Assembly (NCBI GenBank): GCA_024398075.1
Contig: JAKSJM010000013.1
Location: 1-53,220, forward strand
Direction: 5' to 3'
From: Bacteroidales bacterium
Lineage (GTDB): Bacteria > Bacteroidota > Bacteroidia > Bacteroidales > UBA932
DNA length: 53,220 nucleotides
Part shown: one piece after another, positions 1 to 53,220 of the stretch
How the letters are laid out: each line of letters begins with the position of its first letter
How positions within the stretch are numbered: the first letter of the stretch is position 1
Notes under the pieces: model-generated
What the model was told of the DNA's origin: nothing
Databases searched by the model: none
What the model saw: the letters and a program-made list of their open reading frames with translations, nothing else
Made by a program: the position numbers and the translations under genes

Positions 1-224
<224 letters not shown>

Positions 225-243
225 TAGAATCAAATATTTTGAG

Positions 244-275
244 AAGGGTGACCGTTTGGCCACCCTTTTCTTTTA
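244..275 (+). terminator. Intrinsic terminator after rpoC
   Basis: AAGGGTG, ACC, a GTTT loop, GGC and CACCCTT form a stem of about 9 pairs with one A-C mismatch. A T-rich tail (TTTTCTTTT) follows. It separates rpoC from cysS. Confidence 0.75.
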
Positions 276-345
276 TCCACCATCTCGTAATATAAAGAAG
301 AATTGTTATATTTACGAGTTAAAAAGAAAAGAGAAAATACTAGAT

Positions 346-1911
346 ATGAGAGACATTAGACTTACAAATACCCTCACACATCAGAAGGAGCTTTTCAAGC
401 CCGTTCATGAGGGACATGTCGGAATGTACGTTTGCGGTCCTACCGTGTATGGCGATGCACATCTCGGACACGCTAGACCAGGAGTTACATACGATGTTTT
501 ATACAGGCTTTTCAAGCACCTTGGATACAAGGTGCGCTATGTCAGAAACATCACGGATGTAGGTCACCTCGAGCATGATGCGGACGAAGGAGAGGATAAG
601 ATCGCAAAGAAGGCACGCCTCGAGCAGCTTGAGCCTATGGAGGTAGTGCAGACTTATACATTGAGATATCACGAAGCTATGCGAATGCTCAATGTAGCAC
701 CTCCTTCTATCGAGCCACGCGCCAGTGGTCATATCGTCGAGCAGATCGAGGCTGTAAAGAAGATCCTCGAGTCAGGATACGCCTATGAGTCAAATGGTTC
801 CATCTACTTCGACGTACAAAAGTATAATCAGGACCACCATTACGGAATCCTCTCTGGTCGTACGCTTGACGATACACTTGAAGGAACGAGAGCATTGGAC
901 GGACAGAATGACAAGAGAGCACCATACGACTTCGCCATCTGGAAGAAGGCTGAGCCACAGCATATCATGAGATGGCCTTCACCTTGGGGTGCAGGCTTCC
1001 CTGGCTGGCACCTCGAGTGCTCGGTGATGGGTGAGAAATATCTCGGTCACGAGTTCGACATCCATGGTGGCGGAATGGATCTCATGTTCCCTCACCACGA
1101 GTGTGAGATCGCTCAGAATGTGGCATCTCGTGGAACCCAGGGCGTACATTACTGGGTTCACAATAACATGATCACCATCAATGGCCAGAAGATGGGCAAG
1201 TCCCTCGGAAACTTCATCACTCTGCCTCAGCTTTTCGCGGGCGAGCATGAGAAGCTCGAACAGGCTTATAGCCCTATGACCATCAGATTCTTCATCCTCC
1301 AGGCACATTATCGTGGCACATTGGACTTCTCAAATGAGGCCCTGCAGGCTGCTGAGAAGGGTTTGAAGAGGATTCTGCAGGCAGCGAAGGACCTTCGCGC
1401 CCTCGCGGCTGCAGCTGGCGTCACCTCACCTGTCAAGGGTACTGAGGGACGCCCTGCGAATGCATTGAAATATGGCGAGTTCATCGACGATATCGCTCCT
1501 GACACATGCCCAGCCACCACAGCGGAGATCAAGGCCATCTTCGATGGCGTATACGACGCTATGTGCGACGACATGAACACCCCTATCGCATTGTCCCAGT
1601 TCTTCGACGCTGTACGCATCATCAACACCGCGAAGGAGAAGAAGATGACCCTCTCCAAGGGCGACTACGAGACCCTCGTACGTCTTTTCGACGACATCCT
1701 CTTCGGAGTGCTCGGTCTGCGTGATGACGAAGGCGAGAGCGGCCGCTCAGGCAAGGCCATCGCCGGCCTCATGAACATCGTCCTCGAGTCGCGCGCGAAG
1801 GCTAAGGCAGCCAAGGATTGGACTACATCAGACCACATCCGCGACACCCTGAAGGAGCTTGGAATCGCTGTCAAGGACACCAAGGACGGTGTGGAGTGGA
1901 CACTTGAATAG
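346..1911 (+). CDS. cysS: Cysteine--tRNA ligase
   Basis: A 521-residue class I aminoacyl-tRNA synthetase that charges tRNA-Cys in the cytoplasm. The HIGH-type motif is HLGH at residues 39-42, and the KMSKS-type motif appears as KMGKSLGNF. Candidate zinc ligands are Cys30 (MYVCGPT), the Cys of WHLECS and the HHECE segment, as in the family. The frame is open further upstream to base 91, but that extension overlaps rpoC and crosses its terminator, and the protein family begins near [11 protein letters not shown] therefore place the start at ATG 346. xthA starts 4 bp downstream, so the two are probably co-transcribed. Confidence 0.95.
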
Positions 1912-1915
1912 GCCA

Positions 1916-2671
1916 ATGATGAAGTTCGTCAGCTGGAATGTAAACGGCCTCAGGGCGGTCTGTGGCAAGGGTTTCGCCGAGATTTTCGACAGCCTTGACG
2001 CCGATTTCGTGTGCCTTCAGGAGACTAAGCTCCAGGAGGGCCAGATAGACCTTGAATTCCTCGGCTACAGTTCCTACTGGAACTATGCCGAGAAGAAGGG
2101 CTACTCCGGCACCGCCATCTACACACGCCATACTCCCCTCTCAGTGAGCTACGGCATTGGCGTAGAAGAGCACGACCACGAGGGTCGCGCGGTCACACTC
2201 GAGATGGAGGATTTCTACCTGGTATGCGTCTACGTACCGAACTCACAGGATGGCCTCAAGCGCCTCGACTATCGTATGAGCTGGGAGGACGCCTTCAGGG
2301 ATTACCTGGTGGAATTGGCACAGAAAAAGGGAGTCATCGTGTGTGGCGACATGAATGTGGCGCACAATGAAATAGACCTCAAAAATCCAGCTACAAACCA
2401 CTTCAACGCAGGTTTCTCCAACGAGGAAAGAGGCAAGATGACAGAACTCCTCGGAGCCGGTTTCATCGACACTTGGAGATTCCAGCACCCAGAAGAAGTC
2501 AAGTACTCGTGGTGGTCTTACAGGATGAAGGCCCGTGAGAGGAACGTAGGGTGGCGCATTGACTACTTCCTCGCAAGCGAGAGCCTGCGTGAACGCATCG
2601 AGTCCACCGAGATTCACGACGAAATCTTCGGATCAGACCACTGTCCAGTGGAGCTCGTCATAAAGCAATAA
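1916..2671 (+). CDS. xthA: Exodeoxyribonuclease III (AP endonuclease)
   Basis: A 251-residue member of the endonuclease/exonuclease/phosphatase superfamily, expected to cut DNA at abasic sites and act as a 3'-5' exonuclease in base excision repair. Recognised motifs are the N-terminal FVSWNVNGLRA, the metal-binding Glu in CLQETKLQ, GDMNVAHNEIDL, the GWRIDYFLAS segment and the C-terminal GSDHCPVEL. The start is ATG 1916 or the adjacent ATG 1919; the longer open frame to 1859 runs into cysS and is not used. The gene follows cysS by 4 bp and converges with the membrane protein gene on the other strand. Confidence 0.93.
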   Translation: MMKFVSWNVNGLRAVCGKGFAEIFDSLDADFVCLQETKLQEGQIDLEFLGYSSYWNYAEKKGYSGTAIYTRHTPLSVSYGIGVEEHDHEGRAVTLEMEDFYLVCVYVPNSQDGLKRLDYRMSWEDAFRDYLVELAQKKGVIVCGDMNVAHNEIDLKNPATNHFNAGFSNEERGKMTELLGAGFIDTWRFQHPEEVKYSWWSYRMKARERNVGWRIDYFLASESLRERIESTEIHDEIFGSDHCPVELVIKQ

Positions 2672-2727
2672 CCTGAAAGCGAGGCCTACGCCTGAAGTTG
2701 GCGAGCCTAGGGTTGGCTGTAGAAAAA

Positions 2728-3711
2728 CTACTTCCCGGTGCGCCTGAGGTGGTAGGCGATGTAGCACGCGAGGCCAGAAAGGAGCATCGTGACTGCCTGG
2801 GCCTCGTGCGCGAGCGTCGCGAAGAGGATGCCCGACTCCCAAGGAAGGGCATACAGCGAGGCGATCGCGGTGGCCACGATGAAGTGGTATGCGCCGAATC
2901 CGCCTGGCACTGGTACCACTGAAGCAATGCTACCGGCAGCCATGAGGAAGACAGCGTCGAGCGCGCCCAGTTCTGCGAAGCCTGGCAGGGCGCGGATGAA
3001 GCAGAAGCTCTGAAGGCAGTATGCTGCCCAGATGAAGACGGTGTAGAGTATGAAGATTCCGGCGTGCTCAAGGCGAAGTCCTGTCCGGACGCCCTCCCAG
3101 AGTCCATTGACCACACCCCATACTTTGGCGCACAGGCTGTTTCTGTCCTTGAAATGCACAAGGCCCCAGAGGCATGCACATCCCATTATCACGAGTGCAC
3201 CTATCATCCATCCCATACCCACATTCAGGCGTGACGATGCCGGAATAAGTATCCTCTCATACATGAAGGTGCCGAAGACGTCCCACTTGAAGACGGTAAG
3301 ACCCACGAGGATAAGAAAGAGGCTGAGAAGGTCCCACATGCGCTCGACGACTATGGTGCCCAGCACCTTGTCGTAGCTCGCTCTCTCGCTCACCAGAAGC
3401 CCGCAGCGCACAAACTCGCCCGCACCTGGTATGCCACAATTTGCAGCATTGCCAATGCATACGGCATCGAAAATAGTCGAGAACCTAGCATCGCGGTCCA
3501 ATGGTCTCACGAGTATGGCCCACCTGAAAGCCCTGAGCAAGAAAGCAAGCAGTCCACAGGCCATCCCTGCCAGTACCCAAGCCCAGCGACAACTGCCAAG
3601 TCCTCCCCAGAAAGCACTCCAGTCGACTCCCCTGAATGCGAAGAACAGCAGCACCAAGGCGAGTGCCACTGAGAGGGAAAACTTCAGTATTTTGGATACT
3701 TTCTTGTTCAT
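2728..3711 (-). CDS. Flippase-like (LPG synthase TM family) integral membrane protein
   Basis: A 327-residue polytopic membrane protein resembling the lysylphosphatidylglycerol synthase transmembrane / UPF0104 family. It shows repeated hydrophobic segments and the family-like pieces FLLRAFRWAILV, NAANCGIPGAGEFVRCG and the C-terminal SVVPVPGGFGAYH. Family members are thought to move lipids or glycolipids, but no substrate can be assigned here. The start is ambiguous: ATG 3729 lies upstream of a TAAATTTG box (3724-3717), while the tandem ATGs at 3714 and 3711 (MNKKVSKIL) give a normal N-terminus, so 3711 is chosen. It is divergent from the kinase gene. Confidence 0.75.
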   Translation of the reverse strand: MNKKVSKILKFSLSVALALVLLFFAFRGVDWSAFWGGLGSCRWAWVLAGMACGLLAFLLRAFRWAILVRPLDRDARFSTIFDAVCIGNAANCGIPGAGEFVRCGLLVSERASYDKVLGTIVVERMWDLLSLFLILVGLTVFKWDVFGTFMYERILIPASSRLNVGMGWMIGALVIMGCACLWGLVHFKDRNSLCAKVWGVVNGLWEGVRTGLRLEHAGIFILYTVFIWAAYCLQSFCFIRALPGFAELGALDAVFLMAAGSIASVVPVPGGFGAYHFIVATAIASLYALPWESGILFATLAHEAQAVTMLLSGLACYIAYHLRRTGK

Positions 3712-3716
3712 CATCG

Positions 3717-3755
3717 CAAATTTAGGCATTTTTAGAAGTTTTTTGTTTAAATTTG
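3717..3755. promoter_or_regulatory. Divergent -7 boxes between the flippase-like gene and the kinase gene
   Basis: Two Bacteroidota-type TAnnTTTG boxes face outward: TAAATTTG on minus at 3724-3717 and TAAATTTG on plus at 3748-3755. No convincing TTTG -33 element is seen at the expected distance for either. The minus box is so close to the tandem ATGs that its transcript would be nearly leaderless. Confidence 0.4.
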
Positions 3756-3779
3756 CTTTTTAGTATAACTAAATTGGGT

Positions 3780-4787
3780 ATGAAATCTATTCTTGGCATC
3801 GGAAACGCATTGACCGACATCCTCGCAGTCCTTCCTGACGACACCCTTCTGAAGACCTATCACCTTCCAAAGGGCAGCATGCAGCACGTCGACATGGAGA
3901 CTGGCGACAAGATTTGGGCTGCGCTTAAACCATTGGGCGTCAAGTATGTAGCTGGTGGTTCGGCAGCGAACACCATCACATGCACCGCGATTTTCGGCAT
4001 GCCATCCAGCTTCATTGGAAAGATAGGCGACGACGAGCTTGGCCTGCTATTCAAGAGCGACCAGGAGCAGTACGGAGTGAAGACCACCCTGCTGAAGAGC
4101 GAGCACTCTTCCGGCAGATCCATGGTGTTCGTGAGCGGAGGAAACGCAGAGCGCACCTTCGCGGTGTATCTCGGAGCGGCGCTCGACCTCGTGCCTGAAG
4201 ACCTGAAGGCCGAGTACTTCGAGGGCCACGACTACTTCCACATCGAGGGCTACCTCGTGCAGAACCAGGCACTCATCCGCCGCGCCGTCGAGCTCGCTCA
4301 CGACGCAGGATGCATCATCTCCCTCGACATGGCATCGTACAATGTAGTCGAGTCAAACGAGGCCTTCCTCCATGACATCGTGGAGAAGTACGTGGACATC
4401 GTCTTTGCAAATGAGACTGAAGCCAAGGCATTCACCAAGATAGAGAACCCTGTGCTCGCGCTCGACGAGATCTCGCGCCACTGCAAGATAGCCGTGGTGA
4501 AGGTCGGAAAGGACGGAAGCTGGGTAAAGGCGGGCGAGGAGAAGCATTACATCCCTGTTTGGCCAGCTGCCACCATCGACGCCACCGGCGCCGGCGACAC
4601 ATACGCTGCCGGCTTCCTCTATGGCCACTCCCTCGGCATGCCTCTGAAGGTGTGCGGCGAGATTGGCTCGATCATTGCGGCCAAGGTAGTCGAAGTGATC
4701 GGCACAAAGATCGACATCCCTCGCTGGAAGGCAGCGAAGCAGGAAATCCGCGAGCTCATTGTGGCAAACGGAGGCAAACTAGACTAA
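3780..4787 (+). CDS. PfkB-family kinase, adenosine kinase-like
   Basis: A 335-residue ribokinase/PfkB-fold sugar or nucleoside kinase. It has the N-terminal signature ILGIGNALTDILA, the GGSAANT substrate loop, and the C-terminal anion hole and catalytic Asp in DATGAGDTYAAGFLYG near residue 270. Bacteroidota members of this shape are usually called adenosine kinase-like, but substrate is an inference. The start is ATG 3780 (MKSILG), not the upstream in-frame ATG at 3753, which overlaps the TAAATTTG box. It is followed after 15 bp by the DUF6913-like gene and probably heads an operon with it and popT. Confidence 0.85.
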   Translation: MKSILGIGNALTDILAVLPDDTLLKTYHLPKGSMQHVDMETGDKIWAALKPLGVKYVAGGSAANTITCTAIFGMPSSFIGKIGDDELGLLFKSDQEQYGVKTTLLKSEHSSGRSMVFVSGGNAERTFAVYLGAALDLVPEDLKAEYFEGHDYFHIEGYLVQNQALIRRAVELAHDAGCIISLDMASYNVVESNEAFLHDIVEKYVDIVFANETEAKAFTKIENPVLALDEISRHCKIAVVKVGKDGSWVKAGEEKHYIPVWPAATIDATGAGDTYAAGFLYGHSLGMPLKVCGEIGSIIAAKVVEVIGTKIDIPRWKAAKQEIRELIVANGGKLD

Positions 4788-4802
4788 AGAAAGTGTAAGC
4801 AT

Positions 4803-5336
4803 ATGGCTGTAAAAGACGCTATCCAGAGAATGTTCCAGAGAAGGACCCTTGCGAAGAACGGAAGCAAGGTTCCTACGCACATCGTACCTCTGAGGGACAT
4901 CCACACCGCAGTAGCATTCATCGACGTGGAAGACACGTCGTTCGACCAGTGCAAGGCTGCTCTCCTCACATTCTTCAGGGAGAACAACATACATGCGGAG
5001 ATATTCTTCTTCGATTTCAGAAAGATAGGCAAGAATGAGCTGCTCATCACGAGCATAAACACCACCATACTGAAGAAGGACCTGAACTGGTTCGGCAAGC
5101 CTTCAAAGGAAAAGATCGGCGTCATGCTCGACAGGCGACCTGACCTGTTCATCTCGCTTGTGAACTCTACAGACTTCACCATCGAGTACATGGCAAACTG
5201 CAGCGAGGCTCGCTTCAAGATAGGCCGCAAGCAGCTTCCTGGCAATGTCTTCGACATCGTCGTGGCTGGCACCGAGAACTCATCGCAGTACGAGGTATTC
5301 CTGTCGCTCAGGAACCTTCTCAGGCAGATGCAGTAG
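4803..5336 (+). CDS. DUF6913-like conserved protein of unknown function
   Basis: A 177-residue soluble protein with no signal peptide or membrane segment. It resembles a family found in Bacteroidota chromosomes (DUF6913, assigned from memory of its features: KIGVMLDRRPDLFISL, then ANCSEARFKIGRK). It begins with a basic, probably helical stretch and has an alternating strand/helix pattern after residue 35. No catalytic motif is evident. It lies 15 bp after the kinase gene and 3 bp before popT, so the three are very likely one transcript. A role linked to the membrane transporter is possible but unsupported. Confidence 0.6.
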   Translation: MAVKDAIQRMFQRRTLAKNGSKVPTHIVPLRDIHTAVAFIDVEDTSFDQCKAALLTFFRENNIHAEIFFFDFRKIGKNELLITSINTTILKKDLNWFGKPSKEKIGVMLDRRPDLFISLVNSTDFTIEYMANCSEARFKIGRKQLPGNVFDIVVAGTENSSQYEVFLSLRNLLRQMQ

Positions 5337-5339
5337 AAG

Positions 5340-6236
5340 ATGAAGAAATTTTGGAAAGACATAGTAGTGGGAATCAAAGGATTCCTCATGGGGGCCGCGA
5401 ATGTGGTCCCTGGTGTTTCTGGTGGCACCATGGCCCTTATCACGGGTATTTATGAAGAGATCATTGGGGCACTGAACTCCGTTATGGAACCAGCGACCTG
5501 GAAGGCGCTCCTCCATGGCAAGTTCAAGGAGTTCTGGAAGGCCATCCATGGCAGATTCCTCATCGCCCTGGTGATAGGAGTCGCTGCCAGCATCTTCTCC
5601 CTGGCGAAGCTCATCGAGACTCAGCTTGCCTACCACCCCATCCAGGTGTGGGCATTCTTCTTCGGACTCATCGTCGCATCGGCGGTGGTCATGTTCATTG
5701 GCATAAAGGACTGGAAGCTGCGCGACATCCTCATGGTCATCATAGGTCTTGCGCTGGGAGTGGCCGTATGCACCCTCTCCCCTACAGAAACGCCTGACGA
5801 TCTGTGGTTTATCTTTATCTGCGGCGCTATTTCGATCTGCACAATGATCCTGCCCGGCATCTCCGGCAGCTTCATCCTGGTGATAATGTCCAAGTACGAC
5901 TACATCATGTCCGCCATCAGTGAGCTGAACATCCCGGTACTCGTGGTGTTCGCGCTTGGCTGCGCCGTCGGAATTCTCTCCTTCGCGAAATTCCTGCACT
6001 GGCTGCTCGCCCGCTGGCAGAAGCAGACCATGCTCGTGCTTCTAGGCTTCGTCCTTGGCTCGCTTGTGAAAGTATGGCCTTGGGCAAATACAGAGGCCAT
6101 CTTTCAGGCACAGCTCCTCAGGGGTGATCACGCCGACCTCATAGACATGCAGATTCCTTCTGCCATCATCTGGTGCCTTCTCGGCATCGGCATCATAGCT
6201 GTGATAGAGAGAATTTCTAAAAAGAAGCATGCATAG
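5340..6236 (+). CDS. popT: DUF368 family undecaprenyl-phosphate translocase
   Basis: A 298-residue polytopic membrane protein of the DUF368 family. The duplicated signature is visible: NVVPGVSGGTMALITGIYEE near residue 21 and the related MILPGISGSFILVIMSKYD near residue 178, suggesting two inverted halves. DUF368 proteins (PopT) are established as translocases that return undecaprenyl phosphate across the cytoplasmic membrane for reuse in peptidoglycan and glycan synthesis. The gene follows the DUF6913-like gene by 3 bp. Symbol is by family membership. Confidence 0.82.
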   Translation: MKKFWKDIVVGIKGFLMGAANVVPGVSGGTMALITGIYEEIIGALNSVMEPATWKALLHGKFKEFWKAIHGRFLIALVIGVAASIFSLAKLIETQLAYHPIQVWAFFFGLIVASAVVMFIGIKDWKLRDILMVIIGLALGVAVCTLSPTETPDDLWFIFICGAISICTMILPGISGSFILVIMSKYDYIMSAISELNIPVLVVFALGCAVGILSFAKFLHWLLARWQKQTMLVLLGFVLGSLVKVWPWANTEAIFQAQLLRGDHADLIDMQIPSAIIWCLLGIGIIAVIERISKKKHA

Positions 6237-6279
6237 GCTTCGCTGATATAACATTTTTAAATTAAAATTTTAATACATA

Positions 6280-6316
6280 GCCAGCTGATTATCAGGTCAG
6301 TTGGCATTTTTTCTTT
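6280..6316 (+). terminator. Intrinsic terminator after popT
   Basis: GCCAGCTGA (6280-6288) pairs with TCAGTTGGC (6297-6305) including one G-T wobble, with an 8-nt loop and the tail ATTTTTTCTTT. The rest of the 209-bp gap holds AT-rich sequence and the susC promoter. Confidence 0.8.
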
Positions 6317-6336
6317 AAAAAACTGACCCGAAATCA

Positions 6337-6367
6337 TTGACTTTGTATTTCATTTTATTTACATTTG
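6337..6367 (+). promoter_or_regulatory. Promoter of the SusC/SusD import operon
   Basis: ATTG ending at 6339, 20 bp spacing, then TACATTTG at 6360-6367 fit the Bacteroidota sigma-ABfr consensus. A second TTTG at 6342-6345 is too close to be the -33. The transcript would have a leader of about 70 nt before ATG 6446. Confidence 0.65.
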
Positions 6368-6445
6368 TAAAAGTTAGTAGTGGTGATTTGCCTTACTTTA
6401 CCAGGTAATCATCTATTTATCATTTATTTATTAAAATCTTAGGCC

Positions 6446-9400
6446 ATGAAAAAAGCTAAATTACTTTTCATTTTGGCCGGTATTCTTTTGACCATGCTGC
6501 CTGCATTCGCGCAGCAGACAGTCAAAGGTATCGTCATTGCTGAAGAAGACGGACTTCCTATTCCGGGAGCATCTGTCTTCGTAAAGGGCAGCACTAAGAT
6601 CGGTACTGTTACCGATATAGATGGAAACTTCTCGCTTTCCGTTCCTAGTTCTGCCAAGACTTTGGTTGTTTCATACCTCGGTATGCTCGACCAGGAAGTC
6701 GCAGTAGCACCAAACATCAAAGTCACGCTCAAAAACGACTCCGAAATGCTCGAGCAGGTAGTCGTGACCGGTATGCAGAAGATGGACAAGCGCCTCTTCA
6801 CCGGTTCAACCACACGAGTTCAGGCAGAGGACGCTAAGCTTAGCGGTATAGCCGACATCTCACGCTCCCTCGAAGGACGTGCAGCCGGAGTCTCAGTCCA
6901 GAACGTATCAGGTACTTTCGGTACCGCGCCAAAGATCCGCGTCCGCGGTGCTACCTCCATCTACGGTAGCTCCAAGCCATTGTGGGTTGTAGACGGCGTC
7001 ATCATGGAGGATGTAGTGGACGTCAGCGCTGATGAGCTTTCATCAGGAGACGTCAACACCCTGCTCTCATCTGCTATCGCAGGTCTTAACTCAGACGATA
7101 TCGAGAGCTTCCAGATCCTCAAGGACGGTTCAGCGACCTCTATCTACGGTGCACGTGCGATGGCCGGCGTCATCGTCATCACCACCAAGAAGGGTGCCGC
7201 AGGACAGAGCCGCATCAGTTATACCGGTGAGTACACATACCGTCTCAAGCCTTCTTATAACACCTTCAACATCATGAACTCACAGGACCAGATGTCCATC
7301 TATCAGGAGCTTCAGCAGAAGGGTTATCTGAACTACGCAGAGACTTCAAATGCCGCCGACAGCGGTATCTTCGGTAAGATGTACGATCTCCTCTCGACTT
7401 ACAACCCTACCACTGGCCAGTTCGCACTTGCAAACACTCCAGAGGCTAGAGCAGCATACCTTCGCGAGGCCGAGTTCAGAAACACCGATTGGTTCGACCT
7501 CCTTTTCACAAACAGCATCCAGCATAATCACTCAGTGTCTATTTCTTCTGGAAATGACAAATCTCACTACTACGCTTCATTGAGTGCCATGCAGGATGAT
7601 GGTTGGACCCTCCAGAGTGGAGTACAGCGTTTCACCGCAAACCTCAACACTACTTACAACATCTCAAAGAAACTCTCTGTAAACCTCGTTTCAAATGCTT
7701 CATATCGTAAGCAGCAGGCTCCAGGTACTCTTTCTTCTGACATCGATGCTGTATCCGGAGAGGTCAAGCGTGATTTCGATATCAACCCTTACTCTTACGC
7801 ATTGAACACCTCACGTGCTCTCGACCCTAACGAGACCTACAGACGTAACTATGCTCCATTCAACATCTTCAAGGAGCTTGACAATAACTATATCGACCTG
7901 TCAGTCTCAGACTTCCGTCTCCACACCGAGGTCTCATACAAGCCTGTCTCTAAGCTCGAGTTCAAGGTTCTCGGTGCTGTAAAGCACTCAGCTACCTCGC
8001 AGGAGCACTACATCCTTGATGAGTCAAACCAGGCTATGGCATACAGAGAGATGGGTACCTCTACCATCAGAAAGAATAACTCATTCCTCTACACAAACCC
8101 TGATGACATCTACGCTCTCCCTATCACAGTACTCCCTTACGGAGGTATATATGAGCGTCAGGACAACGCCATCACAGGATGGGATTTCCGTTCTACCGTA
8201 AACTACTCAAACACATTCGCAAAGAACCACATCGTGAACCTTTATGGTGGTATGGAGGCAAACTCAAATGACCGCCACTCTTCATGGTTCAGAGGTTGGG
8301 GTATGCAGTACTCAATGGGTGAGACCCCTAGCTACGCATACGAAGTGTTCAAGAAGGGCGCAGAGGAGAACTCTGAGTACTATAACATCGGCAACAGACA
8401 CGTACGCAGCGCCGCATTCTTCGGAAACGGAACATACTCATACAAGGGTCGTTACACCCTCAACGGAACCATTCGTTATGAGGGTACAAACAAGCTCGGA
8501 AAGAGCCGTTCAGCACGCTGGCTTCCTACATGGAACGTCGCTGGAGCATGGAACGTACACGAGGAGGACTGGTTCGATAACCTTCCTTTCGTATCACACC
8601 TCTCACTCAAGGCATCTTACTCTCTTACCGCTGACCGTGGACCTTCAAGCGTTACCAACTCATTCGTAGTCATCCGCGCGGACAACCCATGGCGTCCATT
8701 CACTTCAGTGAAAGAGAGCCAGCTCTACATCTCTTCTCTTGCAAACTCAGAGCTTACATACGAGAAGAAGCATGAGCTTAACATCGGTATGGACCTCGGT
8801 CTGTTCGATAACAGGATCAACATCGAGGCTGACTGGTACAAGCGTAACAACTTCGACCTCATCGGTGTGGCAAATACAGCCGGCGTCGGTGGAGAGGTTC
8901 GCAAGTACGGTAACATTGCCTCTATGGAGTCTGATGGTGTCGAGCTCACCCTCTCTACCACAAACGTGAAGACCAAGGACTTCTCTTGGACCACAAACTT
9001 CATCTACTCTCACACTCACAACGTCGTTACAAACCTTAAGACCAGCAAGAGAGTTATCGACCTCGTATCAGGAAATGGTTTCGCTCAGGAGGGTTATCCT
9101 GTACGTGCCATCTTCTCTATTCCATTCAGAGGTCTTAATGAAGAGGGTCTTCCTACCTTCCTCGATCAGGATGGAAACGTCACTACCACAGGTATCTACT
9201 TCCAGACTTCAGAGCCTGAGAAGCTCGGATTCCTCGAGTACTCTGGTAACGCAGACCCTACCGACGTAGGTTCATTCGGTAACATCTTCAAGTATAAGGG
9301 CCTTACCCTCAACGTATTCCTTACCTACTCATTCGGAAACGTTGTTCGTCTCGACCGCGTATTCAGAAGATCTTACACTGATCTTTCGTCTATGCCTAAG

Positions 9401-9772
9401 GAGTTCAAGAACCGCTGGACAGTATCAGGAGATGAGAACATAACTACCATCCCTGTCATTGCCAGCAAGACTCAGAACCACAACGACACCCACCTTGCTT
9501 ACGCATACAACGCATACAACTACTCTACCGAGCGTATCGCGAAGGGTGACTTCATCCGTCTTAAGGAGATCTCTGTAAACTATGCACTTCCTAAGTCATG
9601 GAACGAGGCCCTCAAGCTCAAGGATGCATCCATCAAGCTCCAGGCTACCAACCTCTTCCTCCTCTATGCAGACAAGAAGTTGAATGGTCAGGATCCTGAG
9701 TTCTTCAACACCGGTGGTGTGGCTGTGCCTGTACCTAAGCAGTTCACTCTTACACTCAAACTTGGCCTCTAA
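6446..9772 (+). CDS. SusC/RagA-family TonB-dependent outer-membrane transporter
   Basis: A 1108-residue TonB-dependent transporter with a signal peptide (MKKAKLLFILAGILLTMLPAFAQ). A CarboxypepD-regulatory-like domain follows at residues 25-100 (VKGIVIAEEDGLPIPGASV). The plug domain carries the SusC-type signature near 165-185 (KIRVRGATSIYGSSKPLWVVDG) and ILKDGSATSIYGARAMAGVIVITTK. The rest is a large beta-barrel ending in KQFTLTLKLGL. It imports a substrate across the outer membrane with its SusD lid, encoded 12 bp downstream. The metallohydrolase and lipoprotein partners suggest a peptide or protein-derived substrate rather than a glycan, which is inference since no glycoside hydrolase lies in this operon. 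Confidence 0.95.
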   Translation: MKKAKLLFILAGILLTMLPAFAQQTVKGIVIAEEDGLPIPGASVFVKGSTKIGTVTDIDGNFSLSVPSSAKTLVVSYLGMLDQEVAVAPNIKVTLKNDSEMLEQVVVTGMQKMDKRLFTGSTTRVQAEDAKLSGIADISRSLEGRAAGVSVQNVSGTFGTAPKIRVRGATSIYGSSKPLWVVDGVIMEDVVDVSADELSSGDVNTLLSSAIAGLNSDDIESFQILKDGSATSIYGARAMAGVIVITTKKGAAGQSRISYTGEYTYRLKPSYNTFNIMNSQDQMSIYQELQQKGYLNYAETSNAADSGIFGKMYDLLSTYNPTTGQFALANTPEARAAYLREAEFRNTDWFDLLFTNSIQHNHSVSISSGNDKSHYYASLSAMQDDGWTLQSGVQRFTANLNTTYNISKKLSVNLVSNASYRKQQAPGTLSSDIDAVSGEVKRDFDINPYSYALNTSRALDPNETYRRNYAPFNIFKELDNNYIDLSVSDFRLHTEVSYKPVSKLEFKVLGAVKHSATSQEHYILDESNQAMAYREMGTSTIRKNNSFLYTNPDDIYALPITVLPYGGIYERQDNAITGWDFRSTVNYSNTFAKNHIVNLYGGMEANSNDRHSSWFRGWGMQYSMGETPSYAYEVFKKGAEENSEYYNIGNRHVRSAAFFGNGTYSYKGRYTLNGTIRYEGTNKLGKSRSARWLPTWNVAGAWNVHEEDWFDNLPFVSHLSLKASYSLTADRGPSSVTNSFVVIRADNPWRPFTSVKESQLYISSLANSELTYEKKHELNIGMDLGLFDNRINIEADWYKRNNFDLIGVANTAGVGGEVRKYGNIASMESDGVELTLSTTNVKTKDFSWTTNFIYSHTHNVVTNLKTSKRVIDLVSGNGFAQEGYPVRAIFSIPFRGLNEEGLPTFLDQDGNVTTTGIYFQTSEPEKLGFLEYSGNADPTDVGSFGNIFKYKGLTLNVFLTYSFGNVVRLDRVFRRSYTDLSSMPKEFKNRWTVSGDENITTIPVIASKTQNHNDTHLAYAYNAYNYSTERIAKGDFIRLKEISVNYALPKSWNEALKLKDASIKLQATNLFLLYADKKLNGQDPEFFNTGGVAVPVPKQFTLTLKLGL

Positions 9773-9784
9773 TAAGCACGCAAT

Positions 9785-11383
9785 ATGAAAAAGATATATT
9801 TAATAGCATTCAGCGCACTTGCAATGATGCTCACAGCATCATGCGACAAGTTCCTTGACGTGATGCCTGATAACAGAGCCGAGATCGACAGCGAGCAGAA
9901 GATCCAGAGCCTTCTCTCTTCTGCATACCCTGATCACGACTATATCATGGTCACAGAGTTGATGAGCGATAACTACGATAAGTTCAACAACACCTACGTA
10001 AACAGCCAGTTCTTCGAGCAGGTATGGCACTGGGAGGATATCACCGAGTCAAATAACGAGTCTCCTGAGAACATCTGGAGTGCTTGCTACGGTGCAATCT
10101 CATCTGCAAACCATGCCCTCGAGGCCATCGAGCAGCTCGTTGAGAACAACGGTGGCGAGTGGACAGCCTCACTCAGGCAGGAGAAGGCAGAGGCACTCAT
10201 CTGCCGTGCTTATGCGCACTTCATCCTCGTCAATGTATTCAGCCTTAACTATAACAAGACTACAAGCTCTAAGGACCTCGGTATCACCTACATGGAGGCA
10301 CCTGAGACTACTCTTGCACCTCAGTACACCCGTGGTACTGTCGCAGAGGTATACGAGAAGATCGAGAAAGACCTTCAGGAAGGTCTCCCATACATCAGCG
10401 ACTCTTACTACAAGGTCCCTAAGTATCACTTCAACCCTAAGGCAGCCTACGCATTTGCGGCTCGTTTCTATCTCTACTATGAGAAGTGGGATGAGGCTAT
10501 CAAGTATGCAGACATGTGCCTCGGTGCTACTCCAAAGACCATGCTTCGCGACTATGTAGAGCTTTCTGCAAACAGCACATCAGCTGCCGCAGCCGGCAAC
10601 ATCTACATCGGCGCTGAGTCAAATGCAAACCTTCTTCTTCTCACAGCTTACTCGTACATCGGTACTTCATTCGGAGCGTACACCACAAACAAGAAGTTCG
10701 CTCACGGAAACTATGTATCACAGCACGAGACCGCGAAGGCAGACAACGTATGGGGTGAGGCTACAAACATGTATTGCCCTATGAAGTCATACTCTGGAAC
10801 CAACCGTGAGTATGTGATCTTCTGGAGACTTCCTTACCTGTTCGAGTACACAGACCCTATCGCAGGTACTGGTTACCAGCGTACTGTATACCCTGCATTC
10901 ACTTCTGACGAGTGTCTCCTCAACAGAGCTGAGGCTTACATCCTCAAGAAGGATTATGACAAGGCACTTGAGGACATGAACCTCTGGGTTGAGAACCAGA
11001 TGAAGGTCGGAGTGACCCTCACCACTGATAACATCCAGGAGTGGTATAACTCAAAGAACTACTCATACTCAGATGCAGAGGGCATGGAGTCTACTCTCAA
11101 GAAGCACCTCAACCCAGCATTCGCCATCGACGAAGAGGGTTCAGTACAGGAGACAATGCTCCAGTGCGTACTCGCTATGCGTCGTATAGAGACTATGCCT
11201 CAGGGAATCAGATGGTTTGACGTGAAGAGATACGGCATCGAGATCATCCGTCGCCAGATGGACGCATCAGGTATGCCTGCACAGCTCATCGACGTCCTCA
11301 AGAAGGACGACCCTCGCCGTGCTATCCAGCTCCCTTCACGAGTAATCTCAGCCGGTATGCAGCCTAATCCTCGTAACAAATAA
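9785..11383 (+). CDS. SusD/RagB-family substrate-binding lipoprotein
   Basis: A 532-residue surface lipoprotein with signal peptide and lipobox (LTASCDKFLDVMP), the Cys being followed by the usual FLD motif of SusD proteins. It contains the TPR-like helical N-terminal part (ALICRAYAHFILVNVFSLNY) and the C-terminal RagB signature (LLNRAEAYILKKDYDKALEDMN, ending GMQPNPRN). It acts as the lid of the SusC barrel encoded immediately upstream and contributes to ligand capture. Length is typical. It belongs to the five-gene import operon. Confidence 0.94.
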   Translation: MKKIYLIAFSALAMMLTASCDKFLDVMPDNRAEIDSEQKIQSLLSSAYPDHDYIMVTELMSDNYDKFNNTYVNSQFFEQVWHWEDITESNNESPENIWSACYGAISSANHALEAIEQLVENNGGEWTASLRQEKAEALICRAYAHFILVNVFSLNYNKTTSSKDLGITYMEAPETTLAPQYTRGTVAEVYEKIEKDLQEGLPYISDSYYKVPKYHFNPKAAYAFAARFYLYYEKWDEAIKYADMCLGATPKTMLRDYVELSANSTSAAAAGNIYIGAESNANLLLLTAYSYIGTSFGAYTTNKKFAHGNYVSQHETAKADNVWGEATNMYCPMKSYSGTNREYVIFWRLPYLFEYTDPIAGTGYQRTVYPAFTSDECLLNRAEAYILKKDYDKALEDMNLWVENQMKVGVTLTTDNIQEWYNSKNYSYSDAEGMESTLKKHLNPAFAIDEEGSVQETMLQCVLAMRRIETMPQGIRWFDVKRYGIEIIRRQMDASGMPAQLIDVLKKDDPRRAIQLPSRVISAGMQPNPRNK

Positions 11384-11395
11384 AAGGCAGAGAAC

Positions 11396-12325
11396 ATGAA
11401 AAAGACATTCATTACAATTATCATAGCGATGGCTTCGGCTCTTGCGTTCTCTTCTTGTAGAAGTCAGGAGGAACTCAACCCAGAGTCCATCATCACAGTG
11501 GACAAGGTGCAGTATACACCTTTCGACCTGTGGCTTCAGAAGAACTATGTAGATACATATAATATTCAGTTCAAGTATCGTTACGAGACCATTGAGGCTG
11601 ACTATAACTACTACACAGTTCCTGCTAACTACCAGAACTCAATCATCCTTGCTCACCTCGTGAAGTACCTCTGTCTGGAGGCTTACGACGCAGCAGGTGG
11701 CATCGAGTTCACCCGCGCAAACTTCCCTAAGCTCATCTTCTGCATCGGCGATTATGAGTACAAGAACAACGGTACCATCGTGCTCGGTACAGCAGAAGGC
11801 GGTCGCAAGATCCTCCTTACAGGCGTGAACTACCTCACCCAGTATGTAAAGAATGCTGATCAGCTGAACCACTTCTACTTCAAGACCATGCACCATGAGT
11901 TCACCCATATCCTCAACCAGACCAAGGATATGCCTACCTCATACCAGTTCGTCACCCCTGCTGACTATGTAGCAGACGAGTGGAACAGTGCTCCTTTCAA
12001 TGTATCATCTGCAGAAGATGGCACCGGTTACCTCCAGAAGGGTTTCATAAGTGCTTACTCTCAGAACGCTTACACTGAGGACTTCGCTGAGATTCTCTCT
12101 ATGTATGTATGCTACCCTGACTCGCAGTGGAACGCATGGCTCCAGGAGGCAGACTCTTATGACTGCCATGGTTCAGAGCTCATCAGCGCCAAGCTTGATC
12201 TCGTGAAGACATACATGAAGGATTCATGGGGCATTGACCTTGACAGACTTCACAGAACAGTTCAGGATCGCCTTGGTAAGATTGCCGGAGGACAGATCGA
12301 TCTTACAAACATTGACATAAACTAA
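11396..12325 (+). CDS. Import-associated zinc metallohydrolase lipoprotein (HExxH)
   Basis: A 309-residue lipoprotein with a signal peptide and Cys21 (LAFSSCRSQEE). The gluzincin motif is HEFTH at residues 167-171, and a downstream TEDFAEILSMYV segment could carry the third zinc ligand. It resembles the family described as substrate import-associated zinc metallohydrolase lipoproteins (TIGR04549 type), which co-occur with SusC/SusD pairs. The likely role is to trim a peptide-like or other substrate at the cell surface before import. It lies 12 bp after susD and 6 bp before the DUF4302 gene. Confidence 0.85.
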   Translation: MKKTFITIIIAMASALAFSSCRSQEELNPESIITVDKVQYTPFDLWLQKNYVDTYNIQFKYRYETIEADYNYYTVPANYQNSIILAHLVKYLCLEAYDAAGGIEFTRANFPKLIFCIGDYEYKNNGTIVLGTAEGGRKILLTGVNYLTQYVKNADQLNHFYFKTMHHEFTHILNQTKDMPTSYQFVTPADYVADEWNSAPFNVSSAEDGTGYLQKGFISAYSQNAYTEDFAEILSMYVCYPDSQWNAWLQEADSYDCHGSELISAKLDLVKTYMKDSWGIDLDRLHRTVQDRLGKIAGGQIDLTNIDIN

Positions 12326-12331
12326 ACAGAT

Positions 12332-13708
12332 ATGAAAAGAATCATCAAATACGCTCTCATCGCAGCAGCTGCCCTGAGCATGCAGTCTTGTCTTTTCGAG
12401 CAGAAGGACCTCTTCGAGGAGTCATCTTCTGTACGTCTGGATAAGCTTATGGAAAGCGCAAAGGCTACCCTCATCGGTTCACAGGATGGCTGGCTTTTGG
12501 AGATGTATCCAGAAGGCAGCCAGAGATATGGTGGCTACGCATTCATCATGAAGTTCGACGCTGACCAGCAGGTCACCGTCTACTCTGAGATCGCAAGCAA
12601 GTTCAATGTACCAGCTACCAGCCTTTACAAGCTTTCAAGCGAGGACGGTGCATGCCTTACATTTGACACATACAACGAGTACATTCACTTCTTCTCTACA
12701 CCTAATTCTTCTAGATATCAGGCTTACGAGGGAGAGTTTGAGTTCATCGTATGCGACGTGAAGAGCGACCTCATCACCCTTCGCGGTACCAAGACCCTGA
12801 ACACCATGTACATGCGCAAGTTCAGCGGCGACCCTGTAGCTTACCTCGAGTCCGTAGCAGCAGAGGAGGAGGCAATCCTCGTATCTGGCTTCAAGGGCAA
12901 TGTAGGTGGCAAGGAGATTGTCGGCGACATCGACATCGACAACCGTCAGGTGACTGTCACAAGCGGCGACCAGACCTACGAGACTGCATACGCTATCGTC
13001 CCTGGTGGTATCCGTTTCTACGAGCCAGCTGCTGACATCAATGCCATCAGCATTGACATTGACGGAAACATTGCCATCACTGATGGTGCATCTGTAGGCA
13101 CTGCTCTCCAGGCAGTTTACCCAGAAGGCTATAGAAAGTATAACGAGTTCAACGGTAAGTATGAGTTCACCTTCTGGTACAGCGCTACCGCTTCTGGCGC
13201 ATTCCCTTGCCGCCTTACCGCTGTCGGCGACGGCACCACCTATCGCATGACTGGTGTAGCTGGTTGGAATGCTGATGGCAACTATGATGAGACAAATGAC
13301 GTTTATGACGTCATCCTCACCTACAGCAAGAGCAAGGGTAACCTCTCCATGCTCCTTCAGAACCTCACCAAGAACGGCGAGCCTGTGATGTACAATAACA
13401 GATACGTAGGTATCACCCCTCTCCAGGCTACTAAGGATGGCGCAACCTCTGGTTACCTTTCATTTGAGTCCAATGCTGGTGTCATGACTGTATGGAACGG
13501 CGACGAGACCAACCCAGAGTATGTCTTGAAGAACAATGGTTCTGTAGCAGGACGTAACTTCGACGCATTCTGGGTATGTACATACTCAGGCCCTACCCAG
13601 ACTTCTGCGACCCGTTCATCAGGTAGCTCACTTCCTGTAAACTACAAGTTCTTCGGTAAGACCCATCTTGTATGGAAACCTTCACTCCTCAAAAAAATCG
13701 GTGACTAA
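12332..13708 (+). CDS. DUF4302-family lipoprotein
   Basis: A 458-residue lipoprotein with signal peptide and lipobox (LSMQSCLFEQKDLFE). The segment DGWLLEMYPEGSQRYGGYAFIMKFD at residues 51-75 is characteristic of DUF4302, a Bacteroidota family found in SusC/SusD operons. The remainder looks beta-rich. The function is unknown, and surface binding of the operon's substrate is an inference from context. Its stop codon overlaps the next start by one base (TAATG at 13706-13710), which implies translational coupling. Confidence 0.82.
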   Translation: MKRIIKYALIAAAALSMQSCLFEQKDLFEESSSVRLDKLMESAKATLIGSQDGWLLEMYPEGSQRYGGYAFIMKFDADQQVTVYSEIASKFNVPATSLYKLSSEDGACLTFDTYNEYIHFFSTPNSSRYQAYEGEFEFIVCDVKSDLITLRGTKTLNTMYMRKFSGDPVAYLESVAAEEEAILVSGFKGNVGGKEIVGDIDIDNRQVTVTSGDQTYETAYAIVPGGIRFYEPAADINAISIDIDGNIAITDGASVGTALQAVYPEGYRKYNEFNGKYEFTFWYSATASGAFPCRLTAVGDGTTYRMTGVAGWNADGNYDETNDVYDVILTYSKSKGNLSMLLQNLTKNGEPVMYNNRYVGITPLQATKDGATSGYLSFESNAGVMTVWNGDETNPEYVLKNNGSVAGRNFDAFWVCTYSGPTQTSATRSSGSSLPVNYKFFGKTHLVWKPSLLKKIGD

Positions 13709-14781
13709 TGAAAAGGATATTATACTTCGCAGCTGCGGCGCTCATGCTCGCAGCCTGCAACCAGAAGGAGCCCGTAGCGACTCCAGATCCTGTACAGATT
13801 TCTGTAGTCAAGTCTGACGTTATCTTTGACGCCCTCGGTGGTACTGGAAAGATCACCGTAAGTGCCAAGGGTTCAGTGAAGGCTACCAGCGCATCTGACT
13901 GGTGCCAGGTATCTGTATCCGGTAGCGACATCAACGTTACTGCCGCGCAGAACGACGGTCTCGACGGAAGAGCCTCAAGAATCACTCTTGAGTGCAACGG
14001 AGAGTCAATCTACCTTACAGCACAGCAGACCGGTATGATCTACACATTCTCAAACGCCAACTACCTCGTAGAGATGGCCGGCGGTGAAATCAAGGTCATG
14101 GGTGAAAGCACCTTCGCTGTAAGCGCAGAGTCAAAGGTGGACTGGATCAGTGCTTCTGAGATTGATGGTGGATACCTTCTCACTATCCCATTCAATGACT
14201 CTGGTGATTCCAGAGAGGGAACATTTGTCATCACTTGCGGTGACATCCAGACCGTATACACTATCAAGCAGAAGTTCGAAAGAAACTTCACCGGCACCTA
14301 CGAGATGGTTTACTACACCTCAAAGGAGAAGACCACCGAAAAAGTCTTGGAAGTAACTCTCACACAGGATTCTTCTGACGAAAATGTTTACTGGCTTGGA
14401 GGTATCGTCAATGGAGCGGATATCAAGATGACTTACAACCCATCGACTGAGCAGATTGTCATCAAGAACGGCTACTATGTAGGACCTTACTCGGAGACAG
14501 AGTGGATGTACATCTGTGTCAACTACACCACCGACACATTCTCATCTAACTACTACTCAATATCTACAGATGCAAAATACGACATCTACTTCAGTTACAA
14601 GATGGTAGGTGGCAAGTATGTAATCGACCTATATAATTCTGCACCGCTCTTCAATGCGGCACGAGTTTCTACGGGATTCGCATTCTACTCATTTACCACA
14701 GACGCGAGCGTTGCACTTGCTACCGCAAACAGAAAGTCAACACTCCTCACCATCTCATTCCCTACCCTCACTCAGAAATAA
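13708..14781 (+). CDS. BACON-like domain lipoprotein, last gene of the import operon
   Basis: A 357-residue lipoprotein (lipobox LMLAACNQKEP, Cys17). Residues about 30-112 look like a BACON Ig-like domain: DALGGTGKITVSA, SDWCQVSVSG and ASRITLECNGESIYLTAQQTG. A second similar strand pattern covers about 113-195. The C-terminal half is beta-rich, with EWMYICVNY and DIYFSYKMVGGKYVIDLY, and matches nothing I can name. BACON domains usually mediate surface binding. The start overlaps the upstream stop by one base, and a strong terminator follows. Confidence 0.72.
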   Translation: MKRILYFAAAALMLAACNQKEPVATPDPVQISVVKSDVIFDALGGTGKITVSAKGSVKATSASDWCQVSVSGSDINVTAAQNDGLDGRASRITLECNGESIYLTAQQTGMIYTFSNANYLVEMAGGEIKVMGESTFAVSAESKVDWISASEIDGGYLLTIPFNDSGDSREGTFVITCGDIQTVYTIKQKFERNFTGTYEMVYYTSKEKTTEKVLEVTLTQDSSDENVYWLGGIVNGADIKMTYNPSTEQIVIKNGYYVGPYSETEWMYICVNYTTDTFSSNYYSISTDAKYDIYFSYKMVGGKYVIDLYNSAPLFNAARVSTGFAFYSFTTDASVALATANRKSTLLTISFPTLTQK

Positions 14782-14804
14782 TCTGAAAATGAAATAATGT
14801 TATG

Positions 14805-14835
14805 AACCCTGGGCTTACGCTCAGGGTTCTTTCTT
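14805..14835 (+). terminator. Terminator of the SusC/SusD operon
   Basis: AACCCTGGGC (14805-14814) pairs with GCTCAGGGTT (14819-14828), 10 pairs with one wobble and a TTAC loop, then CTTTCTTT. Confidence 0.8.
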
Positions 14836-14854
14836 TCACTTTCAAAAAGAATTA

Positions 14855-14885
14855 TTTGAATTTCCAGATAAATGTTCTATCTTTG
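14855..14885 (+). promoter_or_regulatory. Promoter of tRNA-Arg
   Basis: TTTG at 14855-14858, 19 bp spacing, TATCTTTG at 14878-14885: a full match to the Bacteroidota -33/-7 consensus, about 40 bp before the mature tRNA. Confidence 0.75.
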
Positions 14886-14923
14886 CAATCTCTAACGACG
14901 CTTCATCGTCGCAGTGAGGGAAT

Positions 14924-14997
14924 GGTTCCGTAGCTCAGCTGGATAGAGCAACAGCCTTCTAAGCTGTGGGTCGCGCGTTCGAATCGCGCCGGAATCA
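14924..14997 (+). tRNA. tRNA-Arg (anticodon UCU)
   Basis: A 74-nt cloverleaf. The acceptor is GGTTCCG with CGGAATC (one wobble) and discriminator A. The D-arm contains AGCTCAGCTGGATAGAGC. The anticodon stem ACAGC/GCTGT encloses loop CTTCTAA with anticodon TCT. The T-arm is GCGCG, TTCGAAT, CGCGC. CCA is not encoded. Confidence 0.96.
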
Positions 14998-15005
14998 CGC
15001 TTCCA

Positions 15006-15050
15006 AAAGGGTAATCACTTGATCATATCAGTGGTTACCCTTTGCTTTTT
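15006..15050 (+). terminator. Terminator of tRNA-Arg
   Basis: AAAGGGTAA and CACT pair with AGTG and TTACCCTTT around one mismatch, followed by GCTTTTT. Confidence 0.8.
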
Positions 15051-15071
15051 CTGTTTAATTCCCTACATTTG
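15041..15071 (+). promoter_or_regulatory. Promoter of the three-lipoprotein cluster
   Basis: TTTG at 15041-15044, 19 bp spacing and TACATTTG at 15064-15071 match the consensus. The -33 element lies inside the tail of the tRNA-Arg terminator, so the units are packed end to end. ATG of the first gene is at 15098. Confidence 0.7.
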
Positions 15072-15097
15072 CGAGACACATACATGGCATTATCCAC

Positions 15098-15982
15098 ATG
15101 CGCTCCATTCTTCCGATATTCATGATATCATTCTTCATCTCATGCAGCCCACAGAGACTACAGATTGAGGATATCACAGTACGTTATCCAGAGTCAATAC
15201 CTCAAGAAGGAACCACGCTCTCGATAATATACAAGTACGCAAAAACAAAGTTTGATCAACAAGGACAGTTCCAAATTTTTCAATATAGGCTTTTACTTGG
15301 AGATGAAGTGTACTCCCACGAATATATCTGCCACGGAACATCGATTCCAGAGACCCTGGAACTAGATGTCATTGTTCCCGAGAATGACTCTCACGACGAA
15401 AGGCGTGTCATGATAGAAGTATCAACAGGTGGGTTCCTGAACTTCCATTCAATGCTGGAAGATTACGATGGGGCTAGTTTCACCAAATGGGAACGAGTAT
15501 ATGACGGCTCACAAAAGTGTTTGAACAGAGACCAAGAAACCAAATATTGTGGTATCAAAGACCAGGATTTAATGATACTATACGGAAAAGACACTCTGTT
15601 TGTAGACCTTGAGAACAATGGCACTGCTCAAGCCTTAAGGCGCATTTTGTCAAACACCGCCATGTCATTTCGATGCCTCCCAAGACAATTCAATAATGGT
15701 TCTACGCTCACCTTGATACCTCAAGGAAACGACAAATTCTATCTTCCTGCCAATCACATAGATTATTACACCTCAACAGACGACACAGACAATGATCTGT
15801 ATATCATCAACGGGCAGCTTTGCTTTAGCAAACAGCATGACATTAACCTATGGTGCTCCACTCCTGTAGGGCGTACCGTTAATGGAAAAGATATACTAAG
15901 TTCAATAGAGGGTATAAGCAGTTCAAGTCTGAATGACGAGACAATGCCGACTATTTCATTATCGCTTTTCAGTTTACAATAG
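15098..15982 (+). CDS. Putative lipoprotein, paralogue of the 16448-17296 product
   Basis: A 294-residue protein with a short signal peptide and lipobox (FFISCSPQ, Cys16). It aligns along its length with the product at 16448-17296. Shared pieces are PESIPQ(E/G)GTTL, KYA(K/R)TKF, the N-D-S-x(2-3)-R-R segment, a (S/T)xGGF turn, and the C-terminal DLY..NG/GG-L-FC..HD with (I/V)G followed by GK(D/E)(I/L)(I/L)SS(I/L)E. The first 140 residues look Ig-like and beta-rich. The C-terminal 100 residues are reminiscent of cyclophilin-like folds, a weak suggestion only. No function is assigned. Confidence 0.7.
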   Translation: MRSILPIFMISFFISCSPQRLQIEDITVRYPESIPQEGTTLSIIYKYAKTKFDQQGQFQIFQYRLLLGDEVYSHEYICHGTSIPETLELDVIVPENDSHDERRVMIEVSTGGFLNFHSMLEDYDGASFTKWERVYDGSQKCLNRDQETKYCGIKDQDLMILYGKDTLFVDLENNGTAQALRRILSNTAMSFRCLPRQFNNGSTLTLIPQGNDKFYLPANHIDYYTSTDDTDNDLYIINGQLCFSKQHDINLWCSTPVGRTVNGKDILSSIEGISSSSLNDETMPTISLSLFSLQ

Positions 15983-16005
15983 ATACGACTGACAACTCTA
16001 TAATC

Positions 16006-16440
16006 ATGAAACGCATATTCTTCATTCTTATCTGTGCGGTCTTGGTAGCCGGATGTGACAAGTATCTGAGTCCTGCAGATATACATTTTTTAGTACAGAA
16101 CAGCATGAATTGTGAAAAGAGTATATCATATATCTTCGAAGGGGAATATGTATCCAGAAATGATGATGCTGAAGATCTTCACACGGAGTCTATCAGCATT
16201 AACAGCTCGACTACAATTGACGCGAATGCATCCTCTGAACTACTAGTCCTTACTAATCCAAAGTTTTATTTGGGAGGCGACTACAAGACAGACTTTTTTA
16301 TATTCTTAAGCAAAGCAACTATTTCGATTCACGATTCTGAAATCTCATATGACTTACAGCAAATTAAAGATGCGTCCAAGTGTATTGTTAGCGAACCTAT
16401 TAATGGGAAAAAGAGAGTCGATATCATCTTTATATTATAG
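16006..16440 (+). CDS. Small putative lipoprotein of unknown function
   Basis: A 144-residue protein with a signal peptide and lipobox (AVLVAGCDKYL, Cys16), exported and probably lipid-anchored. The mature part is short and hydrophilic (ISISYIFEGEY-like and IFLSKATISIHDSEISYDL segments) with an alternating beta pattern. I recognise no family. It sits 23 bp after the first paralogue and 7 bp before the second, so the three genes are probably one transcript. Its codon usage is more AT-rich than in the flanking operons. Confidence 0.65.
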   Translation: MKRIFFILICAVLVAGCDKYLSPADIHFLVQNSMNCEKSISYIFEGEYVSRNDDAEDLHTESISINSSTTIDANASSELLVLTNPKFYLGGDYKTDFFIFLSKATISIHDSEISYDLQQIKDASKCIVSEPINGKKRVDIIFIL

Positions 16441-16447
16441 CATTCCC

Positions 16448-17296
16448 ATGAAACGAACAATCATACTTACCTATCTCATTATGACTATGTGCGCGTGTAC
16501 AGCAAAGATTGGTATAGAATCAATCGTGATGGATGAGCCAGAGTCTATTCCACAAGGCGGAACTACACTGACACTTTCATGTAAGTACGCAAGAACCAAG
16601 TTTAGACACCCATCAAACACACAGATGTTCAAGTATAGGATGCTGATTGATGGCGTTCAGAATTCTCTTGAGTTATTACCGTGTGCAGTCCATGAAGCGT
16701 CTAGACTTTCATTTAATGTATCCGTGCCATCTAATGACTCGTACGAAACACGCAGAATCCAAATAGAATACTCAATTGGTGGATTTGGCATGGATGGAAG
16801 GTATTATGGAAATGACTATACAGAATGGGACATTCTATACACCGGAATCCAAACTGGACTTGCCCCTGGAGTCGAAAGGAGTTTTCCTGATATTGAAGAC
16901 AAAGACATGGTGATCACGATAGGAAGCGACACCATAGTCGTGAAGTTAGGTAAAAATGGAACCTGCGACTCATTAAGGAGACTGATTTACAAAAATAGTG
17001 TAGACTGCATTCTAACTCCTACTCAGGCTCCTATTCAACACTACGGAACAAAAAGTGTCAGACTTGGGATTAGCGGATACAGGTTATGGCCATCTTTCCC
17101 ACCAAATCATTACGAAGCCTTTGACTATATCAACGCAGACTATGATCTGTATTATTACGGCGGGGGTCTATTATTCTGCAAACACGATGGCATGGACAAT
17201 TATTGCAAGACCTATATCGGCCACCCTATCCAAGGGAAAGAATTAATATCGTCACTAGAGTCAAACGCGGCATGTACAGTCTCATTGGCGCAATAG
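16448..17296 (+). CDS. Putative lipoprotein, paralogue of the 15098-15982 product
   Basis: A 282-residue lipoprotein (lipobox TMCACTAK, Cys16). The start is ATG 16448: the frame is open to 16349, but that would overlap the previous gene by 92 bp and bury the signal peptide. It shares the domain layout of its paralogue, with an N-terminal Ig-like part starting at PESIPQGGTTLTLSCKYA and a C-terminal part from VITIGSDTIVVKLGKNGTCDSLRRL to GKELISSLE. The latter resembles the opening and closing strands of cyclophilin-like proteins, an inference needing structure prediction. Its stop lies in a short hairpin shared with the converging phosphatase gene. Confidence 0.7.
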   Translation: MKRTIILTYLIMTMCACTAKIGIESIVMDEPESIPQGGTTLTLSCKYARTKFRHPSNTQMFKYRMLIDGVQNSLELLPCAVHEASRLSFNVSVPSNDSYETRRIQIEYSIGGFGMDGRYYGNDYTEWDILYTGIQTGLAPGVERSFPDIEDKDMVITIGSDTIVVKLGKNGTCDSLRRLIYKNSVDCILTPTQAPIQHYGTKSVRLGISGYRLWPSFPPNHYEAFDYINADYDLYYYGGGLLFCKHDGMDNYCKTYIGHPIQGKELISSLESNAACTVSLAQ

Positions 17297-17301
17297 GCGC
17301 C

Positions 17302-18015
17302 CTATTTGACTGCAGAGAGGAACTCAGCCTGAGCGGCGCTGAGGAGCTCCATGAAGAGCGGCTCTGCGACCATGCGGGCGAAGGCCGCACTGGCAGCTAG
17401 ACAAGCCGCATCGATGTCACTCTGATAGTGAAAACCGGCAATGATGCGGCTCTCGGCCATGTCAAGGCCGGTTTTCAAGATCTCATCCTGGTGCTCTGGA
17501 TCAACTGCAGTGAGAGCCAGTGCCAGCACCCACGCGCGCACAGTGTGACCTGATGGGTATGACGTGTAGTCTGTAGGCCCTTCATCCTCTGGAATAGGTG
17601 TAGGCTCGCCGAACTGCTGATATGGGCGCACACGTGCATAGTGGTCCTTGGCCTCGATTATGGAGTTTCTGGCGCACTTATACACGCTATAGATATAGCT
17701 TGAAAGGGCTGGGTAGGTATCCACAGTCATCTCCCTATGCATTGCCTTGCCGAAGCGCTCCAGATAGAACTCCACGCTCAGCTGCGCATCCTCGACTGCC
17801 TGCTCTCCCCTCTCCGTATCACGGAGTTTCTTGGTGTCATAGTACCTGAACATATCAGCATAAAAGGCAGCAGAGCCTACCTCTGGAGGGCCTGGAAGGA
17901 AATTCACGCCATTCGGCATGTCCTCTGTCTTCACAATCTCATGAAGAACGGCCTGTGCGGATAGTGAAAGCGATGCCAGGAGCATCGAAGCAAATACTAG
18001 ACAAATCTTTTTCAT
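17302..18015 (-). CDS. Class A acid phosphatase (PAP2 superfamily)
   Basis: A 237-residue secreted or periplasmic phosphatase with signal peptide MKKICLVFASMLLASLSLSAQA. The vanadium-haloperoxidase/PAP2 signature is complete: KDHYARVRP (K-x6-R-P), the PSGH motif in YTSYPSGHTVRAW, and SRIIAGFHYQSD (S-R-x5-H-x3-D). The soluble layout with a signal peptide and no internal membrane helices fits PhoN/PhoC-type nonspecific acid phosphatases that release phosphate from organic monoesters. It is the last gene of a five-gene minus operon, 6 bp after the thioredoxin-like gene. Confidence 0.9.
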   Translation of the reverse strand: MKKICLVFASMLLASLSLSAQAVLHEIVKTEDMPNGVNFLPGPPEVGSAAFYADMFRYYDTKKLRDTERGEQAVEDAQLSVEFYLERFGKAMHREMTVDTYPALSSYIYSVYKCARNSIIEAKDHYARVRPYQQFGEPTPIPEDEGPTDYTSYPSGHTVRAWVLALALTAVDPEHQDEILKTGLDMAESRIIAGFHYQSDIDAACLAASAAFARMVAEPLFMELLSAAQAEFLSAVK

Positions 18016-18021
18016 ATAGCG

Positions 18022-19074
18022 TTATTTTCTTTTTCCGAACTGGAGCGGGCGAAGCGCATTCAGAAGGTCTTCGCCGCGCAGGTTTCTGCCAATGATCATG
18101 CCCGTGGAGCAGTCAATCAGCACATTGACAGGAAGAGCATCTACCACATAGTCCCTTGAGACCTTTGATTTGGCGCCAGCCACGTCGATCACATTGGTCC
18201 AGACCATCCCGTGATCCTTCACATACTGCTTCCACTTCGCGGTGTCCGCAGCCCTGTCCCAGCTCACGCAGAGTATCTCCAGCCCGCGGTCCTTGTACCA
18301 ATCGTAAGCCTTGGTCATATAAGGGATCTCCTTGATGCATGAAGGGCACCATGTCGCCCAGAAATCTATAAGTATATATCTATGTGACTTATCGTCTACC
18401 AATGATTTCAAACTGATGCTGCGCCCGGAGGCGTCTGGCAGCGTGAAGTCATAGTAATATGGCTTCACCTTGGCGCCAGCGCGGTAGGGCTCCACCCTCA
18501 TGAGGCGAGAGCGAAGCTCGCGGTAGCGCTGAGTGTACGGAAGGTTGCGGATAGGCTCGTCCACCGAGTCAATGAGCCTGACAGCCTCGTATGAGGTGAT
18601 GCACGGAGCAAACTTGAGCACCACCACGGACAGGATGTTATCCTTGTTATATTTCACGACACGCCTCACATAGGATGGCTTCTCGCTGTCGTAAAGCTGC
18701 GAGTAGAAGGAAAGGAAGCGAGAGAAGCGAGCGTTCAGCTCAGTGCCCGACGCACCTTTCACGAAGTCACGCGGAGAGCCCTCGAGCAGCAGCTCTCCTG
18801 GCTCCAAGACGAACTGGCGGCTGATGCCTGCGCCCTTGATCGAGCAAAGCGTCACTTGTGACGCGTCCACATCGAAACTGAAGGCCCCTCCGGCCACATA
18901 GGTGGAGTCAATGCACCTGTCACTCATCTCATCCCATAGTTTGACCTTGGCACCTTCACGAAGGCCGGTCAAGCGGCTCTGGACCACCGCGCGTCGCGGT
19001 CCAGATGCAAAAACCGAGAGCACTGCGAAAAGCAGTACTCCCGTGCTGAAAATTCTTTTTATGCTCGTGCGCAT
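18022..19074 (-). CDS. TlpA-like thioredoxin-fold protein with N-terminal DUF4369-like domain
   Basis: A 350-residue exported protein. It has a hydrophobic signal near residues 8-24, a beta-rich N-terminal region (VVQSRLTGLREGAKVKLWDE) typical of the DUF4369 domain, then a C-terminal AhpC/TSA-type thioredoxin fold. The redox motif WCPSC lies in LIDFWATWCPSCIKEIPYM. Such proteins act as periplasmic disulfide reductases. The start is ATG 19074, whose A is also the last base of the upstream HTH gene's TGA stop (TGATG), so translation is coupled. The TTG at 19077 is not used. Confidence 0.85.
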   Translation of the reverse strand: MRTSIKRIFSTGVLLFAVLSVFASGPRRAVVQSRLTGLREGAKVKLWDEMSDRCIDSTYVAGGAFSFDVDASQVTLCSIKGAGISRQFVLEPGELLLEGSPRDFVKGASGTELNARFSRFLSFYSQLYDSEKPSYVRRVVKYNKDNILSVVVLKFAPCITSYEAVRLIDSVDEPIRNLPYTQRYRELRSRLMRVEPYRAGAKVKPYYYDFTLPDASGRSISLKSLVDDKSHRYILIDFWATWCPSCIKEIPYMTKAYDWYKDRGLEILCVSWDRAADTAKWKQYVKDHGMVWTNVIDVAGAKSKVSRDYVVDALPVNVLIDCSTGMIIGRNLRGEDLLNALRPLQFGKRK

Positions 19075-19292
19075 CAAGCGCCCTCTTTGTCAGGAACATA
19101 CTCAAGCAAGTCACCAGGCTGGCAGTCAAGTGCCTTGCAGAGTCCTTCCATCGTGGTCAGTTTCACAGCCTTGGCCTTTCCTGTCTTCAGGATGGAAAGG
19201 TTTGCGGGCGTGATGCCGAGCTTTTCTGCGAGCTCGCCACAAGACATCTTGCGGCGAGCAAGCATTACATCTATGTTTACAACTATAGGCAT
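19074..19292 (-). CDS. Small XRE/Cro-type HTH transcriptional regulator
   Basis: A 72-residue, almost single-domain DNA-binding protein of the YozG-like Cro/C1 family. The helix-turn-helix is at about residues 18-40 (CGELAEKLGITPANLSILKT), followed by MEGLCKALDCQPGDLLEY, the standard recognition-to-dimer helix of this group. It lies 1 bp after the flotillin gene and overlaps the thioredoxin-like gene by one base. It may regulate its own operon; no operator is obvious. Confidence 0.88.
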   Translation of the reverse strand: MPIVVNIDVMLARRKMSCGELAEKLGITPANLSILKTGKAKAVKLTTMEGLCKALDCQPGDLLEYVPDKEGA

Positions 19293-19293
19293 A

Positions 19294-20715
19294 TTACTCA
19301 GACTTCTCGTCCTCTACTGCAGTCTCCTCATCCTTCTTGCCGAGGTATGAAGGAAGCTGCATGCCAGCCATCTTGAAAAGTTCATCGAGTGGAGGTACTG
19401 ACTTCATCATACCAGAGATGAAGTTTGAAGTCGCGGTCTTGCCGTCTGCGGAACCATTGGCTCCATCCCAAACGGTAACCTTGTCGATCTTGATGCCCTT
19501 GACAGCCTCGACCTGAGTCTTGACGAGCTCTGGGAGCTTGTCGGTGATGAGCATGGTGATAGCCTCCTGAGCGTTGCCACCCGCAGCCTCAACGAGCTGA
19601 CCGAAACCGGCAGCCTGCTTAGAGAGGATCTCGAGGGTACCGCGAGCCTGTGCGTCCATCTTCGCATAGATGGCATCAGCCTCTCCCTGAGCGGTGCGAC
19701 GCATCTTCTCAGCCTCAGCCTCAGCCTCGATAATAGCCTTCTGCTTCTCGATCTCAGCAGCAACGACGATGTTTGCCTCCTGGGTAGCCTTCTCACGCTG
19801 TGCACGAGCGAGCTCGGCGTCGCGCTCTGACTTGTAGGCCTCCTCGAGAGCCTTCGCAGCCTGCACCTTCTCGGCAGCTACAGCGAGGCGCTCAGCCTCA
19901 GCGGACTTCTCACGACGGAGAGCGTCAGAGTTTGCGATGGAGATTCTGGAGTTATTCTCACCCTCGACAGCCTTGGCGTTTGCCTCTGCAGTCCTGATAC
20001 GGGTATCTCTGGTGGTCTCGGCGATACGGATATCCTTATCCCTGTCTGCCTCAGCCTTACCGATCTCACCATAACGGTTCTGCTCAGCCACGCTCTTCTT
20101 CGCGTCGTTGATAGCCTTCGCAGCAGCCTCCTTACCGAGAGCCTCGATATAGCCAGACTCGTCACGGATATCGGTTACGTTCACGTTGATGAGCTTGAGA
20201 CCGATCTTGCGGAGCTCAGCCTCCACGTTTGTGCTGACGTTTGCGAGGAACTTGTCACGGTCTGAGTTAATCTCCTCGATATCCATGGTAGCGATCACGA
20301 GACGGAGCTGACCGAAGAGGATATCAGTGGCAATGTTCTGGATGTTGTCGATAGAAAGGCCGAGGAGACGCTCAGCAGCATTTGTCATGCTGTCTGGCTC
20401 TGTGCTGATACCGACTGTGAAGCGGCAAGGCACGTCTACGCGGATGTTCTGCTTGGAGAGTGCATTTGTGAGGTTACACTCGATGCTGATAGGCTTGAGG
20501 TCCAGGAATGCATAGCTCTGGAATACAGGCCAGATGAAAGAGGCGCCACCGTGGATACAGCGAGCTGAAGAGATACCGCCAGAGCGGTTCTTTCCGGTCT
20601 TACCGTAAATCACGAGGATCTTGTCTGAAGGACAGCGCTTGTAGCGCTTGAGGATCGCTGACAGTGTCACGAAGAGCACTATCACGATAACAAGAATCAA
20701 ATAAGGAGCTTCCAT
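19294..20715 (-). CDS. Flotillin-family SPFH membrane protein
   Basis: A 473-residue protein with one N-terminal membrane anchor (residues 4-22) and an SPFH/band 7 domain to about 210. A long Ala/Glu-rich coiled coil follows (about 215-370, many AEAERL-type heptads), then a flotillin-like C-terminus. Flotillins organise membrane microdomains and affect membrane fluidity. The upstream gene, 4 bp away, encodes an NfeD-like protein, the same partnership as YuaF-FloT in Bacillus, which supports the call. Confidence 0.9.
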   Translation of the reverse strand: MEAPYLILVIVIVLFVTLSAILKRYKRCPSDKILVIYGKTGKNRSGGISSARCIHGGASFIWPVFQSYAFLDLKPISIECNLTNALSKQNIRVDVPCRFTVGISTEPDSMTNAAERLLGLSIDNIQNIATDILFGQLRLVIATMDIEEINSDRDKFLANVSTNVEAELRKIGLKLINVNVTDIRDESGYIEALGKEAAAKAINDAKKSVAEQNRYGEIGKAEADRDKDIRIAETTRDTRIRTAEANAKAVEGENNSRISIANSDALRREKSAEAERLAVAAEKVQAAKALEEAYKSERDAELARAQREKATQEANIVVAAEIEKQKAIIEAEAEAEKMRRTAQGEADAIYAKMDAQARGTLEILSKQAAGFGQLVEAAGGNAQEAITMLITDKLPELVKTQVEAVKGIKIDKVTVWDGANGSADGKTATSNFISGMMKSVPPLDELFKMAGMQLPSYLGKKDEETAVEDEKSE

Positions 20716-20719
20716 GATA

Positions 20720-21325
20720 TTAAATTATTAATGAGTTTATTTCTTCTACTACAAGGGTATGTTCATTGATCACCTCCACTACCTTGATGTCCTTTCCGGT
20801 AGGGATGGCGTCACCGTCGGTGAGTGCGTCGTACTCGCGTACAGAATCATTGATAGTGATCTGCACCTTGCCCTCACCGCCACGCTCTGCAGGGATAGGG
20901 ATGTAGACCTTGCCCTGGCAGCCGACTGCTGACTTGAAGACATTTATGTTTCCTGACTGCTGCATGCTGCTGAGCCACTTGAAGAGGTACATCACAGCAA
21001 ATACGAGTGCTACGCCAATGATCACGGCGAAGAGCATGAGCACAGCGGTGGAATTCACCTGGTCGCGCAGGAGCACTGCAGTCCAGCCGAAACCAAGGCA
21101 GAAGTTCACGAGGTTACGGAAAGTGAGGAGGTTCGAGCCTCCTTCCATAGAGCCGTCATGCATATCTCCATCCGGAGCGTCGAAATCAGCATCGAGACCG
21201 GTGTCGCCTGTGTCAGCGCCCACAAAGGTCATGATGCTCTGGATGATAAACACGAGTGATGATGCCATAGTGATGCCCCACATCACCTTCATCATCGGAT
21301 CGAGAGAGTTCCACCATTCTGTCAT
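20720..21325 (-). CDS. NfeD-like membrane protein, flotillin partner
   Basis: A 201-residue protein with three predicted membrane segments: about residues 15-35 and two between about 70 and 115, the first two separated by an acidic loop rich in Asp and Gly (DTGDTGLDADFD). A C-terminal soluble domain of about 70 residues (GCQGKVYIPIPAERGGEGKVQI) fits the OB-fold of NfeD/YuaF proteins. The C-terminal EVINEHTLVVEEI is typical of that fold. It is first in the flotillin operon and presumably sits with flotillin in membrane microdomains. Confidence 0.8.
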   Translation of the reverse strand: MTEWWNSLDPMMKVMWGITMASSLVFIIQSIMTFVGADTGDTGLDADFDAPDGDMHDGSMEGGSNLLTFRNLVNFCLGFGWTAVLLRDQVNSTAVLMLFAVIIGVALVFAVMYLFKWLSSMQQSGNINVFKSAVGCQGKVYIPIPAERGGEGKVQITINDSVREYDALTDGDAIPTGKDIKVVEVINEHTLVVEEINSLII

Positions 21326-21351
21326 AGTCTGAAATTCTTAATTGTTTTCTG

Positions 21352-21381
21352 CAAATATAGAACTATTTATTGAATTACAAT
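21352..21381 (-). promoter_or_regulatory. Promoter of the NfeD-flotillin operon
   Basis: On minus: ATTG at 21381-21378, 18 bp spacing, TATATTTG at 21359-21352, about 27 bp before ATG 21325. Confidence 0.6.
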
Positions 21382-21398
21382 AATTTTTCAAGAAATTT

Positions 21399-23651
21399 TT
21401 ACTTTTTATACCATTCAATGGAATTCTTGTCTCCAGCGAGCCAGACAGTGTCATCAGCGGCGAAGCGATAGTCGGCGCGCGGGTTCGTCAGAAGCGCGCC
21501 ATCGTGAAGCACGCTGATGACCATGCAGCCGGATGCGCGCATGTCCAGCTCGCGCAGTGTACGTCCTACCATCGAAGAACTATCTCCCAGCAGGACAGGC
21601 TCTACCACGAATTCAGCGTCCTCCTGCGCTGGCACCTCGACATCCTGGTGAACCATCTGCGCGAAGCTGGCCAGCTGCTCGCTCGTTCCTACCGCGAGCA
21701 GTCTGTCGTAAGGGAATACCACCTCGTCGCCAGACGGAATAAGGATGCCGCGAGAGCCACGCACTATCTTCACTATGTTCGCGCCCGTGCTCGCGCGGAA
21801 TGGGATATCCTTCAGTTTGAGACCCACGAAAGACGAGTCTGCTGACACATCCACCGCCTCGATATGCACATCATAGCCTGCCATCTTCTCGCGTACCGAG
21901 GTCGACACCGGAGCGTTCTGGCGAGCGAGATCCTCCTTCTTGTTAAGATTCTCAAGGAACCTGGCCTCCAGCCTACCCAGGCTCTTCATCGAATGACGGA
22001 TGAAGAACAGGAATGCGCACGCCGACACCAGCACGACCACCACGACAGCCCATGCGCTAAGCTCGAAATGGGTGGCAAGCACGGTGAACACAAACACCAT
22101 CGCGAGAGCCATCTTCAGAAGGCTTATCGCCAGCAGAGGCCACACATTGGCAGGTTTCTGCTTCAGCAGGATACGGCCAGAGACGGATGCCTGGCCACGG
22201 TTCGCTACCATTGTCACAAGGAAAGGCAGCATGATGGCCAATGTGACCGCTGTGCTGATGACGCTGGAAACCAGCTTGGACGCATCAGGAAGCAGCCTCA
22301 CCATAAGGCGCTCCAGGTACAGGCGCGACCCCAGCAGGATCGCTATCAGGATCACGGTGTACATCATCACCCTGATGCCCTGGGCCCTGAGGAGGGTCTT
22401 CCATTCATTGTTCTCCGCAGCCGAGTTCTGTGAGTCGTCGCGTCCCTCATCGATACGCTCCACGAGCGCCTGCGGCAGCTTTCTGTGCAGCCAGGCCGCG
22501 AATGGACCAGAGGCCTTGATCATGTATGGTGTGGTGAAGGTAGTGACTACCGACACCGTGATTATGACAGGATACACAAACTCACGCATCACGCCGAGCG
22601 ACACGCCCAGGCCCGCGAGGATGAATGAGAACTCACCCAGCTGCGAGAGGCTGAATCCACAGCGCACGGAGTTCTCCAGCCCCTTTCCGGAAAGGGCGGC
22701 TCCCGTGGTCGCAAATGACGAGATACCCACGAGCACGGCAATGGTTATGGCCAGTATGGTGCCCCAATGCTCCACTATCACAGACGGATTCACCATCATA
22801 CCCACAGAGACGAAGAAGATGGCGGCAAAGAGGTTCTTTATGCTCCCGACCATCGAGCTTATCTTCTCTCCCTCAATCGTTTCCGAAAGGATAGAGCCCA
22901 TCACGAAAGCACCTAGGGCGGACGAGAAACCAGCGGCGCTGGCCAGCTGAACCATACCGAAGCACAGTCCGATGCTCACCAGAAGCAGTATCTCGTCATT
23001 CATGTATTTATGAGCCTTCTGCAGAAGAGTCGGAATCACATATATACCCACGAGGAACCAAAGAATAAGGAAGAAGAACAGCTTCGCGATGCCCATGAGC
23101 ATCTCTGTGCCCGAGAACCTATGTGATACTGCCATGGTCGAGAGCAGCACCATCAGAAGGATGGCGATGAGGTCCTGGACCACCAATGTGCCAAACACCG
23201 TCGAAGCATAAGGAGCCTTCTTCAGGCCGAGGTCGTCATATGCCTTTATGACAATGGCAGTGGACGACATCGAGAGCATTCCTCCGAGAAACACGCTCTC
23301 CATCGCCGACCACCCCAGCGCCTGCCCCAGCATGATGCCGAGGGCTATCATGCCCAGGCACTGCATGCCAGCGATGATAAGCGCGCTGCTTCCCACCTTC
23401 AGCAGTTTCTTGAAGCTGAACTCCAGTCCAAGTGCGAAGAGAAGAAAGATGATACCGATATCGGACCACTGCTGCACCGACTCGGTGCTGCTGATGCCCG
23501 GGAAGAATGAGATGTGTGGTCCCACAAGGAATCCAGCTACGATGTAGCCGAGCACAAGTGGCTGCTTGAGCACCTTCGAGATGACCGTGAAAACGCCTGC
23601 CGATATGAGAATGACCGCGAGGTCGCGGACCAGATTAAGTTCTTCTGCCAT
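21399..23651 (-). CDS. CPA2-family monovalent cation:proton antiporter with TrkA-C domains
   Basis: A 750-residue membrane protein. Residues 5-380 form the Na+/H+ exchanger core of the KefB/CPA2 type (KQPLVLGYIVAGFLVGPHI, LGLEFSFKKLLKVG, LSMSSTAIVIKAYDDL). A second group of about four membrane helices lies at 420-555. Two RCK_C/TrkA-C-like regulatory domains follow (about 600-660 and 680-750, with GLKLKDIPFRA and GRTLRELDMRASGC). It would exchange Na+ or K+ for protons across the inner membrane, with ligand gating. It ends about 70 bp before the NfeD gene, which has its own promoter. Confidence 0.88.
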   Translation of the reverse strand: MAEELNLVRDLAVILISAGVFTVISKVLKQPLVLGYIVAGFLVGPHISFFPGISSTESVQQWSDIGIIFLLFALGLEFSFKKLLKVGSSALIIAGMQCLGMIALGIMLGQALGWSAMESVFLGGMLSMSSTAIVIKAYDDLGLKKAPYASTVFGTLVVQDLIAILLMVLLSTMAVSHRFSGTEMLMGIAKLFFFLILWFLVGIYVIPTLLQKAHKYMNDEILLLVSIGLCFGMVQLASAAGFSSALGAFVMGSILSETIEGEKISSMVGSIKNLFAAIFFVSVGMMVNPSVIVEHWGTILAITIAVLVGISSFATTGAALSGKGLENSVRCGFSLSQLGEFSFILAGLGVSLGVMREFVYPVIITVSVVTTFTTPYMIKASGPFAAWLHRKLPQALVERIDEGRDDSQNSAAENNEWKTLLRAQGIRVMMYTVILIAILLGSRLYLERLMVRLLPDASKLVSSVISTAVTLAIMLPFLVTMVANRGQASVSGRILLKQKPANVWPLLAISLLKMALAMVFVFTVLATHFELSAWAVVVVVLVSACAFLFFIRHSMKSLGRLEARFLENLNKKEDLARQNAPVSTSVREKMAGYDVHIEAVDVSADSSFVGLKLKDIPFRASTGANIVKIVRGSRGILIPSGDEVVFPYDRLLAVGTSEQLASFAQMVHQDVEVPAQEDAEFVVEPVLLGDSSSMVGRTLRELDMRASGCMVISVLHDGALLTNPRADYRFAADDTVWLAGDKNSIEWYKK

Positions 23652-23658
23652 AATAAAG

Positions 23659-23686
23659 CAAATATAACTAATTTTGACTATATTTG
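23659..23686. promoter_or_regulatory. Divergent -7 boxes, antiporter and Ig/LRR lipoprotein
   Basis: TATATTTG on minus at 23666-23659 (8 bp before the antiporter ATG) and TATATTTG on plus at 23679-23686 (36 bp before ATG 23723). Neither has a clear -33 TTTG. The antiporter leader would be extremely short. Confidence 0.45.
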
Positions 23687-23722
23687 AACTTTATCCAACA
23701 ACCGGAAAACAAACACACAAAT

Positions 23723-26443
23723 ATGAAATTTCTCAAGTATTTCCTGTCCATTGTAGTGGCCATCACTGCTGTCGCATGTGCGAAGCCAGTGATCGAAGTG
23801 ACCAAGGTCAACCTCTCGAAGACCACTCTGGAGCTCACCGAGGGTGAGTCCGACACCATCACGGCCACCGTGGAGCCGAACGACGCGACCGACAAGTCTG
23901 TCGTTTGGAGCAGCGACGCATCTGCAGTAGCTACCGTAACAGAGGGCACCATCAAGGCCATTGCCCCAGGAACAGCGAAGATAACCGCGAAGTCTGGCAC
24001 CAAGTCTGCCACCTGTACCGTCACCGTGAAGGCGAAGTTCATCGCCGTCACCGGCTTGAAGCTCTCCAGCGAGAGCATTGACCTGGTAGAGGGAGACAGC
24101 GTGGACCTCACCGCCACCGTGGAGCCTGCAAACGCCACCGACAAGACCGTGACCTGGAAGAGCTCCAAGGAAGACGTAGCCACCGTAGCTGATGGCAAGG
24201 TCACTGCAGTAGCTCCAGGTAGCGCCATCATCACCGCGAAGGCAAGTGACCAGGTGGTCGCATGTATCGTGAATGTAGTGGCACGCACCATCAGCGTCAC
24301 CTCCATCACCCTGAATGCCACCGAGACGAACCTGGTGGTAGGAGGCGAGCCATTCAAGCTCGTGGCTGAGGTGAAGCCAGACGACGCTACCGACAAGTCC
24401 ATCGAGTGGAAGTCTTCAAACACTTCCATCGCCATGGTCAATGAGAACGGCATGGTAGTGCCTGTCGAGCAGGGAGAGTGCACCATTACAGCGACCAGCA
24501 AGCAGAATCCTGAGATCAGTGCCACATGCAAGGTTACCGTGAAGAGACAGGAGATCAAGGTCACCAGCGTGAAGCTTGACAAGACCAGCGCCGTGATATA
24601 TATGAACAGGGAGGCAAAGCTCACCGCCACCGTCCTGCCTGATGACGCCACAAACAAGAACATCAGCTGGAGCAGCACAGACGCTTCTGTAGTGACAGTG
24701 GACCAGATGGGCAACCTCACTGCGAAGAAGGTCGGCAAGGCCTCAGTAGTGGTTACTTCCGAGGATGGAGGAAAGACCGCATCCTGCTCCGTAGAGGTAC
24801 AGGACACCCCTGTAAACAGCATCAGAATCACAAATGCACCAGCCGACCTCAATGTCAAGAGCGGTACCACCTTCACCCCAGAGGTCAAGGTAATGCCAGA
24901 GGACGCATCGAACAAAGACTTCACAGTCACCGTAGATGACAGCCAGCTCGCGTCCGTAAATGGAAAGACTGTGACCTTCCTCAGTAACAATGGTTATGTG
25001 AATGTAAAAGTCACATCAAAGGCGACCAGCAGCATAAGGGATGTCTTAGAGTTCAGGGTATGGGTGCCAGTGAAGTCTATTGAGTTCAATCTTCCTACGC
25101 CAAAGGTCACCTTAGGAGTAGGAAAGAAATACACGCTTTCTGTGGCATACACACCATCGAACGCAGGAAACAAGAAGGTCACCTACAAGGCAAGCGACCC
25201 AAGCATCATTTCCGTTTCAGATAGTGAGATAACAGGATTGGCACCTGGTACATGTACTGTCACAGCCACAAGCGAGGACAACCCATCGGCCACTGCGTCC
25301 ATCGAGGTCATCGTCAAGGCGACAAACAAGGTCTCCATAAATGGAGGTGAGGCAGTGGAATATCTCACAGGCAACCTCAGCAAGACCCTTGCTGGCAAGA
25401 CCATAACCTCGCTCAAATGGACTTCGGACAGCTACCTTGATTCCGATGACGCAGGAGCATTCAGACTCTCGACACTTGCAAACTCCATCACGAGTCTCGA
25501 CATGTCCAAGGTGCACATCATTGAAGGTGGCAATCCATATAAGCTATACTTCGAGTCTAATCTCACGTATACCGAGACCACGACCAAGGACGAATTCCCA
25601 AGCCATCTCTTATACCAGTATAAGAAACTGAGCAGTATTATTCTCCCAAGCAGCATCACCGCCATAGGAGAGGAAGCCCTCGGAGGAATCACTACCCTTA
25701 AGAATGTAACCATCCCTGAATCTGTGAAGACCATCTATATAGGAGCGTTCTCAAGCACTGGACTCACAGGCACATTGGTTATTCCGGACGGAGTCACAAG
25801 CATAAGTTCGCAGGCATTTGAAAACACTAAACTTTCGCATATAAAGATAGGCTCAGGACTTGAGACATTTAATGGCACAACGGTATTTGGATTCAACTAT
25901 TTGCTCGAGGACTTCGAAGTCAGCAGCGCAAACCAGCACTTCAAGTCTCAGGACGGAGCACTTCTCACGAAAGATGGAAAGACTCTCATCTGCTACCCAT
26001 CAGCCAAGCTCGTAGGCAAGGTAACTCTGCCTGCCGGCATCACTAGAATTCAGATGGATGCCGTCAATGTACCTGAGACCAATAATCTGGAGTGTCTCAC
26101 AGTCCCAGAAGGAGTGACCGAGATTGACAAATACGCATTCAGAAGCATCAAGAACTCGTTGATACTGCCTTCTACATTAAAGACCGTGTCTGGATTGTCA
26201 TTCGCATACTTCGCGAACGCTATAGTCGTACTTAAGGCGGCCACCCCTCCTTCTGCACTAGCTGAAAATATGGCATCTGGACCATTCTATAGCGGAACCA
26301 TCTCCAAATTGTATGTCCCTAAGGCTTCGCTCGAGCTATACAAGAAAGACAGCTACTGGGGCAAGGTAGCCAGCAAGACATATAGCATCGAAGATATTGG
26401 AGATAATTCAGACCTGGACTTTAGAGAGGTAGTATTGTTCTAA
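23723..26443 (+). CDS. Surface lipoprotein with six Big_2-type Ig repeats and a BspA-type leucine-rich domain
   Basis: A 906-residue exported lipoprotein (lipobox VACAKP, about Cys18). Six tandem repeats of 80-88 residues run from about 20 to 550. They follow the pattern V-x-L-(S/D)-K-T, T-(A/V)-TV-x-P-(D/N)-(D/N)-AT-(D/N)-K, W-(S/K)-S, V-A-PG-(T/S), typical of bacterial Ig-like group 2; repeats 5 and 6 are more diverged. From about 640 to 870 there are LRR_5/BspA repeats (SSIILPSSITAIGEEAL, LVIPDGVTSISSQAF). Such proteins project from the cell surface and bind host or polymer ligands. The start is ATG 23723, not the upstream in-frame codon at 23684, because it begins the signal peptide. Confidence 0.88.
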   Translation: MKFLKYFLSIVVAITAVACAKPVIEVTKVNLSKTTLELTEGESDTITATVEPNDATDKSVVWSSDASAVATVTEGTIKAIAPGTAKITAKSGTKSATCTVTVKAKFIAVTGLKLSSESIDLVEGDSVDLTATVEPANATDKTVTWKSSKEDVATVADGKVTAVAPGSAIITAKASDQVVACIVNVVARTISVTSITLNATETNLVVGGEPFKLVAEVKPDDATDKSIEWKSSNTSIAMVNENGMVVPVEQGECTITATSKQNPEISATCKVTVKRQEIKVTSVKLDKTSAVIYMNREAKLTATVLPDDATNKNISWSSTDASVVTVDQMGNLTAKKVGKASVVVTSEDGGKTASCSVEVQDTPVNSIRITNAPADLNVKSGTTFTPEVKVMPEDASNKDFTVTVDDSQLASVNGKTVTFLSNNGYVNVKVTSKATSSIRDVLEFRVWVPVKSIEFNLPTPKVTLGVGKKYTLSVAYTPSNAGNKKVTYKASDPSIISVSDSEITGLAPGTCTVTATSEDNPSATASIEVIVKATNKVSINGGEAVEYLTGNLSKTLAGKTITSLKWTSDSYLDSDDAGAFRLSTLANSITSLDMSKVHIIEGGNPYKLYFESNLTYTETTTKDEFPSHLLYQYKKLSSIILPSSITAIGEEALGGITTLKNVTIPESVKTIYIGAFSSTGLTGTLVIPDGVTSISSQAFENTKLSHIKIGSGLETFNGTTVFGFNYLLEDFEVSSANQHFKSQDGALLTKDGKTLICYPSAKLVGKVTLPAGITRIQMDAVNVPETNNLECLTVPEGVTEIDKYAFRSIKNSLILPSTLKTVSGLSFAYFANAIVVLKAATPPSALAENMASGPFYSGTISKLYVPKASLELYKKDSYWGKVASKTYSIEDIGDNSDLDFREVVLF

Positions 26444-26454
26444 ACGGAAAAAAC

Positions 26455-27414
26455 ATGAAAAAGAATATACTTTACATAGCTATGGCTCTTATGAGCATCT
26501 GCGCATGCCAGAAAGAGAATACATGGAAAGAGGTTGAGGGAACACCTATGACCTTCTCCGCCGTAATCGCTGGAAACGAGCAGACCAAGGCAAGCTTCAG
26601 CGACGAAGAAGGTTCCGCCCTTAAGTTTTCATGGGATGCAGAGGAGAGAATTTCTGTAATCTCCTTTGACTCGAAGCATCAAGTGCTGGCTGTAGATACA
26701 TTCACTTCTACAGGTGAAGCAGGCCGTTCAAGGGCAGACTTCACAGGCACGCTCACCAAGGTAGAAGGAGTAGACCATCTTGAGTGCTTCTATCCAGAGC
26801 TGGTCAACAATGGATCAAACCAGTACATGGAAGAAACAACTGGACATCATTTTTACTGGTTACAAAAGAATAGTCAGTACTCACAACACACATCAAGCTA
26901 CTGTTATAGAGGCAGTTCAAGAACAGAGCACATCGGACGATATGCCTTCATGGCAGGACAGTTCATGAGCGTTCAGGATATAGAATTTGTCGAATTCCAT
27001 CACCTTAAGAGCGTGGTGAAAGTAAACCTGAAAACCCCAGAAGCGCTAGTAGGAGACAAATGGGTGAGTATACATATTGAGGGCTACAACGGCACGTCAA
27101 ACAGAGTGATCTCAGGTAGTGGATGGGGATATAGCTCTTTCCTGTATGGAGACCCACTTGTAACTGGTGGCGGACCTACAAACAGAATATCTCTGTACCA
27201 GTACGATGGCGTCACTATAGACAGCAGCCGAACCATCACTGAGTATTTCGTGGTCAAGCTATCTGGTATCAGTGCTGGAAACACGCTCAGAATAACTATG
27301 AACACTCTCAATGGAAAGACACTCAAAACCGATCTCAACATGGCCTATGACGTCAACTTCCAGACGGGAGTCATGTACACCATCAACGCTGACCTTGCCC
27401 TCGCAACAAATTAA
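26455..27414 (+). CDS. Fimbrillin-like lipoprotein
   Basis: A 319-residue lipoprotein (lipobox MSICACQKEN, Cys18). The mature N-terminus has the pattern common in Bacteroidales fimbrillin-family proteins: PMTFSAVIAGNEQTKASFSD followed by FSWDAEERISVI and ADFTGTL. The C-terminal part is beta-rich and ends near GVMYTINADLAL, also usual for this group. It could be a minor or accessory surface-filament component or simply a surface adhesin. It starts 11 bp after the Ig/LRR protein and ends 2 bp before the nitrilase gene. Confidence 0.65.
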   Translation: MKKNILYIAMALMSICACQKENTWKEVEGTPMTFSAVIAGNEQTKASFSDEEGSALKFSWDAEERISVISFDSKHQVLAVDTFTSTGEAGRSRADFTGTLTKVEGVDHLECFYPELVNNGSNQYMEETTGHHFYWLQKNSQYSQHTSSYCYRGSSRTEHIGRYAFMAGQFMSVQDIEFVEFHHLKSVVKVNLKTPEALVGDKWVSIHIEGYNGTSNRVISGSGWGYSSFLYGDPLVTGGGPTNRISLYQYDGVTIDSSRTITEYFVVKLSGISAGNTLRITMNTLNGKTLKTDLNMAYDVNFQTGVMYTINADLALATN

Positions 27415-27416
27415 AC

Positions 27417-28196
27417 ATGAAAATCTGTATCCTTCAGAGAGAAATAGCCTGGGCTGACCCTCAGGCAAACATATCGAGGCTGACTGAGGAGGCCAGGAAC
27501 TGGCCCAAGGCAGACCTGTATGTACTTCCGGAGATGTTCTCTACCGGCTTCGCCACTCATCCAGAGGGCATAGCCGAAGAGGAAGCGCAGTGCGCTTCTC
27601 TAGAGTGGATGCGTGAGACGGCGAAGGCTATGGACTGTGCCTTGGCCGGAAGCATTGCTACACATACCATTGACGGAAAGTATGTTAATCGCTTCCATTT
27701 CGTCACCCCGGACGCTGAGTGGCACTACGACAAGCACCACCTCTTCACATATAGTGGAGAGCACGAGCGCTTCACTGCGGGAGAAGAGCAGGTCATCGTG
27801 GAGTGGCGCGGAGTCCGTTTCCGCCTCATCGTCTGCTACGACCTCCGCTTCCCAGCTTGGAGCAGGAACAGCGGCGCTGGAAAGGACGGAAAGTACGACT
27901 GTCTGCTATGCGTGGCAAGCTGGCCTTCAGTCCGATCAGGCGCATGGAAAGCACTCGTGAGGGCCAGAGCCATCGAGAATCAGTGCTTCGTCGCTGCCGT
28001 GAACAGGGTAGGTACAGACCCATCATGCATTTATAGCGGAGACTCCGCCATCATCGACGCCTATGGCGAGGAGCTCGCAGCCTGCACGCCATACCAGGCA
28101 GAAGCGGTGGTGGCAGACCTGGACATGGACGCGCTCCGCGCTTTCCGCGAGAAGTTCCCAGTCCTTGCAGACGCAGACCAAATAACCTTGAATTAA
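27417..28196 (+). CDS. Nitrilase-family carbon-nitrogen hydrolase, omega-amidase type
   Basis: A 259-residue cytoplasmic enzyme of the nitrilase superfamily. The catalytic triad is visible: Glu39 in LPEMFSTGF, Lys106 in YDKHHLF and Cys140 in VCYDLRFPAW. The HHLF after the Lys and the CYDLRFP context resemble YafV/Nit2 omega-amidases, which hydrolyse alpha-ketoglutaramate and related amides. The start ATG is 2 bp after the preceding stop, so it is probably in one operon with the upstream lipoproteins and the downstream GHL10 gene (7 bp away). The shared function, if any, is not evident. Confidence 0.9.
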   Translation: MKICILQREIAWADPQANISRLTEEARNWPKADLYVLPEMFSTGFATHPEGIAEEEAQCASLEWMRETAKAMDCALAGSIATHTIDGKYVNRFHFVTPDAEWHYDKHHLFTYSGEHERFTAGEEQVIVEWRGVRFRLIVCYDLRFPAWSRNSGAGKDGKYDCLLCVASWPSVRSGAWKALVRARAIENQCFVAAVNRVGTDPSCIYSGDSAIIDAYGEELAACTPYQAEAVVADLDMDALRAFREKFPVLADADQITLN

Positions 28197-28203
28197 AAAT
28201 AAA

Positions 28204-29772
28204 ATGAAAAGATTGTTCGTAGCACTGGCTGCTACTCTGGCACTTGCCATTTCATCACTTCACGCACAGGAAGATCAGCTCACCCCGAAGAGGGAGTTTC
28301 GTGGAGCATGGCTCCACATCGTAGGAAACTCTACCATGCGGAACATGACCACACAGCAGATCCAGGACTGGTTCACCAGCACCTTGGACACCTTGCAGGC
28401 GGCTGGTTGCAATGCCATCGTGTTCCAGGTCAGGCCACAGGCTGACGCCTTCTTCGAGTCATCGCTCGAGCCTTGGACACGTTTCCTCACAGGCACACAG
28501 GGCAAAGCGCCAAAACCATACTGGGATCCTCTCGCATTTGTGATCGAGGAGAGCCACAAGAGAGGTATGGAGCTTCACGCTTGGCTGAACCCATATCGTG
28601 TCACGTCAAATGACAAGGAGGTCCTCACCAAGGACCACCTCTACTACAAGAATCCAGGGATTTTCAGAAGATACGGAAAGCAACTCTACTTCGACCCAGG
28701 CGAGCCCGCTGCGCGCGAGCACACCATCAAGGTGATTGCCGACATCGTGAAGCGCTACGACGTGGATGCTATCCACTTCGACGACTACTTCTACCCTTAC
28801 CCTGAAGGAAACAAGGACTTCCCAGATGACGCATCATTCAAGAAATATGGAGCCAAGGACGGTTTCACCCCTGACCAGAAGAATGACTGGAGAAGACATA
28901 ACACAGAGGTACTCATCCGCGACATAAACAAGGCGATCAAGGAGATAAAGCCTTGGGTACGTTTCGGCATCTCACCTTTCGGCATCCACAGGAATCTCAA
29001 GGATGACCCTTCCGGATCACGTACAAATGGTCTCTCAAACTACGACCAGCTCTTCGCTGACGTCCCAGGATGGGCAAACAAGGGCTATATCGACTACATG
29101 GCGCCTCAGCTTTACTGGGAGATCGGCCATCCGAGAGCAGACTACGACGTGCTCATCAACTGGTGGAACGACTCGAACTTCAAGGGCCATCTCTACATCG
29201 GCCAGTCCATCTCATCATTGAACAAGATGGACCTTCAGGACAGCACCACCACTCAGCTTGGCACCAAGATGAGAATGGTGAGAGAGCGCGACGGTGTGCA
29301 TGGAAACATCTGGTGGCCAGGCTGGAGCATCCCTAAGAATGTGAATGGCATCTGCGATTCACTCACAGTGAAGTACCAGAAAGCCCTTTCGCTCATCCCT
29401 GCCTATACCGACATCGATGCGATCGCTCCAGACCCAGTCTCTATCATTGGCTCAGACCTCGAGGAGATCATCTGGTACGCACAGCGCACAGACGACGTGA
29501 TGCAGGAGCCACATTTCTATGTGGTATATAAGTTTGACGAGGGAGAGGACATCGACATCTCCGATGCAAACCACATCGTGGCCATCACCAAGGAGAATGG
29601 CTACAGGCCTGCAGAAGGATCGAACAGATACAGATATGTCGTCACAGTGGTGGACCACTGCTGGAACGAGAGCGCACCTTCAGAGCCGATGAGGCTCAAG
29701 CGCCCTATCGACATGTCACCACTGCCAGCCCTTGAGCCGCAGCAGGCGATGTTAAGCTCACTGATTCTTTAG
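28204..29772 (+). CDS. GHL10-family glycoside hydrolase-like protein (DUF187)
   Basis: A 522-residue exported protein with signal peptide (MKRLFVALAATLALAISSLHAQ). Residues 30-340 match the GHL10/DUF187 TIM-barrel family: REFRGAWLHIVGNSTM, QVRPQADAFFESSLEPW, LHAWLNPYRV, DAIHFDDYFYPYP, RFGISPFGIHRN and YIDYMAPQLYWEIG. The Asp pair in HFDDYF and the acidic residue of YWEIG are candidate catalytic groups. The C-terminal 120 residues look like an Fn3/Ig domain. Family members are thought to act on glycans, including peptidoglycan-derived ones. It overlaps the converging DUF3109 gene by 15 bp. Confidence 0.88.
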   Translation: MKRLFVALAATLALAISSLHAQEDQLTPKREFRGAWLHIVGNSTMRNMTTQQIQDWFTSTLDTLQAAGCNAIVFQVRPQADAFFESSLEPWTRFLTGTQGKAPKPYWDPLAFVIEESHKRGMELHAWLNPYRVTSNDKEVLTKDHLYYKNPGIFRRYGKQLYFDPGEPAAREHTIKVIADIVKRYDVDAIHFDDYFYPYPEGNKDFPDDASFKKYGAKDGFTPDQKNDWRRHNTEVLIRDINKAIKEIKPWVRFGISPFGIHRNLKDDPSGSRTNGLSNYDQLFADVPGWANKGYIDYMAPQLYWEIGHPRADYDVLINWWNDSNFKGHLYIGQSISSLNKMDLQDSTTTQLGTKMRMVRERDGVHGNIWWPGWSIPKNVNGICDSLTVKYQKALSLIPAYTDIDAIAPDPVSIIGSDLEEIIWYAQRTDDVMQEPHFYVVYKFDEGEDIDISDANHIVAITKENGYRPAEGSNRYRYVVTVVDHCWNESAPSEPMRLKRPIDMSPLPALEPQQAMLSSLIL

Positions 29773-30363
29773 GACATATTCGGCAGCCGCACAGAGCTGC
29801 TCGTAGAAATCTTCGCCGAAAGCGGCGATGAGAGGGTCTTTCAGGAACTGATAGACCCTTGTTTTTTCACGTGCTCCCTTCGCGAATGCATCGGCACAAA
29901 TGTCCCAATGATGCAGATTCAAGGCCTTTCCGCCTCCTGTGAGTTCCTTCACGCGTATAGGGTACAATGAGCACGAGATAGGCTTACGGAACTGGCACTT
30001 GCCAGCGAGATGACACATCTCGATGGCACAGAGGCAGTTCCCGGCCTCATCGAAGTGCGTGTATGCACACTCCTCAGTGCCTGGAACCAGCGGGGTGACG
30101 ACATCGCCCTCGATGTCTATCTCGAAGAATCCTTTCTCCTCCGCTGCCTCGCGGCCCTTCTCGCTCATGAGAGAAGAATACTTAGGATAGTCCCTCTCGC
30201 ACTCCTCTATCTCACTTTCCTTCATCGGTGCGCCGCAGTCTCCCACGATGCAGCACTTACCCTTGCATACGGCATAGTCGCAGGCAAAGTACTCGGTCAC
30301 CACCTCCTCCGATACGAGGATGTCGCCTATCTCTATGATTGTTCCAAAATCTCTTCTACCCAT
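29758..30363 (-). CDS. DUF3109-family cysteine-rich protein
   Basis: A 201-residue cytoplasmic protein rich in clustered cysteines: CDYAVCKGKCCIVGDCGAPM near residues 27-46, then CAYTHFDEAGNCLCAIEMCH and CQFRKPISCSLYPIR. The pattern fits DUF3109 and suggests an iron-sulfur or zinc site, but the function is unknown. It is 4 bp downstream of the M16-like gene, and its stop region overlaps the end of the GHL10 gene by 15 bp on the opposite strand. Confidence 0.85.
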   Translation of the reverse strand: MGRRDFGTIIEIGDILVSEEVVTEYFACDYAVCKGKCCIVGDCGAPMKESEIEECERDYPKYSSLMSEKGREAAEEKGFFEIDIEGDVVTPLVPGTEECAYTHFDEAGNCLCAIEMCHLAGKCQFRKPISCSLYPIRVKELTGGGKALNLHHWDICADAFAKGAREKTRVYQFLKDPLIAAFGEDFYEQLCAAAEYVLKNQ

Positions 30364-30367
30364 AAAA

Positions 30368-32959
30368 CTAGTATACTATAAACTCCACCTTGCTCCCCTC
30401 CTCGAACTTTTTCAGAATGTCCCTGACATCTGAAACGGTCACAGAGTTGATCTTATCCTTATATCCAGACACCATATCCTTGCCGTAAGAGTATCTGGTA
30501 AGGACATTTCTCATCATGATGGATGGACGAGCATATTCTGCTGTGATATCGTCCAGAAGATCAGCCTTGGCTATCTTCAGCTGAGCATCTGTCAGTGTGC
30601 CCTTCGACACCTTGGCGATGGCCTCTCGCACGCGTCCGAGGGCTTTCAAGGAGTTCTCTGGAGTTATGCCGGCAGGAAGTCCCGACAGTTCGGCTGGACG
30701 GCAGCTGATTCTAAGGTCGAGCCTCTCTACAGGGAACACCTCATAGCTGTCAGAAAGCTCCAGATATAGACCTGAGTCTGCAATGGCCTGAACGATCTCC
30801 CTTTCAAGCACCATCTGAGCAAGCTTATATGCCATGTAGCGCTCTCCACTGAATGGAAGTACAGTAGACATCGCCACATTTATGCTTGGTTCTGCACTTC
30901 CAGCCTGAACATCTTCCGACCCCACCGTACATGTAGACCAGCCCGAGCGAAGCTTGTAGCTGACTGATGGTCTTACAGCGTGCTGAGAGCTTGTTTCGAA
31001 GCCGCCCAGATAGCGGCAGAGCACCTTCTTCGCATCATCCTCATCCAAGTCGCCAATGAGCACAAAAACTCCATCTCCCACACGGGAGAACTGGTTATCA
31101 AAATACTTGTCTGCACGCTGAGGAAGATCATCACGGAGCGAAGCGAAACGCTTTCTCGGCGAGTACTTATAATCTGGGCACATGATGCTGTCCACAACAG
31201 ACTCTATACCTTCTTGCTCTCTCTTGACTATCTTAAGTCTAAGTTCTTCGCACTGCTTGTAGTATCTGAACGCCTCCTTGTTTACCTTTCTTTCATTTGC
31301 CACAGCCAGCAACGACTTCATCACAAACGGAAGCATATCCGATGGAGCCGAGCCTGAAATGCGCATGTCGGAGAGACTCACTGAGGTATTCTGGACGACA
31401 GCATTGGCCTTCAGCATGTTCTGGAAGGTGGCACCGCTCAGGCCTGCCACATCATACAGCGGCAGCATGTCCTGCACGAAACCGCACTCGCCCTGCGAGA
31501 TGCCCTGGACACCCGAATAGCCGCCCTTGATCATGAGAGCATAGTCAAACTTGCCCTTGGTATCGGCCTTCTTATAAATGACACTCATACCGTTTGAGAA
31601 TGTCCACATCTTTCCGCCCGAGATAGGTTCAGCCATTTCCTTCTTCAGCTTGACCTTGGCCTTCGGCGTCGCAAGCTTCGTGGAGTCACCGTAATTCTGG
31701 ATAAAATTCGGGATGGAGCCTTCTACATTGGCCATGCGCCATGCCACATTGAATACGGTGCGCAACTCAGCGGCGTCGGCGCAATATGCCGGTGCGGCGC
31801 AGCGTAGAGCCACGTTCTTCGATGGCTCGAGCAACGCAGAGACGAAATCATTGAACAGAGGCAGCACCTTATCCACAGGAAGTCTCTGCTGCGCAAAGAA
31901 CTCGGCGCGCGTCGCAGTGGTGGCAAGTGGGGCCCCATAGAGGTACGCCGCTATACACCTGTCCATCCACTCCTTGTTCGTGGTCTTCTTCGCGGCAGTC
32001 TTCGCGATGGAAGTGAGGAACTCGTCACGCGCAAAGGCGTATTCCTCGACGCTCGTGCTCTTCGCATCCAGAGATGAGAGCACCTCCGAGAGCGCCTGCA
32101 CTGCGTCCTGAACCCTTCCTGGCGCGACGCTGACGCTGACTGTGAACACCTCATCCGACGGGCCATCCGCGCTGCTTCTGTATTCTGTCTCCACCTCTGC
32201 CAGCGGGATGTTCCTCTGGCGGAATGTGCTTTCTACGCGGTTCTGGGCAATGATTCCGAGTTCCTTCGCAAACATCTCAGTCACCAGCGGCTGTACTGTA
32301 GCCATCAGCTCCTTCGGCGCGCGTGGCGACGCAAATGCCACAGTTATGGTCGCCACTCCCTCCTTTTCAGCAGGGACACACTCCACACGCATCGAATCCG
32401 CCAGCAGGCTCGGCACGGGACTTTGCTTAGGGAGTGGCTGCCTGCGGCTTACCATCATGGAAAGGACCTTCATCCTCTCCACAAGAGCCTTCGGATCGAT
32501 ATCGCCACTCACCACGACGGCCTGGCTGTAAGGGCTGCGCTCGCTGATACCAAACATCATCATAAGAGTAGTATCGCATACAGCCTGTGACGACACAGGC
32601 ACGCCTTCAAACCTGTATTTGGTAGCGTCTGGGGCAGACTCCACGAAGCCATAGTTACGATACCCCACTCCATTTGACGCAAGGAACCTGTATGGCTTCT
32701 TCCCATCGAAGTAAGGAAGGTCCACAAGGGCGCCTCTAGCCGAATCAGCGGCTTCATCACCCTTCTGGATGATCGCAAAATCGGCCATGCCCTTGTCTAT
32801 CTTATTAGTGACAAGATAATATGTAATGCCATTCGGAAGCGCCCCCATAGTCACCTCAGATGCCGTTTTCAGGGTTGGAAGTCCCTGAGCGCCAAGCATC
32901 TGAGACACACACACCAGAAACGCTACACATAATTTGGCAAGGTTTATGCTAATTCTCAT
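30368..32959 (-). CDS. M16-family peptidase-like protein without the zinc motif
   Basis: An 863-residue exported protein. The signal peptide is near residues 5-25 (CVAFLVCVSQMLGAQG), then comes the M16-like start LPNGITYYLVTN with repeated M16 domains. Late in the chain, FVLIGDLDEDDAKKVLCRYLGG is characteristic. The HxxEH zinc motif expected about 45 residues after LPNG is absent: the segment reads YRFLASNGVGYRNYGF. No second HxxEH is seen. It is probably a non-catalytic partner or chaperone-like paralogue. The start is ATG 32959; the longer frame to 32986 would overlap the TACCTTTG box. Confidence 0.8.
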   Translation of the reverse strand: MRISINLAKLCVAFLVCVSQMLGAQGLPTLKTASEVTMGALPNGITYYLVTNKIDKGMADFAIIQKGDEAADSARGALVDLPYFDGKKPYRFLASNGVGYRNYGFVESAPDATKYRFEGVPVSSQAVCDTTLMMMFGISERSPYSQAVVVSGDIDPKALVERMKVLSMMVSRRQPLPKQSPVPSLLADSMRVECVPAEKEGVATITVAFASPRAPKELMATVQPLVTEMFAKELGIIAQNRVESTFRQRNIPLAEVETEYRSSADGPSDEVFTVSVSVAPGRVQDAVQALSEVLSSLDAKSTSVEEYAFARDEFLTSIAKTAAKKTTNKEWMDRCIAAYLYGAPLATTATRAEFFAQQRLPVDKVLPLFNDFVSALLEPSKNVALRCAAPAYCADAAELRTVFNVAWRMANVEGSIPNFIQNYGDSTKLATPKAKVKLKKEMAEPISGGKMWTFSNGMSVIYKKADTKGKFDYALMIKGGYSGVQGISQGECGFVQDMLPLYDVAGLSGATFQNMLKANAVVQNTSVSLSDMRISGSAPSDMLPFVMKSLLAVANERKVNKEAFRYYKQCEELRLKIVKREQEGIESVVDSIMCPDYKYSPRKRFASLRDDLPQRADKYFDNQFSRVGDGVFVLIGDLDEDDAKKVLCRYLGGFETSSQHAVRPSVSYKLRSGWSTCTVGSEDVQAGSAEPSINVAMSTVLPFSGERYMAYKLAQMVLEREIVQAIADSGLYLELSDSYEVFPVERLDLRISCRPAELSGLPAGITPENSLKALGRVREAIAKVSKGTLTDAQLKIAKADLLDDITAEYARPSIMMRNVLTRYSYGKDMVSGYKDKINSVTVSDVRDILKKFEEGSKVEFIVY

Positions 32960-32979
32960 GACAAATGTTGTAGTGGTGC

Positions 32980-33012
32980 TTTGCAAAGGTAAGGTTTTTT
33001 TTACTACCTTTG
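32980..33012. promoter_or_regulatory. Divergent promoters, M16-like and TPR genes
   Basis: Plus: TTTG at 32980-32983, 21 bp spacing, TACCTTTG at 33005-33012, for the TPR gene (ATG 33054). Minus: TACCTTTG at 32991-32984 for the M16-like gene (ATG 32959), without an obvious -33. The minus -7 box lies between the two plus-strand elements, so the polymerases would compete. Confidence 0.65.
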
Positions 33013-33053
33013 TGAGTCACACACATGAATTAATTATTTAACAGTATACCATT

Positions 33054-33986
33054 ATGAAGAAATTGATTCTTTCGATCATCGCCATCGCAGTATCAGTGTG
33101 CATGGCATCCGCACAGGACATGGCTACCGCCACCGAAACAGCCAAGACTGCTAACGAGGCTCTTACCAGCAATGATTATACCACTGCTCTCAAGGGTTTC
33201 AAGGAAGCTATGACACTTGCTGAGGCTTGTGGTGAGGAAGGCGCTGAAATCGTATCCACCTGCAAGGACATCATCCCTAGAATCATGCTCGCCATCGCTA
33301 AGGATGCCATCAACGATAACAAACTCGATGAGGCTCTCCAGGGCATCGCTGAGGCTGTAAAGGTAGCTGAGGAGTACAAGGTTGACGATGTACTCGATGA
33401 GGCTGCAGATCTCGTACCTCAGATCAAGATGAAGAAGGCAAATGATCTCTACAAGGCTCAGGATTTCGCTGGCGCAGTAGAGGCATTCAAGGATATCCTC
33501 GCTGACGATCCTGCAAACGGAAAGGTGGCTCTCACCCTCGGTGCATGCTACGCTAAGCTCGGCGACAACGACAATGCTGAGGCTGCTTTCACACAGGCAC
33601 TTGACAATGGCCAGGTAGTCGCAGCCAAGAAGCAGCTCGCAAACATCAACCTCAAGAAGGCTTCTGCAGCACTCAAGGCTAAGAAGTATGCTGAGGCTGT
33701 AGAGAGCGCTCTCAAGTCAAACGAGTATGTTGAGGATGCAAAGTGTCTCCAGATCGCTGGTCAGGCTTCACAGCTTGCAGGCAAGGAGGCTGACGCCATC
33801 AAGTATTTCGAGAGCTATCTCGAGGCTGCTCCAGAGTCAAAGAACGCTGGCCAGATCGCATTCACCCTCGGCGCTCTCTATCAGAAGGCTAAGAACAACG
33901 CTAAGGCTAAGGAGTTCTACACCAAGGCTCTTACCGATCCTAAGTTCGGTGCTGAGGCTAAGAAGCAGATCGACGCTCTTAAGTAA
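33054..33986 (+). CDS. Exported TPR-repeat protein
   Basis: A 310-residue protein with signal peptide MKKLILSIIAIAVSVCMASAQ, predicted periplasmic. The mature part is helical, with TPR-like units: ANEALTSNDYTTALKGFKEA, ANDLYKAQDFAGAVEAFKDI, LGACYAKLGDNDNAEAAFTQAL, KKYAEAVESALKS and YQKAKNNAKAKEFYTKAL. TPR arrays act as protein-interaction scaffolds; the partner is unknown. Its stop overlaps the U32 gene start by one base (TAATG at 33984-33988), indicating coupled translation. Confidence 0.88.
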   Translation: MKKLILSIIAIAVSVCMASAQDMATATETAKTANEALTSNDYTTALKGFKEAMTLAEACGEEGAEIVSTCKDIIPRIMLAIAKDAINDNKLDEALQGIAEAVKVAEEYKVDDVLDEAADLVPQIKMKKANDLYKAQDFAGAVEAFKDILADDPANGKVALTLGACYAKLGDNDNAEAAFTQALDNGQVVAAKKQLANINLKKASAALKAKKYAEAVESALKSNEYVEDAKCLQIAGQASQLAGKEADAIKYFESYLEAAPESKNAGQIAFTLGALYQKAKNNAKAKEFYTKALTDPKFGAEAKKQIDALK

Positions 33987-35851
33987 TGACATCACTTGAA
34001 CTTCTCGCACCAGCGAGAAACTACGATATCGGCATCGCAGCAGTTGACTGCGGTGCCGATGCCGTGTATATCGCGGCAGAGGAGTTCGGAGCCAGAAAGG
34101 ACGCAGGAAACTCCATGCAGGACGTGGAGCGTCTGTGTACCTATGCGCACAAGTTCGGTGTGAGGATATTCCTCACCGTAAATACCATAGTGTATGACGA
34201 GGAGCTGGAACGCGTGCATAAGATGATGCTTGACGCCCAGGAGGCTGGCGTAGACGCATTCATCGTACAGGACCTTGCCATCACCACCTGGGATGACATC
34301 AAGGTTCCCATCCATGCCTCCACACAGTGCGCCATAAGGGACGCAGGCAAGGCTTGTTTCTATCAGAGTCTCGGCTTCTCCAGACTCGTTCTGGAAAGAG
34401 AACTGTCCCTTGACGACATCAAGATGATAGCAGATGCTGTCCCTGACTGCGAGATAGAATGCTTCGTGCATGGAGCCCTCTGTGTGTGCTACAGTGGACA
34501 GTGCTACATGTCTGAAAACATCAGCAGGAGGAGTGCAAACAGAGGAGGATGCATACAGGCTTGCAGGTCGCTTTACGACCTCGTAGACGAGTCTGGAAAA
34601 GTCTTGGTCAAGGACAAGGCTCTCCTTTCGCTCAAGGACTATCGCCTTCTCGAGAGGATCGAAGACATGGCCGGAGCAGGAGTCTGCTCGTTCAAGATAG
34701 AAGGAAGGCTCAAGAGTGCATCCTACGTAAAGAACGTGGTACGCGAGTACTCGCAGGCGCTTGATGCACTGGTAGAGAAATACCCGGAAGAGTACCGCAG
34801 GTCTTCATTTGGACACGTAAGCGGAGGATTCAGGCCAGACAGCGCGAAGACATTCAACCGTGGATACACCGAGCTGTTCATGGACGCAGAGCGCGGGAAG
34901 TGGTCTTCCATGGACGCGCCGAAGTCCATGGGCGAGCGTATCGGAAGCGTCGCTGGGGTCCGCAGGGTGGACCAGAAGACGATGGAGATACGCGTGAAGC
35001 CGATTCCGGGCGGAGTGGAACTTCACAACGGAGATGGTTTCTGCACCATAGGAAAGAACCTCAGGGACGGCCAGGGTGGCCTTCTGGGCTTCCGCGGCGA
35101 TGTCTGTGAAGGTCTCACCATCCGCTGCAAGTTTTCCCCTGACATCGTCGCCGGCGCCCCTATCTACCGTAACATAAACGCTCAGTTCGAGAAGGAACTT
35201 GAGAAGAACATGCCTTCTAGAGAGATGGACGTAGATGTGTCAGTATCCATAAGTGGAAGCTACGACATTGATTTCACGGCCCGCACCGAGGATGGGCGCG
35301 AGGTGCTCAGCGCCTTCAAGGCGGACCTTGAGGACGCCGAGAACGCAGAGCGCCAGAGAGCACTCATCGAGGGGCAGATATCGAAGAGAGCGGGCATCTA
35401 TAAGTTCCATCTGTCGAAGATCAAGGTAAACACTCCTGGTGGCAAACTGCCACTGCTGAGCGCATCCATCCTGAACAGCATCCGAAGGCTGATGGCAGAA
35501 GATCTCGATGCCCAGCCGCTCAAGGCCACCCCTTTGGCACAAGGCCACAAGGACGCCTCTGTGCAAGCTCCTGAGGATACCTTGAATTACAAGGCTAACA
35601 TCTCGAACCATCTGTCAGAAGAAGTCTATGCTTCACGTGGAGTCGCTCACATGGATTCGGCATACGAACTCTCACACCAGAAAGAAGCAGAGCTCATGCG
35701 CACCAAGTACTGCATCAGACACGAGCTCGGCATGTGTCCAGTCCACCAGGGAGCGAAGCCTGGTGGCCCACTTTACCTCACTAACAACGGCAGGAGATTC
35801 GCTCTAGGCTTTGACTGCAAGAACTGTGAGATGAGCGTCAAGGAGGCCTAG
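33986..35851 (+). CDS. U32 peptidase-family protein (YegQ/RlhA-like)
   Basis: A 621-residue cytoplasmic protein. The N-terminal barrel domain has the U32 signature: LELLAPARNYDIGIAAVDCGADAVYIA, IHASTQCAIRD, and CFVHGALCVCYSGQCYMS followed by NRGGCIQACRSLYDL. These conserved cysteines are iron-sulfur-associated in RNA-hydroxylating relatives such as RlhA. A C-terminal extension ends in further cysteines (CIRHELGMCPVHQ and DCKNCEMS). Many family members modify RNA or ubiquinone precursors rather than degrade collagen, so the role is open. It is translationally coupled to the TPR gene and converges with a lipoprotein gene 1 bp away. Confidence 0.88.
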   Translation: MTSLELLAPARNYDIGIAAVDCGADAVYIAAEEFGARKDAGNSMQDVERLCTYAHKFGVRIFLTVNTIVYDEELERVHKMMLDAQEAGVDAFIVQDLAITTWDDIKVPIHASTQCAIRDAGKACFYQSLGFSRLVLERELSLDDIKMIADAVPDCEIECFVHGALCVCYSGQCYMSENISRRSANRGGCIQACRSLYDLVDESGKVLVKDKALLSLKDYRLLERIEDMAGAGVCSFKIEGRLKSASYVKNVVREYSQALDALVEKYPEEYRRSSFGHVSGGFRPDSAKTFNRGYTELFMDAERGKWSSMDAPKSMGERIGSVAGVRRVDQKTMEIRVKPIPGGVELHNGDGFCTIGKNLRDGQGGLLGFRGDVCEGLTIRCKFSPDIVAGAPIYRNINAQFEKELEKNMPSREMDVDVSVSISGSYDIDFTARTEDGREVLSAFKADLEDAENAERQRALIEGQISKRAGIYKFHLSKIKVNTPGGKLPLLSASILNSIRRLMAEDLDAQPLKATPLAQGHKDASVQAPEDTLNYKANISNHLSEEVYASRGVAHMDSAYELSHQKEAELMRTKYCIRHELGMCPVHQGAKPGGPLYLTNNGRRFALGFDCKNCEMSVKEA

Positions 35852-35852
35852 C

Positions 35853-37031
35853 CTACTCCAGAAGGAAGGTCAGACTCACATCTCCGAAGTTACCCACTTT
35901 ACCTGAATTCTTCCTAAAGTACGAGCTGGACAGCTGACCTCTCCAGATGATATCGTCATGAAGATTCAGAGGAATATTCAGTGTAAAGCCATAACTCTTT
36001 GAGTTCACCTTCACCGTGGCCTCGGTCTTCCAGCTGGTCTGGGTACCTCCATCATCTTCATTCACCAGAAATGCAAACATATCCAGCTGCGGGGTAAACT
36101 CAGAGATAAGAACAGCATTGAATGGTATCCTCTGCCCCATCTTCGACCTAGGGACAGATATCATGAAGTTCGTGATGGTCGGCTTGAAGAGCTTAAGTTC
36201 AGCCTCTGTGCTGGCCGTGAAACCACTCACACTGCCACAATGAATCACGATTTCAGATGCTCCACAAAGCCAGCAGTCGTAGTTTCTCATGAGCTTTATG
36301 TCCTTAAGGTACAGAGTGGGATACTCCTGAGTGGAGGCTGACTTCACATAGACTTCCCCGCCTAGACCCCACTCAGGGTCATTCCTTCTTCTCACTTCGA
36401 TGGATTCGTAGCCACTGTCATCATTTCTATTGAGTACCCACACAGGACGCTCCATGGCCATCTTTTCATCCACAATCACCTGCTGCACATGGCTGGAGCC
36501 GTCTTCCTCGCGCACTATCTCATAGCCGATGTTCGTGGAAGCCTCGCTCTCTGGATAGTAAGTGATTATCGGGAACTGCTGGCCGTCCCACAGCTCAGAA
36601 TAAGGCCAGTAAACCTGAGCATCCGAGCTTTCAAGCGCCTCCAGCAGTCCCTCGACTGAAGACTCACCAGCTTTCGTCCTGGCGCCCAGATAGTCCTCAA
36701 TCAAGGAACGTAGAGGCTTGGAATAACTCTTCGTCGGAGCCTTCGTATCCAGTCTCTCCGTGCCTACACCCTTGCCCGGCTCCTCGAAAAGATCATGCAT
36801 CGTATACTCTTCATCATATCCATTTGTCAATGACTCCGTAACTGCAGAATGTACCTCCTGCAGATGTTCCTTCTCCAAAGGCAGTTCAGAGAACATCACC
36901 GCCAAATCCTTCAGTTCCGTCCAGGTCTTAGGCACCTCATTTTCCTGCTCGACGGAAGGTTTTTCATTCACACAAGATACAGTAGACAGGCAGAGCACGC
37001 TGGCTCCCACTATCCGAAGCAATCCTTTCAT
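35853..37031 (-). CDS. Putative lipoprotein of unknown function
   Basis: A 392-residue protein with signal peptide and lipobox (CLSTVSCVNEKPSVEQE). The start is ATG 37031 (MKGLLRIVGASVLC); the open frame to 37067 adds residues before the signal peptide. The mature part opens with an acidic helical stretch and contains DAQVYWPYSELWDGQQFPIITYYP followed by WVLNRNDDSGYESIEV, a pattern I have seen in Bacteroidales lipoproteins but cannot name. The C-terminus ends in beta-like VGNFGDVSLTFLLE. A possible -7 (GAACTTTG) is at 37064-37057. Confidence 0.65.
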   Translation of the reverse strand: MKGLLRIVGASVLCLSTVSCVNEKPSVEQENEVPKTWTELKDLAVMFSELPLEKEHLQEVHSAVTESLTNGYDEEYTMHDLFEEPGKGVGTERLDTKAPTKSYSKPLRSLIEDYLGARTKAGESSVEGLLEALESSDAQVYWPYSELWDGQQFPIITYYPESEASTNIGYEIVREEDGSSHVQQVIVDEKMAMERPVWVLNRNDDSGYESIEVRRRNDPEWGLGGEVYVKSASTQEYPTLYLKDIKLMRNYDCWLCGASEIVIHCGSVSGFTASTEAELKLFKPTITNFMISVPRSKMGQRIPFNAVLISEFTPQLDMFAFLVNEDDGGTQTSWKTEATVKVNSKSYGFTLNIPLNLHDDIIWRGQLSSSYFRKNSGKVGNFGDVSLTFLLE

Positions 37032-37175
37032 AGTCCATAGTTTTATAAGTCCACTGCAAAGTTCCACAGAACTATCCGTTTAACCTAAATGGAAACGGAT
37101 AAAAATAAAAATCGCCACCACACGTATGTGCAACAGCGTTTTTGTTATCAATAAAAAGAAAAATTTGCAGCAAAA

Positions 37176-38021
37176 TCAGTGAGAATACCTCACGAAACGG
37201 TCCTTTCCAAATATATCTTTCACCACCTCGACATTACCGAAACCTGCATCCATGAAAATCTGCGCAGTCTCTGGGCCAAGGGTTTCATTGATCTCTGTCA
37301 ATCCCACTCCAGAAGGAAGCATATACTTCAGCGACCACAGAGCGATGGCGCGATAGAAGACCAGCGGATCCACGTCTGGAACGAAGAGCGCCGTCGCGGG
37401 CTCGAAGTCGAGGACATTGGTACGCATGAGCGTCTTCTCGCAGTCCTTGATGTATGGCGGGTTCGATAGGATGAGATCAAACTGTCCGTGCTCAAAGGGC
37501 TGGTCGACTTCCAGCACGTCAGCCTTGAGGAAAACTGGCGATGCGGGAAGTGGCTGGCTGGAGGCAACCTGAAGGGCGCCGTCGGAGATGTCTACGCCTA
37601 TCACCTCTGCTTCTGGGGAGGCCAATGCTACCGTCCATGCTATGCAGCCGGATCCGGTGCAGAGGTCTAGCACGCGTGCCGGCGACCCACGCCTCGCCAG
37701 CTCGGCGGCCTCCATAGCCAGCTGCTCTGTCTCTGGACGAGGGATGAGCACATCTGGACCCACCACAAACTCATGACCACAGAATTCCGCAACTCCCAGC
37801 ACATACTGGATAGGCTCCCCTGCCTGGAGGCGCAGAAGCGCCGCCTGGACACTCTCACTCACCTCCGGGGAGAGCTCGTATCCAGGCTCCACGACATGCG
37901 TGTAGCTCTTCGTGCCCGCAAGTCGTTCACACAGCATCAGGATGATGCTGCGAGCCTCCTCAGTAGGATAAAGGGACTCGAGTGCTCGAGTCCCTTCAGT
38001 TACGAAATCCTTCAACAGCAT
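37176..38021 (-). CDS. prmC: Peptide chain release factor N5-glutamine methyltransferase
   Basis: A 281-residue SAM-dependent methyltransferase that methylates the GGQ glutamine of release factors. Motif I is RVLDLCTGSGCIAW, and the substrate-amide motif is LILSNPPYIKD (NPPY). The N-terminal helical domain carries EPIQYVLGVAEFCGHEFVVGPDVLIPRPETE, typical of PrmC. It is the last gene of the pbp1A-ddl-prmC operon, starting 1 bp after ddl. Confidence 0.95.
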   Translation of the reverse strand: MLLKDFVTEGTRALESLYPTEEARSIILMLCERLAGTKSYTHVVEPGYELSPEVSESVQAALLRLQAGEPIQYVLGVAEFCGHEFVVGPDVLIPRPETEQLAMEAAELARRGSPARVLDLCTGSGCIAWTVALASPEAEVIGVDISDGALQVASSQPLPASPVFLKADVLEVDQPFEHGQFDLILSNPPYIKDCEKTLMRTNVLDFEPATALFVPDVDPLVFYRAIALWSLKYMLPSGVGLTEINETLGPETAQIFMDAGFGNVEVVKDIFGKDRFVRYSH

Positions 38022-38022
38022 C

Positions 38023-39039
38023 TTATTCGTTCTCGATAATATGGGTGAGGAACGAAGTCATGTCCATGCCCGCAGTACGAACCATCTTAGGTACGAGCGA
38101 AGCACTTGTCATGCCTGGGATGGTGTTCACCTCCAGGAAGTAAAGACCATCAGCTGCGCTGATATAGTCGATTCTCACGATACCTGAGCAGCCGAGCTGA
38201 TGATAGATCTTCTTCGTAGTCTCCTGGATGAGGTCACGAAGTTCATCTGAGATATGAGCTGGGCAAATCTCCTGGCTATGGCCATTGTACTTGGCGTCAT
38301 AGTCGAAATAGTCATTTTCGGTGACGATCTCGATCACAGGAAGGGCGTTCACCTTGCCTGCCACTGCGTATGCAGCGCAGGTGAACTCACGTCCTACCAC
38401 GCCCTGCTCGATCAGTACCATTGGGCCTTCAGAGTACGCATAGCGGATAGCGTCTGCGAGGTCCTCAGCCCTCTTCACCTTGGTGATACCGAAGCTTGAT
38501 CCACCATTTGTAGGCTTCACAAACACCGGGAACTGGAGACGGCCCTCAACCTTCTTCGTGACAGCGTCGAGGTCTGCACCCTCGCGTACAAACACGTCAG
38601 GGGCACATTTTACGAAGTCCACGTCGCGAAGGTAGTTCTTGCATGAGTACTTGTCGAATGCCACTGTAGACACAAATGCGCTACATGAGCTGAATGGGAT
38701 GCCTAGCATCTCGAAATATCCCTGCAGAAGACCGTTCTCGCCTGGAGCGCCGTGCTGCATGATATAGACATAGTCAAACTTCACCTTTTCGCCGAGGACA
38801 TTGACAGAGCAGTCTGTCTTGTCGACCTCTGGTCTGGCGCCTTCTGGGAAGGTGACTCTCATGGCATCCTTCTTCTTGTATGCCACGAGCTGCCATTTGC
38901 CGAAACGTGCGAAGATCTCATACACGTCGTAGAGGTCTCCATCAATACGGGAGGCTGTGAACTCTCCACTGCGGCAAGCCACTTCCCACTCTGAGGAGTC
39001 GCTGCCATAAAATACCGCGATTGCGCTATACTTTGCCAT
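38023..39039 (-). CDS. ddl: D-alanine--D-alanine ligase
   Basis: A 338-residue ATP-grasp enzyme that joins two D-Ala residues for peptidoglycan precursors. ATP-grasp motifs are FPVFVKPTNGGSSFGITKV, the glycine-rich loop, EQGVVGREFTCAAY, and the Mg-binding segment IDYISAADGLYFLEVNTIPGMT. The N-terminal domain is typical, including IMQHGAPGENGLLQGYFEMLGIP. Its start ATG overlaps the pbp1A stop by one base, showing tight coupling of cell-wall genes. Confidence 0.95.
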   Translation of the reverse strand: MAKYSAIAVFYGSDSSEWEVACRSGEFTASRIDGDLYDVYEIFARFGKWQLVAYKKKDAMRVTFPEGARPEVDKTDCSVNVLGEKVKFDYVYIMQHGAPGENGLLQGYFEMLGIPFSSCSAFVSTVAFDKYSCKNYLRDVDFVKCAPDVFVREGADLDAVTKKVEGRLQFPVFVKPTNGGSSFGITKVKRAEDLADAIRYAYSEGPMVLIEQGVVGREFTCAAYAVAGKVNALPVIEIVTENDYFDYDAKYNGHSQEICPAHISDELRDLIQETTKKIYHQLGCSGIVRIDYISAADGLYFLEVNTIPGMTSASLVPKMVRTAGMDMTSFLTHIIENE

Positions 39040-41411
39040 TATTCGAAATAATAATCTTCTCTTTCCTCTTCGGTGATGGTGGTGTCATCTCCACCAGTGC
39101 AGCCGAAATCAAATCCTTCGCCCCTTGGAGCCATGAACATATCCATCTCGCTGACGCCCAATGTTCCATCCTTCAAGCACTTCTGCATCCAGATACCCCA
39201 AATAGGGAGGGCCGCAGCCGAACCCTGTCCGAGTGCGCCGGATGTAAAGTGGACATCCCTATCCTCAGCACCTACCCAAACGCCGGCAGTGATGGTAGGA
39301 GTGTAGCCGATGAACCACGCATCAGAGTTGCCATTCGTGGTACCCGTCTTGCCCGCGATCTGGCCCTTGAGACCATAAACAGTGCGGAGTCTGTTACCAG
39401 TACCGCCATCTACCACTCCACGCATCATGTTCACCATGATGAATGCTGTGCGTGCGCCAATGGTAACCTCCGAATGGGTCGCGAACTCAGAGATTTCATT
39501 GCCCTGATTATCCTCGATCCTGGTCACACACTTAGGCTGGATGTACGACCCTTCTGAAGGGAAGGTGTTATATGCTGCCACCATCTCGTAAACCGAGAGG
39601 TCCGCAGAGCCCACGCAGAGCGGGTGCACAGCCTCGATGTGGCTGCCGATACCCATCTGATGCATGAGTGCTACCAATGACTCTGGTCCGAGTCGCTTGA
39701 TAAGATATGCGGAAATGTTGTTTGAACTCATCTGAAGACCCCACTTGAGGGTCACTGTCTTGCCGATCCACTCTGCCTTGTCGGTGCTTCGTGGTGTCCA
39801 GCTGGTGCCATTTGGCAAGTCCACAGTCTGGTACTCGTTGAGGACCTTGGTGCAAGGAGTGAAACCATTGTCCGGAAGCATGGCCAATGTGTAGAGGAAT
39901 GGCTTCACGGTAGAACCGATCTGGCGCTTGCCCTGCCTTACATTGTCATACTTGAAGTATCTGTAGTTCGGACCACCCACATAGGCCTTGATATGGCCAG
40001 TACCTGGCTCAATGGCCATGAATCCCGCACGCATGATGCCCTTATAGTACTTGATGGAGTCATCTGGTGTCATGAGGGTATCAATGTACGACTCCTTGCC
40101 ATTCTTCCAAGCAAATACGCGCATCTTCGTAGGCTCCGAGAACTGCTTGAAGATCTCCGCATCTGACAGTCCAGCCTTCTTCTGAAGGCGATAGCGATCG
40201 CTCCACTTCCTCGCGTTCTTCATGAGGCGGTTTACCTGTGCCTGATCGACATCATTGGCAAATGGGGCATTCTTCAGATGCTTCATCTCACGGTCGAAGA
40301 GTTTCTGCTGACTGCTCATGTGCTGAGCCACAGCCTCCTCGGCATAGCGCTGCATCTTTTTGTTGATGGTGGTGTATATCTTCAAGCCATCTCTGTCGAG
40401 GTCGTAAGACTCGCCAGTGGTTTTCTTGTTCTTGTTAAGCCAGCCATAAAGGTCATCATTGACCCAGAGGGTAGAGTCTGCGCGATAGTCCTCCACGTAG
40501 GTGTAGTCGCTACGCTTAGGCTTGGTCGCATTCATGGTGCGGCGAAGCATGTCGCGGAAATAAGGCGCAAAGCCGGAATTATGGTCCTGGATATGATAGT
40601 CGGTGACAATAGGAAGAGCCCTCAGAGAGTCGCGGAAAGCGGCAGTCTTCACGCCTGCTGCCTTCGCCTCGTCATCGAAGTAACCAGCCTTCTCCATCTG
40701 GCCAAGCACGAAGTTTCTTCTGGTCAGAGCCTTGTCTGGGTTGAGAACAGGATTATAACGAGTAGGCTTATTCACCATACCCACAAGCATCGCGCTCTCC
40801 TCGATGGTGAGCTCAGAAGGGAGCTTTCCGAAGAAAGTCTCTGCAGCAGCCTTCACGCCATAGGCACCACTACCGAAGAAGATGGAGTTAAGATACATGT
40901 CCACGATCTCTTCCTTGGTATAGTTCTTCTCGATCTTAACCGCAGTCACCCACTCCTTGAGCTTGATCCAGACCATCTTGAGCTTGTTTGAGTTTTCAGG
41001 TCTTGGGTACAGAGTCTTCGCAAGCTGCTGGGTGATGGTAGAACCACCTCCCTGGCTGGAATTATTCATGAGCAATGTCTTCACGAACACTCGCGCGAGA
41101 CCTCTCATATCGATACCAGAGTGTCTGTAGAAGCGTACGTCCTCGGTAGCTACCGCCGCATGGACGAGATGAGGAGAGAGCTCCTCATAGCTCACGTAGG
41201 TTCTATTCTCGATGTGGAAGGTGCAGAGGAGCTCGCCATCCTCATCGAGCACCTGGGTCGCCAGCTTGTTATCCGGATTCTCCAGCTCCTCAAACGAAGG
41301 TATCTTCGCGAACACGCACACTGCCACCAGCAGCAGAGCCACCAGCGACATGCCACCGATGATGATTCCCCAGAACCACTTCAATATCTTCTTTTTCGTC
41401 GTATCTGTCAT
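39039..41411 (-). CDS. pbpA: Bifunctional penicillin-binding protein 1A
   Basis: A 790-residue class A PBP that polymerises and cross-links peptidoglycan. It has one N-terminal membrane anchor (residues 9-33). The GT51 domain carries VATEDVRFYRHSGIDMRGL and GGGSTITQQLAKTL. The transpeptidase domain has the catalytic Ser in GSTVKPFLYTLAM, SSNN as the S-x-N motif, and KTGTTNGNSDAWF as the KTG motif. The protein ends in an acidic tail rich in Asp and Glu. It starts a tight operon with ddl and prmC, driven by the promoter at 41473-41442. The symbol is a generic family name. Confidence 0.94.
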   Translation of the reverse strand: MTDTTKKKILKWFWGIIIGGMSLVALLLVAVCVFAKIPSFEELENPDNKLATQVLDEDGELLCTFHIENRTYVSYEELSPHLVHAAVATEDVRFYRHSGIDMRGLARVFVKTLLMNNSSQGGGSTITQQLAKTLYPRPENSNKLKMVWIKLKEWVTAVKIEKNYTKEEIVDMYLNSIFFGSGAYGVKAAAETFFGKLPSELTIEESAMLVGMVNKPTRYNPVLNPDKALTRRNFVLGQMEKAGYFDDEAKAAGVKTAAFRDSLRALPIVTDYHIQDHNSGFAPYFRDMLRRTMNATKPKRSDYTYVEDYRADSTLWVNDDLYGWLNKNKKTTGESYDLDRDGLKIYTTINKKMQRYAEEAVAQHMSSQQKLFDREMKHLKNAPFANDVDQAQVNRLMKNARKWSDRYRLQKKAGLSDAEIFKQFSEPTKMRVFAWKNGKESYIDTLMTPDDSIKYYKGIMRAGFMAIEPGTGHIKAYVGGPNYRYFKYDNVRQGKRQIGSTVKPFLYTLAMLPDNGFTPCTKVLNEYQTVDLPNGTSWTPRSTDKAEWIGKTVTLKWGLQMSSNNISAYLIKRLGPESLVALMHQMGIGSHIEAVHPLCVGSADLSVYEMVAAYNTFPSEGSYIQPKCVTRIEDNQGNEISEFATHSEVTIGARTAFIMVNMMRGVVDGGTGNRLRTVYGLKGQIAGKTGTTNGNSDAWFIGYTPTITAGVWVGAEDRDVHFTSGALGQGSAAALPIWGIWMQKCLKDGTLGVSEMDMFMAPRGEGFDFGCTGGDDTTITEEEREDYYFE

Positions 41412-41441
41412 AACTTTATTCCAGCTTTTATACCGAATCTA

Positions 41442-41473
41442 CAAAAATATAAATAATTCACTGCAATTGCAAA
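41442..41473 (-). promoter_or_regulatory. Promoter of the pbp1A-ddl-prmC operon
   Basis: On minus: TTTG at 41473-41470, 20 bp spacing, TATTTTTG at 41449-41442. It begins 22 bp beyond the first 51-bp repeat unit, so the repeat array lies immediately upstream of this promoter. Confidence 0.7.
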
Positions 41474-41495
41474 GTTCGTGCGCATAATGCGCCCG

Positions 41496-41931
41496 GTGAG
41501 CAGACAGGGCCCCGCCACTCAACAGAGGTTGCCGGAAGTGCCCGCGGTGAGTGGAGAGGGCCGCCACGCTCACCGGAAGGGTGCGAAGGGACGCTGCGTG
41601 AGCGAGGGAGGCGCTGACGCTCACCAGCGCGGGCCGGAAGTGCTCGCGGTGAGTAGAAGTAGCATCCACGCTCACCAGCGCGGGCCGGAAGTGCCCGCGG
41701 TGAGTAGAAGTAGCATCCACGCTCACCAGCGCGGGCCGAAAGTGCCCGCGGTGAGTGGAGAGGGCCGCCGCTGCTCACCGGAAGGGTGCGAAGGGACGCT
41801 GCGTGAGCGAGGGAGGCGCTGACGCTCACCAGCGCGGGCCGGAAGTGCTCGCGGTGAGTAGAAGTAGCATCCACGCTCACCAGCGCGGGCCGGAAGTGCC
41901 CGCGGTGAGTGGAGAGGGCCGCCACGCTCAC
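41496..41931 (+). repeat. 51-bp REP-like repeat array, 3' side of the RAYT gene (nine units)
   Basis: GTGAG(T/C) recurs at 41496, 41547, 41598, 41649, 41700, 41751, 41803, 41854 and 41905, a period of 51 bp with one 52. In each unit GTGAGY is followed 15 bases later by RCTCAC. Most unit junctions read as a 34-nt imperfect palindrome: CTCACC, bulge AGC, GCGGGC, a 7-nt loop, GCCCGC, GGTGAG (41671-41704 is perfect). Five junctions here keep this fold: two carry GCTCGC, which still pairs by wobble, and one has a changed loop. Others (41569-41602, 41773-41807) keep only the outer arms. The block 41598-41699 is repeated exactly at 41803-41904. The sequence is very GC-rich and does not look coding. 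Confidence 0.92.
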
Positions 41932-42917
41932 CGGCGCGTCAGCGCTTTCAGCGGGAACAGCTCGCTCACCTGCCTCTCCGACATCTTGAGAATCATGCGG
42001 ACTTGAGCATTGGACGCATGATAATCACCATGTAGGATTCTCGCCACCTGCAGCTTCCCCTCCGGCGGCAGCAACGATGGCTGCTTCACATTGAAGTCCC
42101 TCAAACTCAGCATCCTCGCCACCTGGTACATCTCCTCTCGGCCGATGACATTGGTATCACCAAACCTTTTCGCGCTCTCGCTGTATGCCTCAAAGTTCCT
42201 TGTGATGGCGTCAAGATAGTTGTGGGCGTTTCGGAACATGCCCTCGCCCAGCGCCACATCCACGAAGCTCGCAGGCAGAATCATTCCATCCAGAATTTCA
42301 TATGAATCAGGCATCATCACCACCCTGCGGCAACTGAGGCGCCTTCGCTCATTGAAACTGATTTGGTTATATTTCTCACCATGCACCAGCTTAGCCAATG
42401 GGTTAAAATACACACACGAACTAGACCATGGGTAAGAGAAGGGAAGGAAGTTTCTGTTCGAGACAAAACCATTTCGATTAATATAAGCGATCTCATTTCT
42501 CATCATCTCCAAGTCTGTAATCGGAATGGGATCATCACAACGTAACCCCCTGAGATCCACAAACCTACCCTGACGCTCAAAGTACTTCTGTTGCCTGTAG
42601 GCATACGCCTTCAAGAAGGCAAAGCACTTCTCACGGATGCACTGCAGCAGCAGGTGGAGGTGGTCCTCCATGACCGAGAAGGTCACCACCTTAATCCCCA
42701 CTTCGGCAGCGGTGATGGCTACATTGCTCACCGCAAAGGCGTAGTCCTCCTCGGTGACATTTAGAATTTCGGTCAATGTTCCCGGCGTGCACACATGCCA
42801 GAAAGGACCATCTTCGATTTGACTATTCTGAAAGAGAAAGCTGCAGCTGTTCTCCGCTTCGCTGAAACTGACAGCGTCGGACGAGATCTCGCCCCATTTA
42901 AAATTTGCCATTTCCAT
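41928..42917 (-). CDS. RAYT-like HUH/Y1 transposase
   Basis: A 329-residue protein related to REP-associated tyrosine transposases and the IS200/IS605 Y1 family. The HUH motif is His86-Leu87-His88 in SVMEDHLHLLLQ. The tyrosine helix YINRNGFV places Tyr145 where these enzymes have Y-I-x-x-N-P-V, though Pro is Gly here. SYPWSS follows, equivalent to the family YPWSS. A C-terminal extension of about 150 residues ends in an HTH-like segment (QVARILHGDYHASNAQVRMI). The start is ATG 42917 (ATG 42911 also possible); the open frame to 42923 begins with GTG. The stop TGA lies in the GGTGAG arm of the flanking repeat. REP-type arrays flank both ends. Confidence 0.82.
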   Translation of the reverse strand: MEMANFKWGEISSDAVSFSEAENSCSFLFQNSQIEDGPFWHVCTPGTLTEILNVTEEDYAFAVSNVAITAAEVGIKVVTFSVMEDHLHLLLQCIREKCFAFLKAYAYRQQKYFERQGRFVDLRGLRCDDPIPITDLEMMRNEIAYINRNGFVSNRNFLPFSYPWSSSCVYFNPLAKLVHGEKYNQISFNERRRLSCRRVVMMPDSYEILDGMILPASFVDVALGEGMFRNAHNYLDAITRNFEAYSESAKRFGDTNVIGREEMYQVARMLSLRDFNVKQPSLLPPEGKLQVARILHGDYHASNAQVRMILKMSERQVSELFPLKALTRR

Positions 42918-42955
42918 CAACACATTTCCCTACGCCACCGTGGCAATAGACATCA

Positions 42956-42986
42956 CAAATATCAAAAACCGCGATGGAATTTCAAA
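42956..42986 (-). promoter_or_regulatory. Probable promoter of the RAYT-like gene
   Basis: On minus: TTTG at 42986-42983, 19 bp spacing, GATATTTG at 42963-42956 (one mismatch to TAnnTTTG), about 39 bp before ATG 42917. It lies between the gene and the three-unit repeat block. Confidence 0.5.
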
Positions 42987-43011
42987 GCCTTTCGGCCAAT
43001 TTTTTCGCGCG

Positions 43012-43140
43012 GTGAGTGGAGAGGGCATCATCACTCACCAGAGGGGTGCGAAGGGGCGGTTCGTGAGCGAGGGAGGCGCTTACGCTCACCAGCGCGGGCC
43101 CCAAGTGCCCGCGGTGAGTGGAGAGGGCCGCGCTGGTCAC
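43012..43140 (+). repeat. 51-bp REP-like repeat array, 5' side of the RAYT gene (three units)
   Basis: GTGAG at 43012, 43063 and 43114 with 51-bp spacing, in the same orientation as the larger array. The junction 43084-43119 keeps the full hairpin arms (CTCACC, AGC, GCGGGC, GCCCGC, GGTGAG) while its loop differs from the other copies. The first junction keeps only the outer arms, and the last unit decays (GGTCAC). The rest of 42924-43315 holds the RAYT and topA promoters and AT-rich spacer. Confidence 0.9.
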
Positions 43141-43220
43141 GGGAAAAAGAGTGAAATTTCCATTATATAATAATGGGTATATCCAGGCGGGAAAAAGGGC
43201 CTTAGAAAGTGCTGCGAAAA

Positions 43221-43253
43221 TTTGGAATCTTCAGTCTTTTGTGGCAATCTTTG
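43221..43253 (+). promoter_or_regulatory. Probable promoter of topA
   Basis: TTTG at 43221-43224, 21 bp spacing, AATCTTTG at 43246-43253 (one mismatch), 63 bp before ATG 43316. Confidence 0.5.
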
Positions 43254-43315
43254 CATTATGAATCGACGGTTTGGGCCCGACGACAAGTAGGGACAGACCA
43301 CATTAACAGAAAGAT

Positions 43316-45652
43316 ATGGAGGGAACAAAAAGCAGCGCAAACGCAGCAAAGAATCTGGTGATTGTGGAGTCTCCTGGAAAGATCCACACCATCCAGAAAG
43401 TGCTTGGAAATGACTATTTGGTAATGGCCAGCTATGGTCATATACGCGACTTAGACGAGAAAAAACTTGGAATCGACATCGAGGCAGGATTCAAGCCTGA
43501 CTATCAGGTACCAGCCGACAAGATAAAGAGAGTGGCCGAACTGAAGAAGGCCGCACAGAAGGCTCAGACCGTATGGCTGGCATCCGATGATGACCGCGAG
43601 GGAGAGGCCATCTCTTGGCATCTCTTTGAGACACTGGGACTAGACCCAGCGAAGACAAAGAGAATCGCATTCCACGAGATCACAAAGGACGCCATACTCA
43701 AGGCCATTGAGAATCCTAGAGACATCGACATGAACCTCGTGAACGCCCAGCAGGCGCGTCGCGTGCTCGACCGTCTCGTCGGCTTCGAGCTCTCGCCCGT
43801 GCTCTGGAGAAAGGTACAGCCTAAGCTCTCAGCCGGCCGAGTTCAGTCTGTCGCGCTCCGTCTCATCGTAGACAGGGAAAAGGAGATCATGGAGTTCGAG
43901 GGCAAGCCATATTATAAAGTGGATGGCGTCTTCCATCCAGAAGGTTCGCCAGCAGCGACTAAGACAAAGGGAACCCTCGACACCAAGTTCGAGGATGGAG
44001 AAAGCGCACGTAAGTTCCTGGAGGACAGCGCTGACGCCACATTCACTGTCGATAGCATTGAGACAAAGGAAGGCACTCGCTTCCCTGCCGCGCCTTTCAC
44101 CACCTCCACTCTCCAGCAGGAAGCAGGCCGCAAGCTTCACTTCCCTGTGGTGACCACCATGCGCGTGGCTCAGGCGCTCTACGAGCGAGGACTCATCACA
44201 TACATGCGTACTGACTCGACAAACCTGTCAGCATTGGCCATCGGCACCGCAAAGAAATACATTGTGGAGAATTTCGGCGAGAACTACCACCACGCCAGAC
44301 AGTTCAAGACGAAGTCGAAGGGAGCACAGGAGGCCCATGAGGCCATCCGCCCTACCTTCATCGAGACCACTGCCATAGAAGGAACGGCACAGGAGCAGAA
44401 GCTCTACAGCCTCATCTGGAAGAGGACCGTGGCCTCACAGATGGAGGAGGCGCGCGTGCTGAACACCAGCGTCAAGGTGGCATCCGACAAGCGTAGCGAG
44501 AAGTTCAACCTCCAGTCGTCACAGGTAATCTTCGACGGCTTCCTCAAGGTATACATGGAAGGCACCGACGACGAGGTGGAAGAGGGCGAGATCACTCTCC
44601 CAGAGATGCATGTGGGAGACATCATGAACAGGAAAACCATCAGCGCAGAGTGCAAGTTCACGCAGGCACCGGCGCGCTACTCTCAGCCTGCACTCGTGAA
44701 GAAACTCGAGGAGCTCGGCATCGGCCGTCCATCCACCTATGGTCCGACCGTGCAGACACTCACCACAGGTAGAGGATATGTCGCTACGGGAGACAAGGAG
44801 GGCAGAAAGATAGACGTCAAGAACTACCTCCTCAAGGGCAGCGACATCAGCGAAAGCGTAAAGGCGGAAACGATTGGTGCTGAGAAGGGTAAGCTCCTTC
44901 CACAGGAGATCGGAATGATTGTTACCGACTATCTCGTAGCGAACTTCCACGACATCCTTGACTACAATTTCACAGCGGATGTCGAGAAGGATTTCGACCA
45001 GATAGCAGAGGGTGAAAAGGTATGGAACGGAGTCATTTCAGAGTTCTACTCTCCTTTCCACGCCAAGGTCAAGGAAGCCCTCGAAGACAGGAATTTCAGC
45101 AAGGTCACACGCGAGATCGGCGTGGATCCTGCAGACGGACAGATGATCATCGCGAAGTTCGGAGCCTTCGGTCCATTCGTCCAGAAGGGAGACGGAGAGA
45201 ACAAGCAGTACGCGAGCCTAGCGAAGGGGCAGCTCATCGAGAGCATAACCCTCGAAGACGCGCTCAAGCTCTTCCAGCTGCCACGTCGCGTCGGCGAAGT
45301 GGACGGTATCGAGGTCATCGCGCTCAAGGGCAAGTACGGTCCATACCTGAAGTATGGCGAGAAGAACGTGAAGCTTCCTAAGGGCAATGATCCCCTCAAC
45401 ATCACCATCGAGGAGTGCGCCGCCCTCATCAAGGAGGCGCAGAACGCGACCCCTGCCAGCACAGTGCTCGCTGAATTTGGCGACATCCAGGTGATCAAGG
45501 GCATGTATGGACCATACATCAAGTGTAATGGATCGAACTACAAGATAGCCAAAGGAACCGACCCAAGCACCCTAACAGAAGAGGCTTGCAGGGCAATTAT
45601 TGACAATTCGGAACCTACTGCGAAAGGAAAAAGGCGTTTTAAGAGGAAATAA
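43316..45652 (+). CDS. topA: DNA topoisomerase I (type IA)
   Basis: A 778-residue enzyme that relaxes negative supercoils through a transient 5'-phosphotyrosine bond. The TOPRIM start is KNLVIVESPGKIHTIQKVLG, with acidic residues in ASDDDREGEAISWHL. The catalytic tyrosine is Tyr296 in GLITYMRTDSTNLS. The C-terminal part has topoisomerase C-terminal repeats without zinc-finger cysteine pairs (KFGAFGPFVQKG, GKYGPYLKYGEKNV, GMYGPYIKCNGSNYKI), as in other Bacteroidota. It ends with a basic tail KGKRRFKRK. It is transcribed away from the RAYT gene and repeat array. Confidence 0.96.
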   Translation: MEGTKSSANAAKNLVIVESPGKIHTIQKVLGNDYLVMASYGHIRDLDEKKLGIDIEAGFKPDYQVPADKIKRVAELKKAAQKAQTVWLASDDDREGEAISWHLFETLGLDPAKTKRIAFHEITKDAILKAIENPRDIDMNLVNAQQARRVLDRLVGFELSPVLWRKVQPKLSAGRVQSVALRLIVDREKEIMEFEGKPYYKVDGVFHPEGSPAATKTKGTLDTKFEDGESARKFLEDSADATFTVDSIETKEGTRFPAAPFTTSTLQQEAGRKLHFPVVTTMRVAQALYERGLITYMRTDSTNLSALAIGTAKKYIVENFGENYHHARQFKTKSKGAQEAHEAIRPTFIETTAIEGTAQEQKLYSLIWKRTVASQMEEARVLNTSVKVASDKRSEKFNLQSSQVIFDGFLKVYMEGTDDEVEEGEITLPEMHVGDIMNRKTISAECKFTQAPARYSQPALVKKLEELGIGRPSTYGPTVQTLTTGRGYVATGDKEGRKIDVKNYLLKGSDISESVKAETIGAEKGKLLPQEIGMIVTDYLVANFHDILDYNFTADVEKDFDQIAEGEKVWNGVISEFYSPFHAKVKEALEDRNFSKVTREIGVDPADGQMIIAKFGAFGPFVQKGDGENKQYASLAKGQLIESITLEDALKLFQLPRRVGEVDGIEVIALKGKYGPYLKYGEKNVKLPKGNDPLNITIEECAALIKEAQNATPASTVLAEFGDIQVIKGMYGPYIKCNGSNYKIAKGTDPSTLTEEACRAIIDNSEPTAKGKRRFKRK

Positions 45653-45698
45653 TATTGAATTTCAATCAAATAAGGCTATAACAATTAATAATTTTAGT

Positions 45699-45706
45699 TA
45701 TCTTTG
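45699..45706 (+). promoter_or_regulatory. -7 box of the Lrp-family gene
   Basis: TATCTTTG at 45699-45706, 34 bp before ATG 45741. No clear -33 TTTG. Confidence 0.45.
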
Positions 45707-45740
45707 CAGATATAGTGTACCTTAAAAAAGTTAATAAGCT

Positions 45741-46238
45741 ATGTCTAGCCTTTACCAGATTGACGAAATAGATAGGAAGATTCTTTCCTTCCTCGCAGAG
45801 AACGCTAGAATGCCTTTCCTCGAAATAGCGAGAGAATGTGGCGTGTCCGGCGCAGCTATTCACCAGAGAGTCAAGAAATTGGAAGCAAACGGAGTAATCA
45901 CAGGCTCACGTCTGCTCGTAAAACCACAGACCCTTGGTCTCAATGTTTGTGCTTACATAAGCATCTCTCTTTCTGAGGCAAACAAGTACCCAGAGGTAGT
46001 TGTGGCTCTCAAAAAAATTCCGGAAATCGTTGAGTGTCATTTCGTAACTGGAGCCGCAGCTCTTCTCGTAAAGTGCTACTGCTTCGACAATGACCACCTT
46101 ATGGAAGTTCTCCTGAACACCATTCAGAAGATTCCACACATCCACTCCACCGAGACCATGATCTCACTCGATGAGGCATTTGAGCGTCAGGTCTGGGTAA
46201 AGGACTACAAGAGAAGCAGCTATAGCTTCAGAGGCTAG
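45741..46238 (+). CDS. Lrp/AsnC-family transcriptional regulator
   Basis: A 165-residue regulator. The N-terminal winged HTH is IDRKILSFLAENARMPFLEIA to VSGAAIHQRVKKLEANGVITG (residues about 8-54). The C-terminal RAM/AsnC ligand-binding domain follows (LNVCAYISISL, VECHFVTGAAALLVKCYC, IPHIHSTETMISLDEAFERQV). Family members sense amino acids and bind DNA as oligomers. The effector is unknown. It has its own -7 box and converges with ispD, 2 bp apart. Confidence 0.92.
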   Translation: MSSLYQIDEIDRKILSFLAENARMPFLEIARECGVSGAAIHQRVKKLEANGVITGSRLLVKPQTLGLNVCAYISISLSEANKYPEVVVALKKIPEIVECHFVTGAAALLVKCYCFDNDHLMEVLLNTIQKIPHIHSTETMISLDEAFERQVWVKDYKRSSYSFRG

Positions 46239-46240
46239 TT

Positions 46241-46954
46241 CTATTTTTTTAGCGAAAGAAGAGCACGAGCAAACTCCAGGTCATCCTGGGTCGTGATCTT
46301 GATATTGAGCCTCTCTCCTAGCGTATAGGAGAGGGGTATTTCTTTTCTCTGCGCCACGGAAGCGTCGTCCGTAAAAGAAAGGTCAAAAGCCTGATCGTAC
46401 GCCATCTTAATATCCTCTGACAGAAACATTTGCGGGGTCTGGGCACGGAAGACGGTGGAGCGGTCGATGACCGTGTCCGCTATGGTTTCATAGCGTACCT
46501 CGCCATCCTCCCCCTTCACCTCTCGCACAGCCTTGAGCGTATCCACAGATGGCAGGATCGGGATGAGGGCGCGACAGCCCTTCATCTTCTTGAACATGGA
46601 GCCAATGAGCTCGGACGAAATCATTGGCCTCACGCCATCATGTATCGCCACGATGGCTCCGTCTGGCACCTTCGCAAGCGCATTTTTCACCGAATGGAAA
46701 CGTGTGATGCCACCCTCCACAAGCATCTGGGGAGTGAGGAAGTTGTACTTCGTACAATACTCCTTCCATGTGTCCATGTACTCTTTCGGAAGCACAGTTA
46801 TCACCTTCACGTCGGGATCGGCGTAGATGAATTTCTCAATGGTCCTCTGGAGGATGGGCTTGCCATCCAAATCCATGAATTGCTTGGGGACACTGGCTCC
46901 CATGCGGGTTCCACGGCCCGCCGCCATCACTATCACGTACTTTTTTCTTTCCAT
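46241..46954 (-). CDS. ispD: 2-C-methyl-D-erythritol 4-phosphate cytidylyltransferase
   Basis: A 237-residue enzyme of the MEP isoprenoid pathway that makes CDP-methylerythritol. The nucleotide-binding start is VIVMAAGRGTRMGASVPKQFMDLDGKP. Further family segments are VAIHDGVRPMIS, then DTVIDRSTVFRAQTPQMF and SFTDDASVAQ. Isoprenoid supply feeds undecaprenyl phosphate for the wall genes around it. Minus -7 box TAATTTTG is at 46978-46971. Confidence 0.95.
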   Translation of the reverse strand: MERKKYVIVMAAGRGTRMGASVPKQFMDLDGKPILQRTIEKFIYADPDVKVITVLPKEYMDTWKEYCTKYNFLTPQMLVEGGITRFHSVKNALAKVPDGAIVAIHDGVRPMISSELIGSMFKKMKGCRALIPILPSVDTLKAVREVKGEDGEVRYETIADTVIDRSTVFRAQTPQMFLSEDIKMAYDQAFDLSFTDDASVAQRKEIPLSYTLGERLNIKITTQDDLEFARALLSLKK

Positions 46955-46970
46955 ATCGTAAATTGCTACG

Positions 46971-46978
46971 CAAAATTA
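46971..46978 (-). promoter_or_regulatory. -7 box of ispD
   Basis: TAATTTTG on minus, 17 bp before ATG 46954. No clear -33. The 74-bp gap to mreB also contains a T-run; no convincing mreB promoter was identified. Confidence 0.4.
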
Positions 46979-47028
46979 GTTTTTTTTGCTTATTTTTACA
47001 CACTAATTCGTAAACCGTCAAATAACAT

Positions 47029-48054
47029 ATGGCATTTTCATTCTTGACCCAAGAACTGGCGATGGACCTCGGAACCGCGAACACTATCATCTTCCAGGGT
47101 GATAAGATAGTTCTGGACGAGCCAAGTATCGTCGCCATCGACAATAATACAGGCAAGTGCATAGCCATTGGCCAGAAGGCCAAGCTCATGCACGAGAAGA
47201 CAAACCCTGGCATCAAGACCATCCGTCCTTTGAGAGACGGTGTGATCGCTGACTTCAACGCAGCGGAGATGATGATCCGTGGTTTCATCAAGCAGGTAAA
47301 CAACAAGCATAAGACTCTGTTCAACCCTAACCTCAGAATCGTAGTCGGTATCCCATCAGGTAGTACCGAAGTTGAGATCCGTGCGGTCCGTGACTCCTCA
47401 GAGCACGCTGGAGGTAAGGATGTATACCTCATTTTCGAGCCTATGGCTGCAGCGCTCGGTATCGGTCTCGACGTCGAGGCACCTAGAGGAAACATGGTTG
47501 TCGACATAGGTGGTGGTACCACCGAGATCGCAGTCATCTCACTCGGAGGCCTCGTACAGCAGGACAGTATCCGTACTGCAGGTGATGTCTTCACAAGCGA
47601 CATCCAGTACTATCTCCGCCAGCAGCATAACATCCGCGTCGGTGAGATCACCGCCGAGAAGATCAAGCTCGCTGTAGGAGCCGTGATTCCAGATCTCGAC
47701 GAGGACGAACCAGAGCCATTCATCGTAAGAGGTCCAAACCTCATGACAGCACACCCTGTAGAGGCTACCATCACTTACCAGGAGATTGCACACTGTCTGG
47801 ACAAGTCCATTGCGAAGATCGAGACATCCATCCTTCACGTGCTTGAGCAGACCCCTCCTGAGCTCTACTCCGACATCGTAGAGAATGGTATCTTCCTTTC
47901 AGGTGGTGGCGCACTCCTCAGAGGTCTCGCGAAGAGATTCACCGAGAAGGTGAACATCCCATTCCACGTGGCAGAGGACCCTCTCCACGCAGTGGCACGA
48001 GGCACCTGCATCGCACTCAAGAATACGGAAAACTACCAATTCCTGATGAGATAA
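47029..48054 (+). CDS. mreB: Rod shape-determining protein MreB
   Basis: A 341-residue bacterial actin that forms filaments guiding lateral wall synthesis. Actin-fold motifs: phosphate 1 in MDLGTANTIIFQGD, phosphate 2 in VVDIGGGTTEIAVISLGG, and the adenosine loop in GIFLSGGGALLRGL. First gene of the mreB-mreC-mreD-mrdA-rodA operon, abutting mreC. Confidence 0.97.
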   Translation: MAFSFLTQELAMDLGTANTIIFQGDKIVLDEPSIVAIDNNTGKCIAIGQKAKLMHEKTNPGIKTIRPLRDGVIADFNAAEMMIRGFIKQVNNKHKTLFNPNLRIVVGIPSGSTEVEIRAVRDSSEHAGGKDVYLIFEPMAAALGIGLDVEAPRGNMVVDIGGGTTEIAVISLGGLVQQDSIRTAGDVFTSDIQYYLRQQHNIRVGEITAEKIKLAVGAVIPDLDEDEPEPFIVRGPNLMTAHPVEATITYQEIAHCLDKSIAKIETSILHVLEQTPPELYSDIVENGIFLSGGGALLRGLAKRFTEKVNIPFHVAEDPLHAVARGTCIALKNTENYQFLMR

Positions 48055-48894
48055 ATGCCTAAGGAAAGGAGCACCTCGTCAAAAATCATAAGCATAGTGG
48101 TCTTCATTCTCATGGAGGCCGCTGCTTTCGTTATGCTGAGCAAGGCAGGCTCGCTTCAGGGCCTCTGGCTCGGACGAGCATCGCACTGGACCATGGCGAA
48201 GCTGTGGGGCGGAAGCGAGGAAGTGAGGTACTACTTCTCCCTGAAAAAGCAGAACGAGATCCTGGCAGAGGAGAACGCCAGACTCAGCGAGGAACTGAAG
48301 CTTTACCGCGACGCCCACATCGATTCTCTCGAAAATGCAAGGACTGAGGGCGTCCAGAAGGCATCAGACTACACCTACATCCCTGCATCCATCATCAAGG
48401 CAAGCAGGAACAAGCAGCACAACTACATCATCCTGAACAAGGGTTCGGAGGATGGTGTGCAGCCTCAGTCCGGCATCGTGACGTCAAATGGCATCGTCGG
48501 CATCATTGACGCAGTCGACAAGCACCATTCGTACGGCCTCACATTCATGAACACAAACATCAGCATCAGCGCCCGCCTCGGCGAGGAAGGCGCGGTCGGC
48601 CCACTCGTCTGGGACGGCCACAGCACCGGCCAGGCTGTGCTGAAGGAGATCCCGCTCCAGTACAAGTTTGAGCCAGGCGACACCGTCTGGTCAAGTGGCT
48701 ACTCTTCACTCTTCCCTGCCGACATTCCTCTAGGCGTGACAGGCTCGTCGAAGGTGATCAATGGTGCGGTAAACGAGATACAGGTAACATTGTTCCAGGA
48801 TTTCAAGACGCTTCGCTTCGTCACCATCGTGACAAATGGCGGCAGCGATGAGATCTCTTGGCTGGAGAATTTTGAAGAAGGAGTGAAAGAATGA
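48055..48894 (+). CDS. mreC: Rod shape-determining protein MreC
   Basis: A 279-residue elongasome protein. It has an N-terminal membrane helix (about 12-30), a coiled coil (KQNEILAEENARLSEELKLY) and the periplasmic beta domain with NYIILNKGSEDGVQPQSGIV and GIVGIIDAVDKHHSYGL. It begins immediately after the mreB stop and overlaps mreD by 4 bp (ATGA). Confidence 0.94.
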   Translation: MPKERSTSSKIISIVVFILMEAAAFVMLSKAGSLQGLWLGRASHWTMAKLWGGSEEVRYYFSLKKQNEILAEENARLSEELKLYRDAHIDSLENARTEGVQKASDYTYIPASIIKASRNKQHNYIILNKGSEDGVQPQSGIVTSNGIVGIIDAVDKHHSYGLTFMNTNISISARLGEEGAVGPLVWDGHSTGQAVLKEIPLQYKFEPGDTVWSSGYSSLFPADIPLGVTGSSKVINGAVNEIQVTLFQDFKTLRFVTIVTNGGSDEISWLENFEEGVKE

Positions 48895-49412
48895 GAAAGA
48901 GAGACTTTTTCCTGGCATATGTGCTGCTCGTTGTGCTTCAGATGTTGATTTATAACTATTTCCACATCTCGCATTACCTTCTGCTCACCATACTTCCAGT
49001 GATGGTGCTGCTCATCCCTATCAGGTTCAGCACCCTATCTTCGCTGTTCATCGCATTCGTCACCGGACTCGTCGCTGACGTGTTCTCGGACGGGGTCATT
49101 GGCCTTAACGCAGCCGCTCTCGTGCCTGTCGCGCTCATACGCGAGTGGGTCATCGGCCTCGTGTTCGGCCAGGAGCTCTTCGCGCGCGACGAGGATGCAT
49201 CCATCCTGCGCCAGGGCGTCATGAAGATGACTACCGCGATAGTGATAGTGCAGGCTCTGTTCCTCTTCATCTACATCTGGGCCGACTCAGCAGGCACCAG
49301 GCCGTTCTGGTTCAATGCGACCAGGTTTGGTCTCTCGCTCGTCATCAGTACGGCAGTGTCTCTGCTCGTGGCCGTGATCATGGCACCTAAGAGAGATAGC
49401 AGATGGCATTAG
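48891..49412 (+). CDS. mreD: Rod shape-determining protein MreD
   Basis: A 173-residue inner-membrane protein with about five hydrophobic helices and a short basic C-terminus (APKRDSRWH). The FSTLSSLFIAFVTGLVADVFSDG segment is typical of MreD. Overlaps mreC by 4 bp and mrdA by 10 bp, consistent with translational coupling in the elongasome operon. Confidence 0.9.
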   Translation: MRKRDFFLAYVLLVVLQMLIYNYFHISHYLLLTILPVMVLLIPIRFSTLSSLFIAFVTGLVADVFSDGVIGLNAAALVPVALIREWVIGLVFGQELFARDEDASILRQGVMKMTTAIVIVQALFLFIYIWADSAGTRPFWFNATRFGLSLVISTAVSLLVAVIMAPKRDSRWH

Positions 49413-51250
49413 AAAGGCATCATAAACTACTCATTGGCCTAGGAGTGGCAGCCGCCATTCTCCTGGGCAAACTGTTTGTGATCCAGATACTTGACGACAA
49501 GTATAAGACTGACGCCGCAAATAACTCCATGGTCTATGACGTCATCTACCCTACCCGTGGAATCATATACGACCGAAACGGAGAGATCATAGTCGGAAAC
49601 AAAGTAGCATACGACATCATAGTCAGCCCGAGGGAGGTCAAGCAGTTCGACACGCTTGCACTCGCCAAGGCTCTGAACGTAGACCCTGACATCATCAGGT
49701 CCAAGATGGAGTACTACAGAAAATACCGTAGCCGCATTGGATACCAGGCACAGACCCTTCTCAAGCAGGTATCGCCTGAAGACTACATGAAGTTCGCGGA
49801 GATCCAGTACAAGTTCCCAGGCTTCAAGGGCCAGATGCGTACCATCAGAGACTACCCTATCAACGCGGGAGGAAACCTCCTCGGATACGTATCAGAAGTG
49901 GATCAGGCCTTTCTCAAGAAGCACGAGGGAGAATATCGCTCGGGCGACTACGCCGGCAAGACCGGCATCGAGGCAGCAAGGGAGACGGAACTTCGAGGCG
50001 TCAAGGGCTATCATGTGTACCTCAGGGATTCGCATAACCAGATCCAGACATCCTACAACAATGGTGAACTGGACAAGGAAGCCATCCCAGGAAAGGACAT
50101 TGTCACCACCATCGACGCCCACCTTCAGGAGTACGGACAGCAGCTCATGAAGAACAAGGTGGGTAGCGTCGTGGCTATAGAACCAAGCACAGGAGAGATC
50201 CTGGCGATGGTTTCCAGCCCAGGTATAGACGTGAGCCAGCTCGCCGACATCGGCCAGCACTATGCAGAAATCTTGAAAGACCCATATAAGCCGATGTTCA
50301 ACCGTACGGTTATGGCATCATACCCTCCGGGATCGGTTTTCAAGCTTGTAAACGGCCTCATTGGCTTGCAGGAAGGCGTCCTGTCACCGTCTGACAGATA
50401 TCCTTGCAGCCGAGGTTTCCCTTACGGCAACGGCCACAAGCTGGGATGTCATGGACATGCGTCTCCGCTCGCCCTGCTCGATGCCATCGCCACTTCGTGC
50501 AATGGCTACTTCTGCTACGTGTTCAGAAACATCCTCGAAAACAAGAAATATGGCTCCATCCAGGAGTCGTTTGACAAGTGGAGAGAGTATGTGCTCAGCT
50601 TCGGCTTCGGGCAGAAGCTTGGTAGCGACTTCCCTTCCGAACTGGGAGGAAACATCCCTACCTCAAACTTCTACAACAAGCGTTATGGTCGCAAGGGCTG
50701 GAAATTCCAGACCATCATCTCACTGTCCATCGGCCAGGGAGAGATCGGAGTAACCCCGCTCCAGATCGCGAACATGTGCGCGACAGTGGCGAACAGAGGT
50801 TACTACATCGTACCTCACATCATCAAGGACTCCGAAGGGGTGAAAATTGACGACATCTACCACCAGAAGCACTACACCATGGTGGATACCATCCATTTCC
50901 ATAAGGCCGTACAGGGCATGTATATGGCGGTCAATGGTGGAGGCGCAGCGGGTGGAACAGCGTTCTCGGCGAGAGTGGAGGGTCTGGACATCTGTGGAAA
51001 GACTGGAACGGCGCAGAACCCGCGTGGAGCCGATAACTCCGTGTTCATCTGCTTCGCACCGAAGGACAACCCTAAGATCGCGGTGGCGGCATACGTGGAG
51101 AACGCCGGATTCGGCGCGACCTGGGCCAGCCCTATTGCATCATTGATGATAGAGAAATACCTCAAGGGGGAGATTTCATCACCTGCCAGAAAGGACGTGG
51201 AGAAGAGGGTGATGGATGGAAACCTCATGTCAAGAGTTAAGAAAGATTAA
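49403..51250 (+). CDS. mrdA: Penicillin-binding protein 2 (elongation transpeptidase)
   Basis: A 615-residue class B PBP with one N-terminal anchor. The non-penicillin-binding domain includes YPTRGIIYDRNGEIIVGN and NAGGNLLGYVSEV. The transpeptidase has the catalytic Ser near residue 310 in PPGSVFKLVNG (S-x-x-K), SCNGYF (S-x-N) and KTGTAQNPRGADNS. It cross-links lateral wall peptidoglycan with RodA, encoded 2 bp downstream. Overlaps mreD by 10 bp. Confidence 0.95.
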   Translation: MALERHHKLLIGLGVAAAILLGKLFVIQILDDKYKTDAANNSMVYDVIYPTRGIIYDRNGEIIVGNKVAYDIIVSPREVKQFDTLALAKALNVDPDIIRSKMEYYRKYRSRIGYQAQTLLKQVSPEDYMKFAEIQYKFPGFKGQMRTIRDYPINAGGNLLGYVSEVDQAFLKKHEGEYRSGDYAGKTGIEAARETELRGVKGYHVYLRDSHNQIQTSYNNGELDKEAIPGKDIVTTIDAHLQEYGQQLMKNKVGSVVAIEPSTGEILAMVSSPGIDVSQLADIGQHYAEILKDPYKPMFNRTVMASYPPGSVFKLVNGLIGLQEGVLSPSDRYPCSRGFPYGNGHKLGCHGHASPLALLDAIATSCNGYFCYVFRNILENKKYGSIQESFDKWREYVLSFGFGQKLGSDFPSELGGNIPTSNFYNKRYGRKGWKFQTIISLSIGQGEIGVTPLQIANMCATVANRGYYIVPHIIKDSEGVKIDDIYHQKHYTMVDTIHFHKAVQGMYMAVNGGGAAGGTAFSARVEGLDICGKTGTAQNPRGADNSVFICFAPKDNPKIAVAAYVENAGFGATWASPIASLMIEKYLKGEISSPARKDVEKRVMDGNLMSRVKKD

Positions 51251-51252
51251 AG

Positions 51253-52785
51253 ATGCTCGATACCGGAAACAAATACAAGAGGAGCCTCAAGCAGTCCATC
51301 GATTGGGTACTGGTAGCCATCTACCTGGTACTCATCGTGCTCGGTATCGTGAACATATATGCCGCCATCCACTCAGCGGATGGCGTATCATTCTTCAGTT
51401 TCGACGGAAGAAGCGGCAAGCAGCTCGTGTGGATGGGCACATCCTTCTTCCTCGCCTTCATGATTCTGTTTGTGATCAGCCCGCGGCTATGGGAGCCGGC
51501 GGCCATACCGATGTACCTGGCTGTACTTGTGCTGCTGGTCGTCGTCATTTTCGTGTCAAAGGATGTCAAGGGTTCACACTCATGGTTTGAGTTTGGACCA
51601 GTCAAATTCCAGCCGGCAGAAATATCGAAGATAACGACGTCCTTGATGCTTGCGATGGTAATGAGCCGTCCAAACTTCAAGCTTACGCGCATCAAGGACT
51701 TCATCACCGTATGCGCAGTCTTGGGAATCCCAATGCTCGCCATTCTCGGAGAGAGCGAGACGGGCTCTGCCCTTGTGTATGTGGGATTTATCTTCGCACT
51801 CTACCGCGAGGGCCTTTCGGGATGGTTCCTCGTAATCATTGGCGTAGCCATTGTCCTACTCATCATGACCTTGACTGCGGGGCCGTACGCGTCCATCCTG
51901 ACGCTGATCACGCTGGTGTCATTTGTCTACTCCCTCGAAAAGAACCGCATCGGCAAGTGGCTCATCAGCGACGCCATCTTCCTCATCTGCATGGCATTCC
52001 TCCCGATGGCATGGAACGCCATTCTGAACACCCTCATCCCTGGTGCATCATTGGCAATGGTCACGGAGGACCCATCGGTGAAGGAAGCCATCCTCTGCAC
52101 CACAAACCTTGATTTCCTGCTTCTGTTCAAGCCTATATACCTTCTGCTCGCCTGCGTAGGCATTGGTTTACCTATCTACGCCGTCAAGGCTTACAGGGAG
52201 GCTCATCCATTCATGTGGTACAGCCTAGCCTGCGTGCTCGCAGGCGTCGTGCTCGTCTTCTCGACCAACATCCTCTTCGAGAAGGTGCTTCAGGATCACC
52301 AGCGTAAGCGCATTGAGGTGCTTCTGGGCCTCAAGGAGGACCCTGCTGGAGTGGGTTACAATGTTAACCAGTCCATGATCGCGATAGGCTCGGGAGGCCT
52401 GTTCGGCAAGGGTTACCTGCAGGGCACACAGACCGCTTACGGCTTCGTGCCCGAGCAGAGCACAGACTTCATCTTCTGCACCGTCGGTGAGGAGTGGGGA
52501 TTTGTCGGATGCCTGGTCATCATCCTGCTTTATGTGGCACTGATATGGCGCATCCTGCATGACGCCGAAGACTGTCGAGAATCATTTACCCGCATATATG
52601 GGTACTGCGTCGCGAGCTGCATCTTTATGCATCTTTTCATAAATGTGGGCATGACCATTGGCCTTATGCCTGTGATAGGAATCCCGCTGCCGCTCCTCTC
52701 ATACGGAGGATCATCGTTGTGGGCATTCACGATTTTGATTTTCATTTTCCTTGCCCTATACCGGCAGGAAAAGAAATATTTCTAA
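51253..52785 (+). CDS. rodA: Rod shape-determining protein RodA (SEDS glycosyltransferase)
   Basis: A 510-residue polytopic SEDS protein that polymerises glycan strands with PBP2. Family segments: SWFEFGPVKFQPAEISKI, ILGESETGSALVYVGFIFALYR, AIGSGGLFGKGYLQGTQT and PEQSTDFIFCTVGEEWGFVG. It ends in GIPLPLLSYGGSS and a last helix. It is longer than the roughly 370 residues of E. coli RodA, owing to extra membrane segments in the middle; a length near this appears common in Bacteroidota, from memory. Confidence 0.95.
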   Translation: MLDTGNKYKRSLKQSIDWVLVAIYLVLIVLGIVNIYAAIHSADGVSFFSFDGRSGKQLVWMGTSFFLAFMILFVISPRLWEPAAIPMYLAVLVLLVVVIFVSKDVKGSHSWFEFGPVKFQPAEISKITTSLMLAMVMSRPNFKLTRIKDFITVCAVLGIPMLAILGESETGSALVYVGFIFALYREGLSGWFLVIIGVAIVLLIMTLTAGPYASILTLITLVSFVYSLEKNRIGKWLISDAIFLICMAFLPMAWNAILNTLIPGASLAMVTEDPSVKEAILCTTNLDFLLLFKPIYLLLACVGIGLPIYAVKAYREAHPFMWYSLACVLAGVVLVFSTNILFEKVLQDHQRKRIEVLLGLKEDPAGVGYNVNQSMIAIGSGGLFGKGYLQGTQTAYGFVPEQSTDFIFCTVGEEWGFVGCLVIILLYVALIWRILHDAEDCRESFTRIYGYCVASCIFMHLFINVGMTIGLMPVIGIPLPLLSYGGSSLWAFTILIFIFLALYRQEKKYF

Positions 52786-52802
52786 GTTTAGGTTTTTCTC
52801 CT

Positions 52803-52810
52803 TAACTTTG
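52803..52810 (+). promoter_or_regulatory. -7 box of tRNA-Leu
   Basis: TAACTTTG 7 bp before the mature tRNA start. The -33 position holds only TTTC (52779-52782), inside the end of rodA, so the leader would be minimal. Confidence 0.5.
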
Positions 52811-52817
52811 CACCGAT

Positions 52818-52901
52818 GCCTTGGTGGTGGAATGGTAGACACGAGGGACTTAAAATCCCTTGGCCCGAAAGGCTGTACGGGTTCGAGTCCCGTCCGAGGC
52901 A
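52818..52901 (+). tRNA. tRNA-Leu (anticodon UAA)
   Basis: An 84-nt type II tRNA. Acceptor GCCTTGG with CCGAGGC (one wobble), discriminator A. Anticodon stem AGGGA/TCCCT with loop CTTAAAA, anticodon TAA. A long variable arm (GGCCCGAAAGGCT) and T-arm ACGGG, TTCGAGT, CCCGT fit leucine. CCA is not encoded. Confidence 0.96.
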
Positions 52902-52907
52902 CGTTTT

Positions 52908-52955
52908 AACGAGCTAACTTGTTGATAATCAATAGTTAGCTCGTTTTGTTTTTCT
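52908..52955 (+). terminator. Terminator of tRNA-Leu
   Basis: AACGAGCTAAC (52908-52918) pairs perfectly with GTTAGCTCGTT (52935-52945), 16-nt loop, followed by TTGTTTTTC. Confidence 0.8.
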
Positions 52956-53220
52956 ATTTTTGGCGATATTTTGGCGACTTACTTGTATTCAATAATAACA
53001 TAGCGTTAATAAATAAAGAAAACCCAAGATATATTATCGGTATAGATACTAATCGAAACCAGCTGTTTTCATCACCGCCATTATTGAGAATAAGGAAAAC
53101 CTCCGCCATGAATCAAATCTCTGAAAAATAGTTTGTTTGGACGCTATTGTTTTTCGTCCGGCTATGTGAATAATGTTGGAAAAACACTAACTTGCAAAAA
53201 ATACATATGAACATATGATG
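52956..53220. other. AT-rich intergenic tail with a TATTTT(T)GGCGA direct repeat
   Basis: No supported gene is present. Just after the tRNA-Leu terminator, TATTTTTGGCGA (52955-52966) is followed directly by TATTTTGGCGA (52967-52977). The remainder is clearly more AT-rich than the rest of the window and has no convincing promoter or coding pattern. A tRNA 3' end followed by such repeats could mark an integration site, but no integrase lies within the window. Confidence 0.4.

Follow-up and report, generated by a model that had tools for sequence, protein, structure and literature searches.

The window, a stretch of 53,220 nucleotides from a Bacteroidales genome, contains a transposase-like gene set between two arrays of short palindromic repeats. 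The gene and its arrays lie between two divergent genes that we take, from their sequences, to encode a penicillin-binding protein/transglycosylase (PBP) and topoisomerase I (topA). The features of the locus are as follows.

39039..41411, minus strand: PBP-like flanking gene (presumed), one side of the empty-site test
41448..43213, unstranded: approximate extent of the insertion, junctions set by eye from conserved blocks
41477..41494, unstranded: small palindrome bounding the 3' array on its outer side (-6.1 kcal/mol, z -2.31)
41492..41938, unstranded: 3'-side array, nine head-to-tail units of 51 bp (one of 52)
41928..42923, minus strand: transposase-like gene, RAYT-derived HUH/Y1 protein of 331 aa counted from GTG
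43008..43145, unstranded: 5'-side array, three more units in the same orientation as on the 3' side
43160..43176, unstranded: small palindrome CCATTAT-ATA-ATAATGG bounding the 5' array on its outer side (-3.7 kcal/mol, z -2.75)
43217..43255, plus strand: topA upstream block AAAATTTGG..TTTGTGG..CTTTGCA, found by eye
43316..45652, plus strand: topA-like flanking gene (presumed), other side of the empty-site test

The protein carries an HxH motif (H86/H88) and a conserved tyrosine (Y145; numbering from the ATG of 42917), followed by what appears to be a C-terminal domain starting near residue 180. The original prediction of an HUH/Y1 protein is borne out by the HxH motif, together with a weak Y1_Tnp match (E 0.019). 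The protein falls below every curated family cut-off tried, including those of the REP-associated model REP_Tyr_transpos (NCBIfam NF047646; 14.2-14.3 bits, cut-off 80) and the IS200/IS605 model NF033573 (13.7 bits, cut-off 55).

The TGA stop of the gene falls within the first palindrome arm (GGTGAG). Units of the 3'-side array, whose palindrome GGTGAG..CTCACC is usually 29 bp long, start at 41492, 41543, 41594, 41645, 41696, 41747, 41799, 41850 and 41901. Seven of the spacings are 51 bp and one is 52 bp, because the palindrome of one unit is 30 bp rather than 29. On the 5' side units start at 43008, 43059 (read by eye) and 43110. Tandem Repeats Finder independently reports a period of 51 (8 copies, score 332) as well as a period of 205 (score 742). 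The unit positions and the program thus agree with the earlier count of twelve units, nine 3' and three 5' of the gene, at 51 bp with a single 52.

To either side of the gene the units run as direct repeats, not as the inverted REP pairs of a REPIN, and other loci of the family likewise lack inverted REP-pair units as judged by eye. Units of a single array also look by eye to be pieced together mosaic-fashion from a small number of variants, and in some arrays two kinds of unit alternate. As single-stranded DNA the window hairpins are weak (-4.1 to -7.7 kcal/mol), two of three being not clearly below shuffled sequences. The small palindromes at the outer array ends could be terminal hairpins or element ends. 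A search of positions 41300-43400 against Rfam gave no match up to E 0.5.

A RAYT-derived protein family

A hidden Markov model grown from the window protein matched all 102 genus loci given, namely three in the window's own genome and 99 among the matches listed in other genomes of the genus. Adding 80 named loci (the best 80 of 162) gave 182 loci, from which 168 non-redundant ones (<95% identity) were kept and 14 dropped. The HxH motif and one tyrosine are invariant in all 165 members long enough to align (three of the 168 were left out), and both are present in 100 of 102 loci when truncated members are included. At the YxxNP motif, asparagine is kept in 96% of the 165 members and proline in only 21%, compared with proline in 18 of 18 outside relatives. 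The L[FW] stretch is mostly lost in the family.

Outside the family, the closest proteins are short Y1 proteins of RAYT type, for the most part 180-250 aa long, with YxxNP and mostly with [WFY]SS stretches. Relative to these, the family appears to add a C-terminal domain of roughly 130-150 residues. Its pattern LA..LH..Y.A.N.QI.R.L looks helix-turn-helix (HTH)-like by eye, and the HTH families of Pfam match it weakly (HTH_29, 0.016; HTH_23, 0.03; HTH_IclR, 0.16), each in one of 36 members. The NCBIfam REP-associated tyrosine transposase model matches 21 of 36 members (E up to 1; best E 7.6e-11), and the IS200 model matches fewer (8 of 36) and less well. The kinship to short RAYT-type proteins and the difference between the two models uphold the earlier proposal of a REP/RAYT-like pairing in Bacteroidota. 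The family is under purifying selection, with dN/dS of about 0.1 (0.064-0.148 in 13 of 14 close pairs, the remaining pair being saturated).

Within the genus, family matches occur in 32 of 36 other genomes, at 1-10 each, and 24 genomes of other families of the order yielded none. Among 395 genomes of the class, full-length matches are confined to the window's own genome; among 295 genomes of the order, they are confined to this genome and one more of the genus. The other matching genomes number 133 in the class survey (best E 8.6e-20) and 55 in the order survey (best E 1.3e-10), and none of the matches listed in them extends past model position 198 of 305 (class) or 181 of 315 (order). These end points bear out the C-terminal extension of about 150 residues noted earlier. 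Where kinship is known, full-length members thus appear to be found only in the window's genus, a restriction that rests on these three surveys (genus and order, class, order). The named loci are Bacteroidales or Bacteroidia metagenome-assembled genomes, one titled Rikenellaceae, largely from ruminant guts; the hosts overall are mostly gut and rumen Bacteroidales. No family match was found in plasmids, phages or viral contigs.

The window's own genome holds three members, in the window and on contigs C29 and C65, each set in a separate array with a period of 51 or 102 bp; the two paralogues are 47% and 35% identical to the window protein. This count, together with the 1-10 matches per matching genome of the genus, contradicts the expectation of a single-copy RAYT. 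In one genus genome, listed as 100% complete, a full-length member is the sole match (L277, G477:C20:15799-16689); it lies in long 52-bp arrays whose units start with GGAC and end with GTCC.

Array pitch and palindromes

We scanned 900 bp on each side of the gene at 168 loci for lags of 25-120. The lag of 51 passes in 76 loci, 52 in 28, 102 in 30 and 104 in 11, and lags other than 50-53 and their doubles pass in at most nine. In 262 far-flank segments, over 1.4 kb distant, six loci pass at 51 and none at 52. Taking the best lag of each locus, 51 leads in 62, 52 in 21, 50 in three, 53 in one, 102 in seven and 104 in one, so that the best flank period is 50-53 bp or its double in 95 of 168 loci; a repeat signal is lacking in 50, and in the other 23 a different lag is best. 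An independent count of spacings between palindrome centres in 330 flanks gave 51 (82 cases), 52 (34) and 50 (11), with nine for the next. Even in the 50 loci lacking a lag signal, 51 is the commonest centre spacing (eight cases), and 116 of 132 pairs of similar-arm palindromes 25-97 bp apart are spaced at 50-54 bp. As a control, none of 27 short Y1/RAYT loci of other genera, drawn from the class and order surveys, shows 50-53.

Members of like pitch class group together on a protein tree built from the 99 members for which pitch was called: 18 changes are needed, compared to 26.0 on shuffling (none of 200 as low). The 71 rows with a pitch of 51 are scattered across the tree; of the 22 rows with 52, 10 fall in one 14-row clade. 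Among the exceptional spacings there is no signal for helical multiples (n=14, p about 0.87 at 10.4). One full-length member has long 74-bp arrays on both sides (L056, G016:C4:195777-200607) and is an exception.

Plain tandem-repeat growth by slippage or unequal crossing-over, with the 51-bp unit a historical accident inherited with the gene, would fit the mosaic units and the alternating unit types, which are as recombination would give. However, arrays of unrelated sequence hold the same pitch even where direct-repeat identity has been lost, and the pitch persists in dispersed arrays that lack the gene (see below). Moreover, stems are more conserved (0.94) than loops (0.82) and spacers (0.77) in 19 arrays, a comparison partly biased by the choice of stems. 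We regard this explanation as very unlikely. The near-constant spacing over differing palindromes suggests a role for the spacing as such in the working of these elements.

A palindromic repeat family of its own flanks the gene in the window and both paralogues in the same genome. The palindrome reads GGTGAG..CTCACC in the window, GGTGC[AG]..[CT]GCACC at C29 and CGTGCGCA..TGCGCACG at C65. At C29, one stem position switches between A-T and G-C from unit to unit, which by eye is a compensatory change. We compared arms across the 66 loci with usable ones by asking for a common 6-mer. Such a 6-mer is shared by 15 of 23 pairs at 60-95% protein identity, 15 of 58 at 50-60%, 12 of 91 at 45-50%, and 51 of 987 below 30%. 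For identities of 50% and above combined, a 6-mer is common to the arms in 30 of 81 pairs, compared to a shuffled mean of 6.1 (none of 1000 shuffles as high). At 45-50% identity, 56 of 1000 shuffles are as high, so the signal fades there. Palindrome arms therefore differ between paralogues but tend to follow protein relatedness.

Several relatives of the window protein at 50-52% identity (L110, L111, L114 and L115) retain the GTGAG arm. The palindromes of L109, which is the window's sister on the tree (92/95), and of L113 look different and count against strict co-inheritance; both loci are outside the 66-locus arm set. No foot tetranucleotide is common to 86 array sides, and the GTAG/CGTC foot is missing. 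In one study, GTAG is described as essential for E. coli TnpA-REP and partly dispensable in two other systems (PMC8266576). Stem mismatches show no strand bias (GT 84 versus AC 78, p 0.69), so that the comparison of G.T with A.C mismatches gives no sign of a strand-specific hairpin.

Probable gain of the window copy and dispersal of palindromes

The region between the PBP and topA genes provides an empty-site test. We found topA in 60 of 61 genomes of the genus and took 30 loci, 29 besides that of the window; 28 of these 29 have both genes in range and one is truncated. In all 28 comparable relatives the gap from the PBP start to the topA start is 76-186 bp (median 109), compared to 1,904 bp in the window. 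None of the 29 other topA loci has a family open reading frame or a lag signal of 48-55 bp upstream of topA, and the flanks covered for loci L010-L188 nowhere contain the PBP and topA pair. The block at 43217..43255 resembles one kept in many relatives and was therefore placed outside the insertion; we take it to be probably the topA promoter. The simplest reading of this comparison is that the window copy was probably gained, gene and array having entered between the two divergent genes.

Flanks were also compared between named loci, some of which have short flanks. Among 29 pairs of at least 75% identity, both flanks are common in 13, one in 12 and none in four. Extending this to all 117 named pairs of at least 55% identity, both are common in 17, one in 27 and none in 73. 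The 25 of 29 close pairs with at least one common flank indicate mostly vertical descent. Close relatives mostly keep their site and distant ones mostly do not, a pattern suggestive of copies that are inherited vertically for long and relocate slowly.

A gain at an empty site, together with the HUH/Y1 motif, is what would be expected of an ordinary mobile element of IS200/IS605 type whose ends fall by chance within a tandem repeat. The best PDB sequence matches, all weak, are likewise to chains named transposase, covering the HUH patch only; we take these chains to be IS200/IS605 enzymes. However, the own genome (82% complete) contains no near-identical copy, its paralogues being as diverged as given above, and the common flanks of close pairs, the dN/dS of about 0.1 and the weaker and rarer matches to the IS200 model than to the REP model all speak against such an element, which we consider extremely improbable.

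Dispersal was assessed for four palindromes, of which those of C65 (own genome, G000) and L108 (genome G016) are dispersed and those of the window and C29 are not so beyond control level. The C65 palindrome occurs at 37 places on 10 contigs, and a reversed-pattern control at none. Eleven of these places are on C65, eight on C1 (in similar units) and 18 on eight further contigs, often at the contig's end. Every copy has a middle of 13 nt, although the pattern allowed 10-16. Seven units of 51 bp, two being imperfect, form an array between open reading frames on contig C50, and the stretches examined near this array contain no family open reading frame.

In G016 (98% complete), the L108 palindrome is found at seven places at five sites (control, none), and its middle is always 9 nt with 7-11 allowed. 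Four of these sites are separate from the gene: one carries four units and another three, spaced at exactly 52 bp, and the remaining two carry a single unit. The four dispersed copies (L271, L272, L273 and L274) all have a 47-base palindromic end module, with 0, 1, 2 and 0 mismatches, respectively. This module is absent from the 4 kb covered at the transposase locus of G016.

The original prediction had asked for dispersed copies of the hairpin to be sought in the complete genome and in relatives, and the search of the own genome, made in the 82%-complete assembly, did not find them: BLAST and two patterns gave none beyond control level. BLAST returned one 22-bp match at E 5.76 besides three local ones. 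The looser pattern recovers seven of the 12 window units, so diverged copies could be missed. The C29 palindrome occurs at seven scattered places in the same 82%-complete genome, compared to five control places. A further copy at the end of C37 is an exact repeat of a C29 unit and is probably C29's own array split by assembly. C65-type palindromes also lie at contig ends on C27, C33, C48, C49 and C52 (L198, L199, L200, L201, L202 and L204). On C33, C48, C49 and C52 the arrays lie next to a repeated composite bounded by inverted ends of its own, GGCGAATGGGC / GCCCATTCGCC, a BIME-like higher-order repeat at which the assembly may break.

A domesticated double-stranded DNA binder would explain several of these features. 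Its HTH-like C-terminal domain would bind the palindromes as a dimer, with half-sites about two helical turns apart, and the array would serve as an operator or nucleoid-type platform with repeats on one helix face, transposition being rare or past. The exact middle length of dispersed copies, a pitch of 51-52 bp near five helical turns, stem mismatches free of strand bias, the weakness of the window hairpins as single strands, the strong purifying selection and the HTH-like pattern are all consistent with this. However, the matches to HTH families are weak and single, and the exceptional spacings fall off helical multiples. In addition, the nuclease residues are fully kept, though a pure binder would not need them, and dispersed phased arrays exist. 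We consider this alternative unlikely.

Proposed mechanism and relation to known systems

We favour, with moderate confidence, a divergent system of REP/RAYT type (REPtron), in which a RAYT-descended HUH/Y1 protein with an added C-terminal domain is paired with its own palindrome. The absence of the NP motif, the scores below the curated cut-off and the lack of a GTAG foot indicate a divergent RAYT-derived lineage rather than a standard RAYT. A palindrome for each protein, catalytic residues under selection, some dispersal and rare moves point to a REP/RAYT-like way of working. Each protein would recognise its own palindrome, where the HxH motif and the tyrosine would cut and rejoin DNA through single-stranded intermediates, with some part presumably played by the C-terminal domain. 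The protein would thereby spread its palindromes nearby and, in the case of some paralogues, to other sites in the form of short phased arrays. The near-constant pitch of 51 bp would be set by the protein, e.g. by an active complex holding two neighbouring palindromes at a fixed distance. Besides such a complex, a transposition unit and phasing on double-stranded DNA are candidate sources of the pitch. Counting against the REP/RAYT reading are the undispersed window and C29 palindromes, the differing palindrome of L109, the missing foot and strand bias, the weak hairpins and the 50 of 168 loci that lack a repeat signal.

Whether this amounts to an undescribed class of RAYT-derived systems is a question on which we stand slightly short of even. 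The pitch would then be a conserved recognition feature, with a complex that measures about 51 bp; palindromes would diversify with each paralogue, giving several mutually orthogonal systems per genome, and phased mini-arrays would spread instead of single REPs or inverted REPINs.

The nearest known system, as described in PMC6006769, is class 2 of TnpA-REP/RAYT, specifically the Bacteroidetes subclass 2.6, equivalent to RAYT group 5. Both share an HUH/Y1 core, a conserved YxxN, a WSS-like stretch, a Bacteroidota host, flanking palindromes without GT[AG]G and a separate repeat family for each gene (PMC6006769). However, members of subclass 2.6 are tabulated at 179 aa, compared to about 330 aa with an extra C-terminal domain here, and the present family mostly has YxxN without P and several divergent paralogues per genome (PMC6006769). 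A near-constant pitch is not reported for that subclass, the words "tandem" and "array" occurring 0 times in the main text (PMC6006769). The earlier suggestion of an undescribed lineage thus stands in part: the C-terminal domain gained by the family and a pitch held constant between arrays of unrelated sequence support it, but Bacteroidota relatives among the RAYTs are already known (PMC6006769).

Ordered tandem REP/REPIN arrays are known from Pseudomonas fluorescens SBW25 (PMC3116915). As in our family, a cluster lies beside each RAYT gene and differs between RAYTs (PMC3116915). In SBW25, however, the spacings alternate between 112 and 72 bp, or, at two places, GI repeats follow one another at even distances, and units are typically REP doublets (REPINs), in contrast to the head-to-tail palindromes at about 51 bp seen here at many loci with unrelated sequences (PMC3116915). 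BIMEs and GTAG/CGTC-tagged REPs are similarly clustered palindromes dispersed between genes, some in tandem (PMC3733652, PMC2817692). BIMEs alternate in orientation and carry GTAG or CGTC tags, unlike the present units, and head-tail dimers are absent, under-represented or negligible in most (PMC3733652, PMC2817692).

Searches of the open-licence PMC literature yielded no report of one pitch held across the unrelated arrays of a whole family, and the fixed array pitch thus appears to be the new feature. In nearly a hundred divergent loci (95 of 168) the palindrome changes and the pitch stays, which bears on how RAYTs recognise and spread their repeats and on why they have been kept for so long. 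Two questions become directly testable, namely which feature of the protein fixes the spacing and how specificity shifts at constant spacing. If the pairs prove orthogonal, they would constitute a set of candidate DNA-nicking proteins with cognate sites.

A C-terminal extension is also found in RAYT group 1 (subclass 2.1) and TIRYT, where it is HTH-like in that subclass; no REP-like repeats were found alongside those genes, unlike here (PMC6006769). In another genus of the same taxonomic family as the window's, a 275-codon open frame (G669:C1:1714360-1714779) matches model positions 29-170 only and is possibly an intermediate form. In one member (L080, G036:C10:18878-23417), the family domain corresponds to residues 444-721 of a 728-codon open frame, which could be a fusion or merely a long open frame.
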